Shown here in pieces: positions 1 through 64,000 of a stretch of 64,000 nucleotides of DNA; the stretch's first letter is position 1; each line of letters starts with the position of its first letter. Where the stretch lies: NCBI RefSeq assembly GCF_015550595.1, contig NZ_JADNBB010000007.1:124001-188000 (forward strand). Reading direction: 5' to 3'. The DNA is from Parabacteroides goldsteinii (lineage in GTDB: Bacteria > Bacteroidota > Bacteroidia > Bacteroidales > Tannerellaceae). The notes below the pieces were generated by a model. That model was not told where the DNA came from. It was given only the letters and a program-made list of their open reading frames with translations, and did not search any database. Made by a program: the position numbers and the translations under genes.

Positions 1-2
1 GT

Positions 3-179
3 GAAGTGACGAATGCATTCTTCAACGGCATCAATTCAGCCCTTATCATCCTCTGTATCTCGCTGGGGGTTGCCGTTCCGAACATCTTTGCCCGCCAATA
101 CATCGCCAAAGACCGCAAACGGTATCTACAGGAAGAGCTGGAGAAACGCCGGCAACGCGGAAAGTTCCTTGAATGGTAA
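3..179 (+). CDS. C-terminal end of a membrane protein (partial)
   Basis: The open frame enters from the left edge and ends with TAA at 177-179, giving 58 residues. It has one strongly hydrophobic stretch (about residues 9-26, containing SALIILCISLGVAV) followed by a highly basic tail rich in K, R and E that ends FLEW. This is the pattern of a last membrane helix with a positively charged cytoplasmic end. The family cannot be recognised from this fragment. A hairpin 25 bases downstream probably ends its transcript, so it is separate from the ATP synthase operon. Confidence 0.6.
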   Translation, partial: EVTNAFFNGINSALIILCISLGVAVPNIFARQYIAKDRKRYLQEELEKRRQRGKFLEW

Positions 180-204
180 AATAAATCATAACGATACAAA
201 CAAC

Positions 205-246
205 AAGAGGCTGTTCATTTAATATATGGGGCAGCCTCTTAAACAT
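205..246 (+). terminator. Rho-independent terminator-like hairpin
   Basis: A 9-bp stem pairs AAGAGGCTG (205-213) with CAGCCTCTT (232-240) around an 18-nt loop, followed by an A/T-rich run. It lies just past the stop of the truncated upstream gene. The tail is not a pure T run, so termination efficiency is uncertain. Confidence 0.55.
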
Positions 247-2062
<1,816 letters not shown>

Positions 2063-2068
2063 TAACGT

Positions 2069-2308
2069 ATGGAACTGGAAATCATATCTCCCGCAGGCAT
2101 CTTGTTCAAAGGTGAAACAGACTACGTCTCTTTTCCGGGTATCGCCGGATCGTTCGACGTATTACCTCATCATGCCTCCATGATAGCCGCGCTGGAAGAG
2201 GGCGTTATCCGGTATCAGACAAAAGAAAAGAAAGAACGACAAGAAATAAAAATACAGAGCGGATTCGTTGAGATAAAAAACGATATCCTGTCCGTATGCA
2301 TCGAATAA
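2069..2308 (+). CDS. atpC: F1Fo ATP synthase subunit epsilon (short form)
   Basis: Central-stalk subunit joining gamma to the c-ring. The 79 residues cover only the N-terminal beta-sandwich (MELEIISPAG, then FPGIAGSFDVLPHHA around residues 27-41). The C-terminal two-helix domain of the roughly 135-residue enterobacterial epsilon, which can lock the rotor, is absent. No leftover coding for it follows; instead the next membrane-protein frame overlaps or directly abuts the stop. Short epsilon subunits are common in Bacteroidetes, so this is a family trait rather than a truncation. Confidence 0.95.
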   Translation: MELEIISPAGILFKGETDYVSFPGIAGSFDVLPHHASMIAALEEGVIRYQTKEKKERQEIKIQSGFVEIKNDILSVCIE

Positions 2309-2728
2309 ACAATACGATCATGAGCGGTAGATTAAGAATGAAGCTAATGGGCTTAATCACTTTTATTAATGTAGTTATTGGTGTCACTTTAGGAGGGTTG
2401 TTATATACCATCTGGCCTTCGGTCTATTTTGACTGGTACCCATCCATCCCGGTTTTCTACTGGTTGATGGCCATGCTGATGACTTTCTTTCTGGACCATG
2501 TAAAACGAAAACATGGCGATGTCACCATTGTTACATATATGGTAGTCCGGCTATGCAAAATCATACTTGCGCTCGTCTTTCTATGGTTATATGCCGCGAT
2601 GGTCGGCCAGAACCTGAAAGCTTTCGGATTTACGATGATGTTGTTTTATTTCATTTATCTCGTACTGGAAACATATACAATGTATCTGTTTGAGAAAAAA
2701 AGAATGCTAAGAGAGAAAAGAGAAAAAG

Positions 2729-2748
<20 letters not shown>
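2296..2748 (+). CDS. AtpI-like membrane protein of the ATP synthase operon
   Basis: A 150-residue protein with four predicted membrane helices (roughly residues 17-37, 47-65, 80-100 and 108-128) and a charged tail rich in K, R and E. Its position between atpC and atpB matches the unannotated AtpI/Atp1-type proteins thought to help c-ring assembly; the sequence itself is poorly conserved, so the role is inferred from context. The first ATG (2296) overlaps atpC by 13 bases. A second ATG at 2320, giving MSGRLRMK, is equally plausible. The end overlaps the start of atpB by 20 bases, which points to coupled translation. Confidence 0.75.
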
Positions 2749-4094
<1,346 letters not shown>

Positions 4095-4107
4095 AATAAA
4101 GTAAACT

Positions 4108-4608
4108 ATGTCATTGCTCACACCAGACGCAGGGCTTTTATTCTGGATGATCCTTTCCTTCGGAATTGTCTTTGTCATTCTTTCCAAATATGGATTCCCG
4201 GTGATTATCAAAGCCGTGGAACAACGGAAAGAATACATAGACCAATCCCTCGAGTCGGCCCGCCAGGCAAACGAACAGCTTGCCGGCATACAGGCCGAAA
4301 GCGAAAAGATCCTTGCCCAGGCAAGGGAGCAGCAGAATGAGATCCTGAAACAAGCCCTGGTTGAAAAAGAACAGATCATCAGCGAAGCCCATCAGAAAGC
4401 TTCCGCTGAAGCCCATCTGCAGGTAGAAGAGGCAACGCGGCATATACGGGAAGAAAAAGAGAAAGCGATCCGTGAAGTCCGTACCGAAATAGCCGATTTG
4501 TCTGTCGCTATTGCAGAGAAAGTAATGAAAGAGAAAATCAGCCGCACGGATGAACAGGAAAAGATCATCAACGGGCTGCTCGACAATGTTTCGTTTAGTA
4601 AATCATAA
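4108..4608 (+). CDS. atpF: F1Fo ATP synthase subunit b
   Basis: Peripheral-stalk subunit, 166 residues. One N-terminal membrane helix (about residues 8-28, LLFWMILSFGIVFVILSKYG) is followed by a long charged helix rich in E, K, Q and A that forms the coiled coil holding F1 against rotation. The length agrees with the usual 156-170. It starts 13 bases after atpE and ends three bases before atpH. Confidence 0.95.
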   Translation: MSLLTPDAGLLFWMILSFGIVFVILSKYGFPVIIKAVEQRKEYIDQSLESARQANEQLAGIQAESEKILAQAREQQNEILKQALVEKEQIISEAHQKASAEAHLQVEEATRHIREEKEKAIREVRTEIADLSVAIAEKVMKEKISRTDEQEKIINGLLDNVSFSKS

Positions 4609-4611
4609 TAT

Positions 4612-5154
4612 ATGGATGTAGGTACAATCTCTTCCCGGTATGTCAAAGCGCTCTTTTCACTTGCTAAAGAGAAAAAGCAGGAGACCCGGGTATATGATGA
4701 TATGAAGATGCTGATGGTCAGTTTCGAAGAACAACCGGGACTGAAAACGGTACTCGACAACCCGATCATTCCCGAAAAGGAAAAGATCCGGTTGCTCACT
4801 ACCGCCGCCGGCCTGGAAGTATGCGACTTGTTCGCACGCTTTATCCGCCTGGTGTTGCAGCGTAAAAGGGAAAGCCTGTTACCGCTCATGGCATATATAT
4901 ATATCCATATGTACCGGAAAGACAAGAAGATCACCCGGGTATTGTTCAAGACACCGGTACCGGTGGACGAAGCGACCCAGGAGCATCTGAAGAAGCGGTT
5001 GCAGGAAGAAACCGGCGACACCATCGAGTTTACGGGAGTGCTCCGGCCGGAACTGATCGGAGGATTCGTTCTCCGGATCGGCAACGTCCGGATCGACGCC
5101 AGTTATTCACGTCAACTCCGGGAGATAAGAAACAAGCTGATCGAAAGAAATTAA
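4612..5154 (+). CDS. atpH: F1Fo ATP synthase subunit delta
   Basis: Subunit that caps the F1 head and binds subunit b. The 180 residues begin with the typical [15 protein letters not shown] stretch and end with the conserved [23 protein letters not shown] pattern (written here only as its key words PELIGGF and IDASYS). Length is normal. It lies three bases after atpF and 13 bases before atpA, inside the operon. Confidence 0.95.
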
Positions 5155-5167
5155 AAAAGAAAAACGT

Positions 5168-6757
<1,590 letters not shown>

Positions 6758-6773
6758 ATATAGAAACTAAATT

Positions 6774-7628
6774 ATGGCATCACTGAAAGAGATAAAAATC
6801 CGTCTTGCATCGATCAGGAACACGCAGAAGATCACTTCAGCCATGAAGATGGTATCTTCTGCCAAACTACATCACACGCAGACGATTGTCGAACATATGC
6901 TTGCATACGAAAGTAAGCTGAGCGCCCTGCTGAGCGGAACCCTGGCAGCCGAAAGCGAACTGAATTCACCTTATACCGCCCAACGGGAGGTAAAACAGGT
7001 TGCTATCGTCGCCTTTTCGTCCAATACGGGTCTGTGTGGTGCTTTCAATGCCAACGTATGGAAGGAACTGTCTACCCGCCTTCACCGGTATGAGGCGGAT
7101 GGTATCGCTGTGCGCCTGTATCCTGTCGGTAAAAAGATAGCCGACGAACTTCACAAAGCAGGGTATCAGACAGACGACAGTTTTCTGCTGATCGCAGACA
7201 AGCTGAATTACGAAGATGCCAGCAAGCTGGCTACTGCGCTGATGACACTTTATATTTCCGGAGAAGCAGACCGGGTAGAATTGCTCTACCATCATTTCAA
7301 GAATATGGCGGAACAGGTACTGACCGAAAAGGTATTCCTGCCGGTCACTCTGCCGGAAATAGATCCGGCACATTCATCGGCCAACTATATACTCGAACCG
7401 TCATCCGAACATTTGTTGGCCTTGTTGCTCCCGAAAGTACTTCACTTACATATCTATACGACATTGCTCGACACCGTTACAGCCGAACATGCCGCCCGTA
7501 TGCTGGCCATGCAGACGGCCAACGACAATGCGAACGACCTGATCCAGGAACTGACACTCCAATATAATAAAACCCGCCAGCAAGCCATCACCAACGAATT
7601 GTTGGATATCATGGGAGGAGCGGGATAA
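6774..7628 (+). CDS. atpG: F1Fo ATP synthase subunit gamma
   Basis: Central rotor shaft, 284 residues. The N-terminal helix has the conserved IRLASIRNTQKITSAMKMVS pattern and the C-terminal helix has AMQTANDNANDLIQELTL followed by YNKTRQQAITNELLDI. Both pack as the coiled coil inside the alpha3beta3 ring. It is the last gene of the operon; a strong hairpin follows 27 bases after the stop. Confidence 0.97.
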   Translation: MASLKEIKIRLASIRNTQKITSAMKMVSSAKLHHTQTIVEHMLAYESKLSALLSGTLAAESELNSPYTAQREVKQVAIVAFSSNTGLCGAFNANVWKELSTRLHRYEADGIAVRLYPVGKKIADELHKAGYQTDDSFLLIADKLNYEDASKLATALMTLYISGEADRVELLYHHFKNMAEQVLTEKVFLPVTLPEIDPAHSSANYILEPSSEHLLALLLPKVLHLHIYTTLLDTVTAEHAARMLAMQTANDNANDLIQELTLQYNKTRQQAITNELLDIMGGAG

Positions 7629-7655
7629 TACAACCTCATTACCTCTATAAAGAAC

Positions 7656-7688
7656 GAAGCTCCGGCGAAATCACTTCGGCGGAGCTTC
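7656..7688 (+). terminator. Terminator of the ATP synthase operon
   Basis: GAAGCTCCG (7656-7664) pairs with CGGAGCTTC (7680-7688). The stem continues inward through CGAA/TTCG after one G-G mismatch, leaving a 5-nt loop. A T-containing run (TGGCTTTAAAATTATT) follows. The position right after atpG and before the oppositely oriented transporter remnant fits a factor-independent terminator. Confidence 0.8.
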
Positions 7689-7739
7689 TGGCTTTAAAAT
7701 TATTATTGAACAATATTCTAACAACCAAATTTCATAAAT

Positions 7740-9241
7740 TTAATAGAAGAATAATATCATTAGTTGCGCGGTTAATACGCGTAAAAACATAGTCAAAGGA
7801 TAAACCGTTGCATACCCCACAGCCGGTGCATCATTTCCTGCCGTTGCATTTGCATAAGCCAGCGCAGGAGGATCGGTCGTACTTCCGGCCAGTAATCCCA
7901 TCAACGTATAATAGTTCAGTTTAAAGAAATGCCGTCCTACCAGTCCGATAATCAATAAAGGCAACATCGTGATGATGAAACCGTAACCGATCCAGGCAAA
8001 ACCTCCTTTATTCACGATCGTATCCACAAATCCATCCCCGGAATAGTGAATGGGATACTACCCAGAATAATACCCAAAGCAATACCTATAAAGATAGGGA
8101 TCAGGTTAGGTTCATTCAGGCGTTTCATTGAGTTACCCAATATCATACTCACCTTGTCGACGGCCAGTTCACTACCAACCACCGTCACACGGTCACCCAC
8201 CTGCAATTGCAATCCCTGGGTAGCCACCAGTTCAAGTCCGGCACGATTCACACGCGTCACGTTGATACCGTGCAAACGCCGCAACTGTAAATCCCCCAAA
8301 CGGGAACCTGTCAGTTCCGGTTTGGTAACCAGGATACGACGGCTCACAAATTCACTTTCGGCAGGAATCCACTGCTTACGGTCCATTTCTATTTCCTGGC
8401 CGACAAATGTTTTTATTGTCTCCGCATCATGTTCAGTCGTAATCACAAAGATCTTATCATCCTCTTCCAGAATCGTATTGCCGGTGACTATCTCCACCTT
8501 ACTACTTTTCTTTCGCCAGATACGGGATATAACATATTGCCGGTGTTCAAGAAAAGCGCCAAGCTCCATCACTTTACGACCAAAAAGAGCCGGATTTTTC
8601 ACAACGAGCGATATAGGAGTAGCTTCACTGTTATGTACATCGTTCTCCGCTTCCAGTTGCTCTGTCTCTTTTTCAAAACTAACATGAAAAATATACCGGA
8701 CGAACAACATGGAGAGGATGATACCGACAACTCCCAATGGATAGGCTACGGCATATCCCAGCGCAATCGTTTCATCCGATGTACCCGTCATATCCGTAAA
8801 CGCCTGCTGTGCAGCCCCCAAACCGGGAGTATTCGTTACAGCTCCCGACAAAATACCAACCATCGTCGGTATAGGAATATCCGTTATAAAATGAATGGCT
8901 AATGCTGTTATAACACCGAGAAAGACAATTCCGCAAGCCAATCCGTTCAAGGTCATCCCCCCTTTCTTAAAGGAAGAAAAGAACCCCGGTCCTACCTGCA
9001 TACCTACCGAATAGACAAACAGGATCAATCCGAATTCCTTAAAAAAGTGGATAACAGCGGGATTGATGGTAAATCCGAAATGCCCCAGTAAAATACCGAC
9101 AAACAAAACCAACGTTATTCCCAGAGAGATACCAAATACCTTGATCTTTCCCAACTGGATACCGACAGCAATCACCAGCGATAATAAGAGGATGGAATGT
9201 CCTATTCCCTCTCCCCATAGCAATTCATTTATCCACTCCAT
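7740..9241 (-). pseudogene. AspT/YidE-family transporter, broken by internal deletion
   Basis: Reading leftward, a 409-residue frame gives the N-terminal membrane half, two TrkA-C-like cytoplasmic domains (about residues 205-375, with [13 protein letters not shown] and [10 protein letters not shown]) and the start of the second membrane half up to SIPFTIPGM, then goes out of frame and stops. A second frame, overlapping by 16 bases at 8012-8027, carries the end: [41 protein letters not shown]. Family members such as E. coli YidE are about 550 residues. The missing piece of roughly 55-60 residues corresponds to the KLGLAGGPL...LREIGI helices between those two parts. Deletion plus frameshift should abolish function unless the break is a sequencing artefact. 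It follows the Cys-rich gene by 23 bases in a riboswitch-controlled operon. Confidence 0.8.
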
Positions 9242-9264
9242 AGCAATTTATTTTTTAACTCTTT

Positions 9265-9543
9265 CTATAACGGCATATTACCATGTTTTTTCGGTGGATT
9301 AGTCAGGCTTTTATTTTTAGGCATTTCCAATGCCTGTATGAGTTTGTAACGAGGATTCACTTCGCAAGCATAAAAATATTTCTTTATTTCATTCAGGCAG
9401 GAATTGCACAAACAACCCGGATAATGCATTTTCACATAGGCCAGTTGAAGCTCATCCAAATTCACAGGTGCACATTGGCAGGTAGTAATATTTTCTACCC
9501 GGCAGATAAAGGAGACACCACAACGCGGACAATCTTTCTCCAT
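9265..9543 (-). CDS. Small cysteine-rich protein (CWC-type)
   Basis: A 92-residue soluble protein with paired cysteines: CPRCG near the start, CQCAP, then CLCNSCLNEI. The spacing suggests a small metal-binding domain like the cysteine-rich CWC family (PF14375), whose biochemical role is unknown. It is the first gene after the cobalamin riboswitch, starting about 65 bases beyond the B12 box, and is followed by the broken transporter. The tail (KNKSLTNPPKKHGNMPL) is polar and probably flexible. Function is unassigned; regulation by B12 is the only clear hint. Confidence 0.75.
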   Translation of the reverse strand: MEKDCPRCGVSFICRVENITTCQCAPVNLDELQLAYVKMHYPGCLCNSCLNEIKKYFYACEVNPRYKLIQALEMPKNKSLTNPPKKHGNMPL

Positions 9544-9605
9544 GATCTAATAACTTTTATAATAAATAATCTTTTCGAATTCGTATCCTAACCCACGAGG
9601 ATATG

Positions 9606-9788
9606 AACCTTTAACGAACGGCAGGTCTTCTGACTGACTCCCATCCTGAAACCTTCCCGACATACGTCAGTGGCAATAAGTAATTCTCAGAATGTTGAAC
9701 GGAGCTTCACAGCAGCGGGACTGTCCGGGATTTACACCCGATTCCCTTTTAATCTGTATTTCCGGAACCGAAAACACAGAACCATTTC
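9606..9788 (-). promoter_or_regulatory. Cobalamin (adenosylcobalamin-type) riboswitch
   Basis: On the minus strand the element shows, in order, GGTTCCGG (P2/P3 side), AAAAGGGAATCGGGTG, AAATCCCGGACAGTCCCGC, CTGCTGTGAAG, and near its 3' end the B12 box GTCAGAAGACCTGCC. These are the conserved core blocks of the cobalamin riboswitch. A small hairpin (TATCCT/AGGATA, 9584-9603) lies between the B12 box and the start codon of the Cys-rich gene and may belong to the expression platform. Bound cobalamin would be expected to switch the downstream genes off. Boundaries are approximate. Confidence 0.93.
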
Positions 9789-9792
9789 AATG

Positions 9793-9800
9793 CAAATGTA
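9793..9800 (-). promoter_or_regulatory. -7 box of the riboswitch promoter
   Basis: TACATTTG on the minus strand matches TAnnTTTG exactly and lies a few bases upstream of the first conserved riboswitch block, so transcription would start at the aptamer. The -33 region is A/T-rich but lacks a clear TTTG. Confidence 0.5.
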
Positions 9801-10039
9801 TAGAAAAATTACTCATTAAATACTCCTTTTTCATATATTTTTTTTGCCTTCCCGTAAAAGCCTCTGAAACATAAGAGCTAACGAAATAGAATTACAGATT
9901 TTACTTTTGGACAACAAAATAACCAATCTAAATTACAAAGTTTCCCATTTCCCAAAACAACACATATGATTACCAGATAGTTGACAAATATTAACTAGCA
10001 AAAAGTTTTCCAAAAAGAACACCGTATATAGTAACAGTA

Positions 10040-10047
10040 TACCTTTG
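10040..10047 (+). promoter_or_regulatory. -7 box of the nrdDG promoter
   Basis: TACCTTTG matches the Bacteroidetes -7 consensus exactly, about 40 bases before the nrdD start. No good -33 TTTG is present at 19-21 bp. Confidence 0.5.
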
Positions 10048-10086
10048 CAAACATAAAAAAAAGTATTACACACCAATAGAGCTATC

Positions 10087-12294
10087 ATGATACAAACAGT
10101 TATTAAACGGGATGGACGTATCGTCGGATTTAATGAGGAAAAAATTGTAACGGCAATCAGAAAGGCCATGTTACACACTGAAATAGGAGACGATTTGCAG
10201 CTGATTCGCCAGATCGTAGACCATATTTCATTCAAAGGAGAACCACAAATGACAGTGGAAGCGATTCAGGATGCAGTCGAACTGGAACTGATGAACAGTA
10301 GCCGTAAAGACGTAGCACAAAAATACATCGCTTACCGTAACCAACGCAGCATTGCCCGTAAAGCGAAAACGCGCGACATGTTCCTGGAGATTATCAATAT
10401 CAAATCGAACGATATCACCCGTGAGAATGCGAATATGAACGCGGACACACCTGCGGGTATGATGATGAAGTTCTCCAGCGAAACGACCAAACCGTTCGTC
10501 GATGACTATTTGTTAAGCGAAGAGGTAAAGGAAGCTATCTCCAACAATTACCTCCACATTCATGATAAAGATTATTACCCTACCAAGAGTCTGACCTGCG
10601 TACAGCATCCGTTAGACCGTATACTTAAATATGGTTTTTCTGCCGGACATGGTGAATCGCGCCCGGCTAAACGTATCGAAACAGCCAGTATCCTGGGATG
10701 TATCTCACTGGAGACAGCTCAGAACGAAATGCACGGCGGACAGGCAATCCCGGCTTTCGACTTCTATCTGGCTCCTTATGTACGCAACAGTTTTATCGAA
10801 GAGATTAAAACACTGGAAGAGTTGAACGGAGCCGATTATTCGCATCTCTACCAGATAGAAGTTGATGATTACGTAAATACTCCGTTAGACGGCCTGACAG
10901 GCGACCAGCGGATCATACAGCATGCTATCAATAAAACGACCAGCCGTGTACACCAGTCGATGGAAGCCTTTATCCATAATATGAACACCATCCACTCACG
11001 TGGTGGCAACCAGGTGGTATTCAGCTCTATCAACTACGGGACAGACACTTCGGCCGAAGGACGTTGCATCATCCGCGAAATACTGAAAAGTACCTACCGT
11101 GGCGTCGGCAACGGCGAAACGGCTATCTTCCCGATCCAGATATGGAAAAAGAAACGTGGCGTAAGTTATCTGCCGGAAGATCGTAACTACGACCTGTATA
11201 CGCTGGCCTGCAAAGTTTCTGCCCGTCGCTTCTTCCCTAACTTCCTCAACCTGGATGCCACATTCAACCAGCACGAAGATTGGAAAGCAGACGACCCACA
11301 ACGTTATATGTACGAGGTAGCCACTATGGGATGCCGTACCCGCGTATTCGAGAACCGTTTCGGACCGAAGACTTCTATCGGACGCGGAAACCTATCCTTC
11401 TCAACCATCAATATCGTACGCCTGGCTATCGAATGCATGGATATCGAAGATAAGGAAGTTCGTATTGCTCGTTTCTTTGCGAAACTGGATGATATGTTGG
11501 AAGTGACCGCCCGACAGCTTCACGAACGTATGGAATTCCAGAAAACGGCTTATGCCAAACAGTTCCCGCTATTGATGTCTTCACTTTGGTTGGGTAGCGA
11601 GAAACTGAAACCCACCGACACGATCGCCTCTGTTATCAACCAGGGTACACTGGGTATCGGATTTATCGGATTGGCAGAATGTTTGGTTGCGCTTACCGGC
11701 AAACATCATGGTGAAGATGCAGCTTCCCAGGAATTAGGCCTGAAAATCGTAACGTATATGCGCGACCGTGTCAATCAGTTCTCCGAACAATATCAACATA
11801 ATTATAGCGTATTGGCAACTCCGGCAGAAGGCCTTTCCGGCAAATTCACCGGAAGAGATCGCAAGAAATTCGGCTCACTTCCCGGTATTACCGACCGTGA
11901 CTATTATACCAACTCCAACCATGTTCCGGTATATTATAAATGCAGTGCCCGCCATAAGGCAGAAGTGGAAGCACCTTACCACGCATTAACCGGTGGTGGT
12001 CATATCTTCTATGTCGAAATAGACGGCGACGCGACTCACAACCCGGAAGTAATCATGAAGGTAGTCGATATGATGGACAAATATAATATCGGTTACGGTT
12101 CGGTAAACCACAACCGCAACCGTTGCCTTGACTGTGGTTTTGAAAACGCTGATGCTCATATCGACACATGTCCGAAATGCGGCAGCCAGCATCTGGACAA
12201 ACTGCAACGTATCACCGGTTATCTGGTAGGAACAACCGACCGTTGGAACAATGCTAAATTATCAGAATTGAATGACCGTATTATTCATAACTAA
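10087..12294 (+). CDS. nrdD: Anaerobic ribonucleoside-triphosphate reductase (class III)
   Basis: Oxygen-sensitive glycyl-radical enzyme that reduces NTPs to dNTPs. The 735-residue protein starts with an ATP-cone allosteric domain (about residues 3-92, VIKRDGRIVGFNEEKI), followed by the barrel with SSINYGTDTSAEGR and CRTRVFENRFG. Near the end is a zinc site, CLDCGF and CPKCGS, and then the glycyl-radical signature RITGYLVG at about residue 707. Length is normal for the family. nrdG follows 24 bases after the stop. Its presence shows that the organism can make DNA precursors without oxygen. Confidence 0.97.
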   Translation: MIQTVIKRDGRIVGFNEEKIVTAIRKAMLHTEIGDDLQLIRQIVDHISFKGEPQMTVEAIQDAVELELMNSSRKDVAQKYIAYRNQRSIARKAKTRDMFLEIINIKSNDITRENANMNADTPAGMMMKFSSETTKPFVDDYLLSEEVKEAISNNYLHIHDKDYYPTKSLTCVQHPLDRILKYGFSAGHGESRPAKRIETASILGCISLETAQNEMHGGQAIPAFDFYLAPYVRNSFIEEIKTLEELNGADYSHLYQIEVDDYVNTPLDGLTGDQRIIQHAINKTTSRVHQSMEAFIHNMNTIHSRGGNQVVFSSINYGTDTSAEGRCIIREILKSTYRGVGNGETAIFPIQIWKKKRGVSYLPEDRNYDLYTLACKVSARRFFPNFLNLDATFNQHEDWKADDPQRYMYEVATMGCRTRVFENRFGPKTSIGRGNLSFSTINIVRLAIECMDIEDKEVRIARFFAKLDDMLEVTARQLHERMEFQKTAYAKQFPLLMSSLWLGSEKLKPTDTIASVINQGTLGIGFIGLAECLVALTGKHHGEDAASQELGLKIVTYMRDRVNQFSEQYQHNYSVLATPAEGLSGKFTGRDRKKFGSLPGITDRDYYTNSNHVPVYYKCSARHKAEVEAPYHALTGGGHIFYVEIDGDATHNPEVIMKVVDMMDKYNIGYGSVNHNRNRCLDCGFENADAHIDTCPKCGSQHLDKLQRITGYLVGTTDRWNNAKLSELNDRIIHN

Positions 12295-12318
12295 AAAATA
12301 ATTGAATATTCTTAAGCT

Positions 12319-12819
12319 ATGCTTTCGATTATCGACATTATAGAAGACACAACCGTAGACGGTCCGGGCTTCCGGACCGCTATCTATGCAGCGGGATGCC
12401 CGAACGAATGCCCGGGTTGCCACAATCCGGAATCGTGGGATATAAAGAAAGGTAAACCGGTTCCTACAGAAGAAATATTGGAAAAGGTACTGGCCGACGA
12501 ATTTGCCGATGTCACATTCAGTGGCGGCGATCCGATGTTCCAGCCGGAAGGATTTACCGAACTGGCACGCGCCATCAAAGCGAAAAGCCGGAAAAATATC
12601 TGGTGCTACACCGGATATAAGTTTGAAAAACTATTGGAAAACCCGAAACAGGCAGCCTTGCTTCAATACATTGATGTACTGGTGGACGGGAAATTCAAAC
12701 AGGCTTTGCACGATGAAAGTTTATTATTCCGTGGTAGCAGCAACCAACGGTTGATCGACGTAAAGAAATCACTGAAAGAAAAGAAAGTGGTTTTCTACAA
12801 TTATAATCCGTTTATCTGA
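12319..12819 (+). CDS. nrdG: Anaerobic ribonucleotide reductase activating protein
   Basis: Radical-SAM activase that makes the glycyl radical on NrdD using S-adenosylmethionine and a 4Fe-4S cluster. The 166 residues contain the cluster motif CPNECPGC (CX3CX2C) and the glycine-rich SAM-binding stretch VTFSGGDPMFQ. The length is typical of NrdG (about 155-175). It shares a transcript with nrdD and is followed by a strong terminator. Confidence 0.96.
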   Translation: MLSIIDIIEDTTVDGPGFRTAIYAAGCPNECPGCHNPESWDIKKGKPVPTEEILEKVLADEFADVTFSGGDPMFQPEGFTELARAIKAKSRKNIWCYTGYKFEKLLENPKQAALLQYIDVLVDGKFKQALHDESLLFRGSSNQRLIDVKKSLKEKKVVFYNYNPFI

Positions 12820-12848
12820 AATCATAAAAGGATATTTTCACTCACAAA

Positions 12849-12875
12849 AGGGCTATCATTCAAAATGATAGCCCT
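12849..12875 (+). terminator. Terminator of nrdDG
   Basis: A perfect 12-bp stem joins AGGGCTATCATT (12849-12860) and AATGATAGCCCT (12864-12875) with a 3-nt loop. It lies 30 bases after nrdG and could also act leftward. Confidence 0.85.
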
Positions 12876-12897
12876 GATATATTTATATGAAAAAATC

Positions 12898-12960
12898 TTA
12901 CAAATTATTGATTTCTTCTTCGGAAAGACCGGTGCACTTCATGATAAAATCTAAAGAAAA
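12898..12960 (-). pseudogene. Possible C-terminal remnant of an Rpn/PD-(D/E)XK transposase-like gene
   Basis: A short leftward frame of 20 codons before TAA reads SLDFIMKCTGLSEEEINNL. That IxxIMKxTGLSEEEI pattern resembles the last residues of Rpn-family recombination-promoting nucleases common in Bacteroidales. A stop precedes it within a few codons and the AraC gene ends right beside it, so only a fragment would remain. The match is short and from memory of the family, so this is tentative. Confidence 0.3.
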
Positions 12961-12963
12961 AGT

Positions 12964-13893
12964 TTATTCCTTCCCTGTGGCAAACTTACGTTTGAATAAT
13001 ATAGGCGATACCCCCCTGTGTTTCTTAAAGAATTTTCCGAAGGATGACTGATCGGAAAAATTCAGCATGTCGGCTATTTGCTGAATGGACAAATCCGGAT
13101 TCCGCAAAAGTATCTCGGCTTCGCGCATCAAAGCCTCACTGATCCATTGGTTGACAGTCCTTCCACTGAAACTTTTCATTATACGCGACAGGTACTCGGG
13201 AGTAATGCACAATTCGCCGGCATAAAAAGAAACAGTATGTTCTGTCCGGCAATGTTTGTTCAGCAACTGGATAAACAGGAAAAGCAATACATCTTTTGCC
13301 GGTGGATTCGGATTTACTTTATGGCGGTTTGCCTGATAGACGATGTTATTCATCTCCAGTAAAAAGCCACGGAGTTCGTTCAGGATGATATCGCGTTGCC
13401 ATGCATGTTCCGTACGGTCGATATTCCGCTCGATACGGCAGAGGCAATTCTCCAATAAAAGACCTTCCTCTTCATTCAGATGTTGGATAGGACGACTATG
13501 CAGGGAAGCGATATAAGCAGCAGGCATACGTCGGCTGTTCAACATAATCTCGGAAAACAGATTGCGTTCGATGATCAGATGGTACCCCTTGAAATCGGAA
13601 GAAAAACGAAAATTCTTTACCGAGTGCATATCCATTATATTCAACAACAGATTATCAGATAAATGATAGGTAAAATCATCTATGGTAATCTCTATGTCTC
13701 CTTGCCGAACCAGAAAGATGGAAAAGGCATCCAGGCGAATAGAAACATCTTCTTTGAATCCCGGATTCCTGTGATTGTTACCATCCATTCTCACAATAAC
13801 CAATTTATCCTGATAGGACTTCAGATTCATTTTAAAACGAAGCAAGTCCGCAATACTTAGCTGTAAAAAAGATTCTTCCATATCCATTTTCAT
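12964..13893 (-). CDS. AraC-family transcriptional regulator
   Basis: A 309-residue protein. The N-terminal part (about 1-165) looks like a cupin-type sensing domain. The C-terminal 100 residues form the double helix-turn-helix, with LCITPEYLSRIMKSFSG as the first and LSIQQIADMLNFSDQSSFGKFFK as the second, more conserved motif, then the usual GVSP. Ligand and targets are not evident. The start is uncertain: a TATCTTTG box at 13901-13908 would place transcription near 13894, so an internal ATG (13887 or 13881) may be used rather than 13893. It is divergent from the dinD-type gene, with a palindrome between them. Confidence 0.9.
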   Translation of the reverse strand: MKMDMEESFLQLSIADLLRFKMNLKSYQDKLVIVRMDGNNHRNPGFKEDVSIRLDAFSIFLVRQGDIEITIDDFTYHLSDNLLLNIMDMHSVKNFRFSSDFKGYHLIIERNLFSEIMLNSRRMPAAYIASLHSRPIQHLNEEEGLLLENCLCRIERNIDRTEHAWQRDIILNELRGFLLEMNNIVYQANRHKVNPNPPAKDVLLFLFIQLLNKHCRTEHTVSFYAGELCITPEYLSRIMKSFSGRTVNQWISEALMREAEILLRNPDLSIQQIADMLNFSDQSSFGKFFKKHRGVSPILFKRKFATGKE

Positions 13894-13900
13894 AAGGCTG

Positions 13901-13908
13901 CAAAGATA
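13901..13908 (-). promoter_or_regulatory. -7 box in front of the AraC-type gene
   Basis: TATCTTTG on the minus strand is an exact TAnnTTTG match only eight bases upstream of the first ATG, implying a very short leader or none. Confidence 0.45.
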
Positions 13909-13950
13909 GAAAATATATCCGAAAGCAGCTCCGGGTTGGTTTTATACAAC

Positions 13951-13974
13951 CATTTTGCGCACGTCCGCAAAATG
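13951..13974. repeat. Near-perfect 24-bp palindrome, intergenic copy
   Basis: Left half CATTTTGCGCAC and right half GTCCGCAAAATG (sharing the centre ACGT) differ from a perfect dyad by a single base at 13960. The same sequence plus the following ATC recurs inside the dinD-type gene at 14269-14292. It sits between two divergent promoters, 43 bp from the AraC -7 box and 73 bp from the dinD -7 box, where it could serve as an operator. Confidence 0.75.
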
Positions 13975-14046
13975 ATCGCACAACATATTAATCAACCGAT
14001 AAGAAATAATTATATAGAAATACATGCTTTATTCAATATCTATTTT

Positions 14047-14054
14047 TATATTTG
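14047..14054 (+). promoter_or_regulatory. -7 box of the dinD-type gene
   Basis: TATATTTG matches TAnnTTTG, 26 bases before the ATG at 14080. A purine-rich ribosome-binding stretch (ACGGAGACT) lies directly before that ATG. Both signals support 14080 as the start rather than an upstream one. Confidence 0.5.
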
Positions 14055-14079
14055 TAACAATTTAATAAAAACGGAGACT

Positions 14080-14913
14080 ATGAAAACAGAAGAAATTAAA
14101 GAGTTATTTACTCAATTTGAGAGTATTGTTTGTGATTACAATGGAGTAGAGTGTTGGAGTGCAAGAGAATTATATCCCTTATTAGGATATTCCCAATGGC
14201 GTAACTTCCTACCAGCCATAGAAAAAGCCAGAATAGCATGTAAAAATGCAGGCGAAGATACAACCTATCATTTTGCGGACGTCCGCAAAATGATCAGCCT
14301 AGCCAAAGGTGCTGAAAGAGAAGTAGATAACACTCTACTCACCCGCTACGCATGCTACTTAATTGCGCAAAATGGCGATCCCCGGAAGCCTGAAATAGCT
14401 TTTGCACAAAACTATTTTGCCGTACAGACCAGACGCGCAGAGCTTATAGAACAACGCCTATTAGACTATGAACGCATCAATGCACGCACCAAACTAGCCG
14501 AAACAGAAAAGCTACTTTCCGGCGTTTTATACGAAAGAGGCATAGACAGCAAAGGCTTTGCCACCATACGTTCCAAAGGGGATAAAGCGTTGTTTCGTAT
14601 CGATACCAAACTACTCAAACGCAAATTAGGAGTACCCGACAGCCGCCCTCTTGCAGATTTTCTGCCTACAATCAGTATAAAAGCTAAGGACTTTGCAGCA
14701 GAAATGACCTCCGTCAATGTGCAGCAGAACGATTTATACGGACAAACCTCCATCGAAAACGAGCATGTGGATAACAACCTGGCCGTAAGAGACATGTTGG
14801 TTAGCAGAGGCATATTTCCCGAACAATTTCCTGCCGGGGAAGATATAAAAAAGGTAGAGAAACGACTGAAGAAAGATGCTAAAAAGCTAAATGACCCCAA
14901 GAAGAAAAAGTAG
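14080..14913 (+). CDS. dinD: DinD-like DNA-damage-inducible protein
   Basis: A 277-residue protein close in length to E. coli DinD (274), an SOS-induced protein reported to inhibit RecA filaments. The N-terminal half carries the BRO/DinD pattern: ECWSARELYPLLGYSQWRNF, then HFADVRKMI and REVDNTLLTRYACYLIAQNGDPRKP in the same order (quoted in parts). The middle has a coiled-coil-prone segment and the tail is very basic (KKVEKRLKKDAKKLNDPKKKK). The codons for HFADVRKM form a perfect DNA palindrome. The ATG at 14080 has a Shine-Dalgarno-like sequence. An SOS role here is inferred by homology only; no LexA box was recognised. Confidence 0.85.
   Translation: MKTEEIKELFTQFESIVCDYNGVECWSARELYPLLGYSQWRNFLPAIEKARIACKNAGEDTTYHFADVRKMISLAKGAEREVDNTLLTRYACYLIAQNGDPRKPEIAFAQNYFAVQTRRAELIEQRLLDYERINARTKLAETEKLLSGVLYERGIDSKGFATIRSKGDKALFRIDTKLLKRKLGVPDSRPLADFLPTISIKAKDFAAEMTSVNVQQNDLYGQTSIENEHVDNNLAVRDMLVSRGIFPEQFPAGEDIKKVEKRLKKDAKKLNDPKKKK
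14267..14294. repeat. 28-bp perfect palindrome inside dinD
   Basis: The half site ATCATTTTGCGGAC (14267-14280) is followed immediately by its exact reverse complement (14281-14294). It encodes the conserved residues HFADVRKM. Twenty-three of its central 24 bases recur upstream at 13951-13974. Confidence 0.85.
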
Positions 14914-15052
14914 TAGGCGGCTTCCCCGCCGCTGTTCAAATTTGGAACAAATATATTCATTTTTCGACCATCGTTGTTTTGCTAAAAAGTCGGACATTTG
15001 CACCGGTTATTAGTTAAGGCAGTAAATATCAAAGAGTAGAAAACTATTCTCA

Positions 15053-15085
15053 TTCGAATATCACCCTATTGATATTTTAATTTTG
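15053..15085 (+). promoter_or_regulatory. Promoter of the RND efflux operon
   Basis: TTCG (15053-15056, one mismatch to TTTG) and TAATTTTG (15078-15085, exact) are 21 bp apart, within the Bacteroidetes -33/-7 arrangement. The start codon is 43 bases further. Confidence 0.55.
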
Positions 15086-15128
15086 GAAGAATCCGCTGCC
15101 GGGATTTTAAATAAACAATTACGAAAAA

Positions 15129-16244
15129 ATGAAGAAAAATTTATTTGCCAGATGCCTGAGCGGCATCGGGGTAGGGCTTCTTTGCCTTATAGCCAGTTCT
15201 TGTAAGGAACAACCGGCTATGCAGGTGAACAATGAGTACAAAGTACTGAAAGTGTCCACAACCGACAAAACCCTGAGCAGCCTCTATTCTGCTACCATCC
15301 GCGGACGTCAGGATATCGACATTTATCCGCAGGTCTCAGGATTTATCACCCGGTTATGTGTAGAAGAAGGACAAGCTGTACAGAAAGGTCAACTACTGTT
15401 TGTCATCGACCAGGTCCCTTATCAGGCGGCCCTGCAAACAGCAATTGCCAATGTGGAAGCTGCACAGGCTGCACTGAACACGGCAAAACTGACGTTCGAC
15501 AGTAAAAAAGAACTGCATGCACAAAATGTAGTATCGGCTTTCGACCTGCAAACTGCTGAAAATTCATGGTTAAGCGCCAAAGCACAGCTGGCCCAGATGA
15601 AAGCACAGGAACTGAGTGCCCGCAATAACCTTTCATACACAGAGGTAAAAAGTCCGTCCAACGGAGTTGTCGGAACACTCCCCTACCGTGTCGGAGCGTT
15701 GGTCAGCGCCAATTCGCCAAAACCGTTGACAACAGTTTCAGATAATTCGAACATGTATGTCTACTTTTCCCTGACGGAAAATCAACTATTGGCCCTCACC
15801 CGCCAATACGGTTCCAAGCAGAAAGCTTTAGAAATGATGCCGGAAGTCGAATTGCTACTGAATGATAAATCCGTTTATCCGGCAAAAGGGAAAGTCGAAA
15901 CGATCAGTGGAGTCATCGACCGCAATACCGGAACAGTCAGCCTGCGTGCCGTATTCCCGAACGAAGAAGAGATCCTTTACAGCGGCAGTTCCGGAAACAT
16001 TATCCTGTCTACAGAGAAATCGGGCAGTATCGTGATCCCGCAAACAGCCACATTCGAAATACAGGATAAAGTATACGTTTATAAAGTCATAGATGGCAAA
16101 GCGACATCGGCTCAGGTCAATATCACCCGTGTGAACGGAGGCCAGGAATATATCGTGAACGAAGGCCTGAAAGTCGGTGATGTGATCGTTGCCGAAGGTG
16201 TAGGTTTGCTACGCGAAGGAACTCCGATCCAGGTTAAACAATAA
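15129..16244 (+). CDS. RND efflux periplasmic adaptor (lipoprotein)
   Basis: Membrane-fusion subunit bridging the inner-membrane pump and the outer-membrane channel. The 371-residue protein has a lipoprotein signal (LLCLIASSCKEQ, cysteine at about residue 25). A biotinyl-lipoyl-like half (GRQDIDIYPQVSGFI, then VEEGQAVQKGQLLFVID) is followed by a helical hairpin rich in A and Q, the second lipoyl half with SPSNGVVGTL, and beta-barrel domains ending VGDVIVAEGVGLLREGTPI. It is the first gene of a three-gene efflux operon. Substrates cannot be read from the sequence. Confidence 0.95.
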   Translation: MKKNLFARCLSGIGVGLLCLIASSCKEQPAMQVNNEYKVLKVSTTDKTLSSLYSATIRGRQDIDIYPQVSGFITRLCVEEGQAVQKGQLLFVIDQVPYQAALQTAIANVEAAQAALNTAKLTFDSKKELHAQNVVSAFDLQTAENSWLSAKAQLAQMKAQELSARNNLSYTEVKSPSNGVVGTLPYRVGALVSANSPKPLTTVSDNSNMYVYFSLTENQLLALTRQYGSKQKALEMMPEVELLLNDKSVYPAKGKVETISGVIDRNTGTVSLRAVFPNEEEILYSGSSGNIILSTEKSGSIVIPQTATFEIQDKVYVYKVIDGKATSAQVNITRVNGGQEYIVNEGLKVGDVIVAEGVGLLREGTPIQVKQ

Positions 16245-16259
16245 TAGGAAGAACGGAAT

Positions 16260-19200
16260 ATGAAATTAAGAACCTTTATAGAACGCCCGGTACTATCAGC
16301 CGTTATCTCTATCGTGATAGTATTTATGGGTATCATCGGGTTGACCAGTCTGCCCGTCGAACAATATCCCGATATTGCCCCGCCTACCGTTATGGTGAGT
16401 ACAACCTACTTCGGTGCCAGTGCGGAAACCCTTCAAAAGAGTGTAATCGCCCCGCTGGAAGAGGCCATCAACGGTGTAGAAGACATGACCTACATGACAT
16501 CTACGGCAACCAATGCAGGAACCGTATCCATCATGGTATACTTCAAACAAGGTACCGATCCGGATATGGCAACCGTAAACGTGCAGAACCGTGTGTCCAA
16601 AGCCACCGGTCAGTTACCCGCAGAAGTAACTCAAGTGGGGGTCACTACTACCAAGCGCCAGACCAGTATGTTGCAGATCTTCTCGATTTACAGTCCTGAC
16701 GATTCATACGACGAAGGCTTTCTCGCCAACTACCTGAGCATTAACCTGAAGCCGGAAATCCTCCGTATCTCAGGTGTCGGCGAACTGATGGTAATGGGAG
16801 GAGATTACAGTATGCGTGTCTGGATGAAACCGGACGTGATGGCACAATACAACCTGATCCCTTCGGATGTGACCGCCGTACTGGCCGAACAGAATATAGA
16901 ATCGGCAACCGGTGCATTCGGCGAGAACTCTACGGAGACCTACCAATATACGATGAAGTACAAAGGCCGCCTGATACAGCCGGAAGAATTCGGAGATATC
17001 GTAATCCGTTCGACCGAAGACGGTGAAGTTCTGAAACTGAAAGATATAGCAGAAATAGAGCTGGGACGTGAAAACTACTCTTACATCGGCGAACTGACCG
17101 GGCATGTCGGCGTTTCCTGTATGGTATTCCAGACAGCCGGTTCCAACGCAACCGAGGTAAACCAGCAAATCGACGCTTTCCTCGACGAAGCACGTAAAGA
17201 CCTGCCGAAAGGAGTTGAGATCACACAGATGATGAGCTCGAACGACTTCCTGTTCGCTTCCATCCACGAGGTGGTAAAGACATTGATCGAAGCGATCTTA
17301 CTGGTTATCCTGGTAGTATATATTTTCCTGCAGGATATCCGTTCGACCCTGATCCCGCTGGTAGGTATCATCGTGTCGCTGATCGGAACATTCGCATTCA
17401 TGTCGATTGCCGGATTCAGTATTAACCTGATTACTTTGTTTGCACTCGTTCTCGTGATCGGTACGGTGGTCGATGATGCCATCGTCGTCGTCGAGGCGGT
17501 ACAGGCCCGGTTCGACGTCGGGTATAAATCTTCGTACATGGCAAGTATGGATGCCATGAACGGAATCAGTGCCGCCATTATCTCTTCTTCACTGGTGTTT
17601 ATGGCCGTGTTTATTCCGGTATCGTTCATGAGCGGAACTTCAGGTACGTTCTATACACAATTCGGTCTGACGATGGCGGTTGCCGTAGGTATCTCGGCGA
17701 TCAATGCATTGACTCTGAGTCCGGCGTTATGCGCACTGATACTGAAACCGTATATCAATGAGGACGGTACGCAAAAGAATAACTTTGCCTCCCGTTTCCG
17801 TAAAGCGTTCAATACTGCTTTCGATGCTCTAATTGCCAAATACAAGAAGGGCGTACTCTTCTTTATTAAACGCAGATGGCTGATGTGGTCGATGTTGGCT
17901 TGCTCGGTTGTCCTGTTGTTCTTCCTGATGAAAACGACGAAGACCAGTCTGGTACCGGACGAAGACCAGGGTGTATTGTTCGTCAACGTAACGACGGCAG
18001 CCGGTAACTCATTGGCAACGACCAACGATGTGATGACCAACATCGAGAACCGTATTAAAGACCTGCCGCAGATTAAGGATTATAACAAAGTATCCGGTTA
18101 CGGACTGATCTCCGGACAAGGAAACTCATTCGGTATGTTCATCATCAAACTGAAACCGTGGGATGAACGTACAGATAAGGAAGACCATGTACAATCGGTT
18201 ATCAACCAGGTGTACGGGCGGACTGCCGACATCAAGGATGCAAACATCTTCGCCATGTCGCCGGGTATGATCCCCGGTTACGGTATGGGTAATGCACTGG
18301 AAATGTATATGCAGGATAAAAAGGGAGGCGATCTGACCGATTTCTTCAATACGACACAACAATATCTGGGGGCCTTGCGCGAACGTCCGGAAATTGCAGC
18401 CGCCTATTCAACCTTCTCTATCAACTACCCGCAATGGGAAGTGACGGTAGATGCAGCTAAATGTAAGCGTGCCGGTATCACTCCGGATGCCGTACTGAGT
18501 ACCCTGTCAGGTTATTACGGAGGACAGTATGTATCGAACTTCAACCGCTTCTCGAAAGTGTATAAGGTGATGATACAGGCTTCCCCCAATTATCGTCTGG
18601 ATGAATCTTCACTGAATAATACTTTCGTACGTATGGCAAACGGCGAAATGGCTCCGTTAAGCCAGTTTGTAAACCTGACAAAGGTATATGGTGCCGAATC
18701 GCTGAGCCGCTTCAATATGTACAACTCGATCGGGGTTAATGCGATGCCTGCGCCAGGATATAGTTCCGGTGACGCCATCAATGCCGTAAAAGAAGTAGCG
18801 GCAACCAGCCTGCCGAAAGGGTATGGTTACGACTTTGCCGGTATCACCCGCGAAGAGAACCAGGAAAGCAATACGACAGCCGTGATCTTCGTTATCTGTA
18901 TCCTGATGATCTACCTGATCCTGAGTGCGCTTTACGAAAGCTTCCTGATCCCGTTTGCCGTAATCCTTTCCGTACCGTTCGGACTGATGGGTAGCTTCCT
19001 GTTCGCCAAGATCATGGGGCTGGAAAATAACATCTATCTGCAAACCGGTTTGATCATGTTGATTGGTCTGTTGGCTAAAACAGCCATCCTGCTGACTGAA
19101 TATGCTGCCGAACGGCGTGCCGCCGGTATGAGCCTGACATCTGCCGCACTGTCTGCCGCCAAAGTACGTCTGCGTCCGATCCTGATGACGGCGTTGACCA

Positions 19201-19487
19201 TGATCTTCGGTCTGCTTCCATTGGTAGTAGCGACAGGTGTCGGTGCAAACGGTAACAGTTCATTGGGTACAGGTGCCGTAGGCGGTATGTTGATCGGAAC
19301 ACTGGCACTGCTGTTCGTCGTGCCTTCCCTGTTCATCGTATTCCAGTATCTGCAGGAAAAAGTGCGCCCGATACAGTTCGAGCCGACTCACGACTGGCAG
19401 ATCCAGGAAGAAGTGGTAGAAGTAACCGCCGAGCGGAAAGACTATCTCGAAAGTAAAAAGAAAGGAAATCAAGCAGATGAAAAATAA
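16260..19487 (+). CDS. RND multidrug efflux transporter (AcrB/HAE1 type)
   Basis: Inner-membrane proton-driven pump of 1075 residues, with twelve membrane helices and two large periplasmic loops. The start FIERPVLSAVISIVIVFMG and the first loop pattern LPVEQYPDIAPPTV are classic. The TM4 proton-relay pair is present in GTVVDDAIVVVEAV, and the TM10 lysine in GLLAKTAILLTEYA. The length matches AcrB (1049) with a charged tail. It follows the adaptor after 15 bases and overlaps the outer-membrane gene by 11 bases. Confidence 0.97.
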   Translation: MKLRTFIERPVLSAVISIVIVFMGIIGLTSLPVEQYPDIAPPTVMVSTTYFGASAETLQKSVIAPLEEAINGVEDMTYMTSTATNAGTVSIMVYFKQGTDPDMATVNVQNRVSKATGQLPAEVTQVGVTTTKRQTSMLQIFSIYSPDDSYDEGFLANYLSINLKPEILRISGVGELMVMGGDYSMRVWMKPDVMAQYNLIPSDVTAVLAEQNIESATGAFGENSTETYQYTMKYKGRLIQPEEFGDIVIRSTEDGEVLKLKDIAEIELGRENYSYIGELTGHVGVSCMVFQTAGSNATEVNQQIDAFLDEARKDLPKGVEITQMMSSNDFLFASIHEVVKTLIEAILLVILVVYIFLQDIRSTLIPLVGIIVSLIGTFAFMSIAGFSINLITLFALVLVIGTVVDDAIVVVEAVQARFDVGYKSSYMASMDAMNGISAAIISSSLVFMAVFIPVSFMSGTSGTFYTQFGLTMAVAVGISAINALTLSPALCALILKPYINEDGTQKNNFASRFRKAFNTAFDALIAKYKKGVLFFIKRRWLMWSMLACSVVLLFFLMKTTKTSLVPDEDQGVLFVNVTTAAGNSLATTNDVMTNIENRIKDLPQIKDYNKVSGYGLISGQGNSFGMFIIKLKPWDERTDKEDHVQSVINQVYGRTADIKDANIFAMSPGMIPGYGMGNALEMYMQDKKGGDLTDFFNTTQQYLGALRERPEIAAAYSTFSINYPQWEVTVDAAKCKRAGITPDAVLSTLSGYYGGQYVSNFNRFSKVYKVMIQASPNYRLDESSLNNTFVRMANGEMAPLSQFVNLTKVYGAESLSRFNMYNSIGVNAMPAPGYSSGDAINAVKEVAATSLPKGYGYDFAGITREENQESNTTAVIFVICILMIYLILSALYESFLIPFAVILSVPFGLMGSFLFAKIMGLENNIYLQTGLIMLIGLLAKTAILLTEYAAERRAAGMSLTSAALSAAKVRLRPILMTALTMIFGLLPLVVATGVGANGNSSLGTGAVGGMLIGTLALLFVVPSLFIVFQYLQEKVRPIQFEPTHDWQIQEEVVEVTAERKDYLESKKKGNQADEK

Positions 19488-20844
19488 TATCATTCTATTA
19501 TCCGTCGCCACCCTCTCGTTACTGAGTGGGTGCGGCATCTATACATCCTACAAACCGGAGACCTCCGTTCCTGACAACCTGTTCAGGGACGAGGCGATGG
19601 CTACGGATACGACCAGCATCGGCAGTCTCGACTGGCGGGAACTCTTCACAGACCCACAATTGCAGACGTTGATCGAAAAAGGACTGGAGAATAACACCGA
19701 CATGCGCACCGCCCATTTGCGGGTACAGGAAGCCGAAGCAGCCCTGATGACTTCGCGTCTGGCTTACCTTCCGGCACTGAACCTGAATCCGCAGGGTACG
19801 ATCAGCAGCTTCGACGGTTCGAAAGCCGCCAAAAGCTATCAGTTGGCGGTAGCTGCCAGTTGGGAAATCGATATATTCGGGAGACTCACCAATGCAAAAA
19901 GAAGTGCACAGGCAGCTCTCGAACAGACTAAATCATACAAACAGGCCGTCCGGACACAGCTAATAGCCACTATAGCCAATTCCTATTACACTTTATTATT
20001 GCTCGACAAACAACTTGTCATCAGTGAACGGACGGCCTCTCTTTGGAAAGAGAACGTACAGGCGATGCGTGCGCTGAAAAAAGCAGGTCTGGCAGACGAA
20101 GCCGCCGTTTCCCAGTCGGAAGCGAACAGCTTGAGTGTGGAAGCCTCCCTCCTGACGCTACGCCAGCAGATCAACGAGATGGAAAACAGTCTCTCCAACC
20201 TGCTCGGAGAAGTACCTCACCGGATGGAACGGGGAGAATTGGATCGACAGGAATTTCCCCAGACACTATCCGCCGGCGTTCCGCTCTCCCTGTTAAGCAA
20301 CCGTCCGGATGTACGGCAGGCAGAATATTCATTGGCACAGGCATTCTATGCAACGAACGGAGCACGCAGTGCTTTCTATCCGAACATCACCCTCAGCGGT
20401 GTTGCCGGATGGACTAATAACGGAACGGGAATGATCACCAACCCGGGCGGCTGGCTGTTGCAGGCGATAGGCTCGTTGACGCAGCCGTTGTTCAACAAGG
20501 GCGCCAACATCGCCCAGTTGAAAATAGCCAAGGCACAACAGGAAGAGGCCTCTCTGGCTTTCCAGCAGAGCCTGTTGAATGCCGGAAGCGAAGTAAACAA
20601 CGCTTTGACACAATGGCAGACGGCACGCGGACGCATCCAACTGGCTGACCAACAGATCACAGCTTTACAAAAGGCCGTAAAAAGCACCCAGTTACTGATG
20701 CAACACGGAAACACCACTTACCTGGAGGTGCTGACTGCCCAGCAAGGCCTGTTGCAAGCGGAACTCTCGCAGGTAGCCGACCGTTTCGACGAGATACAAG
20801 GTGTTATTAACCTCTATCACGCATTAGGCGGAGGACAAGAATAA
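19477..20844 (+). CDS. Outer-membrane efflux channel (NodT/OprM type lipoprotein)
   Basis: TolC-like channel that completes the tripartite pump. The 455 residues begin with a lipoprotein signal (TLSLLSGCGIY, cysteine at residue 20). Two repeated helical OEP domains follow, the first containing LEIDIFGRLTNAKRSAQA-like text (WEIDIFGRL) and the second LSNRPDVRQAEYSLAQA. The tail has GNTTYLEVLTAQQGLLQAE, which is typical. Overlap with the pump gene indicates coupled translation, and a terminator follows. Confidence 0.95.
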   Translation: MKNNIILLSVATLSLLSGCGIYTSYKPETSVPDNLFRDEAMATDTTSIGSLDWRELFTDPQLQTLIEKGLENNTDMRTAHLRVQEAEAALMTSRLAYLPALNLNPQGTISSFDGSKAAKSYQLAVAASWEIDIFGRLTNAKRSAQAALEQTKSYKQAVRTQLIATIANSYYTLLLLDKQLVISERTASLWKENVQAMRALKKAGLADEAAVSQSEANSLSVEASLLTLRQQINEMENSLSNLLGEVPHRMERGELDRQEFPQTLSAGVPLSLLSNRPDVRQAEYSLAQAFYATNGARSAFYPNITLSGVAGWTNNGTGMITNPGGWLLQAIGSLTQPLFNKGANIAQLKIAKAQQEEASLAFQQSLLNAGSEVNNALTQWQTARGRIQLADQQITALQKAVKSTQLLMQHGNTTYLEVLTAQQGLLQAELSQVADRFDEIQGVINLYHALGGGQE

Positions 20845-20869
20845 GTATTACAGATAGACACAGAAAAGA

Positions 20870-20898
20870 AAGGGGGATGTCGCGATGATATCCCCCTT
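20870..20898 (+). terminator. Terminator of the efflux operon
   Basis: AAGGGGGAT (20870-20878) pairs with ATCCCCCTT (20890-20898) around an 11-nt loop and is followed by CTTGTTT. It separates the convergent efflux operon and arginase gene and may serve both strands. Confidence 0.8.
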
Positions 20899-20925
20899 CT
20901 TGTTTCCTGGATCTCGGATGCCACT

Positions 20926-21822
20926 CTAAATCCTTACTGTTATATAATCGATAATATCCAGGCAGAGATCGGTTGTCAAGTCATTCGTATCTAACTCGGG
21001 ATTGAGTTCCACCAGATCCATCGACTTCACCAGATTCGTTGAAAGGATATGATCGACAAAATCCTTAAACTCATCCGGCAAAAGTCCTTCACTCACCCGT
21101 GTCCCTGTTCCCGGAGCAAACCGCGGATCGATACTGTCCACATCAATACTGAAATGGACATTACGTATTTTTCTTTCCTTCAGCTTCCGCTTAATATCTT
21201 CGGCCACAAAACCGATTCCTTTCAGATGGATCGTATCCATGGTGTAAACGCTCAGGTGCTCCCGTTCAATCAGTGCCTGTTCGCCTTCGTCCAGGCTGCG
21301 GGTTCCAACGAGGAACACATTCTGCGGATTCACCTTATTTCCTTGTCCATAGACATTGACCAGCTCCTCGCTCCCCATTCCCATCAAGGCACTCAACGGC
21401 ATCCCATGAATGTTTCCGCTGGGAGAAGTTTCATTCGTGTTGATATCGCCATGCGCATCCAGCCAGATGATCCCGAAATCGTCGAAACACTTCCCTACAC
21501 CGGAAGCACTTCCAAGTCCAAGAGAATGATCGCCACCGATAACAAGCGGGAATGCCCCGCCGCGCAAGGTATCATACACCAGCTCCGCCAGATTATTATT
21601 CACCTCGACGATAGCGTCCAGATACTTCATGCTCTTGCCACGGGCAAATTTATCCGTTTCCGAAACGGGAGGAACATACAGATTCCCCAGGTCGAAGGCA
21701 CGATGGCCGTTCTTCCGTATCACCTTCATCAGTCCCCGTTCGCGCAGATGATTCGGGGCACGCTCCACGCCTTCCCGGTCGCAACCCAGATTCAAAGGAA
21801 CTCCTATTACGTTTATTTTCAT
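20926..21822 (-). CDS. rocF: Arginase
   Basis: Hydrolyses L-arginine to ornithine and urea. The 298 residues hold all the dinuclear manganese ligand motifs of the ureohydrolase fold: GGDHSLGLG, DAHGDINT and SIDVDSIDP. HGMPLSALMG and the C-terminal MDLVELNPELD are also typical. Length agrees with Bacillus RocF (about 297). It lies 47 bases after the ornithine aminotransferase gene on the same strand, so the pair converts arginine to glutamate semialdehyde. A hairpin lies between the two genes and could lower expression of this second one. Agmatinase is a less likely alternative. Confidence 0.93.
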   Translation of the reverse strand: MKINVIGVPLNLGCDREGVERAPNHLRERGLMKVIRKNGHRAFDLGNLYVPPVSETDKFARGKSMKYLDAIVEVNNNLAELVYDTLRGGAFPLVIGGDHSLGLGSASGVGKCFDDFGIIWLDAHGDINTNETSPSGNIHGMPLSALMGMGSEELVNVYGQGNKVNPQNVFLVGTRSLDEGEQALIEREHLSVYTMDTIHLKGIGFVAEDIKRKLKERKIRNVHFSIDVDSIDPRFAPGTGTRVSEGLLPDEFKDFVDHILSTNLVKSMDLVELNPELDTNDLTTDLCLDIIDYITVRI

Positions 21823-21847
21823 ATAATAATGTGTTAATGTGTAAGGT

Positions 21848-21870
21848 AGGGACGGTTCACGAACCGCCCT
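21848..21870 (-). repeat. Intergenic palindrome between rocD and rocF
   Basis: AGGGACGGTTC (21848-21858) and GAACCGCCCT (21861-21870) form a near-perfect hairpin that touches the last base of the rocD stop codon. There is no T run, so it is more likely a transcript-stabilising or repetitive element than a full terminator. It resembles the hairpin at 52087-52114 in containing TAGGGA and CGGTTC words. Confidence 0.5.
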
Positions 21871-23081
21871 TACAAAAACCGGGACAATGTTTCCTTTATT
21901 ATACCGATCGCTTCCACCATCTGTTCGCGGGTAATAACCAGCGGTGGTGTGAAACGAATGATATGATCATGTGTCGGTTTGGCTATCAAACCGTTTTCTT
22001 TCAGTGCCAGACAGATATCCCAGGCAACCTTTCCTCCGCGAGGCTCGGTAACGACAGCATTCAACAAGCCTTTTCCGCGTACCAGCTTAATCATCGGATT
22101 ATCGATCTTCTGGATTTCACTACGGAACAATTCCCCCATCTCATAAGCATTCTCCGAGAGATGTTCATCGCGCACCACTTCAAGGGCAGCTATTCCGACA
22201 GCGGCAGCCAACGGATTTCCCCCATACGTGGAACCATGTTCGCCCGGAGCGATCGTCAGCATGATCTCATCGTTCGCCAATACGGCGGAAACAGGAGTGA
22301 CACCACCGGAGAGGGCTTTCCCCAGGATCAGTATATCGGGATGAATATTCTCATAATCGCAGGCAAGCAGTTTACCGGTACGCCCGATGCCGGTCTGTAT
22401 CTCGTCAGCAATGAACAGGACATTATGGGCATGGCATAAGTCATAACAAGTACGGAGATAACCTTCGTCGGGAACAACCACGCCTGCTTCCCCCTGGATA
22501 GGTTCAAATAGGAAACCGACCACGTCGGGGTCTTTCAAGGCTTCTTTCAGCTCTCCTACATTATTATATTGTACTTTGATAAAACCGGAGGTATAAGGCC
22601 CGAAGTCCGCATACGAACTGGGATCCGTGCTCATGGAGATGATCGTGATGGTACGTCCGTGGAAATTCTCGCTGCATACGATAATCTTCGCCTTTCCCGA
22701 TGCAATACCCTTAATACGATACCCCCAGCGACGCGCCAGTTTCAAGGCTGTCTCTACCGCTTCGGCGCCGGTATTCATAGGCAGTAATTTATCATAGCCG
22801 AAGAACTTGCAGGCAAACTCCATATACTCGCCCAATACGTCCGAATGGAAAGCGCGCGATACCAGTGTCAGCTTCTGTGCCTGGTCGGTCAATGCCTGGA
22901 TGATTTTAGGATGGCAATGCCCCTGGCTCAGGGCGGAATAACCGGACAGGAAATCAAAATAACGTTTGCCTTCCACGTCCCACACAAATACGCCTTCTCC
23001 TTTCTCAAGAACGACAGGCAGGGGATGATAGTTGTGTGCACCAAACTTCCCCTCACGGGTGATGTAATCTTCCGGTCTCAT
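21870..23081 (-). CDS. rocD: Ornithine aminotransferase
   Basis: PLP enzyme moving the delta-amino group of ornithine to 2-oxoglutarate, giving glutamate semialdehyde. The 403 residues start [20 protein letters not shown], a pattern specific to ornithine aminotransferase. Other landmarks are [19 protein letters not shown], the cofactor stretch [16 protein letters not shown] and [16 protein letters not shown], which holds the Schiff-base lysine. Length matches RocD (about 400). It is first in a two-gene unit with arginase. Its promoter region carries an inverted repeat that could bind a regulator. Confidence 0.95.
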
Positions 23082-23138
23082 ACTATTTCAGATTTAATTG
23101 TTTTGTCAGACTGTAAGCGTTTCATACAGCCATAGTCC

Positions 23139-23170
23139 CAAAGGTAGTGATTTGAGTGACAGTATGTCAC
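23139..23170 (-). promoter_or_regulatory. rocD promoter with overlapping inverted repeat
   Basis: On the minus strand TACCTTTG (23139-23146) is an exact -7 box. Ten bases upstream lies GTGAC-N5-GTCAC (23156-23170), spanning the -33 region. Such placement suits a repressor or activator site. The arms resemble a CRP half-site, but the spacing between the GTGA and TCAC words is seven, one more than for CRP. Confidence 0.45.
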
Positions 23171-23233
23171 GGAAAAGAATATGTTAAGAAACACAATGAA
23201 CAGATCGCTCTCCGGAAGTTATGTCCGAAAACT

Positions 23234-23266
23234 AAAAAAGGGATGACCCTCGTCATCCCCTTTTTT
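23234..23266 (-). terminator. Terminator of the nucleoside permease gene
   Basis: A stem built from GGGATGAC (23240-23247) and GTCATCCC (23252-23259), flanked by six A and six T, forms a textbook factor-independent terminator readable on either strand. Confidence 0.85.
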
Positions 23267-23313
23267 CATGTTTGGCGTAAAAAATATATATAGTCTTGAG
23301 AATTAAATGCGTA

Positions 23314-24549
23314 TTATTTATCTACAGTTTTAAGGCTTACCGGTTTGAACAGGAATATGAACAAAAACAACAGTACTGCTGTGCAAACCGAAGAGATCAT
23401 AAACAGTACCGGCCAGTCGCACTTGTCACCATCCCGGAAAAATCCTATCAACCATCCATTCCATAACGTACCGATCAGGAAGCCGACACCCCATACCAGG
23501 AAGAAAAGCAAGCCCTGCGCCTGTGCCTTCATTTCTTTCGGGGCCACATTGTCCGTATAAACCTGTCCACCGACATAGAACAATCCGAAAATCAGCCCAT
23601 GTACGATAATTCCAATATAATAGAACCATTGCTGACCGGTTTCCGCACCGAAAAAGAAAGCTCCGTAACGGACCAGCATAGCTATCATACCAAAGATTAA
23701 TGTATTCTTAATTCCCGACTTCACAAGGATTGTCGTAGTGATAACCAGGAAGAACATTTCGGCCAACTGCCCGAAGTTCATCGTCACCGTAATATTCCGT
23801 ACCTGTTCGTCTGCCAGGATCATGGAACCATATACATGATAAAGTGTAAACGGTATGATAGACAGGAAGGTCAGGATCATAAACACCCGGTAGTTCTTAT
23901 CCTTCATCAGTGAAAAGGCACTGAAACCTGTAATATCCATCACCGAGATCTTCGAACTTTTCGCTACCGAAGGTGGTGTATGCGGTAGTGCCAGATTGGC
24001 AAAAGCGGCAACAAAACAAACACCAGCCCCGCAATACATCGGCAGGTTCGTATCATCGAATGCCTCCATTCCTAATAAATGAATAGCCACCAGGCTGAAT
24101 ATCCCCGAAGCGACCCAACCGACCGAACCGAACATACGGATACGCGGGAACTGCTCCGACGGAGCATGGCTCATCGCGATCGTACTTGTCAGACTCTGTG
24201 TCGGCATGTGACAAAGCATAGCCATTACGACAAAGAACATCAAAGGAGGAAAATCCTTTTGCTGGGCCGCCAGTAGGAGAAAGACACCCGTCAATATATT
24301 CAATACTGCTAATATCTTTTCTGCGGCAAAGTAACGGTCGGCAATCGCCCCGATAAAAGAAGAAGCCATTGCACCGATAGCCATCGCACTTAATACGAAG
24401 GAGACCTGATACACTTCCAGCTTAAGTGTGTGTGAAAGATAGGCGGCCAGCGGCACCCACCAGACAGCACTTAGCATGTATTGAAGAAACATCATCAGGC
24501 AAAGCTGAACTTTTGTTCCGATTCTCGTATTAGAATGTAGTGTACTCAT
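23314..24549 (-). CDS. nupG: Nucleoside:H+ symporter (NupG/XapB-type MFS)
   Basis: A 411-residue inner-membrane protein with about twelve hydrophobic helices. The start TKVQLCLMMFLQYMLSAVWW and the following AYLSHTLKLEVYQVSFVLSA resemble the nucleoside:H+ symporter branch of the MFS, which imports nucleosides such as uridine, adenosine or xanthosine. FPRIRMFGSVGWVASGI in the middle is also family-like. It is transcribed away from the hybrid regulator at 24776, raising the possibility that the regulator controls it. Substrate specificity is not resolved. Confidence 0.88.
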   Translation of the reverse strand: MSTLHSNTRIGTKVQLCLMMFLQYMLSAVWWVPLAAYLSHTLKLEVYQVSFVLSAMAIGAMASSFIGAIADRYFAAEKILAVLNILTGVFLLLAAQQKDFPPLMFFVVMAMLCHMPTQSLTSTIAMSHAPSEQFPRIRMFGSVGWVASGIFSLVAIHLLGMEAFDDTNLPMYCGAGVCFVAAFANLALPHTPPSVAKSSKISVMDITGFSAFSLMKDKNYRVFMILTFLSIIPFTLYHVYGSMILADEQVRNITVTMNFGQLAEMFFLVITTTILVKSGIKNTLIFGMIAMLVRYGAFFFGAETGQQWFYYIGIIVHGLIFGLFYVGGQVYTDNVAPKEMKAQAQGLLFFLVWGVGFLIGTLWNGWLIGFFRDGDKCDWPVLFMISSVCTAVLLFLFIFLFKPVSLKTVDK

Positions 24550-24596
24550 GATAGTGAATAAAAAGGTTACTTGTTGTGTTTTCCAATTTTGTTGAT

Positions 24597-24604
24597 CAAA
24601 AGTA
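24597..24604 (-). promoter_or_regulatory. -7 box of the nucleoside permease gene
   Basis: TACTTTTG on the minus strand matches TAnnTTTG, 47 bases before the start codon. No convincing -33 element is seen. Confidence 0.45.
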
Positions 24605-24686
24605 CTCCTTCCTGAAAAGAAACTCTGTCCGTTCCGGTTGCATTAATTCCCGTATTTATCTCATTCTATGGTATTCTCATCAGGTA

Positions 24687-24738
24687 TGATACAATTTTTG
24701 AAATCCGTGATACAATAAATGAAAAGTCGTAATACAAT
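24687..24738 (+). promoter_or_regulatory. Three direct repeats in front of the hybrid regulator
   Basis: TGATACAAT (24687), TGATACAAT (24708) and TAATACAAT (24730) start 21 and 22 bases apart, two helical turns each. The first two continue with similar text (TTTTGAAA and AAATGAAA). AraC-type DNA-binding domains usually recognise such direct repeats, so this is a candidate autoregulatory or nupG-controlling site. Confidence 0.55.
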
Positions 24739-24775
24739 TTTATATATCTTGCAGTGTCAAACAACAAACTTATTT

Positions 24776-27700
24776 ATGAGCTATCTGAAGTTGATCTTAT
24801 CTATACTTTTCCTGTCTTGTTCCCTCTGGATATTTGCCGACGAAAGCAACTACCTTTTTCGCCATTACCAGGTGGAAAACGGATTAAGCGATAATATGGT
24901 GACCTGTTGCATACAGGATAAAAGCGGTTATATATGGATCGGGACACGTGACGGTCTGAACCGTTTCGACGGCTACACATTTAAAGTATTCCGCAACGAT
25001 CCCGATGACGCCGAGTCGCTTGGAAATAACTGGATCACCCATCTGAACTGCGACTACGACGGAAATCTATGGGTAGGAACCCTCTCCGGATTATACCAGT
25101 ATAACGAAACAAAAGAGTCGTTCCTGCATGTACCCTTTACAAAAAATAAAGGGATCGACCTCTTTCAGTTTGATAAGAACAACCAGTTGTGGCTGTTGAT
25201 GGACGGAACATTGATACAATATAATATCTCCGACGGACAGTTTCGCATCTTTGCCGGCAACAAAGGGCAGACCTATACCTCTTTTTGTATCATGGCCGAC
25301 AACTCTATCTGGCTGGGAGACTCGGAAGGTCTTATTTCCCTGTTGAACACGGAGGATGGGACACTCGACTCGTACGATCTCTTTGCACATTCCCCGGCTA
25401 CAACTTCCCGGAAACTGTCTATGCTCTATCAATCGCCTTCTTCCGCCAACATTTATGTAGCCTTCGAACATGACGATGTAAAAATATTCAATGTACTCTC
25501 AAAAACCTATCAGGATCTGAACATACAGGAAAAGAATCAACTGACGATCCTGATCAACTGCTTCCTCGAAAAAGACAAAGAAGAACTCTGGATAGGAACA
25601 GATTCAGGTTTGTTCATCTACGACCTATTATCAGGAACCTGCAAACGGATCCGGCAAGACCCGCTCGACCCGTATGCCCTTTCAAGCCATTTCATTTCCG
25701 CCCTCTTTGAAGACAGGGAGGAAGGGGTTTGGATCTGCTTCCATCAGAACGGGCTGAACTATTACTCACCCTTCCGCCCGTTCAATGTATATTATCCCTG
25801 GAACGAACCGCATTCTTTGAAAGGTGAAGTTATTCGTGACATTTGTAGCGATGCCTATGGTAACAGGTGGATCGGAACGGAAGACGCCGGAGTGAACTGT
25901 CTGGAAAAGAAAACAGGGACATTCACGAACTACCAGCCCGTTCCCGGCATGAAAAGCCTTTCCCATACCAATATCCGCGGACTGGCCGCCTCAGGCGACA
26001 ATCTTTGGATCGGACATGTAATACACGGCATCGACCTGATGGATATACGGACCCGGAAAGTGATCAAACATTACGACCTGTTGAAAGACGCCCGGACCGT
26101 CAAAAACAGCACGGTACGTTGTATCAAAGTTCTTCGCGAAGGGGAAGTACTGGTCGGCACGGAAGACGGTATTTTCCGTTACGATTACCTGAACGACCGT
26201 TTCGTATATGCCCCCCAATTTCCTCCCTTTGCCGTAAACTGCCTGTATGAAGACCGTTCGGGGAAGATCTGGCTCGGCATGTTCAACCGGAGCTATTACT
26301 TCAACACGACCAGCAACACCGGAATGTATCTGCAATACGACAAACTGAATACTCAACGTCATAACTCCGTGAACGATGCCTGCGAAGATAAAGACGGAAA
26401 TATGTGGTTTGCCACCGTAGAAGGCGTCATCAAATATGACTTCCAGACCGGAGAATCGTTACACTATACCGTAAAGAACGGAATGCCGAGTAACGTAGCT
26501 TTCCGTATCCTGCCGGACGACAACAACAACCTTTGGATCAGCACAGCCAATGGATTGGTCTGCCTCAACACACAAACAGAAAAGATCATGACCTATACCG
26601 AGGCACACGGCCTTGTCACCCGGCAATTCAACTATAACTCGGCTTTCAAGGATAACGACGGGACCCTTTATTTCGGTACGGTAAAAGGCTTTATCCATTT
26701 CAAACCCACCGATGTAAGGCCGGCCGCCGAAAAAATGGATGTGCACATCAGCTCGCTCGACATACAGAACGGAACAGGCGGAAGAAAAATTATCAACAGC
26801 TCTTCCTCCTCCGATGTGAAAAAGATTACATTGAACCACAGCCAGTCCACGTTCAACATAAACTTCTCTTCCCTCAACTTCATCGCACCTGGTTCCATAC
26901 AATATGCCTACCGGATGGTGAGTCTCGACAAAGACTGGATACCGCTTGGCGAACGCAACATCGTGTACTTCACCGAACTGCATCCCGGTGACTATACCTT
27001 TGAAGTAAAAGCTGCCAATCTTTCCAATAACTGGGGAGATAAAATAACCCGTCTGCACATAACCGTATTGCCACCTTGGTGGGTTTCCACTACGGCATAC
27101 ATTATATATTCCGCATTCATTCTGGCCATTATCATTTACTTTATCTTTTATTGGCGCCGGAAGAACAAACGCACCATGGCATACAACATGCAAATGTTTG
27201 AAAGCAAAAAAGAAAAGGAACTCTACCAGGCCAAGATCGATTTCTTTATCAACATCGCACATGAAATACGTACCCCACTGACCCTGATAAAGAATCCGCT
27301 CGAACGTCTATTGAAATCAGATAAGATCGGCGAAAAAGAAAACAATTCGCTGACATTGATGGACAAAAATGTATCCCGTCTACTACTACTGGTCAATCAA
27401 TTACTGGATTTCAGAAAAACTGAAATAGAAGGATACCGCCTGAATTTTGTCCGCACAGAGGTTGTATCGCTACTGACCGAGACAGCCAAACGCTTCCAGG
27501 AAATGGCCACAGAAAACAATCTATTGCTCAACCTCGACCTGACCGTACAGGAACTATATGTTTTTGTAGACCGCGAAGCACTCACCAAGATTATGAGCAA
27601 CCTGTTCTCGAATGCCGTCAAATATGCAGCCGGCAGTATCGTGGTCCGCCTGCAACCGTCCGCCGATTACGAAACTTTCACGATCGACTTTATCAACGAC

Positions 27701-28735
27701 GGTATTCCCGTTCCGGCAGAAATGAGGGATAAAATATTCGAACCGTTCTACCGTATCAAAGGGAATGAGGATAAACCCGGAACCGGTCTGGGCTTGCCTT
27801 TGGCACGCTCATTGGCCGAAATGCATCACGGAACGCTCGAACTGGCTGATACTTCGGGTAACCAGACTGTATTCCGTATCACCTTACCGATCAAACTGGC
27901 CAGTGCAGTCAAAGCTGCCGAAGAAGAGCCACAGCCGCAATCGGAAACCAGAAAAATCTCTTATACCTGGGAAGAAACTCGTCCGACCCTCCTTATTGTC
28001 GAGGATAATAAAGAAATGAGTGCTTTTATCGCCGACGAAGTCAACGAAAACTATAATGTATTGATCGCCGGCAACGGTGTCGAAGCATTGGAACAACTCA
28101 AAAAACAAAGTATCCAACTGATCATAAGTGACGTTATGATGCCTGTAATGGATGGTTTCGCTTTACTTCAAAACGTAAAGACAGACCTGGAATTCAGCCA
28201 TATCCCGGTCATTCTGTTGACGGCTAAAAACACGATGCAGGCTCGTTTGGAAGGGTTGGAGTTGGGAGCGGACGCATATATCGAGAAACCGTTCTCCACG
28301 AGCCTGTTGATGGCGCAAATATCCAATCTGCTTTCGAACCGGAATAATATCCGTAAGTTCTATTTCAACTCGCCGATAGCGAACATGAAATCGATGGCCT
28401 ACACCAAAGCCGATGAAGGCTTCCTTGAAAAGCTGAACGAAATTATCAACGAAAACATCGGTAATCCCGATCTGGATGTAAACATGATCGCCGACCTGAT
28501 GCACCTGAGCCGCCCGACCTTATACCGTAAGATACGTGCTATATCAGACCTCACCCCCAACGACCTGATCAAAATCAGCCGTTTGAAAAAGGCAGCGGAA
28601 CTATTACTACAAGGAAATATGAAGATATACGAAATTTCAGAAGCGGTAGGTTTCAGTTCGCAATCTTACTTCTGGTCAGCCTTTATCAAGCAGTTCGGAA
28701 TGAGTCCGTCGAAATATGCGAAAGAAAACCGATAA
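24776..28735 (+). CDS. Hybrid two-component system regulator (sensor kinase plus AraC output)
   Basis: One polypeptide (1319 residues) joining sensing and transcription control. A signal peptide leads into periplasmic two-bladed-propeller repeats (Reg_prop, recurring IWIGTRDGL-like words), a Y_Y_Y domain (about 690-765), a membrane helix (about 769-793), the histidine kinase with FFINIAHEIRTPL (H829) and GTGLGLPLARSLAEMHHG, a receiver with D1119 in LIISDVMMPVMDG, and a C-terminal AraC helix-turn-helix ending FGMSPSKYA. An in-frame ATG at 24719 also exists, but it lies within the direct repeats and would spoil the signal peptide. No SusC/SusD pair or sugar-degrading genes lie nearby, so the signal is unknown; the divergent nucleoside permease is the best guess for a target. 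Confidence 0.95.
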   Translation: MSYLKLILSILFLSCSLWIFADESNYLFRHYQVENGLSDNMVTCCIQDKSGYIWIGTRDGLNRFDGYTFKVFRNDPDDAESLGNNWITHLNCDYDGNLWVGTLSGLYQYNETKESFLHVPFTKNKGIDLFQFDKNNQLWLLMDGTLIQYNISDGQFRIFAGNKGQTYTSFCIMADNSIWLGDSEGLISLLNTEDGTLDSYDLFAHSPATTSRKLSMLYQSPSSANIYVAFEHDDVKIFNVLSKTYQDLNIQEKNQLTILINCFLEKDKEELWIGTDSGLFIYDLLSGTCKRIRQDPLDPYALSSHFISALFEDREEGVWICFHQNGLNYYSPFRPFNVYYPWNEPHSLKGEVIRDICSDAYGNRWIGTEDAGVNCLEKKTGTFTNYQPVPGMKSLSHTNIRGLAASGDNLWIGHVIHGIDLMDIRTRKVIKHYDLLKDARTVKNSTVRCIKVLREGEVLVGTEDGIFRYDYLNDRFVYAPQFPPFAVNCLYEDRSGKIWLGMFNRSYYFNTTSNTGMYLQYDKLNTQRHNSVNDACEDKDGNMWFATVEGVIKYDFQTGESLHYTVKNGMPSNVAFRILPDDNNNLWISTANGLVCLNTQTEKIMTYTEAHGLVTRQFNYNSAFKDNDGTLYFGTVKGFIHFKPTDVRPAAEKMDVHISSLDIQNGTGGRKIINSSSSSDVKKITLNHSQSTFNINFSSLNFIAPGSIQYAYRMVSLDKDWIPLGERNIVYFTELHPGDYTFEVKAANLSNNWGDKITRLHITVLPPWWVSTTAYIIYSAFILAIIIYFIFYWRRKNKRTMAYNMQMFESKKEKELYQAKIDFFINIAHEIRTPLTLIKNPLERLLKSDKIGEKENNSLTLMDKNVSRLLLLVNQLLDFRKTEIEGYRLNFVRTEVVSLLTETAKRFQEMATENNLLLNLDLTVQELYVFVDREALTKIMSNLFSNAVKYAAGSIVVRLQPSADYETFTIDFINDGIPVPAEMRDKIFEPFYRIKGNEDKPGTGLGLPLARSLAEMHHGTLELADTSGNQTVFRITLPIKLASAVKAAEEEPQPQSETRKISYTWEETRPTLLIVEDNKEMSAFIADEVNENYNVLIAGNGVEALEQLKKQSIQLIISDVMMPVMDGFALLQNVKTDLEFSHIPVILLTAKNTMQARLEGLELGADAYIEKPFSTSLLMAQISNLLSNRNNIRKFYFNSPIANMKSMAYTKADEGFLEKLNEIINENIGNPDLDVNMIADLMHLSRPTLYRKIRAISDLTPNDLIKISRLKKAAELLLQGNMKIYEISEAVGFSSQSYFWSAFIKQFGMSPSKYAKENR

Positions 28736-28755
28736 GATAATAACCACAACAAATC

Positions 28756-28789
28756 AAAAGGGACTGCCATGAATATGACAGTCCCTTTT
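28756..28789. terminator. Bidirectional terminator between convergent genes
   Basis: AAAAGGGACTG (28756-28766) pairs with CAGTCCCTTTT (28779-28789), and the stem extends inward through CAT/ATG. The A and T runs let it act for both the hybrid regulator and the acyltransferase operon. Confidence 0.85.
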
Positions 28790-28813
28790 CCATATATCTC
28801 AGTTATATTTTTC

Positions 28814-29974
28814 TTATTCTTGGTTTGCCAGGTGATTCTTCAAAGGATTCGTATACATCTCAAGTATCTTCGTCCGCAGGAATGCTTCGTCTTTGTTCGG
28901 CAAGACAATCTTATCCAATTGTCCCTGCAGATACTCTTCAAAATGTTTTTTGTCTCTCAACCCGTAGTTACCGCTGAAACGTTTTGTACCGGTCAGCATA
29001 TCATAAGCTACATAGTTGCAAGGATAGAAACGATAATGTCTGTAGATTTCCTTATCGATGATAGAAGCGATGGCAGCTACCAATTCATTCTTTTCCATAT
29101 TCTTATCGAGAGCGGCCAACTGATCGTTGATCGGTTCCGTCAAGGTGAAGTGAACACGTCCTTTATTATTCAGGATACCCGTCTCCATGCTCAGTAAATC
29201 GTCACGCTGGCTCTTCACATAATCAGGATCATCGCGTTTCATCTGGAACTCTTTTGCTTTCAGGAAGTCGCACGGATCGTACTCGTAAGAGATAGCAACC
29301 GGGAAAATATTCAAATCCATGATGTTGGAAACAATATCCTTATCCCCGCTCATATTCAACATTTTCAAGACACTACCCTGTGTGCGGTCATTTGAATCTT
29401 TGGCACGACCTTCACGCTGTGCAATCCAGATAGATTCCTTCGTTTCATTTATCGTATGACGGATATATGCCGAAAGTTTTTTACTTACATCCAACATCTG
29501 GCGTACGGAGACACCACGTTTTACGATAAAACTGTTATTCATGCGAACCAGAGTTTCGATCCAGGGACGGATCATCAGGTTGTCACCTATCGCAACTTGC
29601 GTCATACCATAACCCACATCATACAACATTACATTCAGGAACGAGGCATCCAGAACAATGTCACGGTGATTGGAAATAAACGTACAAGGCTTTTTATCTT
29701 TCGGAAGACGGCTTCGTCCGGAGATTGTCAGTGAGAAAGTCGTCTTATTGGCAACCATCATCACAGCTTCATAAGCCAGCTTCGATTTAAAGTCTTCTTT
29801 TGTCTTGAACGAACGCATCGTTTCAGAAAACTCTTCCCAGTTCACATCCGGTTTGATGTACCGGAAGGCCCGCTCGAAATCTTCGTTGGTTACCAGTGCT
29901 TCAATAGCATCCTTCACCTCGTCGTTGTTCAGCGGACGAATGTCGTCAAAATTATAGGAAACTTCTGTATCCAT
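28814..29974 (-). CDS. PlsC-like acyltransferase domain protein
   Basis: A 386-residue protein with an HX4D-type acyltransferase motif, FISNHRDIVLDASFL (residues about 97-111), and a later block IWIAQREGRAKDSNDRTQ standing where PEGTRS is found in 1-acylglycerol-3-phosphate acyltransferases. It therefore probably transfers acyl groups in lipid synthesis at the membrane face, although the extra N- and C-terminal regions (about 80 and 130 residues) distinguish it from standard PlsC. It lies 12 bases after ddl and ends the rpmH-side cluster PASTA-rluD-ddl. Confidence 0.75.
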   Translation of the reverse strand: MDTEVSYNFDDIRPLNNDEVKDAIEALVTNEDFERAFRYIKPDVNWEEFSETMRSFKTKEDFKSKLAYEAVMMVANKTTFSLTISGRSRLPKDKKPCTFISNHRDIVLDASFLNVMLYDVGYGMTQVAIGDNLMIRPWIETLVRMNNSFIVKRGVSVRQMLDVSKKLSAYIRHTINETKESIWIAQREGRAKDSNDRTQGSVLKMLNMSGDKDIVSNIMDLNIFPVAISYEYDPCDFLKAKEFQMKRDDPDYVKSQRDDLLSMETGILNNKGRVHFTLTEPINDQLAALDKNMEKNELVAAIASIIDKEIYRHYRFYPCNYVAYDMLTGTKRFSGNYGLRDKKHFEEYLQGQLDKIVLPNKDEAFLRTKILEMYTNPLKNHLANQE

Positions 29975-29986
29975 ATCTTTTTATTA

Positions 29987-30994
29987 TTATTTACCTACCT
30001 TTTGCAGTTCATTTTCAATGATGTCAGTCATAACATCCTTGATATCCAATCCGGCAGCCCGAACTTGCTGCGGGATAAAGCTGGTAGCCGTCATACCCGG
30101 TGTCGTATTTACTTCGAGCATTTTCGGTTTCCCGTTCGCTTCGATAATAAAATCGACCCGGATGAGTCCTTTGGCGCCCAGTATGTCGTAAATCTTCGAT
30201 GCTTCGCGTTGTACTTTCTCCGTCAGTTCGGGAGAGATACGAGCCGGAGTTATCTCGTCGGACTCGCCATTATACTTCGCGTTGAAATCAAAGAACTCGT
30301 TCTTTGTAACCACTTCGGTAAGCGGAAAGACAACTTCCTTCCGGGCCGTCTCCGGGCCGCCACCTACCTTATAACAACCGCAAGTCACTTCTGTTCCTGA
30401 AATAAAACTTTCCAGTATGACCTCGTTGCCTTCGGCAAAAGCCTTTGCAATAGCAGGTTGCAATTGCGAAACTTCCTTCACTTTTGTAACACCGAAACTG
30501 CTTCCCCCATCATTCGGTTTCACAAATACCGGCAATCCCAAACGGTCTACAACTTCCTCGTCTGTCACAGTCTGTCCTCTGAACAAACGGATAGAGTCAG
30601 AGACATTGATACCGAAACTACGCAAATAATTATTACAAACAAATTTATTGAAAGTAAGAGAGCTGACCAACTGATTGCACGAAGAATAAGGCATTCCGAT
30701 CATATCGAAGTAGCCTTGTAATCTTCCATCCTCTCCCGGAGTACCGTGAATAGTGATATAAGCAAAGTCGAAATGCTTCACTTCACCATGTTCCCGGAAA
30801 CTAAAATCATTTTTATCAATTGGTGTATATTCCCCGCCAGGAAGTTTAACCGCCCATTCGCCTTTCTTAACGATTGCAATATATAAATTATATTTGTCTT
30901 TATCAATAAAAGAGTAGATTCCTTCTGCACTTTTTAATGAAACAACAATCTCGGAAGAATCTCCCCCGGCTACAATAGCAATGTTCTTTTTCAT
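29987..30994 (-). CDS. ddl: D-alanine--D-alanine ligase
   Basis: ATP-grasp enzyme making the D-Ala-D-Ala dipeptide for peptidoglycan. The 335 residues show IAIVAGGDSSEIVVSLKSA at the start, HGTPGEDGRLQGYFDMIGMPY (quoted in part as GEDGRLQG), LPVFVKPNDGGSSFGVTKV, the metal-binding LIRVDFI and MLEVNTTPGMT at the end. VNTTPG, where many Ddl enzymes have INTMPG, is usual in Bacteroidetes. Two bases separate it from rluD, so translation is likely coupled. Confidence 0.96.
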   Translation of the reverse strand: MKKNIAIVAGGDSSEIVVSLKSAEGIYSFIDKDKYNLYIAIVKKGEWAVKLPGGEYTPIDKNDFSFREHGEVKHFDFAYITIHGTPGEDGRLQGYFDMIGMPYSSCNQLVSSLTFNKFVCNNYLRSFGINVSDSIRLFRGQTVTDEEVVDRLGLPVFVKPNDGGSSFGVTKVKEVSQLQPAIAKAFAEGNEVILESFISGTEVTCGCYKVGGGPETARKEVVFPLTEVVTKNEFFDFNAKYNGESDEITPARISPELTEKVQREASKIYDILGAKGLIRVDFIIEANGKPKMLEVNTTPGMTATSFIPQQVRAAGLDIKDVMTDIIENELQKVGK

Positions 30995-30996
30995 TT

Positions 30997-32076
30997 TTAT
31001 ATTTCTTTAGTATTTGCATATATCCGCCACTTCTCTATCAGTTGTGCCATATCAGCGGGAATTTCGGAATCAAAAAACATTTCCTCACCGGTAGTAGGAT
31101 GCACGAATCCCAGCGTTTTGGCATGCAGTGCCTGCCGGGGACAGATGGCAAAGCAGTTCTGTACGAATTGTTTATATTTAGTAAAAGTTGTTCCTTTCAG
31201 AATTTCATTTCCGCCATACCGCTCATCGTTGAAAAGGGTATGACCGATATATTTCATATGTACACGTATCTGGTGCGTACGTCCTGTTTCGAGGCGGCAC
31301 TTCACCAGCGACACATACCCCAAACGTTCCAGTACGGAATAATGGGTAACGGCCGTTTTCCCCTGATCTCCTTCAGGAAAAACCGTCATCTGCATCCGGT
31401 CGCGCGGATCGCGTCCGATATTTCCTTCTATACGACCTTCGTCCTCCTGCACAATTCCCCAAACCAGCGCACGATATTCGCGTTTGGTAGTCTTATTGAA
31501 GAATTGCAAGCTGAGGTTGGCCTTCGCTTCCGGTTTCTTGGCAACAACCAGCAGCCCGGAAGTATCTTTATCTATACGGTGAACCAATCCCAACCGTGGA
31601 TCGGAAGGGTCGTAGGTCGGATCGTCTTTCAGATACCAGGCCAATGCATTTACCAGCGTACCGGTGTAGTTACCGTGTCCGGGATGCACAACCAGGCCTG
31701 CCGGTTTATCCACTACCAGCAAGTCTTCATCTTCATATATTATTTTAAGAGGGATATTTTCCTGAACGATTTCCAGTTCACGACGGGGACGGGTCATTAC
31801 AATCGTCACCACATCTTCCGGCTTCACGCGGTAATTACTTTTTACCGGCTTACCGTTTGCCAGTATACATCCGGCTTCGGCAGCGAGTTGTATCCGGTTG
31901 CGGGTCGATCCGAACATACGGTCTACCAGGAACTTGTCTACCCGCAACAAAGATTGTCCGCGATCGGCAACGAAGCGGAAATGTTCATACAGTCGGGGAG
32001 TACCACCCTCCTCTTCCTGTCCTAACAGGCCGTCAGCCTGTTCATCATCCATTTCGTCGAAAAATTCATTCATCAT
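30997..32076 (-). CDS. rluD: RluA-family 23S rRNA pseudouridine synthase (RluD-like)
   Basis: Converts uridines in 23S rRNA to pseudouridine. The 359-residue protein has an N-terminal S4 RNA-binding domain (LRVDKFLVDRMFGSTRNRIQ region, about residues 38-100) and the catalytic block GLVHRIDKDTSGLLVVAKK with the essential aspartate. RTHQIRVHMKYIGH is also typical. The start codon overlaps the stop of the PASTA gene (TAATG-type overlap); a second ATG lies one codon further. Confidence 0.94.
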   Translation of the reverse strand: MMNEFFDEMDDEQADGLLGQEEEGGTPRLYEHFRFVADRGQSLLRVDKFLVDRMFGSTRNRIQLAAEAGCILANGKPVKSNYRVKPEDVVTIVMTRPRRELEIVQENIPLKIIYEDEDLLVVDKPAGLVVHPGHGNYTGTLVNALAWYLKDDPTYDPSDPRLGLVHRIDKDTSGLLVVAKKPEAKANLSLQFFNKTTKREYRALVWGIVQEDEGRIEGNIGRDPRDRMQMTVFPEGDQGKTAVTHYSVLERLGYVSLVKCRLETGRTHQIRVHMKYIGHTLFNDERYGGNEILKGTTFTKYKQFVQNCFAICPRQALHAKTLGFVHPTTGEEMFFDSEIPADMAQLIEKWRIYANTKEI

Positions 32077-32699
32077 TAAAACCAGTTTTCTTCTTCACTA
32101 TCCAGCGACTCGACAGGCATAGTCGACAAAGAATCTTCGGGAAGGACTTCGGCCTCACCACTGCTCACTTTCAGAATCAAAGGAGCGGTGAGCGGGACAT
32201 GCTCGCCTTTTTCCAACGTTCTTCCACGTAAATCGACAGAAACAGCCAGGTCTTTAAAGTCACCCGGAACATATTCGATCTCCACATTCTCAAATCCACG
32301 GGCTCGCAATAAGGCATAGGCCTGGCGGAACGACAAATCTTCCACTTCGGGAATAGTAGCCATCTGCGATGTCAATGCATTTACCGTGATAAATACGATC
32401 CGACCTTCTTTTACCTTCGATCCGGCTGAAGGTACCAACTCCACAATTGCTCCCGGACTAACTTCCTTGGAGAATACAGAGTCGATCACATTATAACGTA
32501 AGTTGTTATTTTTGAAGAATTCAGCGGCTTCTTCCACCTTCAGGCCTTTCACATCCGGCACAACAACAGCCTCATTATGCCTCGTATACTTATCGAGCCA
32601 TTTCAGAGTGCCATAGATCAGGCCACATGCCACGACCACAGCCAGCAGCAAGTTTAAGACGTACGGATTCTTTATCAGTTTAACAAAAAAGTTATTCAT
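32076..32699 (-). CDS. PASTA-domain membrane protein
   Basis: A 207-residue protein with a short cytoplasmic start, one membrane helix (about residues 12-32, VLNLLLAVVVACGLIYGTL) and two periplasmic PASTA repeats, the first opening VVVPDVKGLKVEEAAEFF and the second ATIPEVEDLSFRQAYALL. PASTA units bind peptidoglycan-like ligands in penicillin-binding proteins and Ser/Thr kinases; this one has no attached enzyme. Its linkage to ddl suggests a cell-wall role. The start chosen (MNNFFVK) avoids a non-helical upstream extension that begins at 32741. Confidence 0.88.
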   Translation of the reverse strand: MNNFFVKLIKNPYVLNLLLAVVVACGLIYGTLKWLDKYTRHNEAVVVPDVKGLKVEEAAEFFKNNNLRYNVIDSVFSKEVSPGAIVELVPSAGSKVKEGRIVFITVNALTSQMATIPEVEDLSFRQAYALLRARGFENVEIEYVPGDFKDLAVSVDLRGRTLEKGEHVPLTAPLILKVSSGEAEVLPEDSLSTMPVESLDSEEENWF

Positions 32700-32753
32700 T
32701 TCTATTTTGTGTTTGTAGGCGGGATCAAAAGTAGAAAACAAAGCCGTTAAAAC

Positions 32754-32795
32754 AAAGAAAGTAAAGGCTTTTTAGTAAAAACCTCTACTTTCTTT
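32754..32795 (-). terminator. Terminator of rpmH
   Basis: AAAGAAAGTA (32754-32763) pairs with TACTTTCTTT (32786-32795), with a further short GG/CC and A/T core. It lies 28 bases past the rpmH stop in the leftward direction and is followed by GTTTT. Confidence 0.6.
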
Positions 32796-32822
32796 ATGAA
32801 TAATTTCTTTAAAACGGGCTGA

Positions 32823-32975
32823 TTATCCGTTGTATTCGTCAGAAACAGATAACTTAGCTCTTCCTTTAGCACGACGAGAAGCTAATACTCTACGACCATT
32901 AGCAGTTGCCATTCTTGAACGGAAACCATGCTTGTTTTTTCTTTTTCTGTTGGAAGGTTGGAATGTTCTTTTCAT
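32823..32975 (-). CDS. rpmH: 50S ribosomal protein L34
   Basis: A 50-residue, very basic protein beginning [20 protein letters not shown] and containing [19 protein letters not shown], the universal L34 sequence, with a short acidic tail (SVSDEYNG). It is a structural component of the large ribosomal subunit. Here it stands alone, not beside dnaA or rnpA, as is common in Bacteroidales. It has a near-ideal promoter at 33021-33051. Confidence 0.98.
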
Positions 32976-33020
32976 CTTTCTATATATTTATTTATTATTA
33001 TCTTATACCAATTCGGGCTG

Positions 33021-33051
33021 CAAAGATAGAGGCTTTTTTTTAATAAACAAA
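33021..33051 (-). promoter_or_regulatory. rpmH promoter, full Bacteroidetes consensus
   Basis: On the minus strand TTTG (33048-33051) and TATCTTTG (33021-33028) are separated by exactly 19 bp, matching the -33/-7 consensus for the housekeeping sigma factor. The leader to the ATG is about 40 bases. Confidence 0.8.
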
Positions 33052-33149
33052 GAGTTAGCTGTTTTTTTCAACACGAATGTACAATTTCTCCCAAAGGAGA
33101 ACAAATCACCCACTGCATAGAAATCAACTAATAAACTGATATGTAGCTG

Positions 33150-34115
33150 TTAAAAAATACCCCCTTTGTACATATTATCGAAATTATGCTGTCCTTCAAA
33201 CTTCTTTGCCTCCTCTCCTTCCGGATTCAATTCGATCGATTTTTTCAGATCATCGAAAGCACCTTCCTTATCGCCTTTCAGGTTCTTTGCCCGGCCGCGT
33301 TCGGCGTAAGCCTTGGCAAAATCGGGTTTGATATCAATGGCATCATCAAAGAAAGCGATCGCTTCATCCAATTGCTCTTTCGTAATCAGAAGGGTTCCTT
33401 TCAGGATACAGGCATCTTCGTTGAACGGGTTCAGGTCGAGCGCCTGCTGGTAATCAGCAGCGGCGGCTTCCAGGTCGCCCAGGGATTCATGGATCTTTCC
33501 TCTTACCAGATAGGCTGTTTCCTCTTCGGGAGCCAACGAGATTGCTTTTTCGATATCAGGCAATGCTTCTTTTCCCTGTTTCATAGCCAACAGGATCTCT
33601 GCACGGAGCAGGTAAGCATCTGTAAAATCATCTTTCAGGACGATCGCTTTCGTCAGGTCGGCAATAGCACCCAGCGGATCGCCGGTCGTTCTTTTAGCTT
33701 TCGCCATCAGGAACCAGGGAAGATGGTTGGAAGCATCGAGCTCGATCACGCGCATACAATCGGCAATCACTTCCTGATCCTTGTCCAGCATAAAAAGCAC
33801 GCTCACCCTTGTCAGCAAGGTATTTACATGCTCCGGCTCCAACTCCGCCATGCGGTTCAATACATCCAATGCCTTTCCGGTTTCATTGGTCATGGAGTAT
33901 GCCGATACCAGATAGTTCATTGTTTCAAAATCTTCTTCGATATTCAACGCCTCGGTAAAGCATTTAATGGCATAAGCCACCTGCCCCATTTTCTGGGCAC
34001 GAACGCCATCATATTTTAATATGTCAAAGTTTTTCTGATCGTTTTTCACTTTCTCTTCCACTGTATCCTCATTTTTTTTAGAAGAAGAGAACAAGGATGT
34101 AAAGAAATTTCCCAT
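33150..34115 (-). CDS. Tetratricopeptide-repeat protein
   Basis: A 321-residue protein made almost wholly of TPR units, about eight, with recurring patterns such as AQKMGQVAYAIKCFTEALNI, LGDLEAAAADYQQALDLNP and AKNLKGDKEGAFDDLKKSIELNP (each read separately). No signal peptide is present; the N-terminus MGNFFTSLFSSSKKNED is polar, so it is probably cytoplasmic. TPR arrays mediate protein contacts and no partner is evident. The start at 34115 is preferred because the upstream 15 codons contain the likely promoter region. Confidence 0.85.
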   Translation of the reverse strand: MGNFFTSLFSSSKKNEDTVEEKVKNDQKNFDILKYDGVRAQKMGQVAYAIKCFTEALNIEEDFETMNYLVSAYSMTNETGKALDVLNRMAELEPEHVNTLLTRVSVLFMLDKDQEVIADCMRVIELDASNHLPWFLMAKAKRTTGDPLGAIADLTKAIVLKDDFTDAYLLRAEILLAMKQGKEALPDIEKAISLAPEEETAYLVRGKIHESLGDLEAAAADYQQALDLNPFNEDACILKGTLLITKEQLDEAIAFFDDAIDIKPDFAKAYAERGRAKNLKGDKEGAFDDLKKSIELNPEGEEAKKFEGQHNFDNMYKGGIF

Positions 34116-34139
34116 GATAATGTATTTTATTCTGAGGGG

Positions 34140-34147
34140 CAAAGGTA
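34140..34147 (-). promoter_or_regulatory. -7 box of the TPR gene
   Basis: TACCTTTG on the minus strand matches the -7 consensus 24 bases before the ATG at 34115. Confidence 0.5.
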
Positions 34148-34561
34148 AAAAATAAAACAAAGATATTCAGCATTAACCGGAGAATTCCGTGATTAACAAA
34201 ATGACAGCAACATTCCGTAGACCACTATAATATCAAATTGTCAATTCAGCCAGCTCCTAGAGAAGCTGTACGGATACAAATCAAGGCTTGTTGTTTTTTA
34301 CGCAACTGTCAGCGATTTAGCAAATAACATTTCAACTGATTCAGACTCACAAAAGCAACATTGTGAAGCATCCAGAGAATAACATAGAGCAGCTAGCTGC
34401 AAATTACCCAAACATACCATCAATACGATCTTTCATCCATGACACATATTCACCTTGCTACAGAAAATAAAAATGTTATTCAACATGCATTTCCCGCACA
34501 AAAAAGCCTCAAAAAAGACGACGACCAACAGCTATTAACATATTTTTCATCTAAGACAAAA

Positions 34562-34631
34562 TTTCATTTCGCTTCAAATGAAAAAAATTTCGTTTAAAAC
34601 GAGTTGAAAATTCGTTTTAAACGAATCGTGA
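34562..34631. repeat. Cluster of dyads, two with a 22-nt offset
   Basis: TTTCATTT/AAATGAAA (34562-34583) is followed by TCGTTTAAAACGA (34590-34602) and its exact reverse complement TCGTTTTAAACGA (34612-34624). The last two units begin 22 nt apart and can also fold as one 14-bp hairpin (34589-34625). The layout recalls the 22-nt arrays at 50790 and 62808. Confidence 0.6.
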
Positions 34632-34972
34632 AAGATATATATCCTGAGATAATTGTTAAATATTGTATCTTGGAATCTTCTACAACATCGATTTGACAGA
34701 ATACATACGCCACAAGAAACCGATATATAGAATCTTTTTACTCAAAAAACACCCTATATCACTTCATTTTGTTAAACCCACTACTTCCAACAATCAAACC
34801 TCTAAAGCGTAAATATTATCTTTGTAAGCGTTTCAGAAACTTCATCTCATAAAATAACTATTTATCACAAAAGCCCGCATTAATCCTACGAAACAAAACA
34901 TTCAAAAGAGCATATCTTCTATTCTTTCACTTTTTTTATAGTCCTACAGCACATAGATTTACGAGATTTTGT

Positions 34973-34980
34973 TATTTTTG
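34973..34980 (+). promoter_or_regulatory. -7 box of the oadGAB operon
   Basis: TATTTTTG is an exact TAnnTTTG match in front of oadG. The alternative upstream box TATCTTTG (34817-34824) would give a leader of about 220 bases. Confidence 0.45.
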
Positions 34981-35051
34981 CATGCAATTTATAACTTGGC
35001 GGAGATTGTTTTGATCGCTTCCTACAACACTTATTGTCATAAATATTAAAT

Positions 35052-35327
35052 ATGGAAAACATAGAAACTGGACTTTTGTTAATGGTAGTCGGAATGACCA
35101 CGGTTTTTGCAATTCTTTTGATCGTTATCAACCTCGGAAAAGGATTAATCGCACTGGTAAACAAATACGCACCTGAAGAAGTCGTTGTAAAAAAACAAAT
35201 TGCAGCAGTACGAACCACCGCAACACAAGCCGGAAATATCTCCGGTAAAACAACGGCCGCTATTGTAGCCGCTGTGAGCATGGTAACCGGTGGACAAGGA
35301 AAGGTTACCAAAATTAAAAAAATATAA
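35052..35327 (+). CDS. oadG: OadG-family decarboxylase gamma subunit
   Basis: A 91-residue protein with one membrane helix near the start (GLLLMVVGMTTVFAILLIVI) followed by a soluble tail. This layout matches the gamma subunit of sodium-pumping decarboxylases, which holds the alpha and beta subunits together. The tail is rich in A, T, V and K. It sits 17 bases before the alpha-subunit gene. Confidence 0.85.
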   Translation: MENIETGLLLMVVGMTTVFAILLIVINLGKGLIALVNKYAPEEVVVKKQIAAVRTTATQAGNISGKTTAAIVAAVSMVTGGQGKVTKIKKI

Positions 35328-35344
35328 TACTAGCTATAAATATC

Positions 35345-37240
35345 ATGAAAAGAGAAATCAAATTCAGTTTGGTCTTTAGAGACATGTGGCAATCTGCCGG
35401 AAAATATGTCCCGAGAGTAGACCAACTAACCAGAGTTGCCCCCGCTATTGTTGAGATGGGCTGTTTTGCCCGCGTTGAAACCAACGGAGGAGGATTCGAG
35501 CAAGTTAATTTACTATTCGGAGAAAATCCAAATAAAGCCGTACGCGAATGGACGAAGCCATTCCATGAAGCAGGTATCCAGACACACATGCTGGATCGTG
35601 CCCTCAACGGGCTTCGCATGAGCCCGGTTCCCGCAGATGTACGCCAGTTGTTCTACAAGGTGAAGAAAGCACAGGGTACCGACATTACCCGTACATTCTG
35701 CGGATTGAACGACGTACGCAACATCGCTCCTTCTATCCGGTATGCAAAAGAAGCCGGAATGATTTCCCAATGCTCGCTGTGTATCACCCACTCTCCGATC
35801 CATACGGTTGAATATTATACCAAGATGGCGTTGGAACTGATCGAACTCGGAGCTGATGAGATCTGTATCAAAGATATGGCAGGTATCGGCCGTCCTTATT
35901 CACTGGGACAGATCGTTGCCAATATCAAAGCCAAACATCCTGAAATCCCTATCCAATATCATAGCCATGCAGGCCCCGGATTCAACGTGGCTTCTATCCT
36001 GGAAGTATGTAATGCCGGCTGCGACTACATCGACGTGGGTATGGAACCGCTTTCATGGGGCACGGGACATGCCGACTTATTGACCGTACAGGCCATGTTG
36101 AAAGATGCCGGTTACAAAGTGCCGGAGATCAATATGGAGGCTTATATGAAGGTACGCAGTATGATCCAGGAATTTATGGACGATTTCTTAGGCCTGTATA
36201 TCAGTCCGAAAAACCGCCTGATGAACTCCCTGTTGATCGGTCCGGGACTTCCCGGCGGTATGATGGGCAGCCTGATGTCAGACCTGGAAAAGAATCTGGA
36301 ATCTATCAACAAAAACAATATCAAAAACAACAAGCCGCTGATGTCGCAAGACCAGTTGCTGATCAAGCTGTTCGACGAAGTGGCTTATGTATGGCCGCGC
36401 GTCGGTTATCCCCCATTGGTAACGCCGTTCAGCCAGTATGTTAAGAACCTGGCCCTGATGAACGTGATGCAGATGGAAAAAGGCAAAGCCCGTTGGAGCA
36501 TGATTGCCGACGACATCTGGGATATGCTTCTCGGAAAAGCAGGACGTTTACCGGGTGCGCTTGCTCCGGAAATCATCGAAAAAGCAAAAGCCGAAGGACG
36601 CGAATTCTTTACCGGCAATCCGCAAGACAACTACCCGGATGCACTCGACAAATATCGTAAGATGATGAACGAGAAGCAGTGGGAAACAGGCGAAGACGAC
36701 GAAGAACTGTTCGAATACGCCATGCACCCGGCACAATACGAAGCATATCGTTCAGGGAAAGCCAAGGTTGAATTCCTTGCCGATGTAGCTAAAAAGAAAG
36801 CGGATCTACACGAAAAGAACAATCCGGCTACTCCGGCTACTACAGGAACACCTGTTCTGCCTACAACGCCACAGGTACTTACCGTAGATGTGGACGGACA
36901 GCCTTACCGCGTAACCGTTGCTTTTGGGGAGACCGCCAATGCTGCACCGACAGCTGCCCCGGCTCAGCCCGCCGCACAACCGGCAGCAGCTCCTGCACCC
37001 GCCGGAGCAGGAAACGAAGTACTTTCACCACTGGAAGGTAAATTCTTCCTTGTGAAAAATGCATCGGATGCACCCGTAAAAGTGGGTGACGCAGTGAAAG
37101 AAGGGGATGTACTTTGCTATGTGGAAGCGATGAAAACATACAATGCCGTACGTTCGGAATTCAGCGGAACAGTGACTTCCATCAATTATGCTTCCGGCGA
37201 CGCCGTTTCCGAAGATGATGTATTAATGACAATACAGTGA
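35345..37240 (+). CDS. oadA: Biotin-dependent decarboxylase alpha subunit (OadA/PycB type)
   Basis: Carboxyltransferase that moves CO2 from a 2-oxoacid, most likely oxaloacetate, to biotin. The 631-residue protein has a TIM-barrel domain with metal ligands in FRDMWQS (D), ICIKDMAG (K) and YHSHAGPG (two H), a conserved PYC/OADA middle domain, a linker rich in P and A (about 525-565), and a C-terminal biotinyl domain with YVEAMKTYN, whose lysine carries biotin. RDMWQS differs from the usual RDAHQS. The fold excludes an MmdA-type methylmalonyl-CoA subunit. It overlaps oadB by one base. Confidence 0.88.
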   Translation: MKREIKFSLVFRDMWQSAGKYVPRVDQLTRVAPAIVEMGCFARVETNGGGFEQVNLLFGENPNKAVREWTKPFHEAGIQTHMLDRALNGLRMSPVPADVRQLFYKVKKAQGTDITRTFCGLNDVRNIAPSIRYAKEAGMISQCSLCITHSPIHTVEYYTKMALELIELGADEICIKDMAGIGRPYSLGQIVANIKAKHPEIPIQYHSHAGPGFNVASILEVCNAGCDYIDVGMEPLSWGTGHADLLTVQAMLKDAGYKVPEINMEAYMKVRSMIQEFMDDFLGLYISPKNRLMNSLLIGPGLPGGMMGSLMSDLEKNLESINKNNIKNNKPLMSQDQLLIKLFDEVAYVWPRVGYPPLVTPFSQYVKNLALMNVMQMEKGKARWSMIADDIWDMLLGKAGRLPGALAPEIIEKAKAEGREFFTGNPQDNYPDALDKYRKMMNEKQWETGEDDEELFEYAMHPAQYEAYRSGKAKVEFLADVAKKKADLHEKNNPATPATTGTPVLPTTPQVLTVDVDGQPYRVTVAFGETANAAPTAAPAQPAAQPAAAPAPAGAGNEVLSPLEGKFFLVKNASDAPVKVGDAVKEGDVLCYVEAMKTYNAVRSEFSGTVTSINYASGDAVSEDDVLMTIQ

Positions 37241-38475
37241 TGAACGAGATATTTCAAAATCTGTACGATATGACTGCGTTCAGCAATATTATTGCCGAAC
37301 CGCAGTTCCTGATCATGTATGCAATCGCATTTGTATTGCTTTATCTGGGTATCAAAAAACAATATGAACCTTTGCTACTAGTCCCCATCGCTTTCGGCGT
37401 GTTGCTGGCCAACTTTCCGGGAGGTGACATGGGTGTGATCCAGGCTGACGAGAACGGATTGATCAACGTACACGGAGTGATGAAGAACATTTGGGAAATG
37501 CCTCTGCACGACATTGCGCATGAACTGGGTATTATGAACTTCATCTATTATATGCTGATCAAGACAGGGTTCCTTCCTCCTATTATCTTTATGGGTGTAG
37601 GAGCCTTGACCGACTTTGGTCCGATGCTCCGTAATCTTCGCCTGTCTATTTTCGGTGCAGCTGCCCAGTTGGGTATCTTCACCGTATTATTAGTGGCTAT
37701 CCTGATGGGATTCACACCGAAAGAGGCCGGCTCGCTCGGTATCATCGGAGGTGCTGACGGACCTACTGCTATCTTCACGACAATCAAACTGGCTCCGCAT
37801 CTGCTGGGACCGATCGCTATTGCAGCTTATTCGTACATGGCATTGGTACCGGTCATCATACCGATGGTCGTAAAGGCGCTTTGTTCTAAAAAGGAACTTT
37901 GTATCAATATGAAAGAGCAGGAGAAGAAATACCCTTCGACTGTGGAAATCAAGAATATGCGTGTGCTTAAAATCATATTCCCGATTGTTGTAACGACTGT
38001 CGTGGCATTGTTCGTTCCCAGCTCGGTGCCTCTGATCGGCATGTTGATGTTCGGTAACCTGGTAAAAGAGATCGGAACAAATACATTCCGTCTGTTCGAT
38101 GCGGCATCAAACAGTATCATGAACGCAGCTACGATATTCCTCGGCCTATCGGTAGGCGCCACCATGACAGCCGAAGCTTTCCTGAACATGACAACGATCG
38201 GTATCGTGATCGGCGGATTCCTGGCCTTTGCCCTGTCTATCGCCGGAGGTATCTTCTTTGTAAAACTGTTCAACCTGTTTACTAAGAAGAAAATCAATCC
38301 GCTTATCGGTGCAACCGGATTGAGTGCCGTTCCGATGGCTTCGCGTGTAGCCAATGAGATCGCACTGAAATACGACCCGAAAAACCATGTGCTTCAGTAT
38401 TGCATGGCCAGTAACATTTCAGGTGTGATCGGTTCGGCCGTTGCAGCAGGTGTATTGATCTCGTTCTTAGGATAA
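37240..38475 (+). CDS. oadB: Sodium ion-translocating decarboxylase beta subunit
   Basis: Integral membrane subunit that decarboxylates carboxybiotin and pumps Na+ out. The 411 residues form about nine to eleven helices. Family landmarks are GVGALTDFGPMLRNL, the stretch GIIGGADGPTAIF with the key aspartate, and NAATIFLGLSVGATMTAE. The ATG at 37240 overlaps the oadA stop (TGATG). The resulting Na+ gradient could drive solute uptake, because the ATP synthase c subunit here looks proton-type. A strong terminator follows. Confidence 0.94.
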   Translation: MNEIFQNLYDMTAFSNIIAEPQFLIMYAIAFVLLYLGIKKQYEPLLLVPIAFGVLLANFPGGDMGVIQADENGLINVHGVMKNIWEMPLHDIAHELGIMNFIYYMLIKTGFLPPIIFMGVGALTDFGPMLRNLRLSIFGAAAQLGIFTVLLVAILMGFTPKEAGSLGIIGGADGPTAIFTTIKLAPHLLGPIAIAAYSYMALVPVIIPMVVKALCSKKELCINMKEQEKKYPSTVEIKNMRVLKIIFPIVVTTVVALFVPSSVPLIGMLMFGNLVKEIGTNTFRLFDAASNSIMNAATIFLGLSVGATMTAEAFLNMTTIGIVIGGFLAFALSIAGGIFFVKLFNLFTKKKINPLIGATGLSAVPMASRVANEIALKYDPKNHVLQYCMASNISGVIGSAVAAGVLISFLG

Positions 38476-38498
38476 GATCTGATAAATAAGCAATAAAA

Positions 38499-38535
38499 AA
38501 TCCCTGTAACTGGTTTAGACCGCGTTACAGGGATT
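38499..38535 (+). terminator. Terminator of oadGAB
   Basis: AATCCCTGTAAC and GTTACAGGGATT form an 11-12-bp stem around a 13-nt loop, followed by CTTTA. It starts 24 bases after the oadB stop. Confidence 0.8.
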
Positions 38536-38699
38536 CTTTAATCTGCAAAACCGACTACAGGTATAAGCCATTACAGCCTTTTTGCAGGTTTATTAACCTT
38601 TTCTAATAAATAAATCGTCGTCAAATGCTGTAATCCAAAAATAATTACTTTAATTTGTGACTTGATATAGGAATGTATTTATCCTTTTCTTAAATGTGA

Positions 38700-40559
38700 T
38701 TGAATATGAATGACACTCATGAAACTAATTTGCCTGCTGAAGAAACCGGCAAATTGGAAGAAACTAAAGCACCGGAAGTAACTCCGGAAAACACTGCGGC
38801 TGAAGTTGAAGTAACCGAAACAGTGGAAGAAGCAACTGCTAATGCAGTCGGTAAATTATCAAAAGAAGAAATTCTGGAAAAATTGACCGGACTGGTAAAC
38901 GCAGCCGCCGAAGCAACACGCAACGAAGTGGAAGCGTTGAAGCAGGCATTCTATAAAATCCATAGAGCCGAAGTAGAAGAATTGAAAAAGGCATTCCTTG
39001 AAAATGAAGGAGAAGAAAAGGATTTCGTAGTTCCCGAAGACGAAGATGAAAATAAACTGAAAGAGTTGCTGGCTGTTTACAAAGAAAAAAGAGCTGCAAT
39101 CCTGGCAGAAGAAGAACGAGTGAAAGCTGCCAACTACGCACTGAAACTCCAATTGATCGACCAGTTAAAGGTTCTGACCGAAAGTCAGGACGACTTCAAT
39201 AAACTATACAACGACTTTAAAGACATCCAACAAAGATGGAAAGAAATTAAAGCCGTACCACAGGAACATGCGAATGAACTGTGGAAAAGTTACCAGACTT
39301 ACACAGAAAGATTCTACGACATAATCAAGATCAACAACCAGTTCCGCGATTATGACTTCAAGAAGAATCTGGAAATGAAAACCGCTTTATGCGAAACAGT
39401 TGAAAAACTGCAAACAGAACCGGATGTGGTATCTGCATTCCACCAATTACAGAAACTGCATCAGCAATGGCGTGAAATTGGCCCGGTAGCAAAAGAATTG
39501 CGTGAAGAACTGTGGGCACGTTTCAAAGCAGCCTCAACAGTGATAAACAAACGCCATCAAGACCATTTCGAATCGTTGAAGTCGAAAGAGCAGGAAAACC
39601 TGATCGCAAAAACAGCCATCTGCGAAGAAATCGAAGGTATTAATTTCGAGGCATTGAAGACATTCAAAGACTGGGAAGATAAGAACAAAGAAGTGATCGC
39701 TTTGCAGGAAAAATGGAAAACAATCGGTTTCGCTCCGAAAAAATCGAATGTGAAGATATTTGAACGTTTCCGTGCCGCCTGCGATATTTATTTCAATAAG
39801 AAAAGTACCTTCTACAAGAGTATCAAAGAAGATATGGAGAAGAATCTGGAGCTGAAAAAAGCATTATGCGAAAAAGCAGAAGCATTGAAAGACAGCACAG
39901 AATGGAAGAGCACTACGGAGAAGATGATCGCACTCCAGAAGGAATGGAAAACAATCGGTTCGGTTGCCCGCAAGCATTCGGATGCCGTTTGGAAACGTTT
40001 CATATCTGCCTGCGACTATTTCTTCGAACAAAAGAACAAAAACGTTTCTTCTCAGAAAAACGTAGAACAGACAAATCTGGCAGCCAAGAAAGAGTTGATC
40101 GAAAAGATCAAAAACTTAGACGAGACACTGGGTGCGGATGATGCGATGGTTGAGTTGAAAGCGATGATGGCTGAATGGAATACGATCGGTCATGTTCCTT
40201 TCAAAGAAAAAGATAAGATCTATAAGGAATATCACGAAGCAGTAGACAGTCAGTTCGATCGTCTGAAAGTAGACCAGAGCGACCGTAAGATGCAGAGTTT
40301 CCGTAGCAATCTGAGTGACATGGTAAGTGGCGAACGTGGAAAAGGCAAACTCTACGGCGAACGCGAAAAGCTGATGAGAATGTTTGAACGTATGAAAAAC
40401 GAATTGCAGACTTACGAAAACAATATCGGCTTCCTAAGCATCTCGTCGAAAGGCGGAGGCGGTCTTGTCAAAGAAATGGAGCGCAAGATCGAAAAGTTGA
40501 AAGAAGAGATGGCGCTCATTGTCAAAAAAATCGACGCGATAGATGAAAATCTTGAATAA
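38700..40559 (+). CDS. DUF349-repeat protein
   Basis: A 619-residue, highly charged, mostly helical protein. An acidic N-terminal segment (about 1-55, rich in E, T and A) leads into several DUF349 repeats of roughly 70 residues, each with a W near its core, for example LQEKWKTIGFAPKKS, LQKEWKTIGSVARKHS and MAEWNTIGHVPFKEKD. The tail forms a coiled coil (ERKIEKLKEEMALI). No signal peptide is seen, so it is cytoplasmic. Its function is unknown. A second ATG lies two codons downstream. Confidence 0.88.
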   Translation: MNMNDTHETNLPAEETGKLEETKAPEVTPENTAAEVEVTETVEEATANAVGKLSKEEILEKLTGLVNAAAEATRNEVEALKQAFYKIHRAEVEELKKAFLENEGEEKDFVVPEDEDENKLKELLAVYKEKRAAILAEEERVKAANYALKLQLIDQLKVLTESQDDFNKLYNDFKDIQQRWKEIKAVPQEHANELWKSYQTYTERFYDIIKINNQFRDYDFKKNLEMKTALCETVEKLQTEPDVVSAFHQLQKLHQQWREIGPVAKELREELWARFKAASTVINKRHQDHFESLKSKEQENLIAKTAICEEIEGINFEALKTFKDWEDKNKEVIALQEKWKTIGFAPKKSNVKIFERFRAACDIYFNKKSTFYKSIKEDMEKNLELKKALCEKAEALKDSTEWKSTTEKMIALQKEWKTIGSVARKHSDAVWKRFISACDYFFEQKNKNVSSQKNVEQTNLAAKKELIEKIKNLDETLGADDAMVELKAMMAEWNTIGHVPFKEKDKIYKEYHEAVDSQFDRLKVDQSDRKMQSFRSNLSDMVSGERGKGKLYGEREKLMRMFERMKNELQTYENNIGFLSISSKGGGGLVKEMERKIEKLKEEMALIVKKIDAIDENLE

Positions 40560-40566
40560 ATAAAAA

Positions 40567-40597
40567 CGAAGCCGTCTCATTCCAACAGACGGCTTCG
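40567..40597 (+). terminator. Hairpin between the DUF349 gene and the ATP-grasp gene
   Basis: CGAAGCCGTCT (40567-40577) and AGACGGCTTCG (40587-40597) form a perfect 11-bp stem with a 9-nt loop. It is followed by CTGTTTCTAT, and the next start codon is only 14 bases away. It could terminate the DUF349 transcript or attenuate the next gene. Confidence 0.7.
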
Positions 40598-40611
40598 CTG
40601 TTTCTATACCT

Positions 40612-41820
40612 ATGATATCTCAAATACACTATTTTAATCCTGGACATGAAACTGCAGTTTTATTAGGTTCAGAAAACTATACTCCTCCAACCAATGTGCA
40701 AAGGATGATAAAGGAATTATCATGCCTTCCCATTTGGTATGCCAACAGTGATGATTTTGTTTTTGCGGAAGAGATTGTTTCCCCGCGTTTTTTCTCTTTA
40801 CAACCGAAAGAGTTCAGGCCGTTCGCTACGCTTATTTCCAGAAAAGAGCTAAAAGCAAAAGGAAGTGCCCTCCCGGAGACGGTTGCAACTCCCTGGGGGC
40901 TATCTCCCCAAAGCCTGCGCCTGTTTGAAGATTTAAAGAAGAGTTACCGGTTAAACTTATCCGTTCCTTCCTGGAAGGAGGATTATTTTAAACTGACCGG
41001 GCGCCAGACTGCCGCCGAATGTCTCGAACTGATCCGCCAGCAATTACCGGAGCTGCCGATTCCCGTTGCTCCTAAATTTTGCAAAAAGATCAGGGAAGTT
41101 GAAAAATATCTGATTTTGCAAAATGCTCCCTTTGTATTGAAAACCCCTTACTCTTCTTCCGGACGCGGATTACACTGGTTGCCCGAACGCAAACTAACTC
41201 CCAAGGACCGTACATGGATAGAGGGGGCAATCAATAAGCAAGGCTCTGTCAGCATCGAATGCGGACTGGATAAAGTGCAGGATTTCGCTATGGAGTTCTA
41301 TTCTGACGGAAAAGGGAATGTTACCTATGAAGGTATTTCCGTTTTTGATACGGAACGACAAGGTAGTTATTCCGGCAATATGCTGGGTAACCAGGACTAT
41401 TTATGTAAACAGATCACACATTGGGTGGGGGAAGAGGTTTACAGCCAGATACAAAATGCCGTAACGGAGGCGTTGAAAAACTTTTATGGAAATATATACC
41501 GTGGATATCTCGGGGTAGATATGATCGTTTATAAGACTTCAAAAGGGGCTTATGCCATTCATCCCTGCATAGAGGTTAATATGCGTTATACTATGGGAAT
41601 GGTGGCTCTTCGGTTAAGCCAGAAATATCTCGCACCTACTGCGATCGGGGATTTTCACGTCGCTTACGAGAATAAAGACGGAGAGGCTTACGAACGGCAT
41701 CGTTTTATGAAAGAGACTTATCCGCTGATAATCGAGGACGGCAAGATAAAGGAAGGATATTTATCATTATGCCCGGTAACTAAAGAAACACGGTACAGGG
41801 CGTATATATTGGTTATGTAG
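40612..41820 (+). CDS. Orphan ATP-grasp-like protein
   Basis: A 402-residue cytoplasmic protein. PFVLKTPYSSSGRGLHWL (about residues 174-191) resembles the glycine-rich ATP-binding loop of ATP-grasp enzymes, and a later block with IEVNMRYTMGMV supplies the acidic/asparagine metal ligands, so it probably ligates a carboxylate to an amine or thiol. The N-terminal third (IHYFNPGHETAVLLG) looks like a separate pre-ATP-grasp domain. No known pathway gene adjoins it and the substrate is unknown. It starts right after the hairpin at 40567-40597 and ends in a palindrome. Confidence 0.75.
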   Translation: MISQIHYFNPGHETAVLLGSENYTPPTNVQRMIKELSCLPIWYANSDDFVFAEEIVSPRFFSLQPKEFRPFATLISRKELKAKGSALPETVATPWGLSPQSLRLFEDLKKSYRLNLSVPSWKEDYFKLTGRQTAAECLELIRQQLPELPIPVAPKFCKKIREVEKYLILQNAPFVLKTPYSSSGRGLHWLPERKLTPKDRTWIEGAINKQGSVSIECGLDKVQDFAMEFYSDGKGNVTYEGISVFDTERQGSYSGNMLGNQDYLCKQITHWVGEEVYSQIQNAVTEALKNFYGNIYRGYLGVDMIVYKTSKGAYAIHPCIEVNMRYTMGMVALRLSQKYLAPTAIGDFHVAYENKDGEAYERHRFMKETYPLIIEDGKIKEGYLSLCPVTKETRYRAYILVM

Positions 41821-41844
41821 ACAGGTTTAGCCTATCTACATAAC
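41812..41844. terminator. Bidirectional terminator overlapping a stop codon
   Basis: GTTATGTAGA (41812-41821) pairs with TCTACATAAC (41835-41844), with AGG/CCT inside. The TAG stop of the ATP-grasp gene is part of the left arm. It lies between convergent genes. Confidence 0.65.
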
Positions 41845-41850
41845 TAATTA

Positions 41851-42510
41851 TTACAATACATATCCTAAAGACACGCCTAAAGTAAATGAACGCGTAGTCA
41901 TTGTAACATCGGGAGCAACAGGAGAAGTCCAAGCCTTTGTAAAACTTGGTAAATAGCTAACGTTAGCTCCTAAACGAAAATGATCATCCAAGTCAAACCA
42001 AATACCAGCTTCACATTTTAAACCAAACACTACCGTATTTAATTCAGGCATCTTCCCATTGACATATTCAACACCTTTAGAGCTATTGTCTTTTGATCCA
42101 ACTTTAAAGTCCAGTCTGGGTCCTATGCCAAAGTAATAAGTTTGTCTATGATTTGTCTGTTTTATATTAAATAAAGTATTCACAGTCAAATAGTCTACAA
42201 AATATTTATGTTTAAAGTCAGGATCCAATATTCCTCCATCTTCATCACCTATAACCACTTTATTTCGACCTCCCGTACGTAGATAGCCAATAGAACTGGA
42301 TAAATTAAAATGTTCTTTATCCCAATATTCCAAGCCGACAGACATCTGAAAAGGCTTGACTGATTTATCAAATATCTGTCCACCATTTAGACCTTTTGTC
42401 CTTAACTTCGAAAAAGCCATTCCTCCTTCGACTTTTAACATCTGAGCACTTGCCGTTGCAACAAAGCCTAACAACAAAACAACCAACCATACACAACTCT
42501 TCTTTTTCAT
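41851..42510 (-). CDS. Outer-membrane beta-barrel protein (PF13568-like)
   Basis: A 219-residue exported protein with a signal peptide (MKKKSCVWLVVLLLGFVATASA). The rest alternates polar and hydrophobic residues, with patterns such as VEGGMAFSKLR, YYFGIGPRLDFKVG and a C-terminal strand ending SLGVSLGYVL, as in small eight-stranded porin-like barrels. The role is unknown. It follows the response regulator gene by 78 bases on the same strand. An upstream ATG at 42519 adds only three residues. Confidence 0.8.
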   Translation of the reverse strand: MKKKSCVWLVVLLLGFVATASAQMLKVEGGMAFSKLRTKGLNGGQIFDKSVKPFQMSVGLEYWDKEHFNLSSSIGYLRTGGRNKVVIGDEDGGILDPDFKHKYFVDYLTVNTLFNIKQTNHRQTYYFGIGPRLDFKVGSKDNSSKGVEYVNGKMPELNTVVFGLKCEAGIWFDLDDHFRLGANVSYLPSFTKAWTSPVAPDVTMTTRSFTLGVSLGYVL

Positions 42511-42588
42511 AATCTGCATTTAATTTATAATGCTAATAGAACGACAGTCAAAAGAGTTTCGTATATCAACCAGCTGTTTTTAGGACAA

Positions 42589-43284
42589 CTACAGGGGATT
42601 TTTTATTATACGGGTAAAAACTTGCTCCCGATAATTACGCGCAACAGGTATTTCATGGCCTTCAATATTCAGGATGTTGCCTTCGATCAAGTTAACGCGA
42701 TTGATATTAATAATAAAAGACCGATGAGTCTGGATAAAGTCACTTTCCGGCAATGAACTATATATATTTTTCATCGTCGAATGAACCAACGTCTTATCTG
42801 AAGCGGTATAAATGCAAATATAGTTCTCTAATCCCTCAATAAAAAGAATATCCTTCAAAAAAATCTTTTTCATTTGCTTATCACTCTTTACAAAAAGGAA
42901 TTCTTCTGCTCCGGGAGGTGTTTCTTTCAATAAAAGATCATGTACTTTATTCACTGCTTTCAGAAAACGTTCGAAAGGGATCGGTTTCAACAAGTAATCT
43001 GTTACATCGAATTCATACCCTTTCAAAGCATACTGTTCATAAGCGGATGTGATGATCACCTTCGGTGGATTAGTGAGGGTGGCCAATAAATCCAGACCTG
43101 AGAGATAGGGCATCTCTATATCCAGAAAGAGTAAATCCGGACGCTCGGTTTTCAACAGGGTATTTAATTGAATGGCATCTTCACAAACACCTGTCAGTGT
43201 CAGAAAATCGACTTTCTCCACATACGACTGCAACCCTTTACGGGCTACAGGTTCGTCATCGGTTATGATACATTTTATATTCAT
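42589..43284 (-). CDS. LytTR-family response regulator
   Basis: A 231-residue regulator. The receiver domain (1-120) has the acidic pair DDE near the start, the phosphorylated aspartate in LLFLDIEMPYLSG, and the conserved T/S and K in VIITSAYEQYALKGYEFDVTDYLLKPI (quoted as key words SAYEQYALKG and LLKP). The C-terminal LytTR DNA-binding domain contains FIQTHRSFIININRVN. Its start overlaps the kinase gene by four bases, so the two form a cognate pair. Confidence 0.94.
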   Translation of the reverse strand: MNIKCIITDDEPVARKGLQSYVEKVDFLTLTGVCEDAIQLNTLLKTERPDLLFLDIEMPYLSGLDLLATLTNPPKVIITSAYEQYALKGYEFDVTDYLLKPIPFERFLKAVNKVHDLLLKETPPGAEEFLFVKSDKQMKKIFLKDILFIEGLENYICIYTASDKTLVHSTMKNIYSSLPESDFIQTHRSFIININRVNLIEGNILNIEGHEIPVARNYREQVFTRIIKNPL

Positions 43285-44306
43285 ACGTTATCCGGTTCAA
43301 TAATCAGCTTTACAGTGAAACGATCCGGTTCATCTTTTATTTCCAGTTTGTGTTTATCCGGATACAACAGTACGAGCCTTCTTCGCAGGTTATCTAATCC
43401 TATTCCCTGCCTGGTTGGTTTGTGAACACGATCCAAGGGTTTAGAATTCATCATATCAAAAATCAGTTTACCTCCTTTCCAGGACATGGTCAGATCGATG
43501 TGATAATCGCCTCCCACATATTTAAAAGCATTTTCGACCAACGGAATAAACAATAGCGGAGATATTTCCTGCTCCTTCAATGCCTCATCAAAAGATGTTT
43601 GCAACTGTAAACGCTCCGAACTGCGAAGTTGGCACAAGCTGATATACCTTTTCAAATAATCGATCTCTACCTGGATGGCCACTTTATCCCCTGCATTGTA
43701 CAACTGATAACGAAGCAGGTCGGACAAGATTTCCAGGGTATGACGCGGCGCTTTATTCTGTTCATCTATTTGAAAATAAACCGTATTGAGCACATTGAAC
43801 AGGAAATGAGGATGATATTGCGCTTTCAGGAATTTCAATTCGGTCTGTAACTGGTCATTCTTTATCTTTTCCAATTGCAAACGTTGCTCGGCATACTCTT
43901 TTTCTACGGCCTGGTTACGCATAAAGGTATAGGTTAAGAATATAAACAAGACGGCAATAACCTCGGGAATAGCCACATCCTGCAAAGTAAACATCCGCTC
44001 ATTTAATCCCCAGGTAAAGAGCATGGTTCCGACACACCAGCAGGTAGTAAGCAGGAATAACCCGCCATATTCCACCCATAATCCTTTCTTCTGTTTGCGG
44101 TTCCATCTCAACCAGATATACAGAACCGTAATCAACAGGTATGAAGATACTATAACGGTACCTATCTCTACCAACATAAAATAAGGAGTATTTCCCGTCC
44201 AATAGTACTGCTGATTAGGAACATCAGTTACCAAGCGAATGCAGATGAACAACAATAATGCTGTCAATACCGGCATTAACCATTTATATAAGTTCTTTAC
44301 CATCAT
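43281..44306 (-). CDS. LytS-type sensor histidine kinase
   Basis: A 341-residue membrane kinase with four N-terminal helices (up to about residue 135), a short coiled coil, and the His_kinase domain with the phosphoacceptor in KAQYHPHFLFNVLNT. The ATPase domain has LVENAFKYVGG and QGIGLDNLRRRL. No periplasmic sensing domain is visible. It starts one base after the stop of a large barrel protein gene, implying that the barrel and the signalling pair are made together. Confidence 0.93.
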   Translation of the reverse strand: MMVKNLYKWLMPVLTALLLFICIRLVTDVPNQQYYWTGNTPYFMLVEIGTVIVSSYLLITVLYIWLRWNRKQKKGLWVEYGGLFLLTTCWCVGTMLFTWGLNERMFTLQDVAIPEVIAVLFIFLTYTFMRNQAVEKEYAEQRLQLEKIKNDQLQTELKFLKAQYHPHFLFNVLNTVYFQIDEQNKAPRHTLEILSDLLRYQLYNAGDKVAIQVEIDYLKRYISLCQLRSSERLQLQTSFDEALKEQEISPLLFIPLVENAFKYVGGDYHIDLTMSWKGGKLIFDMMNSKPLDRVHKPTRQGIGLDNLRRRLVLLYPDKHKLEIKDEPDRFTVKLIIEPDNV

Positions 44307-44307
44307 A

Positions 44308-46506
44308 TCACAAATTTACTCTTTTCGTTTCATCCGTCCCATTTTTCCATGCTCTTTCTTTCGATTCGCTCCCCTTCTTGAAGCGATAGGAAAAAGATAT
44401 GCCGACGACCGTGTTATCATTACGTTCGTAAGTAGAAGCACGTTGTCCAGGCACTTCAAGGCTCATTTTATAGCGGTAAGAGTGAAACATATCTCTTACA
44501 AAAAGATTTATAGAACCGTTGTTCTTCAAAATCTTTTTCTGCAAGCCGGCATGTACCTGCAAGATAGGGCTGATCGTAGCTTGGCCGGCGGCCATCTTTC
44601 CGTTGTAGGAAGCCGTGAGTTCGGCTCCCCATCCTTTTCCAAAGGAGAACTGATTATTCAGTCCGGCAATCCAGGTAGCATGCTTGTTCACTTTATTTTC
44701 CAGTTCCTCCGACCATTGATAACGGTTGAAGATAAAGGCAGCATTGGCATTCAGATTCCAGAAAGAGGTCAAAGACAGAATTCCGGTATTGACACGTGGG
44801 CCGAGCGTGCTTGCCTTGGTTAGATTCAGGGGAGTAACGAAAACCCGTTTGTTTTCTTCCAGAATATAACTTTTTACGATTGCATCATGGGTATAAGAGA
44901 ACAGGAAACCGGCCTTAAATAATTCTTTAAAGGCATAAGCGACTTCTATATTGTCTGTTGTCTCCGGCTTTAACAGGGTGTTTCCCCGTTCATAAGTATA
45001 ATCGTCGAAGATATAAGCAGAAGGATTCAGGTCGCCATAATTCGGACGCACGATACGCTTTCCATAAAACAAGGATAATTTTCCTTTTGAAACAGGATAT
45101 TCCAGTAGTAGGGTAGGAAAAAGATTCGTATAATGATCTTTAAAGGAAGAATCGCTGACTGCATCCATCTGCCTTCCTTTTATACGGGTGTTCTCCAGAC
45201 GCAAACCGGCCTGCATGGATAAAGACCCGAATTTGGCATTTCCCTGTACATAAACAGCATTGATATTTTCTTTATAGGAAAAAGCCTGGCTATAGGAATT
45301 AGGAACCCAGCCGTCTTCATACCGGTTCGCATACAAGGCTTCATTATCAATAGAGACATAAGAAGACTTACCTCCGGCACTCAGTACCCATCCGTTTTCG
45401 AACGGTAACGTCAGATTTATCTGGCCCGTATACAGGTTGATGTCTCCGTTGATATCTCCTCTTATCGAGTCCTGCCTTGTCAACTGATTGATTTTATTCC
45501 GGAAAGCGTTGTACACATATTGATCTTCCACATTATCGAAATAGAAATAATCAAGTGAAGCGTCCAGCAATCCTCCTTCCTGGTTCAGGTGATGAGTCAG
45601 ATTGACACCACCGGAAAAGTTGTTCTTTTTCCTATCGCTAAGATTCCGGGTAGAAAGGGTAGAGTCGGGCGTTGACAACGGGAACATATAAAAAGAAGAA
45701 TGCATTGTCCCGTTATTTTCGCTCCGAAGCAGATTGCCGCTTGCCGTAAACCCCAAGGTAGTTAGAGGCGAAAGGTAAATATCTGCTCCCACCCGGTAAT
45801 AATGAGACTTATACGGAGATTCACGATAAGAGTCCTGATGCATATTCAACTCTTCGTCAAGCCCTGTAAATGAAGTAGAAAAGATACGATCCACTTCAAG
45901 ATCATTCTGGCTGGTTCCCTGGTAATAAGAATAGGTCAGGAAAAAATTAAGTTTTCCACTTCGCCGATTTAAGGAAAAACTTCCGTTTCCTTTACCGAAC
46001 TTTCCTTGGGAGAAACTTCCGTTCACGGAAAGATTCAACCCTTGCAATTTGATCTTTTTAGTATGGATATCGATAATACCGGAATTACCACTGGCATCAT
46101 AGCGGGCGGAAGGATGGGTGATCAGGTCGATCTTGTCAGCGGTCGATGCAGGGGTTGCTTTAAGCAGGTTCACCAGCTCCTGTCCGGAAAGATAAGTCTG
46201 CTTTCCGTCCATCAGGATGTTGATTCCACTCTTCCCATTCATATAGATGGTTCCATCCTGAGTAACGACAACTCCGGGTAGCGTTTCAAGCACTTCATAT
46301 AAACTGCCTTGTTTACGCACGACAGAGGCATCCAGGTGATAAGTCATCTTATCTGCCTTTATTTCCAACTCCGGAGGTTTAGCCACAACTACCACTTCTC
46401 CGATATCCTGATCAGGTATGGTGTCCGGCATAATAAACTGCGCCGATAGATCTCCCAGATAAAAGAGCCCCGATAATGTGGCTAATAAAAATTTACTTCT
46501 ACTCAT
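44308..46506 (-). CDS. TonB-dependent-receptor-like outer-membrane protein
   Basis: A 732-residue exported protein. After a signal peptide (KFLLATLSGLFYLGDLSAQ) comes a plug domain (GEVVVVAKPPELEIKADKM, LETLPGVVVTQDGTIYMNGK in part, HPSARYDASGNSGIIDIHTKK in part) and a large C-terminal barrel ending in an aromatic strand (GISFSYRFKKGSESK). It lacks the usual N-terminal carboxypeptidase-like domain. No SusD partner is present. The start at 46506 is preferred because a TTG further upstream coincides with the -7 box. Its ligand is unknown; a LytS/LytTR pair follows directly. Confidence 0.88.
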   Translation of the reverse strand: MSRSKFLLATLSGLFYLGDLSAQFIMPDTIPDQDIGEVVVVAKPPELEIKADKMTYHLDASVVRKQGSLYEVLETLPGVVVTQDGTIYMNGKSGINILMDGKQTYLSGQELVNLLKATPASTADKIDLITHPSARYDASGNSGIIDIHTKKIKLQGLNLSVNGSFSQGKFGKGNGSFSLNRRSGKLNFFLTYSYYQGTSQNDLEVDRIFSTSFTGLDEELNMHQDSYRESPYKSHYYRVGADIYLSPLTTLGFTASGNLLRSENNGTMHSSFYMFPLSTPDSTLSTRNLSDRKKNNFSGGVNLTHHLNQEGGLLDASLDYFYFDNVEDQYVYNAFRNKINQLTRQDSIRGDINGDINLYTGQINLTLPFENGWVLSAGGKSSYVSIDNEALYANRYEDGWVPNSYSQAFSYKENINAVYVQGNAKFGSLSMQAGLRLENTRIKGRQMDAVSDSSFKDHYTNLFPTLLLEYPVSKGKLSLFYGKRIVRPNYGDLNPSAYIFDDYTYERGNTLLKPETTDNIEVAYAFKELFKAGFLFSYTHDAIVKSYILEENKRVFVTPLNLTKASTLGPRVNTGILSLTSFWNLNANAAFIFNRYQWSEELENKVNKHATWIAGLNNQFSFGKGWGAELTASYNGKMAAGQATISPILQVHAGLQKKILKNNGSINLFVRDMFHSYRYKMSLEVPGQRASTYERNDNTVVGISFSYRFKKGSESKERAWKNGTDETKRVNL

Positions 46507-46524
46507 ATCCCTTTGTTTTTTATC

Positions 46525-46532
46525 CAAAAGTA
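46525..46532 (-). promoter_or_regulatory. -7 box of the barrel-kinase-regulator operon
   Basis: TACTTTTG on the minus strand matches TAnnTTTG, 18 bases before the ATG at 46506, predicting a very short leader. Confidence 0.45.
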
Positions 46533-46608
46533 AACGAGCAGAAGCAAGCAGGGAAATTATTGTGACAAACGACAGGAGTTCGTTGACGAATGGTTTATTA
46601 TTCTTTAA

Positions 46609-46641
46609 TTTGTTGATACAAAGAAATTACGCAACTTTGTA
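46609..46641 (+). promoter_or_regulatory. Promoter and likely operator of the toxin-antitoxin genes
   Basis: TTTG (46609-46612) and CAACTTTG (46632-46639, one mismatch to TAnnTTTG) are 19 bp apart. An inverted repeat TACAAAG (46617-46623) / CTTTGTA (46635-46641) overlaps the -7 box, where antitoxins commonly bind to repress their own operon. Confidence 0.55.
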
Positions 46642-46668
46642 ACTATAATCATTTAAAGAATAAGTAAT

Positions 46669-46866
46669 ATGGATACGACAATCAAAAAAGTAGAACTTTC
46701 CATTCCGGAAGTAGATATGGCTTTGTTGAAAGAGCTGGCTAAAAAGTTCGGTTGGAGTATCGGGAAGAAAAAATCCGGTATCGAAAAAGGATTGGATGAT
46801 ATTGCTGCCGGAAGAGTGCGCAAAGCTAAAAATGCAGAAGAGATGTTCAAACAAATACTTGGATAG
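46669..46866 (+). CDS. Antitoxin of a YafQ-type toxin-antitoxin pair
   Basis: A 65-residue protein. A short N-terminal strand-like segment (IKKVELSIPEVDMALLKELA) is followed by a basic patch (GWSIGKKKSGIEK) and a C-terminal amphipathic helix (AKNAEEMFKQILG). Size, order and one-base spacing to a YafQ-type toxin frame identify it as the antitoxin; the family (RelB/DinJ-like or another) is not clear. It probably represses its own promoter through the inverted repeat upstream. The toxin frame is interrupted, so this gene may survive as a solitary antitoxin. Confidence 0.75.
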   Translation: MDTTIKKVELSIPEVDMALLKELAKKFGWSIGKKKSGIEKGLDDIAAGRVRKAKNAEEMFKQILG

Positions 46867-46867
46867 C

Positions 46868-47140
46868 ATGTATGAGTTAGAATATGCCAACAGCTTTGAG
46901 AAAGACCTTAAAAGGTGCAAAAAAAGAGGTTATAACCTGCAACTTCTTCAGGAAGCTATTGATATTCTTCAAGAAAAAGGAGAACTACCTGCCTAATATC
47001 GTCCCCACAAACTCAGCGACAAACTTGCCGGCCTATGGGAGTGCCATATCAAAGGCGACTGGCTTCTGATATGGCTACAAAATGATACGGAATTAATCCT
47101 GATCATGACCGATACGGGGACGCATGCGGATTTATTCTAA
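46868..47140 (+). pseudogene. yafQ: YafQ-type mRNA interferase toxin, nonsense mutation
   Basis: Read through one TAA (46994-46996), the frame gives a 90-codon protein matching YafQ in length (92) and pattern: EYANSFEKDLKRCKKRGYN at the start and, after the stop, YRPHKLSDKLAGLWECHIKG in part, then DWLLIW and GTHADLF. Every residue known to matter for YafQ cleavage (two H, the DW pair, the last H and F) lies beyond the stop. The 42-residue product should be inactive. The stop falls where relatives have a coding residue before YRPH, consistent with a single-base change. Codon use and spacing are otherwise intact, so the change looks recent. The 3' end meets the convergent membrane gene. Confidence 0.85.
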
Positions 47141-47721
47141 ACAGTTTCCTCTTCCTCAAACTCCTGTAATTCCTCCAGCCCTTTTTTCATTGCTTCCACC
47201 TTCGAAGAATCCCATCGATACTCGATAAAACTACCTACAAGTGCTATAACAGATGCTGAAATAAAGATAAAAGTTATTCTGTTAGTACCCAATTTCCCAT
47301 ACGAAAAAAAGAGAACTGTCATCAAAACCAAGCCTGATATGACAATAATAGGATAGCCCAATCTCATAAATTTCTGATATAATAATAATCGCCGAAAAGA
47401 GTCCGTCAACGGCTTTTCCACACTAAATCCGTAAAAAGTAATAAAAGCCGGCAGTCCCCCCAATATGATAGCAACCATAAAGCCGACCAAGCAACAGGCC
47501 ATAAATAACGGAGTTCCAAATAAGAAAGGACTGAAGACTGTCAATAGTATGCAAACAAAATATATACAATATCCGATTATAATCTTCCACATTAAACGTT
47601 CCCTAGCCGTTAATATACGGCTGGTGATCATATGTTTAACAATCCTTCTATTCAATATTTCATTCTTTTGCAAACGTTCATTTAATATATTCCAGTTCGC
47701 TTTCAATTCATTTAAATCCAT
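47137..47721 (-). CDS. Membrane protein paired with an ECF sigma factor
   Basis: A 194-residue protein with a cytoplasmic N-terminal helix of about 45 residues (LNELKANWNILNERLQKNEIL) and four predicted membrane helices, then an acidic tail (EELQEFEEEETV). It follows an ECF sigma factor gene by 12 bases. The position suggests an anti-sigma factor or membrane sensor, but no ZAS-type zinc motif is present, so this is inference from neighbourhood only. Its last bases overlap the 3' end of the broken toxin gene. Confidence 0.7.
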   Translation of the reverse strand: MDLNELKANWNILNERLQKNEILNRRIVKHMITSRILTARERLMWKIIIGYCIYFVCILLTVFSPFLFGTPLFMACCLVGFMVAIILGGLPAFITFYGFSVEKPLTDSFRRLLLYQKFMRLGYPIIVISGLVLMTVLFFSYGKLGTNRITFIFISASVIALVGSFIEYRWDSSKVEAMKKGLEELQEFEEEETV

Positions 47722-47733
47722 AAAGCTGTTTTT

Positions 47734-48222
47734 TTATTCGTTCGACATCTGTTTCAGTTTCTCTTTAATACGATTGAGCTTAACGGCCACATTATTACGT
47801 GATATACCGGTGATATCCGCCATTTCCTGATAACTTCTTTCTTCCAGCCAGAGCAGGATCAAAGCACGCTCCAAACGTCCCAGACAATTGATCATCCGGT
47901 AGAGTTCATGAAGTTGAGCCGTTTTATCTTCTTCCTCTGCCACCGCTTCCAGATCGACCGAGATAGGTACCACTTCCGGTCGTGACTTGGATTTGCGGAA
48001 AAAAGAGATACAAGTATTCAGTCCGATGCGATACACCCAGGTCGAAGCCTTACACTCGCCCCGGAAGCGGGGAAAAGCTTTCCATAGGTTGATCACGACT
48101 TCCTGATACAAGTCGTTCAGATTGTCCGGATCGGTAGCGTAGATATAGCATACCTTATATATCACTTGTTTGTATTCCTCTACAAGTTCTATAAACTCCT
48201 TCTCTTGTTGTTGTGCATTCAT
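47734..48222 (-). CDS. RNA polymerase ECF sigma factor
   Basis: A 162-residue sigma-70-family protein. Region 2 contains LNDLYQEVVINLWKAFPRF and STWVYRIGLNTCISFFRK. Region 4 has the helix-turn-helix YQEMADITGISRNNVAVKLNRIKEKLK. Length and layout are those of extracytoplasmic-function sigma factors. The gene is co-transcribed with the membrane protein downstream and divergent from the HzsA-like gene. Its targets are not known. Confidence 0.94.
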   Translation of the reverse strand: MNAQQQEKEFIELVEEYKQVIYKVCYIYATDPDNLNDLYQEVVINLWKAFPRFRGECKASTWVYRIGLNTCISFFRKSKSRPEVVPISVDLEAVAEEEDKTAQLHELYRMINCLGRLERALILLWLEERSYQEMADITGISRNNVAVKLNRIKEKLKQMSNE

Positions 48223-48333
48223 TAAGCTTGCTCTATCGTATTATTTACTATATCAGTCGTCAAAGAAATCGGAAAATTACAGTAAAGGAAGGAAAATTAA
48301 CAAAATAAATAAAGTCGATTACTGCAAAAGGGC

Positions 48334-48341
48334 TATTTTTG
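48334..48341 (+). promoter_or_regulatory. -7 box of the HzsA-like gene
   Basis: TATTTTTG matches TAnnTTTG, 49 bases before the start codon, in the 168-bp region between divergent sigma-factor and HzsA-like genes. Confidence 0.4.
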
Positions 48342-48390
48342 TCCTTATCGATAAGTAGACCAATCTATTACACATTCAAAGACGTAGCAT

Positions 48391-50754
48391 ATGAAAAACT
48401 ACAAGCTAATCTTTATACTCCTGGCAGTTGTGTATGGCGCAAACATACAACTCCCTGCCCAGCAAATGGTTCCCAAGACAATTACACTGACCCAAAAGGC
48501 AAAAGAACAACTGGCCGGTAAGCAGATATTATATATAGAGCGGGAACAGTATGCACCCGACCATCACAACACAGCCACCCTATTCCAGAAGGGAGAGATC
48601 AACGAGAGCAGTTTCTTTCCGGGAGGGGCGATGCGTATCTATGATGTCGACAGCGGGAATATCACGACACTGATAGAATTGAAAGACGGCGTGGTTCGTG
48701 ACCCGGAGTTATCTTTCGACGGGAAAAAGATCATCTTCTCCATGCGGAAGAACAAGGACGACTTTTATCATATCTATGAAATGAATGTGGACGGCAGCGG
48801 TATGAAACAGCTCACCTTCGCAGAAGGAGTATCCGATATCGATCCGCTTTACCTACCGGATGGAGGAATCGTATTCAGTTCTACCCGCCAACCGAAATAC
48901 TGTATGTGCAACCGCCATATTATGTGTAACCTCTACCGGATGGAGGCTGACGGTGCCAACATCACACAGATCGGCATCAGCACATTATTCGAAGGGCACT
49001 CTTCCCTATTGAGCGACGGAAGAATATTGTACGACCGTTGGGAATATGTAGACCGTAACTTCGGAGATGCCCAAGGATTATGGACGGTAAACCCGGACGG
49101 GACAAAGCATTCCATCTATTACGGTAACAATACCCAATCGCCGGGTGGTGTCATCGATGCACGACAAATCCCCGGAACCGATCAGGTTATCTGCATCTTC
49201 GGTTCCTGCCACGACCGCCCCTGGGGTGCACTGGCTATTATCGACCGCAAAAAAGGAGTGGACGGCGTAGAGCCAGTCCTGCAAATATGGCCGGAAGAAA
49301 GCCTGAAGCTGGTGGGTAAAGGTGACCTGGACTCTTTCAAATGGATCGAATACTTCTTCGAAGACCCTTATCCACTCAATGAGAACTTCTTCCTGACCTC
49401 AAGAACGATCTGGGCAAAGCCCGGCGGATGGATGCACCTGGACTCCAAATCGGGTATTTACCTGGTTGGCCGCGACGGTACACAGGAGCTGATACTTGAA
49501 GGCGACCGGAGCCTCTTCGACCCGATGATCATCGAATCGCGTCCCAAACCGCACGCCATTCCTTCGAACAGAAATTATACTGATAAGAAAGGAACCTTCT
49601 ACGTGCAGAACGTTTATCAAGGTACACACATGAAAGGTATAGAGCCCGGTACCGCAAAATATCTGCGAATCATCGAATCGCCGGAGAAAAGAACCTGGAC
49701 ACAGAGCGGCTGGGGCGGACAAGGTGAACAGGCCCCTGCTGTAAACTGGCATAGCTTCGAAAATAAACGTATCCTGGGAGAAGTTCCGGTAGAGGCGGAT
49801 GGCTCCGCCAACTTTGAAGTTCCTTCCGGCACGTTCGTCTACTTCCAGTTGCTGGATAAGGATAAAAAGATGATCCAGTCTATGCGAAGCGGCACAATGC
49901 TTATGCCGGGTGAGGTAAATGGCTGTATCGGTTGCCACGAAGACCGCCTGAGCATACCCAGCACCATGGGCCCAACCCCGTTGGCTCTGAAAAAAGCACC
50001 GGTCAAATTGAGCGGCTGGATGGGTAAAGCCCCAAAGAACTTCTCGTTCATGGAACAGGTACAACCCATCCTGGATAAAAGTTGCGTCCGTTGTCACGAC
50101 TTCGACCCGAAGAACCGCGACAAGCTCGTACTGGCAAAAGACAAGAACCCGTTCTTTAATGCTGCTTACGTAAACCTGTACGTTAAGAAAGAAATCAAGT
50201 TGGTAGGCGGCGGCCCGGCCCCGATACAAGAACCTTACACCTGGGGATCGCATGCCAGCAAACTAACCAAAGTGATCGACAGCGACCATCACGGCGTAAA
50301 GCTATCGGCCAAAGAGAAGGAGATCCTTTATACCTGGATGGACCTGAACGGCGTTTACTACCCGGTTTACGAGTCGGCATTCGACTCGACACTGGCAGGA
50401 CGAAGTCCGCTCTTTAACCAGGAAATAGAAGAGCTGAAACAACTGACCAATATAAACATATGGGATCTGAACCACCACGGACGGAAACTGACCGCGCAAA
50501 TATCCTTCGACCGCCCGGAGGCCAGCCCTTGCCTGGACGGCATACGGAACGATAAACAGAAGTATTCGCGCGCTGTCGAGATCATCCGGACCGGACAGAA
50601 GCGCCTGAAAGCCACGCCGCGCGGTGATATCGAAAAAGACCTTGTCCCCTGCGAACGCCACAAAGCGCAACTCCGCAAATATGCCGAACGGCTTAAGATC
50701 GAACAGCAGAACTGCTCGGTCATCGGGGAATACGGTAAAGTATACGACAGGTAA
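48391..50754 (+). CDS. HzsA-related exported protein with two c-heme motifs
   Basis: A 787-residue protein with a signal peptide (MKNYKLIFILLAVVYGANIQLPAQ in part). The N-terminal half contains PD40/TolB-like propeller units (DPELSFDGKKIIFSMRK, DIDPLYLPDGGIVFSSTRQPK in part). Two c-type heme-binding sites follow, CIGCH (about residue 512) and CVRCH (about 565), in a region like the middle domain of hydrazine synthase alpha subunits. A cysteine-rich patch (KYCMCNRHIMC) may bind another metal. Cytochrome-like proteins are unusual in fermentative gut bacteria. No hydrazine-pathway genes are present, so the reaction is unknown; a periplasmic redox or surface role is plausible. Confidence 0.8.
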   Translation: MKNYKLIFILLAVVYGANIQLPAQQMVPKTITLTQKAKEQLAGKQILYIEREQYAPDHHNTATLFQKGEINESSFFPGGAMRIYDVDSGNITTLIELKDGVVRDPELSFDGKKIIFSMRKNKDDFYHIYEMNVDGSGMKQLTFAEGVSDIDPLYLPDGGIVFSSTRQPKYCMCNRHIMCNLYRMEADGANITQIGISTLFEGHSSLLSDGRILYDRWEYVDRNFGDAQGLWTVNPDGTKHSIYYGNNTQSPGGVIDARQIPGTDQVICIFGSCHDRPWGALAIIDRKKGVDGVEPVLQIWPEESLKLVGKGDLDSFKWIEYFFEDPYPLNENFFLTSRTIWAKPGGWMHLDSKSGIYLVGRDGTQELILEGDRSLFDPMIIESRPKPHAIPSNRNYTDKKGTFYVQNVYQGTHMKGIEPGTAKYLRIIESPEKRTWTQSGWGGQGEQAPAVNWHSFENKRILGEVPVEADGSANFEVPSGTFVYFQLLDKDKKMIQSMRSGTMLMPGEVNGCIGCHEDRLSIPSTMGPTPLALKKAPVKLSGWMGKAPKNFSFMEQVQPILDKSCVRCHDFDPKNRDKLVLAKDKNPFFNAAYVNLYVKKEIKLVGGGPAPIQEPYTWGSHASKLTKVIDSDHHGVKLSAKEKEILYTWMDLNGVYYPVYESAFDSTLAGRSPLFNQEIEELKQLTNINIWDLNHHGRKLTAQISFDRPEASPCLDGIRNDKQKYSRAVEIIRTGQKRLKATPRGDIEKDLVPCERHKAQLRKYAERLKIEQQNCSVIGEYGKVYDR

Positions 50755-50789
50755 GCCGGAAAGTCTACCCGCCTGCGCTCAAAAATATT

Positions 50790-50905
50790 TTGCCATGCGG
50801 TTGGCAAAACTTTGTCACGCACAGGGCAAACTCTTGCCATGCCAGTGGCACAACCTTGCCAACCGCATGGCATGACTCTGTCACTGGTATGACAAGGCTT
50901 TGTCT
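50790..50905. repeat. Array of 22-nt tandem imperfect dyads (first array)
   Basis: Units begin at 50790, 50812, 50834, 50856, 50878 and a partial one at 50900, exactly 22 nt apart. Each follows TTGYCA-N6-TGGCAA plus a 4-nt spacer, so each is a small inverted repeat. Inner six bases vary. Unit 1 (TTGCCATGCGGTTGGCAA) is the reverse complement of unit 4 at 17 of 18 positions, and unit 3 that of unit 5 at 14 of 18. The array lies between convergent genes, 35 bases after the HzsA-like stop. Confidence 0.9.
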
Positions 50906-50916
50906 CTAATATGGAA

Positions 50917-51510
50917 CTATCTGTTGTTCTTGATAAGGTTCATAAACTCCTCGCGGGTCTTTGCCTGCTGGAAGAAGCCTGTGAAATCGGAAGTAGTAGT
51001 CAGGGAGTTTTGCTTTTCCACACCACGCATCTGCATACACATATGTTGTGCTTCGATCACGACCATTACACCCAGCGGATCGAGTGTCTGCTGGATACAA
51101 TCCTTGATCTGCATCGTCAGGCGTTCCTGGATCTGCAAACGACGGGCAAAGATATCCACCACCCGGGGTATCTTGCTTAAGCCTGTAATATATTTCTTAG
51201 GAATATAAGCGACATGTGCCTTCCCGAAGAATGGAAGCATATGATGCTCGCAAAGAGAGAAGAAATCGATATCTTTCACAATAACCATCTGCTTGTAATC
51301 TTCTTCCTGAAACATGGCGGAAGCCAATACTTTCGCAGGGTCTTCGTTATATCCTTTGGTTAAAAACTGCATAGCCTTCGCTACGCGTTCCGGCGTCTTA
51401 AGCAAACCTTCGCGTTCGGCATCCTCACCCAGCAAACCGAGTATTCCTTTGTAATGGCCTGCCAGTTCTTCACGTGCCGCCAAGGTCTTGTCGTTTATTT
51501 CTTCTATCAT
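50917..51510 (-). CDS. folE: GTP cyclohydrolase I
   Basis: Catalyses the first step from GTP to dihydroneopterin triphosphate for folate or related pterins. The 197 residues contain [19 protein letters not shown], the zinc ligands in [21 protein letters not shown] (quoted as [10 protein letters not shown]) and the later cysteine in [13 protein letters not shown]. Length is normal for bacterial FolE. The internal ATG (MIEEINDK) is preferred to one 14 codons upstream because it aligns with the usual start. It closes the DUF1599-to-folE run of genes. Confidence 0.95.
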
Positions 51511-51555
51511 TTTTGTATTATATAATAAAGGAAGGCGAAAGAGTTTTCGCACCTG

Positions 51556-52059
51556 TTAATTCAGAGGGATCTTTACTTCTTCTCTAACAATATACATTTC
51601 CTTTCCGAACGAAGGAAAAGCAGTCATCAGCTGGCGCTGCATATGGTAAGCTTCTTCGTGCGAACGGAAATCACCTACACGCAACCTCCAGAATGGAGCG
51701 GTATAAGTAACGTAGGTCGGGACGTCAGGGAAAAGTTCTTTTACCTTCTTCTCTTTCTCAAATGCTTCATCTTTCGACTTGCGCTGGTTGTTACCGGAGA
51801 AGACCTGTGTCCGGAAACCTTGTATCTTAAGGAAAGCAGTGCTATCCGTCTTCTCAACATTATCACCCGACAAACGTACTCCTACTAAATCCCGGAGAGC
51901 CTGGGGCTGGTTGATTATCACCTCGCCTTTACCCGGCTTCGAAGTCTGGAGGTCATCGAAGATTGTCTGAACCGATCCGTCGACACTTGTCTGTGCAGAC
52001 GCTCCGGTCACACAGGCCAGCAACATGAATAATAAAATGATACAAGGGAAATTCTTCAT
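51556..52059 (-). CDS. SPOR-domain exported protein
   Basis: A 167-residue protein with a signal peptide (CIILLFMLLACVTGASA) and a C-terminal SPOR-like domain (FRTQVFSGNNQRKSKDEAF, then FWRLRVGDFRSHEEAYHMQR in part). SPOR domains bind bare glycan strands at division sites. It lies between folE and tpiA, an order common in Bacteroidales. The internal start (MKNFPCI) is chosen because it begins the signal peptide; an ATG at 52080 adds seven residues. Confidence 0.8.
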   Translation of the reverse strand: MKNFPCIILLFMLLACVTGASAQTSVDGSVQTIFDDLQTSKPGKGEVIINQPQALRDLVGVRLSGDNVEKTDSTAFLKIQGFRTQVFSGNNQRKSKDEAFEKEKKVKELFPDVPTYVTYTAPFWRLRVGDFRSHEEAYHMQRQLMTAFPSFGKEMYIVREEVKIPLN

Positions 52060-52086
52060 TGTGATTGTTTTTATGTTCAAATCGAG

Positions 52087-52114
52087 AGGGAGGGAGCAGA
52101 ACCGCTCCTTCCCT
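52087..52114 (-). terminator. Hairpin after tpiA
   Basis: AGGGAGGGAGC (52087-52097) pairs with GCTCCTTCCCT (52104-52114), one mismatch, 6-nt loop. It lies 15 bases beyond the tpiA stop. It lacks a T run and resembles the rocD-rocF palindrome, so it may be a repeat-derived RNA-stabilising element. Confidence 0.5.
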
Positions 52115-52128
52115 ACAAGATAATGTCA

Positions 52129-52884
52129 TTAAAATGCTTCGATGATCGGCATGAATTTATCAACAGCCAGAGAAGCACCACCGATCAGACCACCGTCTAC
52201 GTTCGGTTTAGAGAACAATTCTTTAGCGTTACCTGCATTTGCGCTACCGCCATACAGAATTGTGCAATTGTCAGCTACTGTGTTACCGTATTTAGCAGCC
52301 AGTGTAGCACGGATGTGAGCGTGGATTTCTTCGGCCTGTTCAGCTGTAGCAGTCTTACCTGTTCCGATAGCCCATACCGGTTCGTAAGCCAGAACGATCT
52401 TACCGAAATCTTCAGCAGAAAGATCGAACAATGATTCTTTGATCTGAGCGTCTACCACTTCGAAATGTTTGCCGGCTTCTCTTTCTTCCAATACTTCACC
52501 GATACAGAAGATCGGAGTCAGACCGTTAGCCAGAGCCAGTTCAACTTTAGTTTTCAGGATAGCCGGAGTTTCGTGATAGTAAGCACGTCTTTCAGAGTGA
52601 CCGAGGATCACATATTTAGCACCTGTAGAAGCAACCATTGCAGCTGAAACTTCACCTGTGTAAGCTCCTTTTTCCTTATCTGCACAGTTTTCAGCAGCTA
52701 CACCGATCTTGTCTGTATCGATAGCAGCAGCGATGCTTGCCAGGTGAGTGAACGGAGTACCGATGATTACATCACAGTTGATAGCCTTGCCTTTCAGGGC
52801 TTCGTTTAATCCTTTTGCTAATTCCAGGCCTTCCTGAAGAGTTGTGTTCATCTTCCAGTTTCCTGCAACAATATTCTTTCTCAT
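52129..52884 (-). CDS. tpiA: Triosephosphate isomerase
   Basis: Interconverts dihydroxyacetone phosphate and glyceraldehyde 3-phosphate in glycolysis. The 251 residues carry the N-terminal GNWKMNT (catalytic lysine), [14 protein letters not shown] (histidine) and the catalytic glutamate block [16 protein letters not shown], followed by [11 protein letters not shown] and GLIGGASL for phosphate binding. Length is exactly typical. Codon choice is strongly biased, as expected for a highly expressed gene. Confidence 0.98.
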
Positions 52885-52918
52885 GATTTAATTAATTAAA
52901 TATATAAATAAAAATCTT

Positions 52919-54196
52919 CTATTCTGCCTTGTCTTTCCGTCTCCGGCGGAAACGGAAAAAGTCATATACCCAAACGAGCAGCAAAGGTACGGTAAAAGTT
53001 AATAGGATGGTTATTAGCCAGCCATCTTCTTTTTCTTTTGTTTTATTTACGTCGAGATGCTTCTCGATTTCAGCCTTCACATGTTCCTCGTCGGGAATAT
53101 CGTTGTAATGCCATTTACCCAGTACAGAACCGTCTTTCAACAGGACAAGCCCCGGGTTGGAACGGATGATCGTCTTCAGTAACACTTCATCGGCCATACG
53201 GAACGGATATTCGGCTCCGGTATTATCGCTCCATTCGTCGATCATCTCCGGAGAAGAGCCTGTGACGCAATAGAACGGCAATTCATATTCGAGGGCATAA
53301 TCGTAAATACTGTTGATCTCGTCGATACGTTCATCGTCCGCTGTTTCCAGCTTCGGGGCGACTAATAAAAGAACAGGATTAGGATTATGCAATATATCGT
53401 CTGTGACATCGTCTCCTTCGGCATTATAGATATTGAAAGAGGCCACCGGCGGTTCGTATCCCTTTTTCAGGAGTTCGGTCTTCGACTCCACGAAAGTCCA
53501 GGTACTGTCATTCTCCGGGTAGTCTTCCAGCGAGAATTCTTTCTTGACACCGTCTTTCTCATAAACAAAGGTGTAACGATATTCGTCTTCCGGTGCTCCG
53601 TCGGGAATAGCCATCAGCGATGGGATATTCGCCCCGATCTTATACGGACGGAAATCTATGACCGGCAGATGGTTATAGTTCCAATAGGCGAACCCGATAC
53701 CGGAGAAGTAAGAAAACAGGGCAACAAACCAATACACTTTAAAGGTAAAGCACTGAAACATCTTTCCGGAATTCATAAACACCATAATCGCCGCTGCGGA
53801 CAATACCAGGTTCTTGAAGAAGGTCTCCCAGTTGGAGATAACGATCGCATCACCGAAACAGCCACAATCGGAAACCGGATTGAACAGGGCCAGATATAAT
53901 GTCAGCGGCGTCATAAACGCCATGAAAAGTAAAACCAGAAAAGAATTATAGCGGCGGTATACGCCGAGCAACATACAAATACCCATCGCGAATTCGGCCG
54001 CCGATAGGGCAAAAGAGGCTAGAACGGTAAAGGGCTGCAAGAAATCCAGGCCGAAAGAAGTCAGATAATCGCCAATCTTAATGGCTCCCCCCATCGGATC
54101 GACCGCCTTCACAAAACCGGAAAAGATAAACACTACCCCGATCAATAGACGGCTGCACTCTGTCAGTATTTTTATCGCAGTCTCTTTATAGTTCAT
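52919..54196 (-). CDS. DoxX/MauE-like membrane protein (BT_3928 type)
   Basis: A 425-residue protein whose N-terminal half has about five membrane helices. RLLIGVVFIFSGFVKAVDP and the paired cysteines of PVSDCGCFGDAIV resemble DoxX/MauE-type redox membrane proteins. The C-terminal half is soluble and thioredoxin-fold-like (PVLLLVAPKLETADDERI, GLVLLKDGSVLGKWH) but lacks a CXXC pair. Then comes one more helix near the end with a basic tail. The family is conserved between DUF1599 and tpiA genes in Bacteroidales; its function is not established. Confidence 0.8.
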   Translation of the reverse strand: MNYKETAIKILTECSRLLIGVVFIFSGFVKAVDPMGGAIKIGDYLTSFGLDFLQPFTVLASFALSAAEFAMGICMLLGVYRRYNSFLVLLFMAFMTPLTLYLALFNPVSDCGCFGDAIVISNWETFFKNLVLSAAAIMVFMNSGKMFQCFTFKVYWFVALFSYFSGIGFAYWNYNHLPVIDFRPYKIGANIPSLMAIPDGAPEDEYRYTFVYEKDGVKKEFSLEDYPENDSTWTFVESKTELLKKGYEPPVASFNIYNAEGDDVTDDILHNPNPVLLLVAPKLETADDERIDEINSIYDYALEYELPFYCVTGSSPEMIDEWSDNTGAEYPFRMADEVLLKTIIRSNPGLVLLKDGSVLGKWHYNDIPDEEHVKAEIEKHLDVNKTKEKEDGWLITILLTFTVPLLLVWVYDFFRFRRRRKDKAE

Positions 54197-54199
54197 ATA

Positions 54200-54745
54200 T
54201 TATTCTTCGCCGTATTCCAGTTTGATCAAACCGAACAGGGCATAATTGATCATATCCATATAGTTGGCATCCACACCTTCCGAGACGATGGTCTTACCGC
54301 CGTGGCTTTCGATCTGCTTCGTACGGTAAATCTTCATCAGGATCAGGTCGGTATAAGAGCTGATACGCATGCTGCGCCAGGCCTCGTCGTAATCATGGTT
54401 CTTGGCATACATCAACTCCTTGGTCTCCGTAATATACTTATCGTACAATGCCAATGCTTCCTCATTCGTCATATCGGTGGTATCCGAAAAACCTTTGGCC
54501 AGCTGGATCAATCCGATCACCCCGTAATTAACGATGGCAACGAACTCGGGACGTATCCCTTCATCCACCATACTTACCCCTTTTATCTCGAGGCTGCGGA
54601 TACGGTTTGCTTTAATAAATATCTGGTCGGTCAACGACTGGGGACGCATGATCCGCCACGATGGACCGTAATCTTTCAACTTCTTTTCGAATAACTCCCG
54701 GCACTGGGAGATCACTTTCTCAAACTGTTCTTTCGTATCAGCCAT
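54200..54745 (-). CDS. DUF1599 protein
   Basis: A 181-residue soluble protein with two related halves, each holding a KxxDYxxxWR-type motif: LKDYGPSWRIMRPQSLTDQI (in the first) and KNHDYDEAWRSMRISSYTDL (in the second). The repeat structure and acidic residues suggest a MazG-like or nucleotide-binding all-alpha fold, but this is inference. It is first in the run toward folE. A TATCTTTG box at 54765-54772 sits so close that the ATG at 54745 (or 54754) must be the start. Confidence 0.82.
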   Translation of the reverse strand: MADTKEQFEKVISQCRELFEKKLKDYGPSWRIMRPQSLTDQIFIKANRIRSLEIKGVSMVDEGIRPEFVAIVNYGVIGLIQLAKGFSDTTDMTNEEALALYDKYITETKELMYAKNHDYDEAWRSMRISSYTDLILMKIYRTKQIESHGGKTIVSEGVDANYMDMINYALFGLIKLEYGEE

Positions 54746-54764
54746 ATCCAACATTATTATGCCG

Positions 54765-54772
54765 CAAAGATA
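54765..54772 (-). promoter_or_regulatory. -7 box of the DUF1599-tpiA-folE run
   Basis: TATCTTTG on the minus strand is an exact -7 match, 20 bases before the ATG at 54745. Confidence 0.5.
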
Positions 54773-54785
54773 GTAAAAAAACAAC

Positions 54786-54819
54786 AAAGGCACAGATGTA
54801 TGATTTCATCCGTGCCTTT
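54786..54819 (-). terminator. Terminator of the M23/LysM peptidase gene
   Basis: AAAGGCAC (54786-54793) pairs with GTGCCTTT (54812-54819), continued by GATG/CATC after one mismatch. On the minus strand it is followed by GTTGTTTTTTT, a textbook terminator 20 bases past the stop. Confidence 0.88.
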
Positions 54820-54838
54820 CCTTTATCTTAAAAATAAC

Positions 54839-56092
54839 TTATTTACAACGGATGGAACGACCTAATTTTAACACGGTTGTTTTAGATATTCCGTTCATTT
54901 CGCACAACTTGCTGACAGTTGTTCCGTATTTGGCAGCTAAAGCTCCCAGTGTATCGCCACTCTTGATACGGTGATAAACCGGCTCTGCAACCTGAGCAGT
55001 TGAAGCATTTCCTGTCAGTGAAGCAACAGGAGTCACAGCTTCTACAGTAGTTGTTTTAGTAGTCTTAGCCGCTGTTGTCTCAGCTTTCGCCGTAGTCTGT
55101 TTTGCGGCAGGCTTAGCTGCAGCTACTTCTTTGCCGGCACTGCAACGGATAGACTGTCCCAGACGAAGCATGCTAGTACTCTTGATACCGTTCAGACGAC
55201 AAAGTTCGTTCACAGTTGTTCCGTACATACGGGCGATCTTGCCTAATGTATCGCCGGATTTCACACGGTGATAAACCATCTGGTCGCTTGAAGAAGTATA
55301 GATATTACTCTTACGACCGTTAATCTTTATATTATGGAATACATAAGTGTCCTGGTGGGGAACTCCGTTCTCAAAGTCAATAATATCGGCCGGATTGAGA
55401 GCCTGACCTAAAAAGCGTGTTTCGAAATGAAGGTGGGAACCGGTAGAACGTCCGGTATTTCCTCCTAATGCGATCGGGTCACCTGCACGTACAATGTCAT
55501 TTACATCTACAAGCGATTTGGATAAGTGACCGTAAACTGTTTCCAGTCCATTCGGGTGGCGAACCACCAGGTAATTACCATATCCGCGACGTTCGAAATT
55601 ACGGATACGAACTTTACCGTCAAATGCCGCACGGATCGTATCGCCTACCTGAACTTTCAGGTCGATACCTTTATGCATACGACGACGACGGGGACCATAT
55701 TTGGAAGTTACTTTAATCTGACTGTCGATAGGAAGGGTAAAAGCGGAACAATCGATAGCACAAGAGTCTGGCATCTCGATCTTGGAACCTCCGCGGAAAG
55801 GATCTACCCAACGGGTATCCCAGTTTGAGCCGTATAATTCATCTGCCGGGAACAATAATTCTTCGTTTGCAGCAAGTGATTCATCCACTCTTGCATTAAT
55901 CTCTGCTAATTCTTTCAGTCCCATATCTTTTCTGATCGTTACGCGGTCAGCCATCAGTTCCGACACGCGCTTGTCCATCTTTACGATATGGATTGTCTGC
56001 TTTGGTGTATCTTTTCCTTCAGGATCTTTGGCCGATACAGCCGACACCATCAAGGAGGTACAGCAAATAAAAAGTAGTGCTTTTATCTTCAT
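54839..56092 (-). CDS. M23-family peptidoglycan endopeptidase with two LysM domains
   Basis: A 417-residue exported protein. The signal peptide (MKIKALLFICCTSLMVSAVSA in part) is followed by a coil, then the LytM/M23 domain with the zinc ligands in HKGIDLKVG-like text (MHKGIDLKVQ) and SHLHFETR, and two LysM modules (YHRVKSGDTLGKIARMYGTT in part, and YHRIKSGDTLGALAAKYG), joined by a linker rich in A, T and K. LysM binds glycan; M23 cuts peptide crosslinks, so it likely remodels the wall during growth or division. Both zinc motifs are intact. A 61-codon upstream extension is rejected because it would bury the signal peptide. Confidence 0.92.
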   Translation of the reverse strand: MKIKALLFICCTSLMVSAVSAKDPEGKDTPKQTIHIVKMDKRVSELMADRVTIRKDMGLKELAEINARVDESLAANEELLFPADELYGSNWDTRWVDPFRGGSKIEMPDSCAIDCSAFTLPIDSQIKVTSKYGPRRRRMHKGIDLKVQVGDTIRAAFDGKVRIRNFERRGYGNYLVVRHPNGLETVYGHLSKSLVDVNDIVRAGDPIALGGNTGRSTGSHLHFETRFLGQALNPADIIDFENGVPHQDTYVFHNIKINGRKSNIYTSSSDQMVYHRVKSGDTLGKIARMYGTTVNELCRLNGIKSTSMLRLGQSIRCSAGKEVAAAKPAAKQTTAKAETTAAKTTKTTTVEAVTPVASLTGNASTAQVAEPVYHRIKSGDTLGALAAKYGTTVSKLCEMNGISKTTVLKLGRSIRCK

Positions 56093-56301
56093 TTTTATCA
56101 TTTTTCGAAATATGGAATTCAGGAGTAAAATAAGCCGTGAAACAGCCCCTATTTTTACAAATCGACCAAAGTTCGTTATTTTGAGTAAGTTGACAAAATT
56201 CAATCCGGAAAAATTTCCGCAATGAAAGTGAAGAAATTCAAAAGCACCGCTTATTCTTACTGAAAAACAACGCATTACGCAAAAACATGTTTCACAACAT
56301 A

Positions 56302-58398
56302 TTAGCTAATCATACCCCAATTTATCTTCCGGGCAAAGAGTATTTTTAACCTTTCGTTCAAAATCCGGTTAGGTTCGGACAACAATTCCGGGTCTTTGTT
56401 CAAAACTTCCAATGCGATATCCCTTGCATATTGGAGGATCTGGCCATCGGCTGCAAGATTGGCTATTTTCAGATCGAGCCCTTCCCCGCTTTGCTGGGTT
56501 CCTTCCAGGTCGCCATGCCCGCGAAGACGCAGATCGGCTTCCGCTATTTCAAAACCGTTATTGCTGTTTACCATAATCTCCAGCCGTTTACGGGTATCGT
56601 TACTTAATTTATAAGAGGAGACCAGGATACAATAGGACTGTTCCGCACCACGTCCTACACGCCCGCGCAACTGGTGCAACTGCGAAAGCCCGAAACGTTC
56701 GGCACTCTCAATAACCATCACGGAGGCATTCGGCACGTTCACGCCTACTTCAATCACGGTCGTCGCCATTAATATATGTGCTTCTCCGGATATGAACTTC
56801 TGCATTTCGGCATCCTTGTCCGCCGCCTTCATCTTTCCATGAACCATGCAGACCTTATATTCCGGGAAAACTTCCTTAAAAGTTTCAAAGCCGTCTTCCA
56901 GACTCTTGTAATCCAGCTTTTCGCTTCCTTCGATCAACGGATAAACGACATAGACCTGGCGCCCCAATCCGATCTCCTTACGCAGAAAATCATAGAGTTG
57001 GGCTTTTTTGTTGTCGTACCGGTGCATCGTCTGGATCGGTTTACGTCCGGGAGGTAATTCATCGATCACGGAGACATCCAGATCTCCGTACAAAGTCATG
57101 GCCAGGGTTCGGGGGATAGGTGTTGCCGTCATCACCAGTACGTGCGGAACAATGGCATTCTTTTTCCACAGGCGCGAACGTTGTTCCACACCGAAACGAT
57201 GTTGCTCGTCGATAATGGCCAGCCCCAGTGAAGAAAAAACGACAGTCTCTTCAATCAGGGCATGCGTCCCTATCACAATCTGTATTTCTCCCCGGGCAAT
57301 AGCCGGAAGCAGTTCATTCCGTTCTTTCTTTTTCGTCGAACCGGTCAGTAGTGCAACACGAATATCCATATCCTTTAGAAACTCCATAACGGTGGCATAA
57401 TGCTGAGTGGCAAGTATTTCGGTCGGTGCCATCATACAGGCCTGGCAATGGTTATCAACAGCCAATAGCATGGAGAGCAACGCCACCAATGTCTTTCCGC
57501 TTCCCACATCACCCTGCAAAAGACGGTTCATCTGCCGCCCGCTTCCCATGTCGGCGCGGATTTCCTTGACAACTCGTTTTTGTGCTCCGGTCAGTTCAAA
57601 AGGAAGATACTCTTTATAGAATGTATTGAAGTAGTCCCCGACGGTAGGGAAAACGATTCCTTTCAGTTTCAGTTTCCGAAGACTGGCCGTACGGAGGATA
57701 TTCAACTGTATAAAGAAAAGTTCGTCAAACTTCAGGCGTAACTGTGCCTGTTTCAATTTCTCCGCCGATTCCGGGAAATGGATATTCCGGATCGCTTCTT
57801 TCAACGGCATCATACGGATACGCGACAGCACATCCGGGGGAAGTGTTTCGGGCAACTCCCAGTTCAACGCACTTAATAAGGTATATTGCAGATTCTGTAT
57901 CGCCCTCGAATTGAGGAACGATTTCTTCATCTTCTCCGATGTATTATAGAAAGGTGTCAGACCACCGGCCACCTGCTCTGCCTGATCCACCGGATCGATA
58001 TCGGGATGGGGAATATTATAGATATGCCCGAACTCGGCCGGCTTACCGAAAACGATATAGTCGGTCCCTGTCTTATATTTATCCGTCACATAGTTAAGTC
58101 CCTTGAACCAAACGAGGTCGATCGTCCCGGTCCCGTCTGTAAACTTAGCCACCAGGCGGCGGGTCCGCCCCTCTCCGACCGTATCATAATACAGTATACG
58201 CCCTTTCAGTTGGATATAAGGCATATTCCCCGTAATCTCCGCGACCTTATAAAAACGGCTACGGTCAATATATTTATACGGGAAATAAAACAACAGATCT
58301 TCATACGAAGATATTCCGGCTTCTTTCCGTAATATCTCCGCCTTCTTCGGGCCTACACCCGGCAGATACATGAGGGATCGTTTGTCGAGATCAAGCAT
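56302..58398 (-). CDS. recG: ATP-dependent DNA helicase RecG
   Basis: Branch-migrating helicase that rescues stalled replication forks. The 698 residues show an N-terminal wedge domain with an OB fold (LPGVGPKKAEILRKEAGI, then IQLKGRILYYDTVGEGR), Walker A LLQGDVGSGKTLVAL, the DEQH box in AIIDEQHRFGVEQRS, VMTATPIPRTLAMT and the helicase end with QLRGRVGRGAEQSYCIL. Length matches E. coli RecG (693). The gene stands alone, 38 bases after the end of a small barrel gene that reads the same way. Confidence 0.96.
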   Translation of the reverse strand: MLDLDKRSLMYLPGVGPKKAEILRKEAGISSYEDLLFYFPYKYIDRSRFYKVAEITGNMPYIQLKGRILYYDTVGEGRTRRLVAKFTDGTGTIDLVWFKGLNYVTDKYKTGTDYIVFGKPAEFGHIYNIPHPDIDPVDQAEQVAGGLTPFYNTSEKMKKSFLNSRAIQNLQYTLLSALNWELPETLPPDVLSRIRMMPLKEAIRNIHFPESAEKLKQAQLRLKFDELFFIQLNILRTASLRKLKLKGIVFPTVGDYFNTFYKEYLPFELTGAQKRVVKEIRADMGSGRQMNRLLQGDVGSGKTLVALLSMLLAVDNHCQACMMAPTEILATQHYATVMEFLKDMDIRVALLTGSTKKKERNELLPAIARGEIQIVIGTHALIEETVVFSSLGLAIIDEQHRFGVEQRSRLWKKNAIVPHVLVMTATPIPRTLAMTLYGDLDVSVIDELPPGRKPIQTMHRYDNKKAQLYDFLRKEIGLGRQVYVVYPLIEGSEKLDYKSLEDGFETFKEVFPEYKVCMVHGKMKAADKDAEMQKFISGEAHILMATTVIEVGVNVPNASVMVIESAERFGLSQLHQLRGRVGRGAEQSYCILVSSYKLSNDTRKRLEIMVNSNNGFEIAEADLRLRGHGDLEGTQQSGEGLDLKIANLAADGQILQYARDIALEVLNKDPELLSEPNRILNERLKILFARKINWGMIS

Positions 58399-58436
58399 AG
58401 CTGTCTATTTGGACAGCGAATTTATTATTTTTATGG

Positions 58437-58898
58437 TCATAATGCAAATTTATAGCCGATAGAGAAATGCAGACGGGCACAATTTTGATTGATAAAGTTT
58501 TGAAGCCAGGAAACGCCGACATAATATTTATGATATTCGATACCACCTTCCACTGCTGTTCCTAGATTTAGAGGAGAAGCAAATCCGATAAAAGGCCCTG
58601 CATTCAAACGAACTTTCAAAGTATTATTTACAGGTATCCGAAAAGAGGCATACAGAGGGATATCCAAGCCAAAATTCCAATCGCCGGTTTTCTTATAAGT
58701 ACCACTAACGGTATTAATCAAAGCCCCTGGTTGAATATAAAACAGATCCGACATCTTAAAAGACGCCATTGCCCCTAAATGAAGCCCCCAAACTTCCGAA
58801 TAACTGGCTCCAATACGAGGCTCCAACTCGATCCCTTTTGCATTCCCAGCAGTACACAACAAAATCATCAACACCGACAGCAACAATACTTTTTTCAT
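58437..58898 (-). CDS. Small outer-membrane barrel protein, paralog A
   Basis: A 153-residue exported protein (signal peptide LLLSVLMILLCTAGNA). The body has beta-strand patterns, with WGLHLGAMASFKMSD, DIPLYASFRIPV, LNAGPFIGFASPL and the final strand HFSIGYKFAL. The same blocks recur in the proteins at 59019 and 63032, so the three are paralogs. They resemble compact PF13568-type barrels of Bacteroidetes. The role is unknown. It is separated from paralog B by a terminator. Confidence 0.78.
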   Translation of the reverse strand: MKKVLLLSVLMILLCTAGNAKGIELEPRIGASYSEVWGLHLGAMASFKMSDLFYIQPGALINTVSGTYKKTGDWNFGLDIPLYASFRIPVNNTLKVRLNAGPFIGFASPLNLGTAVEGGIEYHKYYVGVSWLQNFINQNCARLHFSIGYKFAL

Positions 58899-58917
58899 AA
58901 CCTTTCTATATTAAATG

Positions 58918-58954
58918 AATAACAACACTTCAGTTAAAACGAAGTGTTGTTATT
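58918..58954 (-). terminator. Terminator of barrel paralog B
   Basis: AATAACAACACTTC (58918-58931) pairs perfectly with GAAGTGTTGTTATT (58941-58954) around a 9-nt loop. It ends the leftward transcript of the gene at 59019. Confidence 0.85.
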
Positions 58955-59018
58955 TTTATTATAATCAAATTCCCACAAAGGTAAGATTTTAAACGTCTCG
59001 CTATCAAAACCAGATTGA

Positions 59019-59480
59019 TTATAAATGGAATTTATAGCCGACAGACACTCCAAACAGGAATTCCTGACTATTTATACAATTTTGGAAGCAGTTTACGCCA
59101 AAAAATAATCTCTTCACTTCTACTCCTACATCAGCAGTAGCTCCCACTTGTAATTTATGACCAGTACCAATATATGCACCACCATTCAGACGAAGATTAG
59201 CTTTCTCACTCAATGGAATATGAAAGGAGGCATAAACCGGGACATTCAAATCGATATCCCATGTATCAGAATTCCTAATTGTCCATTGATTAGCCGTATG
59301 CAACAACAATCCGGTTTGAATAGAAAATAACTTTGATTGCGGAAAGTTTATATAGGCTCCTGCATGAAGTCCCCATACATCACCGCCCATAATTCCCGTA
59401 CGCGCCTCTATATCGGCAGCTTGTACCTGACTAAGAACAGAGGATAACATAATCCCCAATAATACGAATGTCTTTTTCAT
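59019..59480 (-). CDS. Small outer-membrane barrel protein, paralog B
   Basis: A 153-residue exported protein with a signal peptide (VLLGIMLSSVLSQVQA). Blocks shared with its paralogs are IEARTG, VWGLHAGAYINFPQSK, LNVPVYASFHIPL, LNGGAYIGTG and the end VSVGYKFHL. It has a pair of cysteines (NCFQNC) in the second half not seen in paralogs A and C. It has its own terminator, and the lipoprotein gene lies 53 bases upstream on the same strand, so the two may share a transcript. Confidence 0.78.
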   Translation of the reverse strand: MKKTFVLLGIMLSSVLSQVQAADIEARTGIMGGDVWGLHAGAYINFPQSKLFSIQTGLLLHTANQWTIRNSDTWDIDLNVPVYASFHIPLSEKANLRLNGGAYIGTGHKLQVGATADVGVEVKRLFFGVNCFQNCINSQEFLFGVSVGYKFHL

Positions 59481-59533
59481 TGCAGTCTAATAGGTAGATT
59501 AATAATTAATACTTTTACAAAAGTAAACTTTTA

Positions 59534-60511
59534 TCAGAAAGTTGTTTCAGGCAAATTAAATACATAGTTTTTAGTCACATTAAACCCAACATATTTAACA
59601 GTAAAATTACCGCCTATCTGAGTTCCTATTTTATTATTAATCGCTTGTCTCCACCAATTTTGACTACCTCTAGCAATATAATGATCATGTGAAGAACGAC
59701 CGCTCTCTTCTTGATAAAAAGTTTGAATAACAGGACCTTGCTGAGGGCTATAATTACCTGTTGTCTGGGTTGTCTCCTTATAATTCATCCAACCAAAGAC
59801 TCCTTTTTTTCTAAAAGATATTTCTATATGCAAAGCTATTTCTGTTTTTTTGACATCCATAATTCTACGACCAGCTTTCAATTTACATTTTCTGCTACCA
59901 AACTCACTCCAACCTGAATCATATTGATTTCCTATATAATCCTTATTACTCAATATTGGCTGTATTTCCAAATCATATAAAGCATTCCCTGTTAGCTGAA
60001 GATCTCCATAATTGAATATATCTTTCATATTAATAACTTCGTCACCAATCATCACTTTTCCATCTTTATTCAAAACAGAAGCTACTTCTTCATCACTTAT
60101 AGGTAAATAAACTCCATAGTCCTCTTTATACTCAGGAAAATACAAATAATTTTGATATTCATCTTTAAGACTATAGTAATCTTCAGCAGAACCTTCCATT
60201 ACAGTCACTTCATCCAGCGCTTTCTCATAAATAGAGTTCAAAGAAATAAAATTCATCTCTTTCTCCCATTCCAAACGTTCTTCGTTAGTCATTTTTTTCA
60301 AACGGCTAATTGTTTCATCTAATACTGTTCGATCTTTAAACTGAAGAATATTATCACTCTGATCATTTGAAGATTTCGTTAAAGAATTTTCATACAATAA
60401 CACAATATCTTTTTTCTGTTCACCCAAAGAAACTCCCTCCGTTGTTTCCAAATCGTTCGTACATGATGTTATTGCCATCAACAGCAATAATAAAGATAAT
60501 ACTTTTTTCAT
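59534..60511 (-). CDS. Lipoprotein of unknown function (DUF4848-like)
   Basis: A 325-residue protein with a lipoprotein signal (LLLLMAITSCTNDLE, cysteine at residue 17). The N-terminal part is charged and helical (LKKMTNEERLEWEKEMNF) and the C-terminal part looks beta-rich, with repeated aromatic residues and basic patches (CKLKAGRRIMDVKKTEIAL). The overall look recalls Bacteroides DUF4848 lipoproteins, but I am not certain. It has low GC content compared with the neighbouring housekeeping genes, suggesting accessory status. It stands in the barrel-paralog cluster. Confidence 0.7.
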   Translation of the reverse strand: MKKVLSLLLLLMAITSCTNDLETTEGVSLGEQKKDIVLLYENSLTKSSNDQSDNILQFKDRTVLDETISRLKKMTNEERLEWEKEMNFISLNSIYEKALDEVTVMEGSAEDYYSLKDEYQNYLYFPEYKEDYGVYLPISDEEVASVLNKDGKVMIGDEVINMKDIFNYGDLQLTGNALYDLEIQPILSNKDYIGNQYDSGWSEFGSRKCKLKAGRRIMDVKKTEIALHIEISFRKKGVFGWMNYKETTQTTGNYSPQQGPVIQTFYQEESGRSSHDHYIARGSQNWWRQAINNKIGTQIGGNFTVKYVGFNVTKNYVFNLPETTF

Positions 60512-60568
60512 ACTTTAATCTTTCAATTGTTTATAATAAAAATTTATATCACATTATAATCACAAATA

Positions 60569-60901
60569 TTAATCAACACAAAAATCGCCCTTAAGCATAT
60601 GTTCTTTGCTTGCAATAATAAGTACATAATCTCCTTTTTTCAAATCCAATCCCAGAGGAACAGAACCATTATTTCCATCAATTACTGAGTCGAAAACCAC
60701 ATTTCCGAAAACATCTTCTATTAACAAATCCAATATTCCCAAGTCTTCTGAAATTTCCAACTCTAACATTCGATCATCGATATACGCTTCGATCGAAGGC
60801 ATTAAAGACCGTGCTTGATCCATTAAATCGATCTTTTCCCTCTTTGCAAAACCAGCCTTTGTTACGCATAACAACACCATAATTAATAAAAATCTTTTCA
60901 T
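60569..60901 (-). CDS. DUF3244-like small exported protein
   Basis: A 110-residue protein with a signal peptide (MKRFLLIMVLLCVTKAGFA) and a single beta-sandwich-like domain. DRMLELEISEDLGILDLLIED and the following VFDSVIDGNNGSVPLGLDLKKGDYVLII (given in part) resemble DUF3244, whose fold is similar to bacterial pilus or T9SS-sorted domains; the function is unknown. It is 57 bases upstream of the lipoprotein gene. The start was chosen at the signal peptide; an in-frame ATG 20 codons upstream is less likely. Confidence 0.72.
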   Translation of the reverse strand: MKRFLLIMVLLCVTKAGFAKREKIDLMDQARSLMPSIEAYIDDRMLELEISEDLGILDLLIEDVFGNVVFDSVIDGNNGSVPLGLDLKKGDYVLIIASKEHMLKGDFCVD

Positions 60902-61033
60902 TGCTCTAATTGTTTCATTATATGCCAGCAAAGGTATGGAGTCTATTAACAAAACGACCAATGCAAAACAGTAAATAGCATGTACAGAGTATCAATTTCA
61001 CAAAACAAGCTAACAGGCTGATTATAAAACAAC

Positions 61034-61077
61034 AAACACCCTCTACACACATGGTTACATATGTACAGAGGGTGTTT
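61034..61077 (-). terminator. Terminator of the TPR regulator gene
   Basis: AAACACCCTCT (61034-61044) pairs with AGAGGGTGTTT (61067-61077), and on the minus strand the stem is followed by GTTGTTTTAT. It lies 21 bases beyond the regulator stop. Confidence 0.82.
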
Positions 61078-61097
61078 AATCCATCTCGAAGTAATAT

Positions 61098-62708
61098 TTA
61101 AAGCCCTGCAATAACTTCTTCCAAGGTTGTTTCTGTATTTTCCAAATTTCCCTTTTTCCGGATCCTATAACGCTTACGATCAACAGATGTTGGTTGTATA
61201 TTTAAGAATACAGCCAACTGCTGATTGTTAAAACTTAGTTTCAGTAAACAACAAAAACGCTTTTCTGCCTCAGTCAAACCAAGAAATTTCTTTTGCAGGC
61301 TATCCATAAAAAACGGATATGCCATTCGTAATAACTCATACAATGCCAGCCATTCCTGATCCGTCAACGGATTTTTTTTAGCTTTCTCTATTGATAGGGC
61401 ATTCTGAATCATTTTTTTATACACATCAGAATTTTCCAATATACTCTTTCGAATACCTGATATTTTTTCACTTAATCCCTGCACTGCATATTCTTTCTCC
61501 TGCAATACATTATTTATTTCCATTTGCTTATTTCTCAACTTCTCATTTTTTTTAGTAAGACTATATTTATACTTAGCAACAAGAATAACAAACATCAAAA
61601 ACACAAAAATACTACCAACAAAAAACCGATAATATTCCAACTCCAATTTCGTATTTTCATTCAAAACCTCCACATATTCATATCGTTTTTCAGCTTTTAA
61701 TACATCTGTTTTTGCTTGTAATTCAGCGATGGAGTCTGCAAAATGATTAAAACGTTCATAAAAATCCAACGACAAAGAATAATTACCTAATTCTTTTTCC
61801 AGCATATACAATCTGTATAATATTCCACCGGTCAGTGGTCGGTCAGTCGTTTTATGCAAAATAGCCATTTCTATATATTCACGTGCTTTATCGTATTCTC
61901 CTTTTTTTGTAAACAAATTAGCCAATGCCAAATAGGTCGGTGCACTGCCTGCTTCATCATAAGCAATCGATTTAAACAGATAATCTTCTGCCAATGAATA
62001 GCTATTCATTTCTTTATAAGTATTCCCTAACCGATTCGTTAAAGAGCTTAGCAACAACGAATCATTCAAAGGTAAAGCTAATCGATAAGCATTCTGGAAA
62101 TACTCCGAAGCCTCTCCATATTCTTCTTTTAGCACATGAAGCCACCCTATATTCCGAAGCGAATAAATATAATTCACGCTATCATTCCCTTTTAAGTAAT
62201 ACTCACCACTCAACAATTGGTAACGTTCAGCCTCATCATAATTATCATCAAAATCATACAATCCGGCAATCTTGTTATACAATTTCCCTGTCAACAAATA
62301 TTTTTTCTCTACTTTCGCCATCTCCACCGCCTGCAAATACGATTTCATCGCCCATTCGAAATCCTTTTCCTCTTCGTAAGACATTCCCAAATACAGCAGG
62401 CAATTCATCCTTTCCTCGATTGTACCATATTTTTCATAGTACGTATTCGCTCGTTCCATTTGCGAAACAAACGGCATATCCTCCTTCAATTGCTCAGACA
62501 GTCCGGCATAGATAAGACAAAAATGCGCAAACGCTTTATCATTCAGCACATCCGGATTCGCGATCCCCTCTAAAATCGTAAAGGCACTATCCGGCTGTTC
62601 GATCCGGATCAATTCTTCTGCTTCCTTTATTTTCAAATGAATTTCACTGTTCCTTTGGCAGGAAAAGAACAGACAGAATAGGATAAATAATAAGATAGCG
62701 TTCTTCAT
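61098..62708 (-). CDS. Membrane-anchored TPR protein with C-terminal DNA-binding-like domain
   Basis: A 536-residue protein. A lipoprotein-like signal (LLFILFCLFFSCQRNSE, cysteine at residue 18) is followed by about eight TPR-like repeats (LNDSLLLSSLTNRLGNTYKEMNSYSLAEDYLF and similar, not quoted in full). A single membrane helix (about residues 388-407, FVGSIFVFLMFVILVAKY) leads to a coiled coil. The last 70 residues (LTEAEKRFCCLLKLSFNNQQL, LNIQPTSVDRKRYRIRKK) look like a LuxR-type helix-turn-helix. This fits the Bacteroidetes type of periplasmic TPR sensor with cytoplasmic DNA-binding tail. It sits between the lipoprotein genes and barrel paralog C, which may be its targets. Confidence 0.8.
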   Translation of the reverse strand: MKNAILLFILFCLFFSCQRNSEIHLKIKEAEELIRIEQPDSAFTILEGIANPDVLNDKAFAHFCLIYAGLSEQLKEDMPFVSQMERANTYYEKYGTIEERMNCLLYLGMSYEEEKDFEWAMKSYLQAVEMAKVEKKYLLTGKLYNKIAGLYDFDDNYDEAERYQLLSGEYYLKGNDSVNYIYSLRNIGWLHVLKEEYGEASEYFQNAYRLALPLNDSLLLSSLTNRLGNTYKEMNSYSLAEDYLFKSIAYDEAGSAPTYLALANLFTKKGEYDKAREYIEMAILHKTTDRPLTGGILYRLYMLEKELGNYSLSLDFYERFNHFADSIAELQAKTDVLKAEKRYEYVEVLNENTKLELEYYRFFVGSIFVFLMFVILVAKYKYSLTKKNEKLRNKQMEINNVLQEKEYAVQGLSEKISGIRKSILENSDVYKKMIQNALSIEKAKKNPLTDQEWLALYELLRMAYPFFMDSLQKKFLGLTEAEKRFCCLLKLSFNNQQLAVFLNIQPTSVDRKRYRIRKKGNLENTETTLEEVIAGL

Positions 62709-62807
62709 ATCAATACTTGTGCGTCATTCGAAACGCAATATCCGAATAAAACAGAAAATACACAAATTATCCGGAAGGATATTCGGCAGGCCACAGTCCC
62801 TACAAAA

Positions 62808-62917
62808 TTTCCTGTGGAAGAAACTCGCGTTTCCTGCTTTGGAAACTGCAGTTCCCTCCGCAGGAAATTACAGTTCCCCGCCCAGGAAACTGGAGTTTCC
62901 AAAGCACGAAACTACGA
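62808..62917. repeat. Array of 22-nt tandem imperfect dyads (second array)
   Basis: Units begin at 62808, 62830, 62852, 62874 and 62896, exactly 22 nt apart. Each has TTTCC or TTCCC, about seven variable bases, then GAAAC/T at offset 12 and a short spacer. Unit 2 (TTTCCTGCTTTGGAAACT) matches the reverse complement of 62894-62911 in unit 5 at 17 of 18 positions. The sequence differs from the array at 50790 but the geometry is identical. It lies 100 bases upstream of the TPR regulator start. Confidence 0.88.
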
Positions 62918-63031
62918 GGAAACTGTAATAGACTGACAATCACCACACAAGTCTGTTTTATCAAATCGAATATAAACAAGCTTACATTTTATGAGATTTG
63001 GATCATAATTTATAGTAACCTCATCAAGAGA

Positions 63032-63508
63032 TTACAATGAAAATTTATATCCGATGGAAAGATTTACCCTGGAGTAATCATTACCGGCTATATCTTTGAA
63101 CCAGAAAAAACCGGCATAATATTTACGGTATTCCAATCCGGCCTCAACAGCTGTTCCTACATTAAACGCTAATCGGGATCTACCGACAAAAGGTCCTACG
63201 TTCATACGAATATTCATTACTCTGGTAACCGGTAGGATATAAGAAGCATATAAGGGGACGGTTACCCCTAGCTTTGCATTCGAAAGGCTAAAAAGATACT
63301 GGCTTCCACTATCCAGGTTTAAGAGAATGCCAGGTCGTAAATAAAACTTATCCAGCATCTGAAAAGAGGCTAACGCACCCAGGTGCATATCCCAATGTCC
63401 GTAATATCCGAAATATCCTAATCCGGCACGGGCTTCCAGGTCTATCGCTCTTACATTCTCAACAGCACACAACGCAACAATCATCATCAACAATAAGACT
63501 CTTTTCAT
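63032..63508 (-). CDS. Small outer-membrane barrel protein, paralog C
   Basis: A 158-residue exported protein with a signal peptide (LLLMMIVALCAVENVRA). Shared blocks with paralogs A and B are IDLEARAGLG, DMHLGALASFQMLDKFY, VTVPLYASYILPV, MNVGPFVG, VEAGLEYRKYYAGF and the last strand LSIGYKFSL. It is closer to paralog A in the second half. Its role is unknown. The 324 bases between its stop and the TPR regulator start hold the second 22-nt array. Confidence 0.78.
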   Translation of the reverse strand: MKRVLLLMMIVALCAVENVRAIDLEARAGLGYFGYYGHWDMHLGALASFQMLDKFYLRPGILLNLDSGSQYLFSLSNAKLGVTVPLYASYILPVTRVMNIRMNVGPFVGRSRLAFNVGTAVEAGLEYRKYYAGFFWFKDIAGNDYSRVNLSIGYKFSL

Positions 63509-63633
63509 AAACTTGCTTATTTAAGATCAATACAATCATTCAAACGATGCTTTGTATTTCTTATTGTCTATGATTCACCCAATAAAAAGAAAAGTTAGCA
63601 ATTCCTTGCCTTCACAAGGAATGTGCCAGTATT

Positions 63634-64000
63634 TCAAGCATGCTTTTTCTTGAACGGAAGCCGGGGGAATAATTTCCTGAAACGGATCAGATAGGTTGTG
63701 ATATTACTTCCGGCAATAATGAGTGTTACAGCCAGGATGATCATCACGATTCCACAACCCAGTCTGGGTGTCAGTACTTCACCGAAAAGGGTTACACCGA
63801 AAAAGACAGCTGTCAGAGGTTCCAATGCCCCGAGGATGGCTGTCGGGGTTGAACCGATATACTGTATGGCCTGAGTGGTACACAAGAATGATATTGCAGT
63901 GGGAAAGATAGCCAAAGCGATCAGATTACCCCACAGGTACCAGTCGTTGGGAATATGCAGGCTCTGCCCGAAATCCACACGGATCAGGAAAAGCGAAACA
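63634..64000 (-). CDS. EamA/DMT-family transporter, C-terminal part (cut by the window edge)
   Basis: The frame is open to the right edge, so the start lies outside. The visible 121 residues give about four hydrophobic helices with the DMT signature GSTPTAILGALEPLTAVFFG and LGCGIVMIILAVTLIIAG, followed by a basic tail (RKLFPRLPFKKKHA). EamA proteins export amino acids or other small metabolites; the substrate is not evident. A GTG at 63978 is not a likely start because the helix pattern continues upstream. Confidence 0.88.
   Translation of the reverse strand, partial: VSLFLIRVDFGQSLHIPNDWYLWGNLIALAIFPTAISFLCTTQAIQYIGSTPTAILGALEPLTAVFFGVTLFGEVLTPRLGCGIVMIILAVTLIIAGSNITTYLIRFRKLFPRLPFKKKHA

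Follow-up and report, generated by a model that had tools for sequence, protein, structure and literature searches.

To our knowledge, many dispersed palindromes of bacterial genomes have no known partner protein, and the pairing of RAYT genes with REPs is the well-known exception. BOX elements of Streptococcus pneumoniae have a modular layout in which one end is fixed and the number of internal units varies, and we know of no protein dedicated to them. MITEs are non-coding and dispersed and have imperfect terminal inverted repeats; they are also expected to have a target duplication and to derive from a parent transposon. In plasmid iterons and multi-operator arrays, binding sites lie about two DNA turns apart beside the gene of the binding protein. 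CRISPR arrays are recognized by near-identical repeats with unique spacers of ~30 nt. RAYT genes are flanked by REPs that co-evolve with them, and RAYT presence correlates with REP abundance (PMC2817692). Y1 genes of the Bacteroidetes subclass 2.6 are reported to have atypical secondary structures on either side, copies of which also occur at other places (PMC6006769).

Here we describe an array of 22-nt dyadic units found in a 64,000-nt stretch of DNA (the window) and related arrays in Parabacteroides. The findings point to an undescribed protein-and-repeat partnership in gut bacteria, in which the protein belongs to DUF6078 (PF19555). A literature search by name and accession found no main-text mention of either DUF6078 or PF19555, and among the matches listed in a search on palindromic, dispersed, and intergenic repeats in Parabacteroides, Bacteroides, and Bacteroidetes, these arrays were absent.

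Results

Architecture of the array

The array is made up of five 22-nt units plus part of a sixth, and two dyads alternate along it. In 22-nt steps from position 62808, the units are TTTCCTGTGGAAGAAACTCGCG / TTTCCTGCTTTGGAAACTGCAG / TTCCCTCCGCAGGAAATTACAG / TTCCCCGCCCAGGAAACTGGAG / TTTCCAAAGCACGAAACTACGA, followed by the partial sixth. A rough unit is AGTTYCC, six variable bases, GGRAACT, and two more bases, and the right arm begins 12 nt after the start of the left. With this layout (AGTTYCC-N6-GGRAACT-N2), a 7-base arm faces its own reverse complement alternately across 6 and 2 bases. Direct reading agrees with the first-pass annotation on the array's position, 22-nt step, and right-arm offset of 12, and on a pair of units within it that are reverse complements at 17 of 18 positions (62830-62847 and 62894-62911). 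That annotation placed the feature at 62808..62917; the array there is real, but the element reaches further, to approximately 62806-62937, and includes a head on the minus strand. The blastn matches define the whole dispersed element (family 1) at 62806..62937 in minus-strand sense, with its head at the high-coordinate end. An alignment of 23 copies places the conserved head, GTCAGTCTATTACAGTTTCCTCGTAGTTTC, at 62908..62937 (minus strand). The unit adjoining it, AGTTTCC-AAAGCA-CGAAACT (62894..62913), has arms and part of a spacer that are conserved among copies. By direct reading, the others are AGTTCCC-CGCCCA-GGAAACT (62872..62891), AGTTCCC-TCCGCA-GGAAATT (62850..62869), CGTTTCC-TGCTTT-GGAAACT (62828..62847, which holds one member of the 17-of-18 pair), and the tail unit AATTTCC-TGTGGA-AGAAACT (62806..62825).

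Tandem Repeats Finder reported a period of 22 at 62841-62897 (score 72). Both strands fold strongly; the array strand folds much more stably than its shuffles, with z scores of -6.9 as DNA and -7.6 as RNA. Rfam 15 contained no known structured RNA that matched the array over its gathering score. Its sole match in the window was a cobalamin riboswitch elsewhere (RF00174, 9603-9801, minus strand, 94.1 bits). We rejected a CRISPR array, as the 22-nt units diverge and the spacers, of 6 and 2 nt, are part of the dyads. The presence of two dyad axes 11 bp apart was discounted as evidence; it is largely a mathematical consequence of a period and one dyad.

The element lies upstream of a gene for a 536-aa tetratricopeptide-repeat (TPR) protein (61098..62708, minus strand, Pfam TPR), relatives of which in G022, G004, G008, and G019 have no element directly upstream. 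One family-1 copy in G004 (L042, G004:C171:2620-2748) is found ~1.5 kb from the TPR-gene relative in that genome (L029, G004:C171:703-1163). On the other side, the 3' end of a 158-aa ORF with no Pfam match (63032..63508, minus strand) faces the element head.

A dispersed family in Parabacteroides

A blastn search with window positions 62600-63060 (461 bases) returned 16 matches in the window's own genome (G000), at nine distinct places including itself. The same query matched 10 of 40 other genomes, all from the same genus; nine of these matched the element, and the match in G008 was to the neighboring gene. An exact 20-mer of the head, ATTACAGTTTCCTCGTAGTT, was found in 17 genome stretches, all Parabacteroides, including P. 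gordonii MS-1, P. faecis JCM 18682, and a Parabacteroides metagenome-assembled genome. The element is ~130 bp long and dispersed in the genus, and in 30 head-bearing copies and the 23-copy alignment the conserved head is ATTACAGTTTCCTCGTAGTTTC, with the units next to it. Judged by eye, units tend to keep their identity by position across copies, and the element has an imperfect terminal similarity, ATTACAGTTTCC/TTCAGTTTCC. A tail near GGAAACTGAA is common among copies, several of which are shorter. The array in the window is a copy of this one ancestral element with its conserved head, and not an array made independently in place.

Orthologous sites carry the element in several species (L012/L030/L037; also L018, L019, L028, and L041). 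Orthologues L032 and L037 differ by one 22-nt unit. Three tRNA-Asn genes adjoin the orthologous copies L012, L030, and L037 in three genomes. Copy L043 (G000:C6:148065-148179) contains a recent, near-perfect expansion of the unit CCGGTGTTTCCCCGGCAAGAAA that its G022 orthologue, L045, does not have.

At one P. gordonii site, the sequences on either side of the element abut in G000 and G022, where ~210 bp with the element are absent; the same site in G004 has, by eye, a GTTTCA-like array. The P. gordonii insert is bordered by a 10-bp direct repeat, the one possible target duplication seen. This difference may reflect insertion or loss, and the site alone leaves the direction undecided. A search for a clean empty site for the window copy did not find one: the flank interval in G022 is 913 nt with no element match, and that in G019 is 309 nt against 894. 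For 32 of 33 copies neighboring genes could be called, placing 21 copies between codirectional genes, 10 between convergent genes, and 1 between divergent genes; these counts are ORF-based and uncurated, have no computed null, and include orthologous copies that are not independent.

A geometry shared by unrelated arms

The window contains another 22-nt array, at 50785..50915, with TTGCCA/TGGCAA arms (TGCCA type). It matches array L049, found beside a DUF6078 gene in G022 (E 3.9e-5), and G022 also has an array (L047) at the same site as this one. Upstream of it, a 787-aa ORF (48391-50754, plus strand), which has the array on its 3' side, matches PF18582, "hydrazine synthase alpha subunit middle domain" (E 9.5e-38), an unexpected name in this organism.

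The first-pass annotation proposed that the two arrays, unrelated in sequence, might share a template rule, as they agree in unit length, arm placement, and the spacing of a complementary pair. In outline this holds: unit length, arm placement, and dyads are shared because both are members of the class of arrays described below beside DUF6078 genes, and each has the arm type of a different DUF6078 gene in G000. The complementary pair does not generalize as part of the rule. Across 33 copies, unit pairs whose spacers are reverse complementary (at least 5 of 6 bases) number only 2 of 44 at a distance of three repeats, compared with 6 of 104 for adjacent units, 5 of 72 for units two apart, and 0 of 18 for units four apart. 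The dyad arms by themselves give any two units a reverse-complementary look.

A scan for periodicity and dyads that uses no sequence, which the annotation had put forward as a check, found 13 lag-22 arrays in samples of three genomes (1.26 Mb) and none in shuffles, with one shuffle per genome sample as the null. All other lags from 16 to 30 gave eight arrays, six of them at lag 21. In the window, the scan found two arrays, both at lag 22; lags 16-21 and 23-30 were empty, as was lag 22 in one shuffled version of the window.

Arrays follow DUF6078 genes

Genes beside the family-1 copies L018 and L028 and beside the TGCCA array L049 are related and belong to DUF6078. The three proteins match PF19555 with E values of 1.6e-45 to 2.1e-44, above the 27-bit cut-off. 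A profile search of 38 Parabacteroides genomes yielded 77 matches in 30 genomes, of which all 74 over the Pfam cut-off were counted and three under it were excluded. Arrays were measured by the best autocorrelation lag (12-45) in a stretch that begins 30 bp ahead of the stop codon and runs 420 bp past it. The best lag was 21, 22, 23, 44, or 45 for 72 of the 74 genes; the two others are L140, a truncated gene, and L163. An array score of at least 0.55 was reached within 420 bp after the stop in 68 of 74 genes (period 21–23 nt or double). On the upstream side, where 64 genes were measured, a score of 0.55 is reached once at lag 22 and once at lag 36. Control ORFs under the same measure were positive in 12 of 260 cases in G000, 8 of 282 in G014, and 12 of 272 in G011 (32 of 814 in total), and two of these 32 are DUF6078 genes themselves (in L220 and L241). 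The difference from controls, calculated with the first 66 DUF6078 genes, is significant (Fisher P 6e-62). Best array windows start at a median of 30 nt after the stop codon, with loci outside the genus included. In six arrays (L122, L123, L130, L152, L161, and L166) the best lag is 44 instead of 22, a higher-order repeat of two units.

G000 has four DUF6078 genes, with GTTTCC, TGCCA, GTTTCA, and CCCCAC arrays. The window array matches G000:C33:199938-200062 (82%, E 2.8e-28), an array directly 3' of the DUF6078 gene at G000:C33:199465-199896. Matches to a model of the element also follow gene presence: the median count is 19 among the 29 genomes that have DUF6078 and 1 among the 9 that lack it (P 0.0019), where the model was built from copies in some of the counted genomes and the counts include both strands of the same array. 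G044, which is 80% complete, has 15 element-model matches and no DUF6078 match.

Proteins in the family are ~145 aa long. Eight residues are invariant in 31 members (P11, C17, C22, C28, C59, G73, P114, and Q117), including four cysteines, and no catalytic signature is evident among them. In three of the 31, the C-terminal half shows a weak helix-turn-helix (HTH)-like similarity (best E 0.0036), and our guess is that the protein has a metal site. Both readings are tentative and draw on weak profile matches. The one structure prediction, made with two sequences, had a pLDDT of 51.7 and was too poor to use. Sequence searches of the PDB with DUF6078, and of defense and phage profile libraries, returned nothing convincing.

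Arm sequences track the protein

Arms of the DUF6078 arrays include GTTTCC, GTTTCA, TGCCA, TTCTCA, CCCCAC, TTACAT, GGTAAT, TTGCAC, GTACTGCAGTAC, and CCCACGGCGTGG, among others, and GTTTC-type arms are the most common. When symmetric 5-mers were clustered strictly, 69 loci fell into 38 clusters, a count that single-locus clusters inflate; about 15 types can be distinguished by eye. Among pairs with less than 0.7 protein similarity, similarity of arm k-mers in the array correlates with that of the proteins (r = 0.45), and none of 1,000 permutations reach this value. Control DNA from the 5' flank gave r = 0.135, also reached in 0 of 1,000 permutations, and distal 3' DNA gave r = -0.005, reached in 570 of 1,000 (the same class of pairs). 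The comparison used 70 loci, and a related comparison of arms and proteins used 78 of 85; loci with weak arrays or short flanks were dropped. Arms track protein similarity better than neighboring DNA does, and part of the correlation can come from the common descent of gene and flank. TGCCA-type arms are found beside similar DUF6078 proteins in Parabacteroides, Bacteroides finegoldii, and a fecal fragment.

Arrays without a matching gene, and DUF6078 outside the genus

A 400-kb sample of G000 contained 10 lag-22 windows. Judged by our arm patterns, four of them have the arm type of a resident DUF6078 gene and five have some other type; the remaining one falls in a long ORF. G011, with no detectable DUF6078, has nine lag-22 windows; two are in long ORFs and one passes the stricter dyad scan. 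These partnerless arrays therefore imply lost DUF6078 genes or other partner proteins. Among the G011 windows is a dispersed 22-nt family with AAAGCTTT arms (L251:6719, L260:128, L261:19557, and L264:9087), and 21-nt arrays were observed at L245:18232 and L247:14609. On G000 contig C84, arrays with other arm types (L218:9052 and L217:8357) adjoin BT4734-like helicase/primase genes, and one of these (L218) is directly 3' of a DUF4248 gene. When 20 PF08800 (BT4734-like primase/helicase) genes were chosen from profile matches, leaving out those beside DUF6078, two had an array by the same measure, one of them a relative of an array already seen, and we rejected PF08800 as a general partner.

When 393 genomes from across the order were searched, 12 had a DUF6078 match, 11 of these over the cut-off; three of the 12 are Parabacteroides. 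Of 17 loci from outside the genus or from an unknown host, nine have a downstream array (one ~300 nt away), five have one only upstream, and three have neither; the upstream-only arrays are partly AT-rich or otherwise weaker, and one is poorly dyadic. A three-unit array follows the DUF6078 gene on plasmid pTS1 of Treponema saccharophilum, a member of another phylum. Five fecal records labeled "Bacteriophage sp." carry DUF6078, and the two examined (H1 and H3, both marked UNVERIFIED) have arrays. We set aside a phage origin, as four scans of viral contigs turned up no relative of the protein.

Discussion

A proposed model of the element and its partner

We consider it probable, at roughly two chances in three, that the array in the window is non-coding and was dispersed as a copy of the array cognate to a DUF6078 protein, and that DUF6078 binds such arrays, copies of which have spread between genes. 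Each unit presents the same half-site twice in opposite orientation, giving a half-site every ~11 bp, or one DNA turn, and this spacing would set successive sites on one face of the helix. DUF6078 would then bind the array as duplex DNA, probably as an oligomer, and arm sequence and protein specificity would co-evolve. Copies of the array, head included, have reached further intergenic sites in trans, seldom ones between divergent genes, and are afterward often kept by descent with an occasional gain or loss of a unit. We hypothesize, by analogy with RAYT genes, that DUF6078 itself, though it has no evident catalytic signature, may cause the copying. Any effect on neighboring genes would most likely be insulation of 3' ends or chromosome organization. 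A broader proposal, less likely than not, is that DUF6078 proteins underlie a new kind of repeat system unrelated to HuH transposases, either selfish or domesticated, with each protein reading its own 22-bp dyad array by a changeable arm code set on a fixed scaffold of two turns and driving the copying of that array to further intergenic sites. If so, the arms beside DUF6078 genes would be a natural specificity code, in an arrangement found in two phyla.

Two alternatives also give the protein a role. In one, arrays form hairpins in 3' UTRs that end or stabilize transcripts, and DUF6078 is an RNA-binding regulator of its own mRNA. The location of arrays just 3' of the gene, their scarcity between divergent genes, and the strong folding of both strands speak for this. 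DNA and RNA folds are both strong, as for any dyad array. At the fifth arm base, which varies, there is no covariation (TA 73, TG 21, CG 7, CA 17; P 0.59), with T-G and C-A similarly common. Across the short spacer the deviation (P 0.013) runs against pairing, and 1 of 18 consensus pairs has a two-sided change. The absent covariation makes selection for an RNA or single-strand hairpin less likely at the fifth arm base and fits recognition of a duplex, and we regard the RNA role as quite improbable. The other alternative is a regulon, in which DUF6078 acts as a transcription factor and selection at the genes it targets, not mobile copying, gave rise to the dispersed arrays. The weakly HTH-like C-terminal half and invariant residues without a catalytic signature are in keeping with it. 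Against it, the conserved head is common to dispersed and gene-linked copies, a sign of copying; of 32 copies, just one has divergent neighbors; and the gene-linked array in this genus is downstream and not at a promoter. A regulon is unlikely on these grounds; it shares the binding step with the preferred reading, and the odds given here do not sum to one.

In a third reading, the arrays are REP-like elements moved by a Y1 (RAYT-type) transposase. Their design and distribution resemble those of REPs and RAYT genes (PMC2817692), and the nearest published statement we know of is that on the Bacteroidetes Y1 subclass (PMC6006769). Tests for Y1 in these genomes speak against this. G000 and G004, both rich in copies, have zero Y1_Tnp (PF01797) matches, and 8 of 38 genomes in the genus have any. 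The 12 Y1 loci in the genus lack the family array, although six have loose single matches with 3–5 mismatches. Movement by Y1 is very improbable as a result. Ordinary slippage, with palindromes by chance, can account for the one-unit difference between L032 and L037 and the near-perfect expansion in L043. It does not provide for a head common to dispersed copies or a period of ~22 across unrelated sequences, and it is contradicted by gene linkage far above controls; we find it scarcely credible.

Comparison with known systems

A copy of DUF6078's cognate array, as we read the element in the window, has features of several known repeats. Like BOX elements, it is a small, modular, dispersed repeat with a fixed end and variable internal units, but its unit length and sequence differ from those of BOX. 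Like MITEs, it is non-coding and dispersed and has, by eye, imperfect terminal similarity; unlike them, it has no parent transposon in view, Y1 being the only type specially searched for, and a possible target duplication, the 10-bp direct repeat, was seen once. The putative binding sites are repeated about two DNA turns apart and adjoin the gene of the putative binder, as in iterons, whereas they are found at many chromosomal loci, are dyadic, and are 3' of the gene, and binding by DUF6078 is our inference.

The closest resemblance is to REP/REPIN-RAYT systems, which are also short intergenic palindromes with several families per genome (PMC2817692, PMC3116915, PMC3733652). There, as here, each family is tied to one dedicated, co-varying gene, and copy number follows gene presence. 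Palindromes that are linked to and co-evolve with a cognate gene are found here by analogy, with DUF6078 in place of RAYT. Of the GTAG or CGTC tag expected at one foot of each REP palindrome, GTAG occurs in the family-1 head but not in each unit; other arm types were assessed by eye. Three differences stand out. DUF6078 has no detectable relation to Y1 HuH transposases; its arrays have a ~22-bp period with two alternating dyads; and in Parabacteroides they are on the 3' side of the gene, whereas REPs are on both sides. What is new here is that the partner is unrelated and the geometry constant, and a cautious reader could see a variant of RAYT-REP.

The arrays offer a clue to what this uncharacterized domain does, a large set of natural protein-site pairs from which DNA recognition could be decoded, and a way to test how short repeats spread in the genomes of gut bacteria. 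Beside RAYT, DUF6078 is a second, unrelated protein family tied to a class of repeats, one that is defined by geometry and not by sequence.
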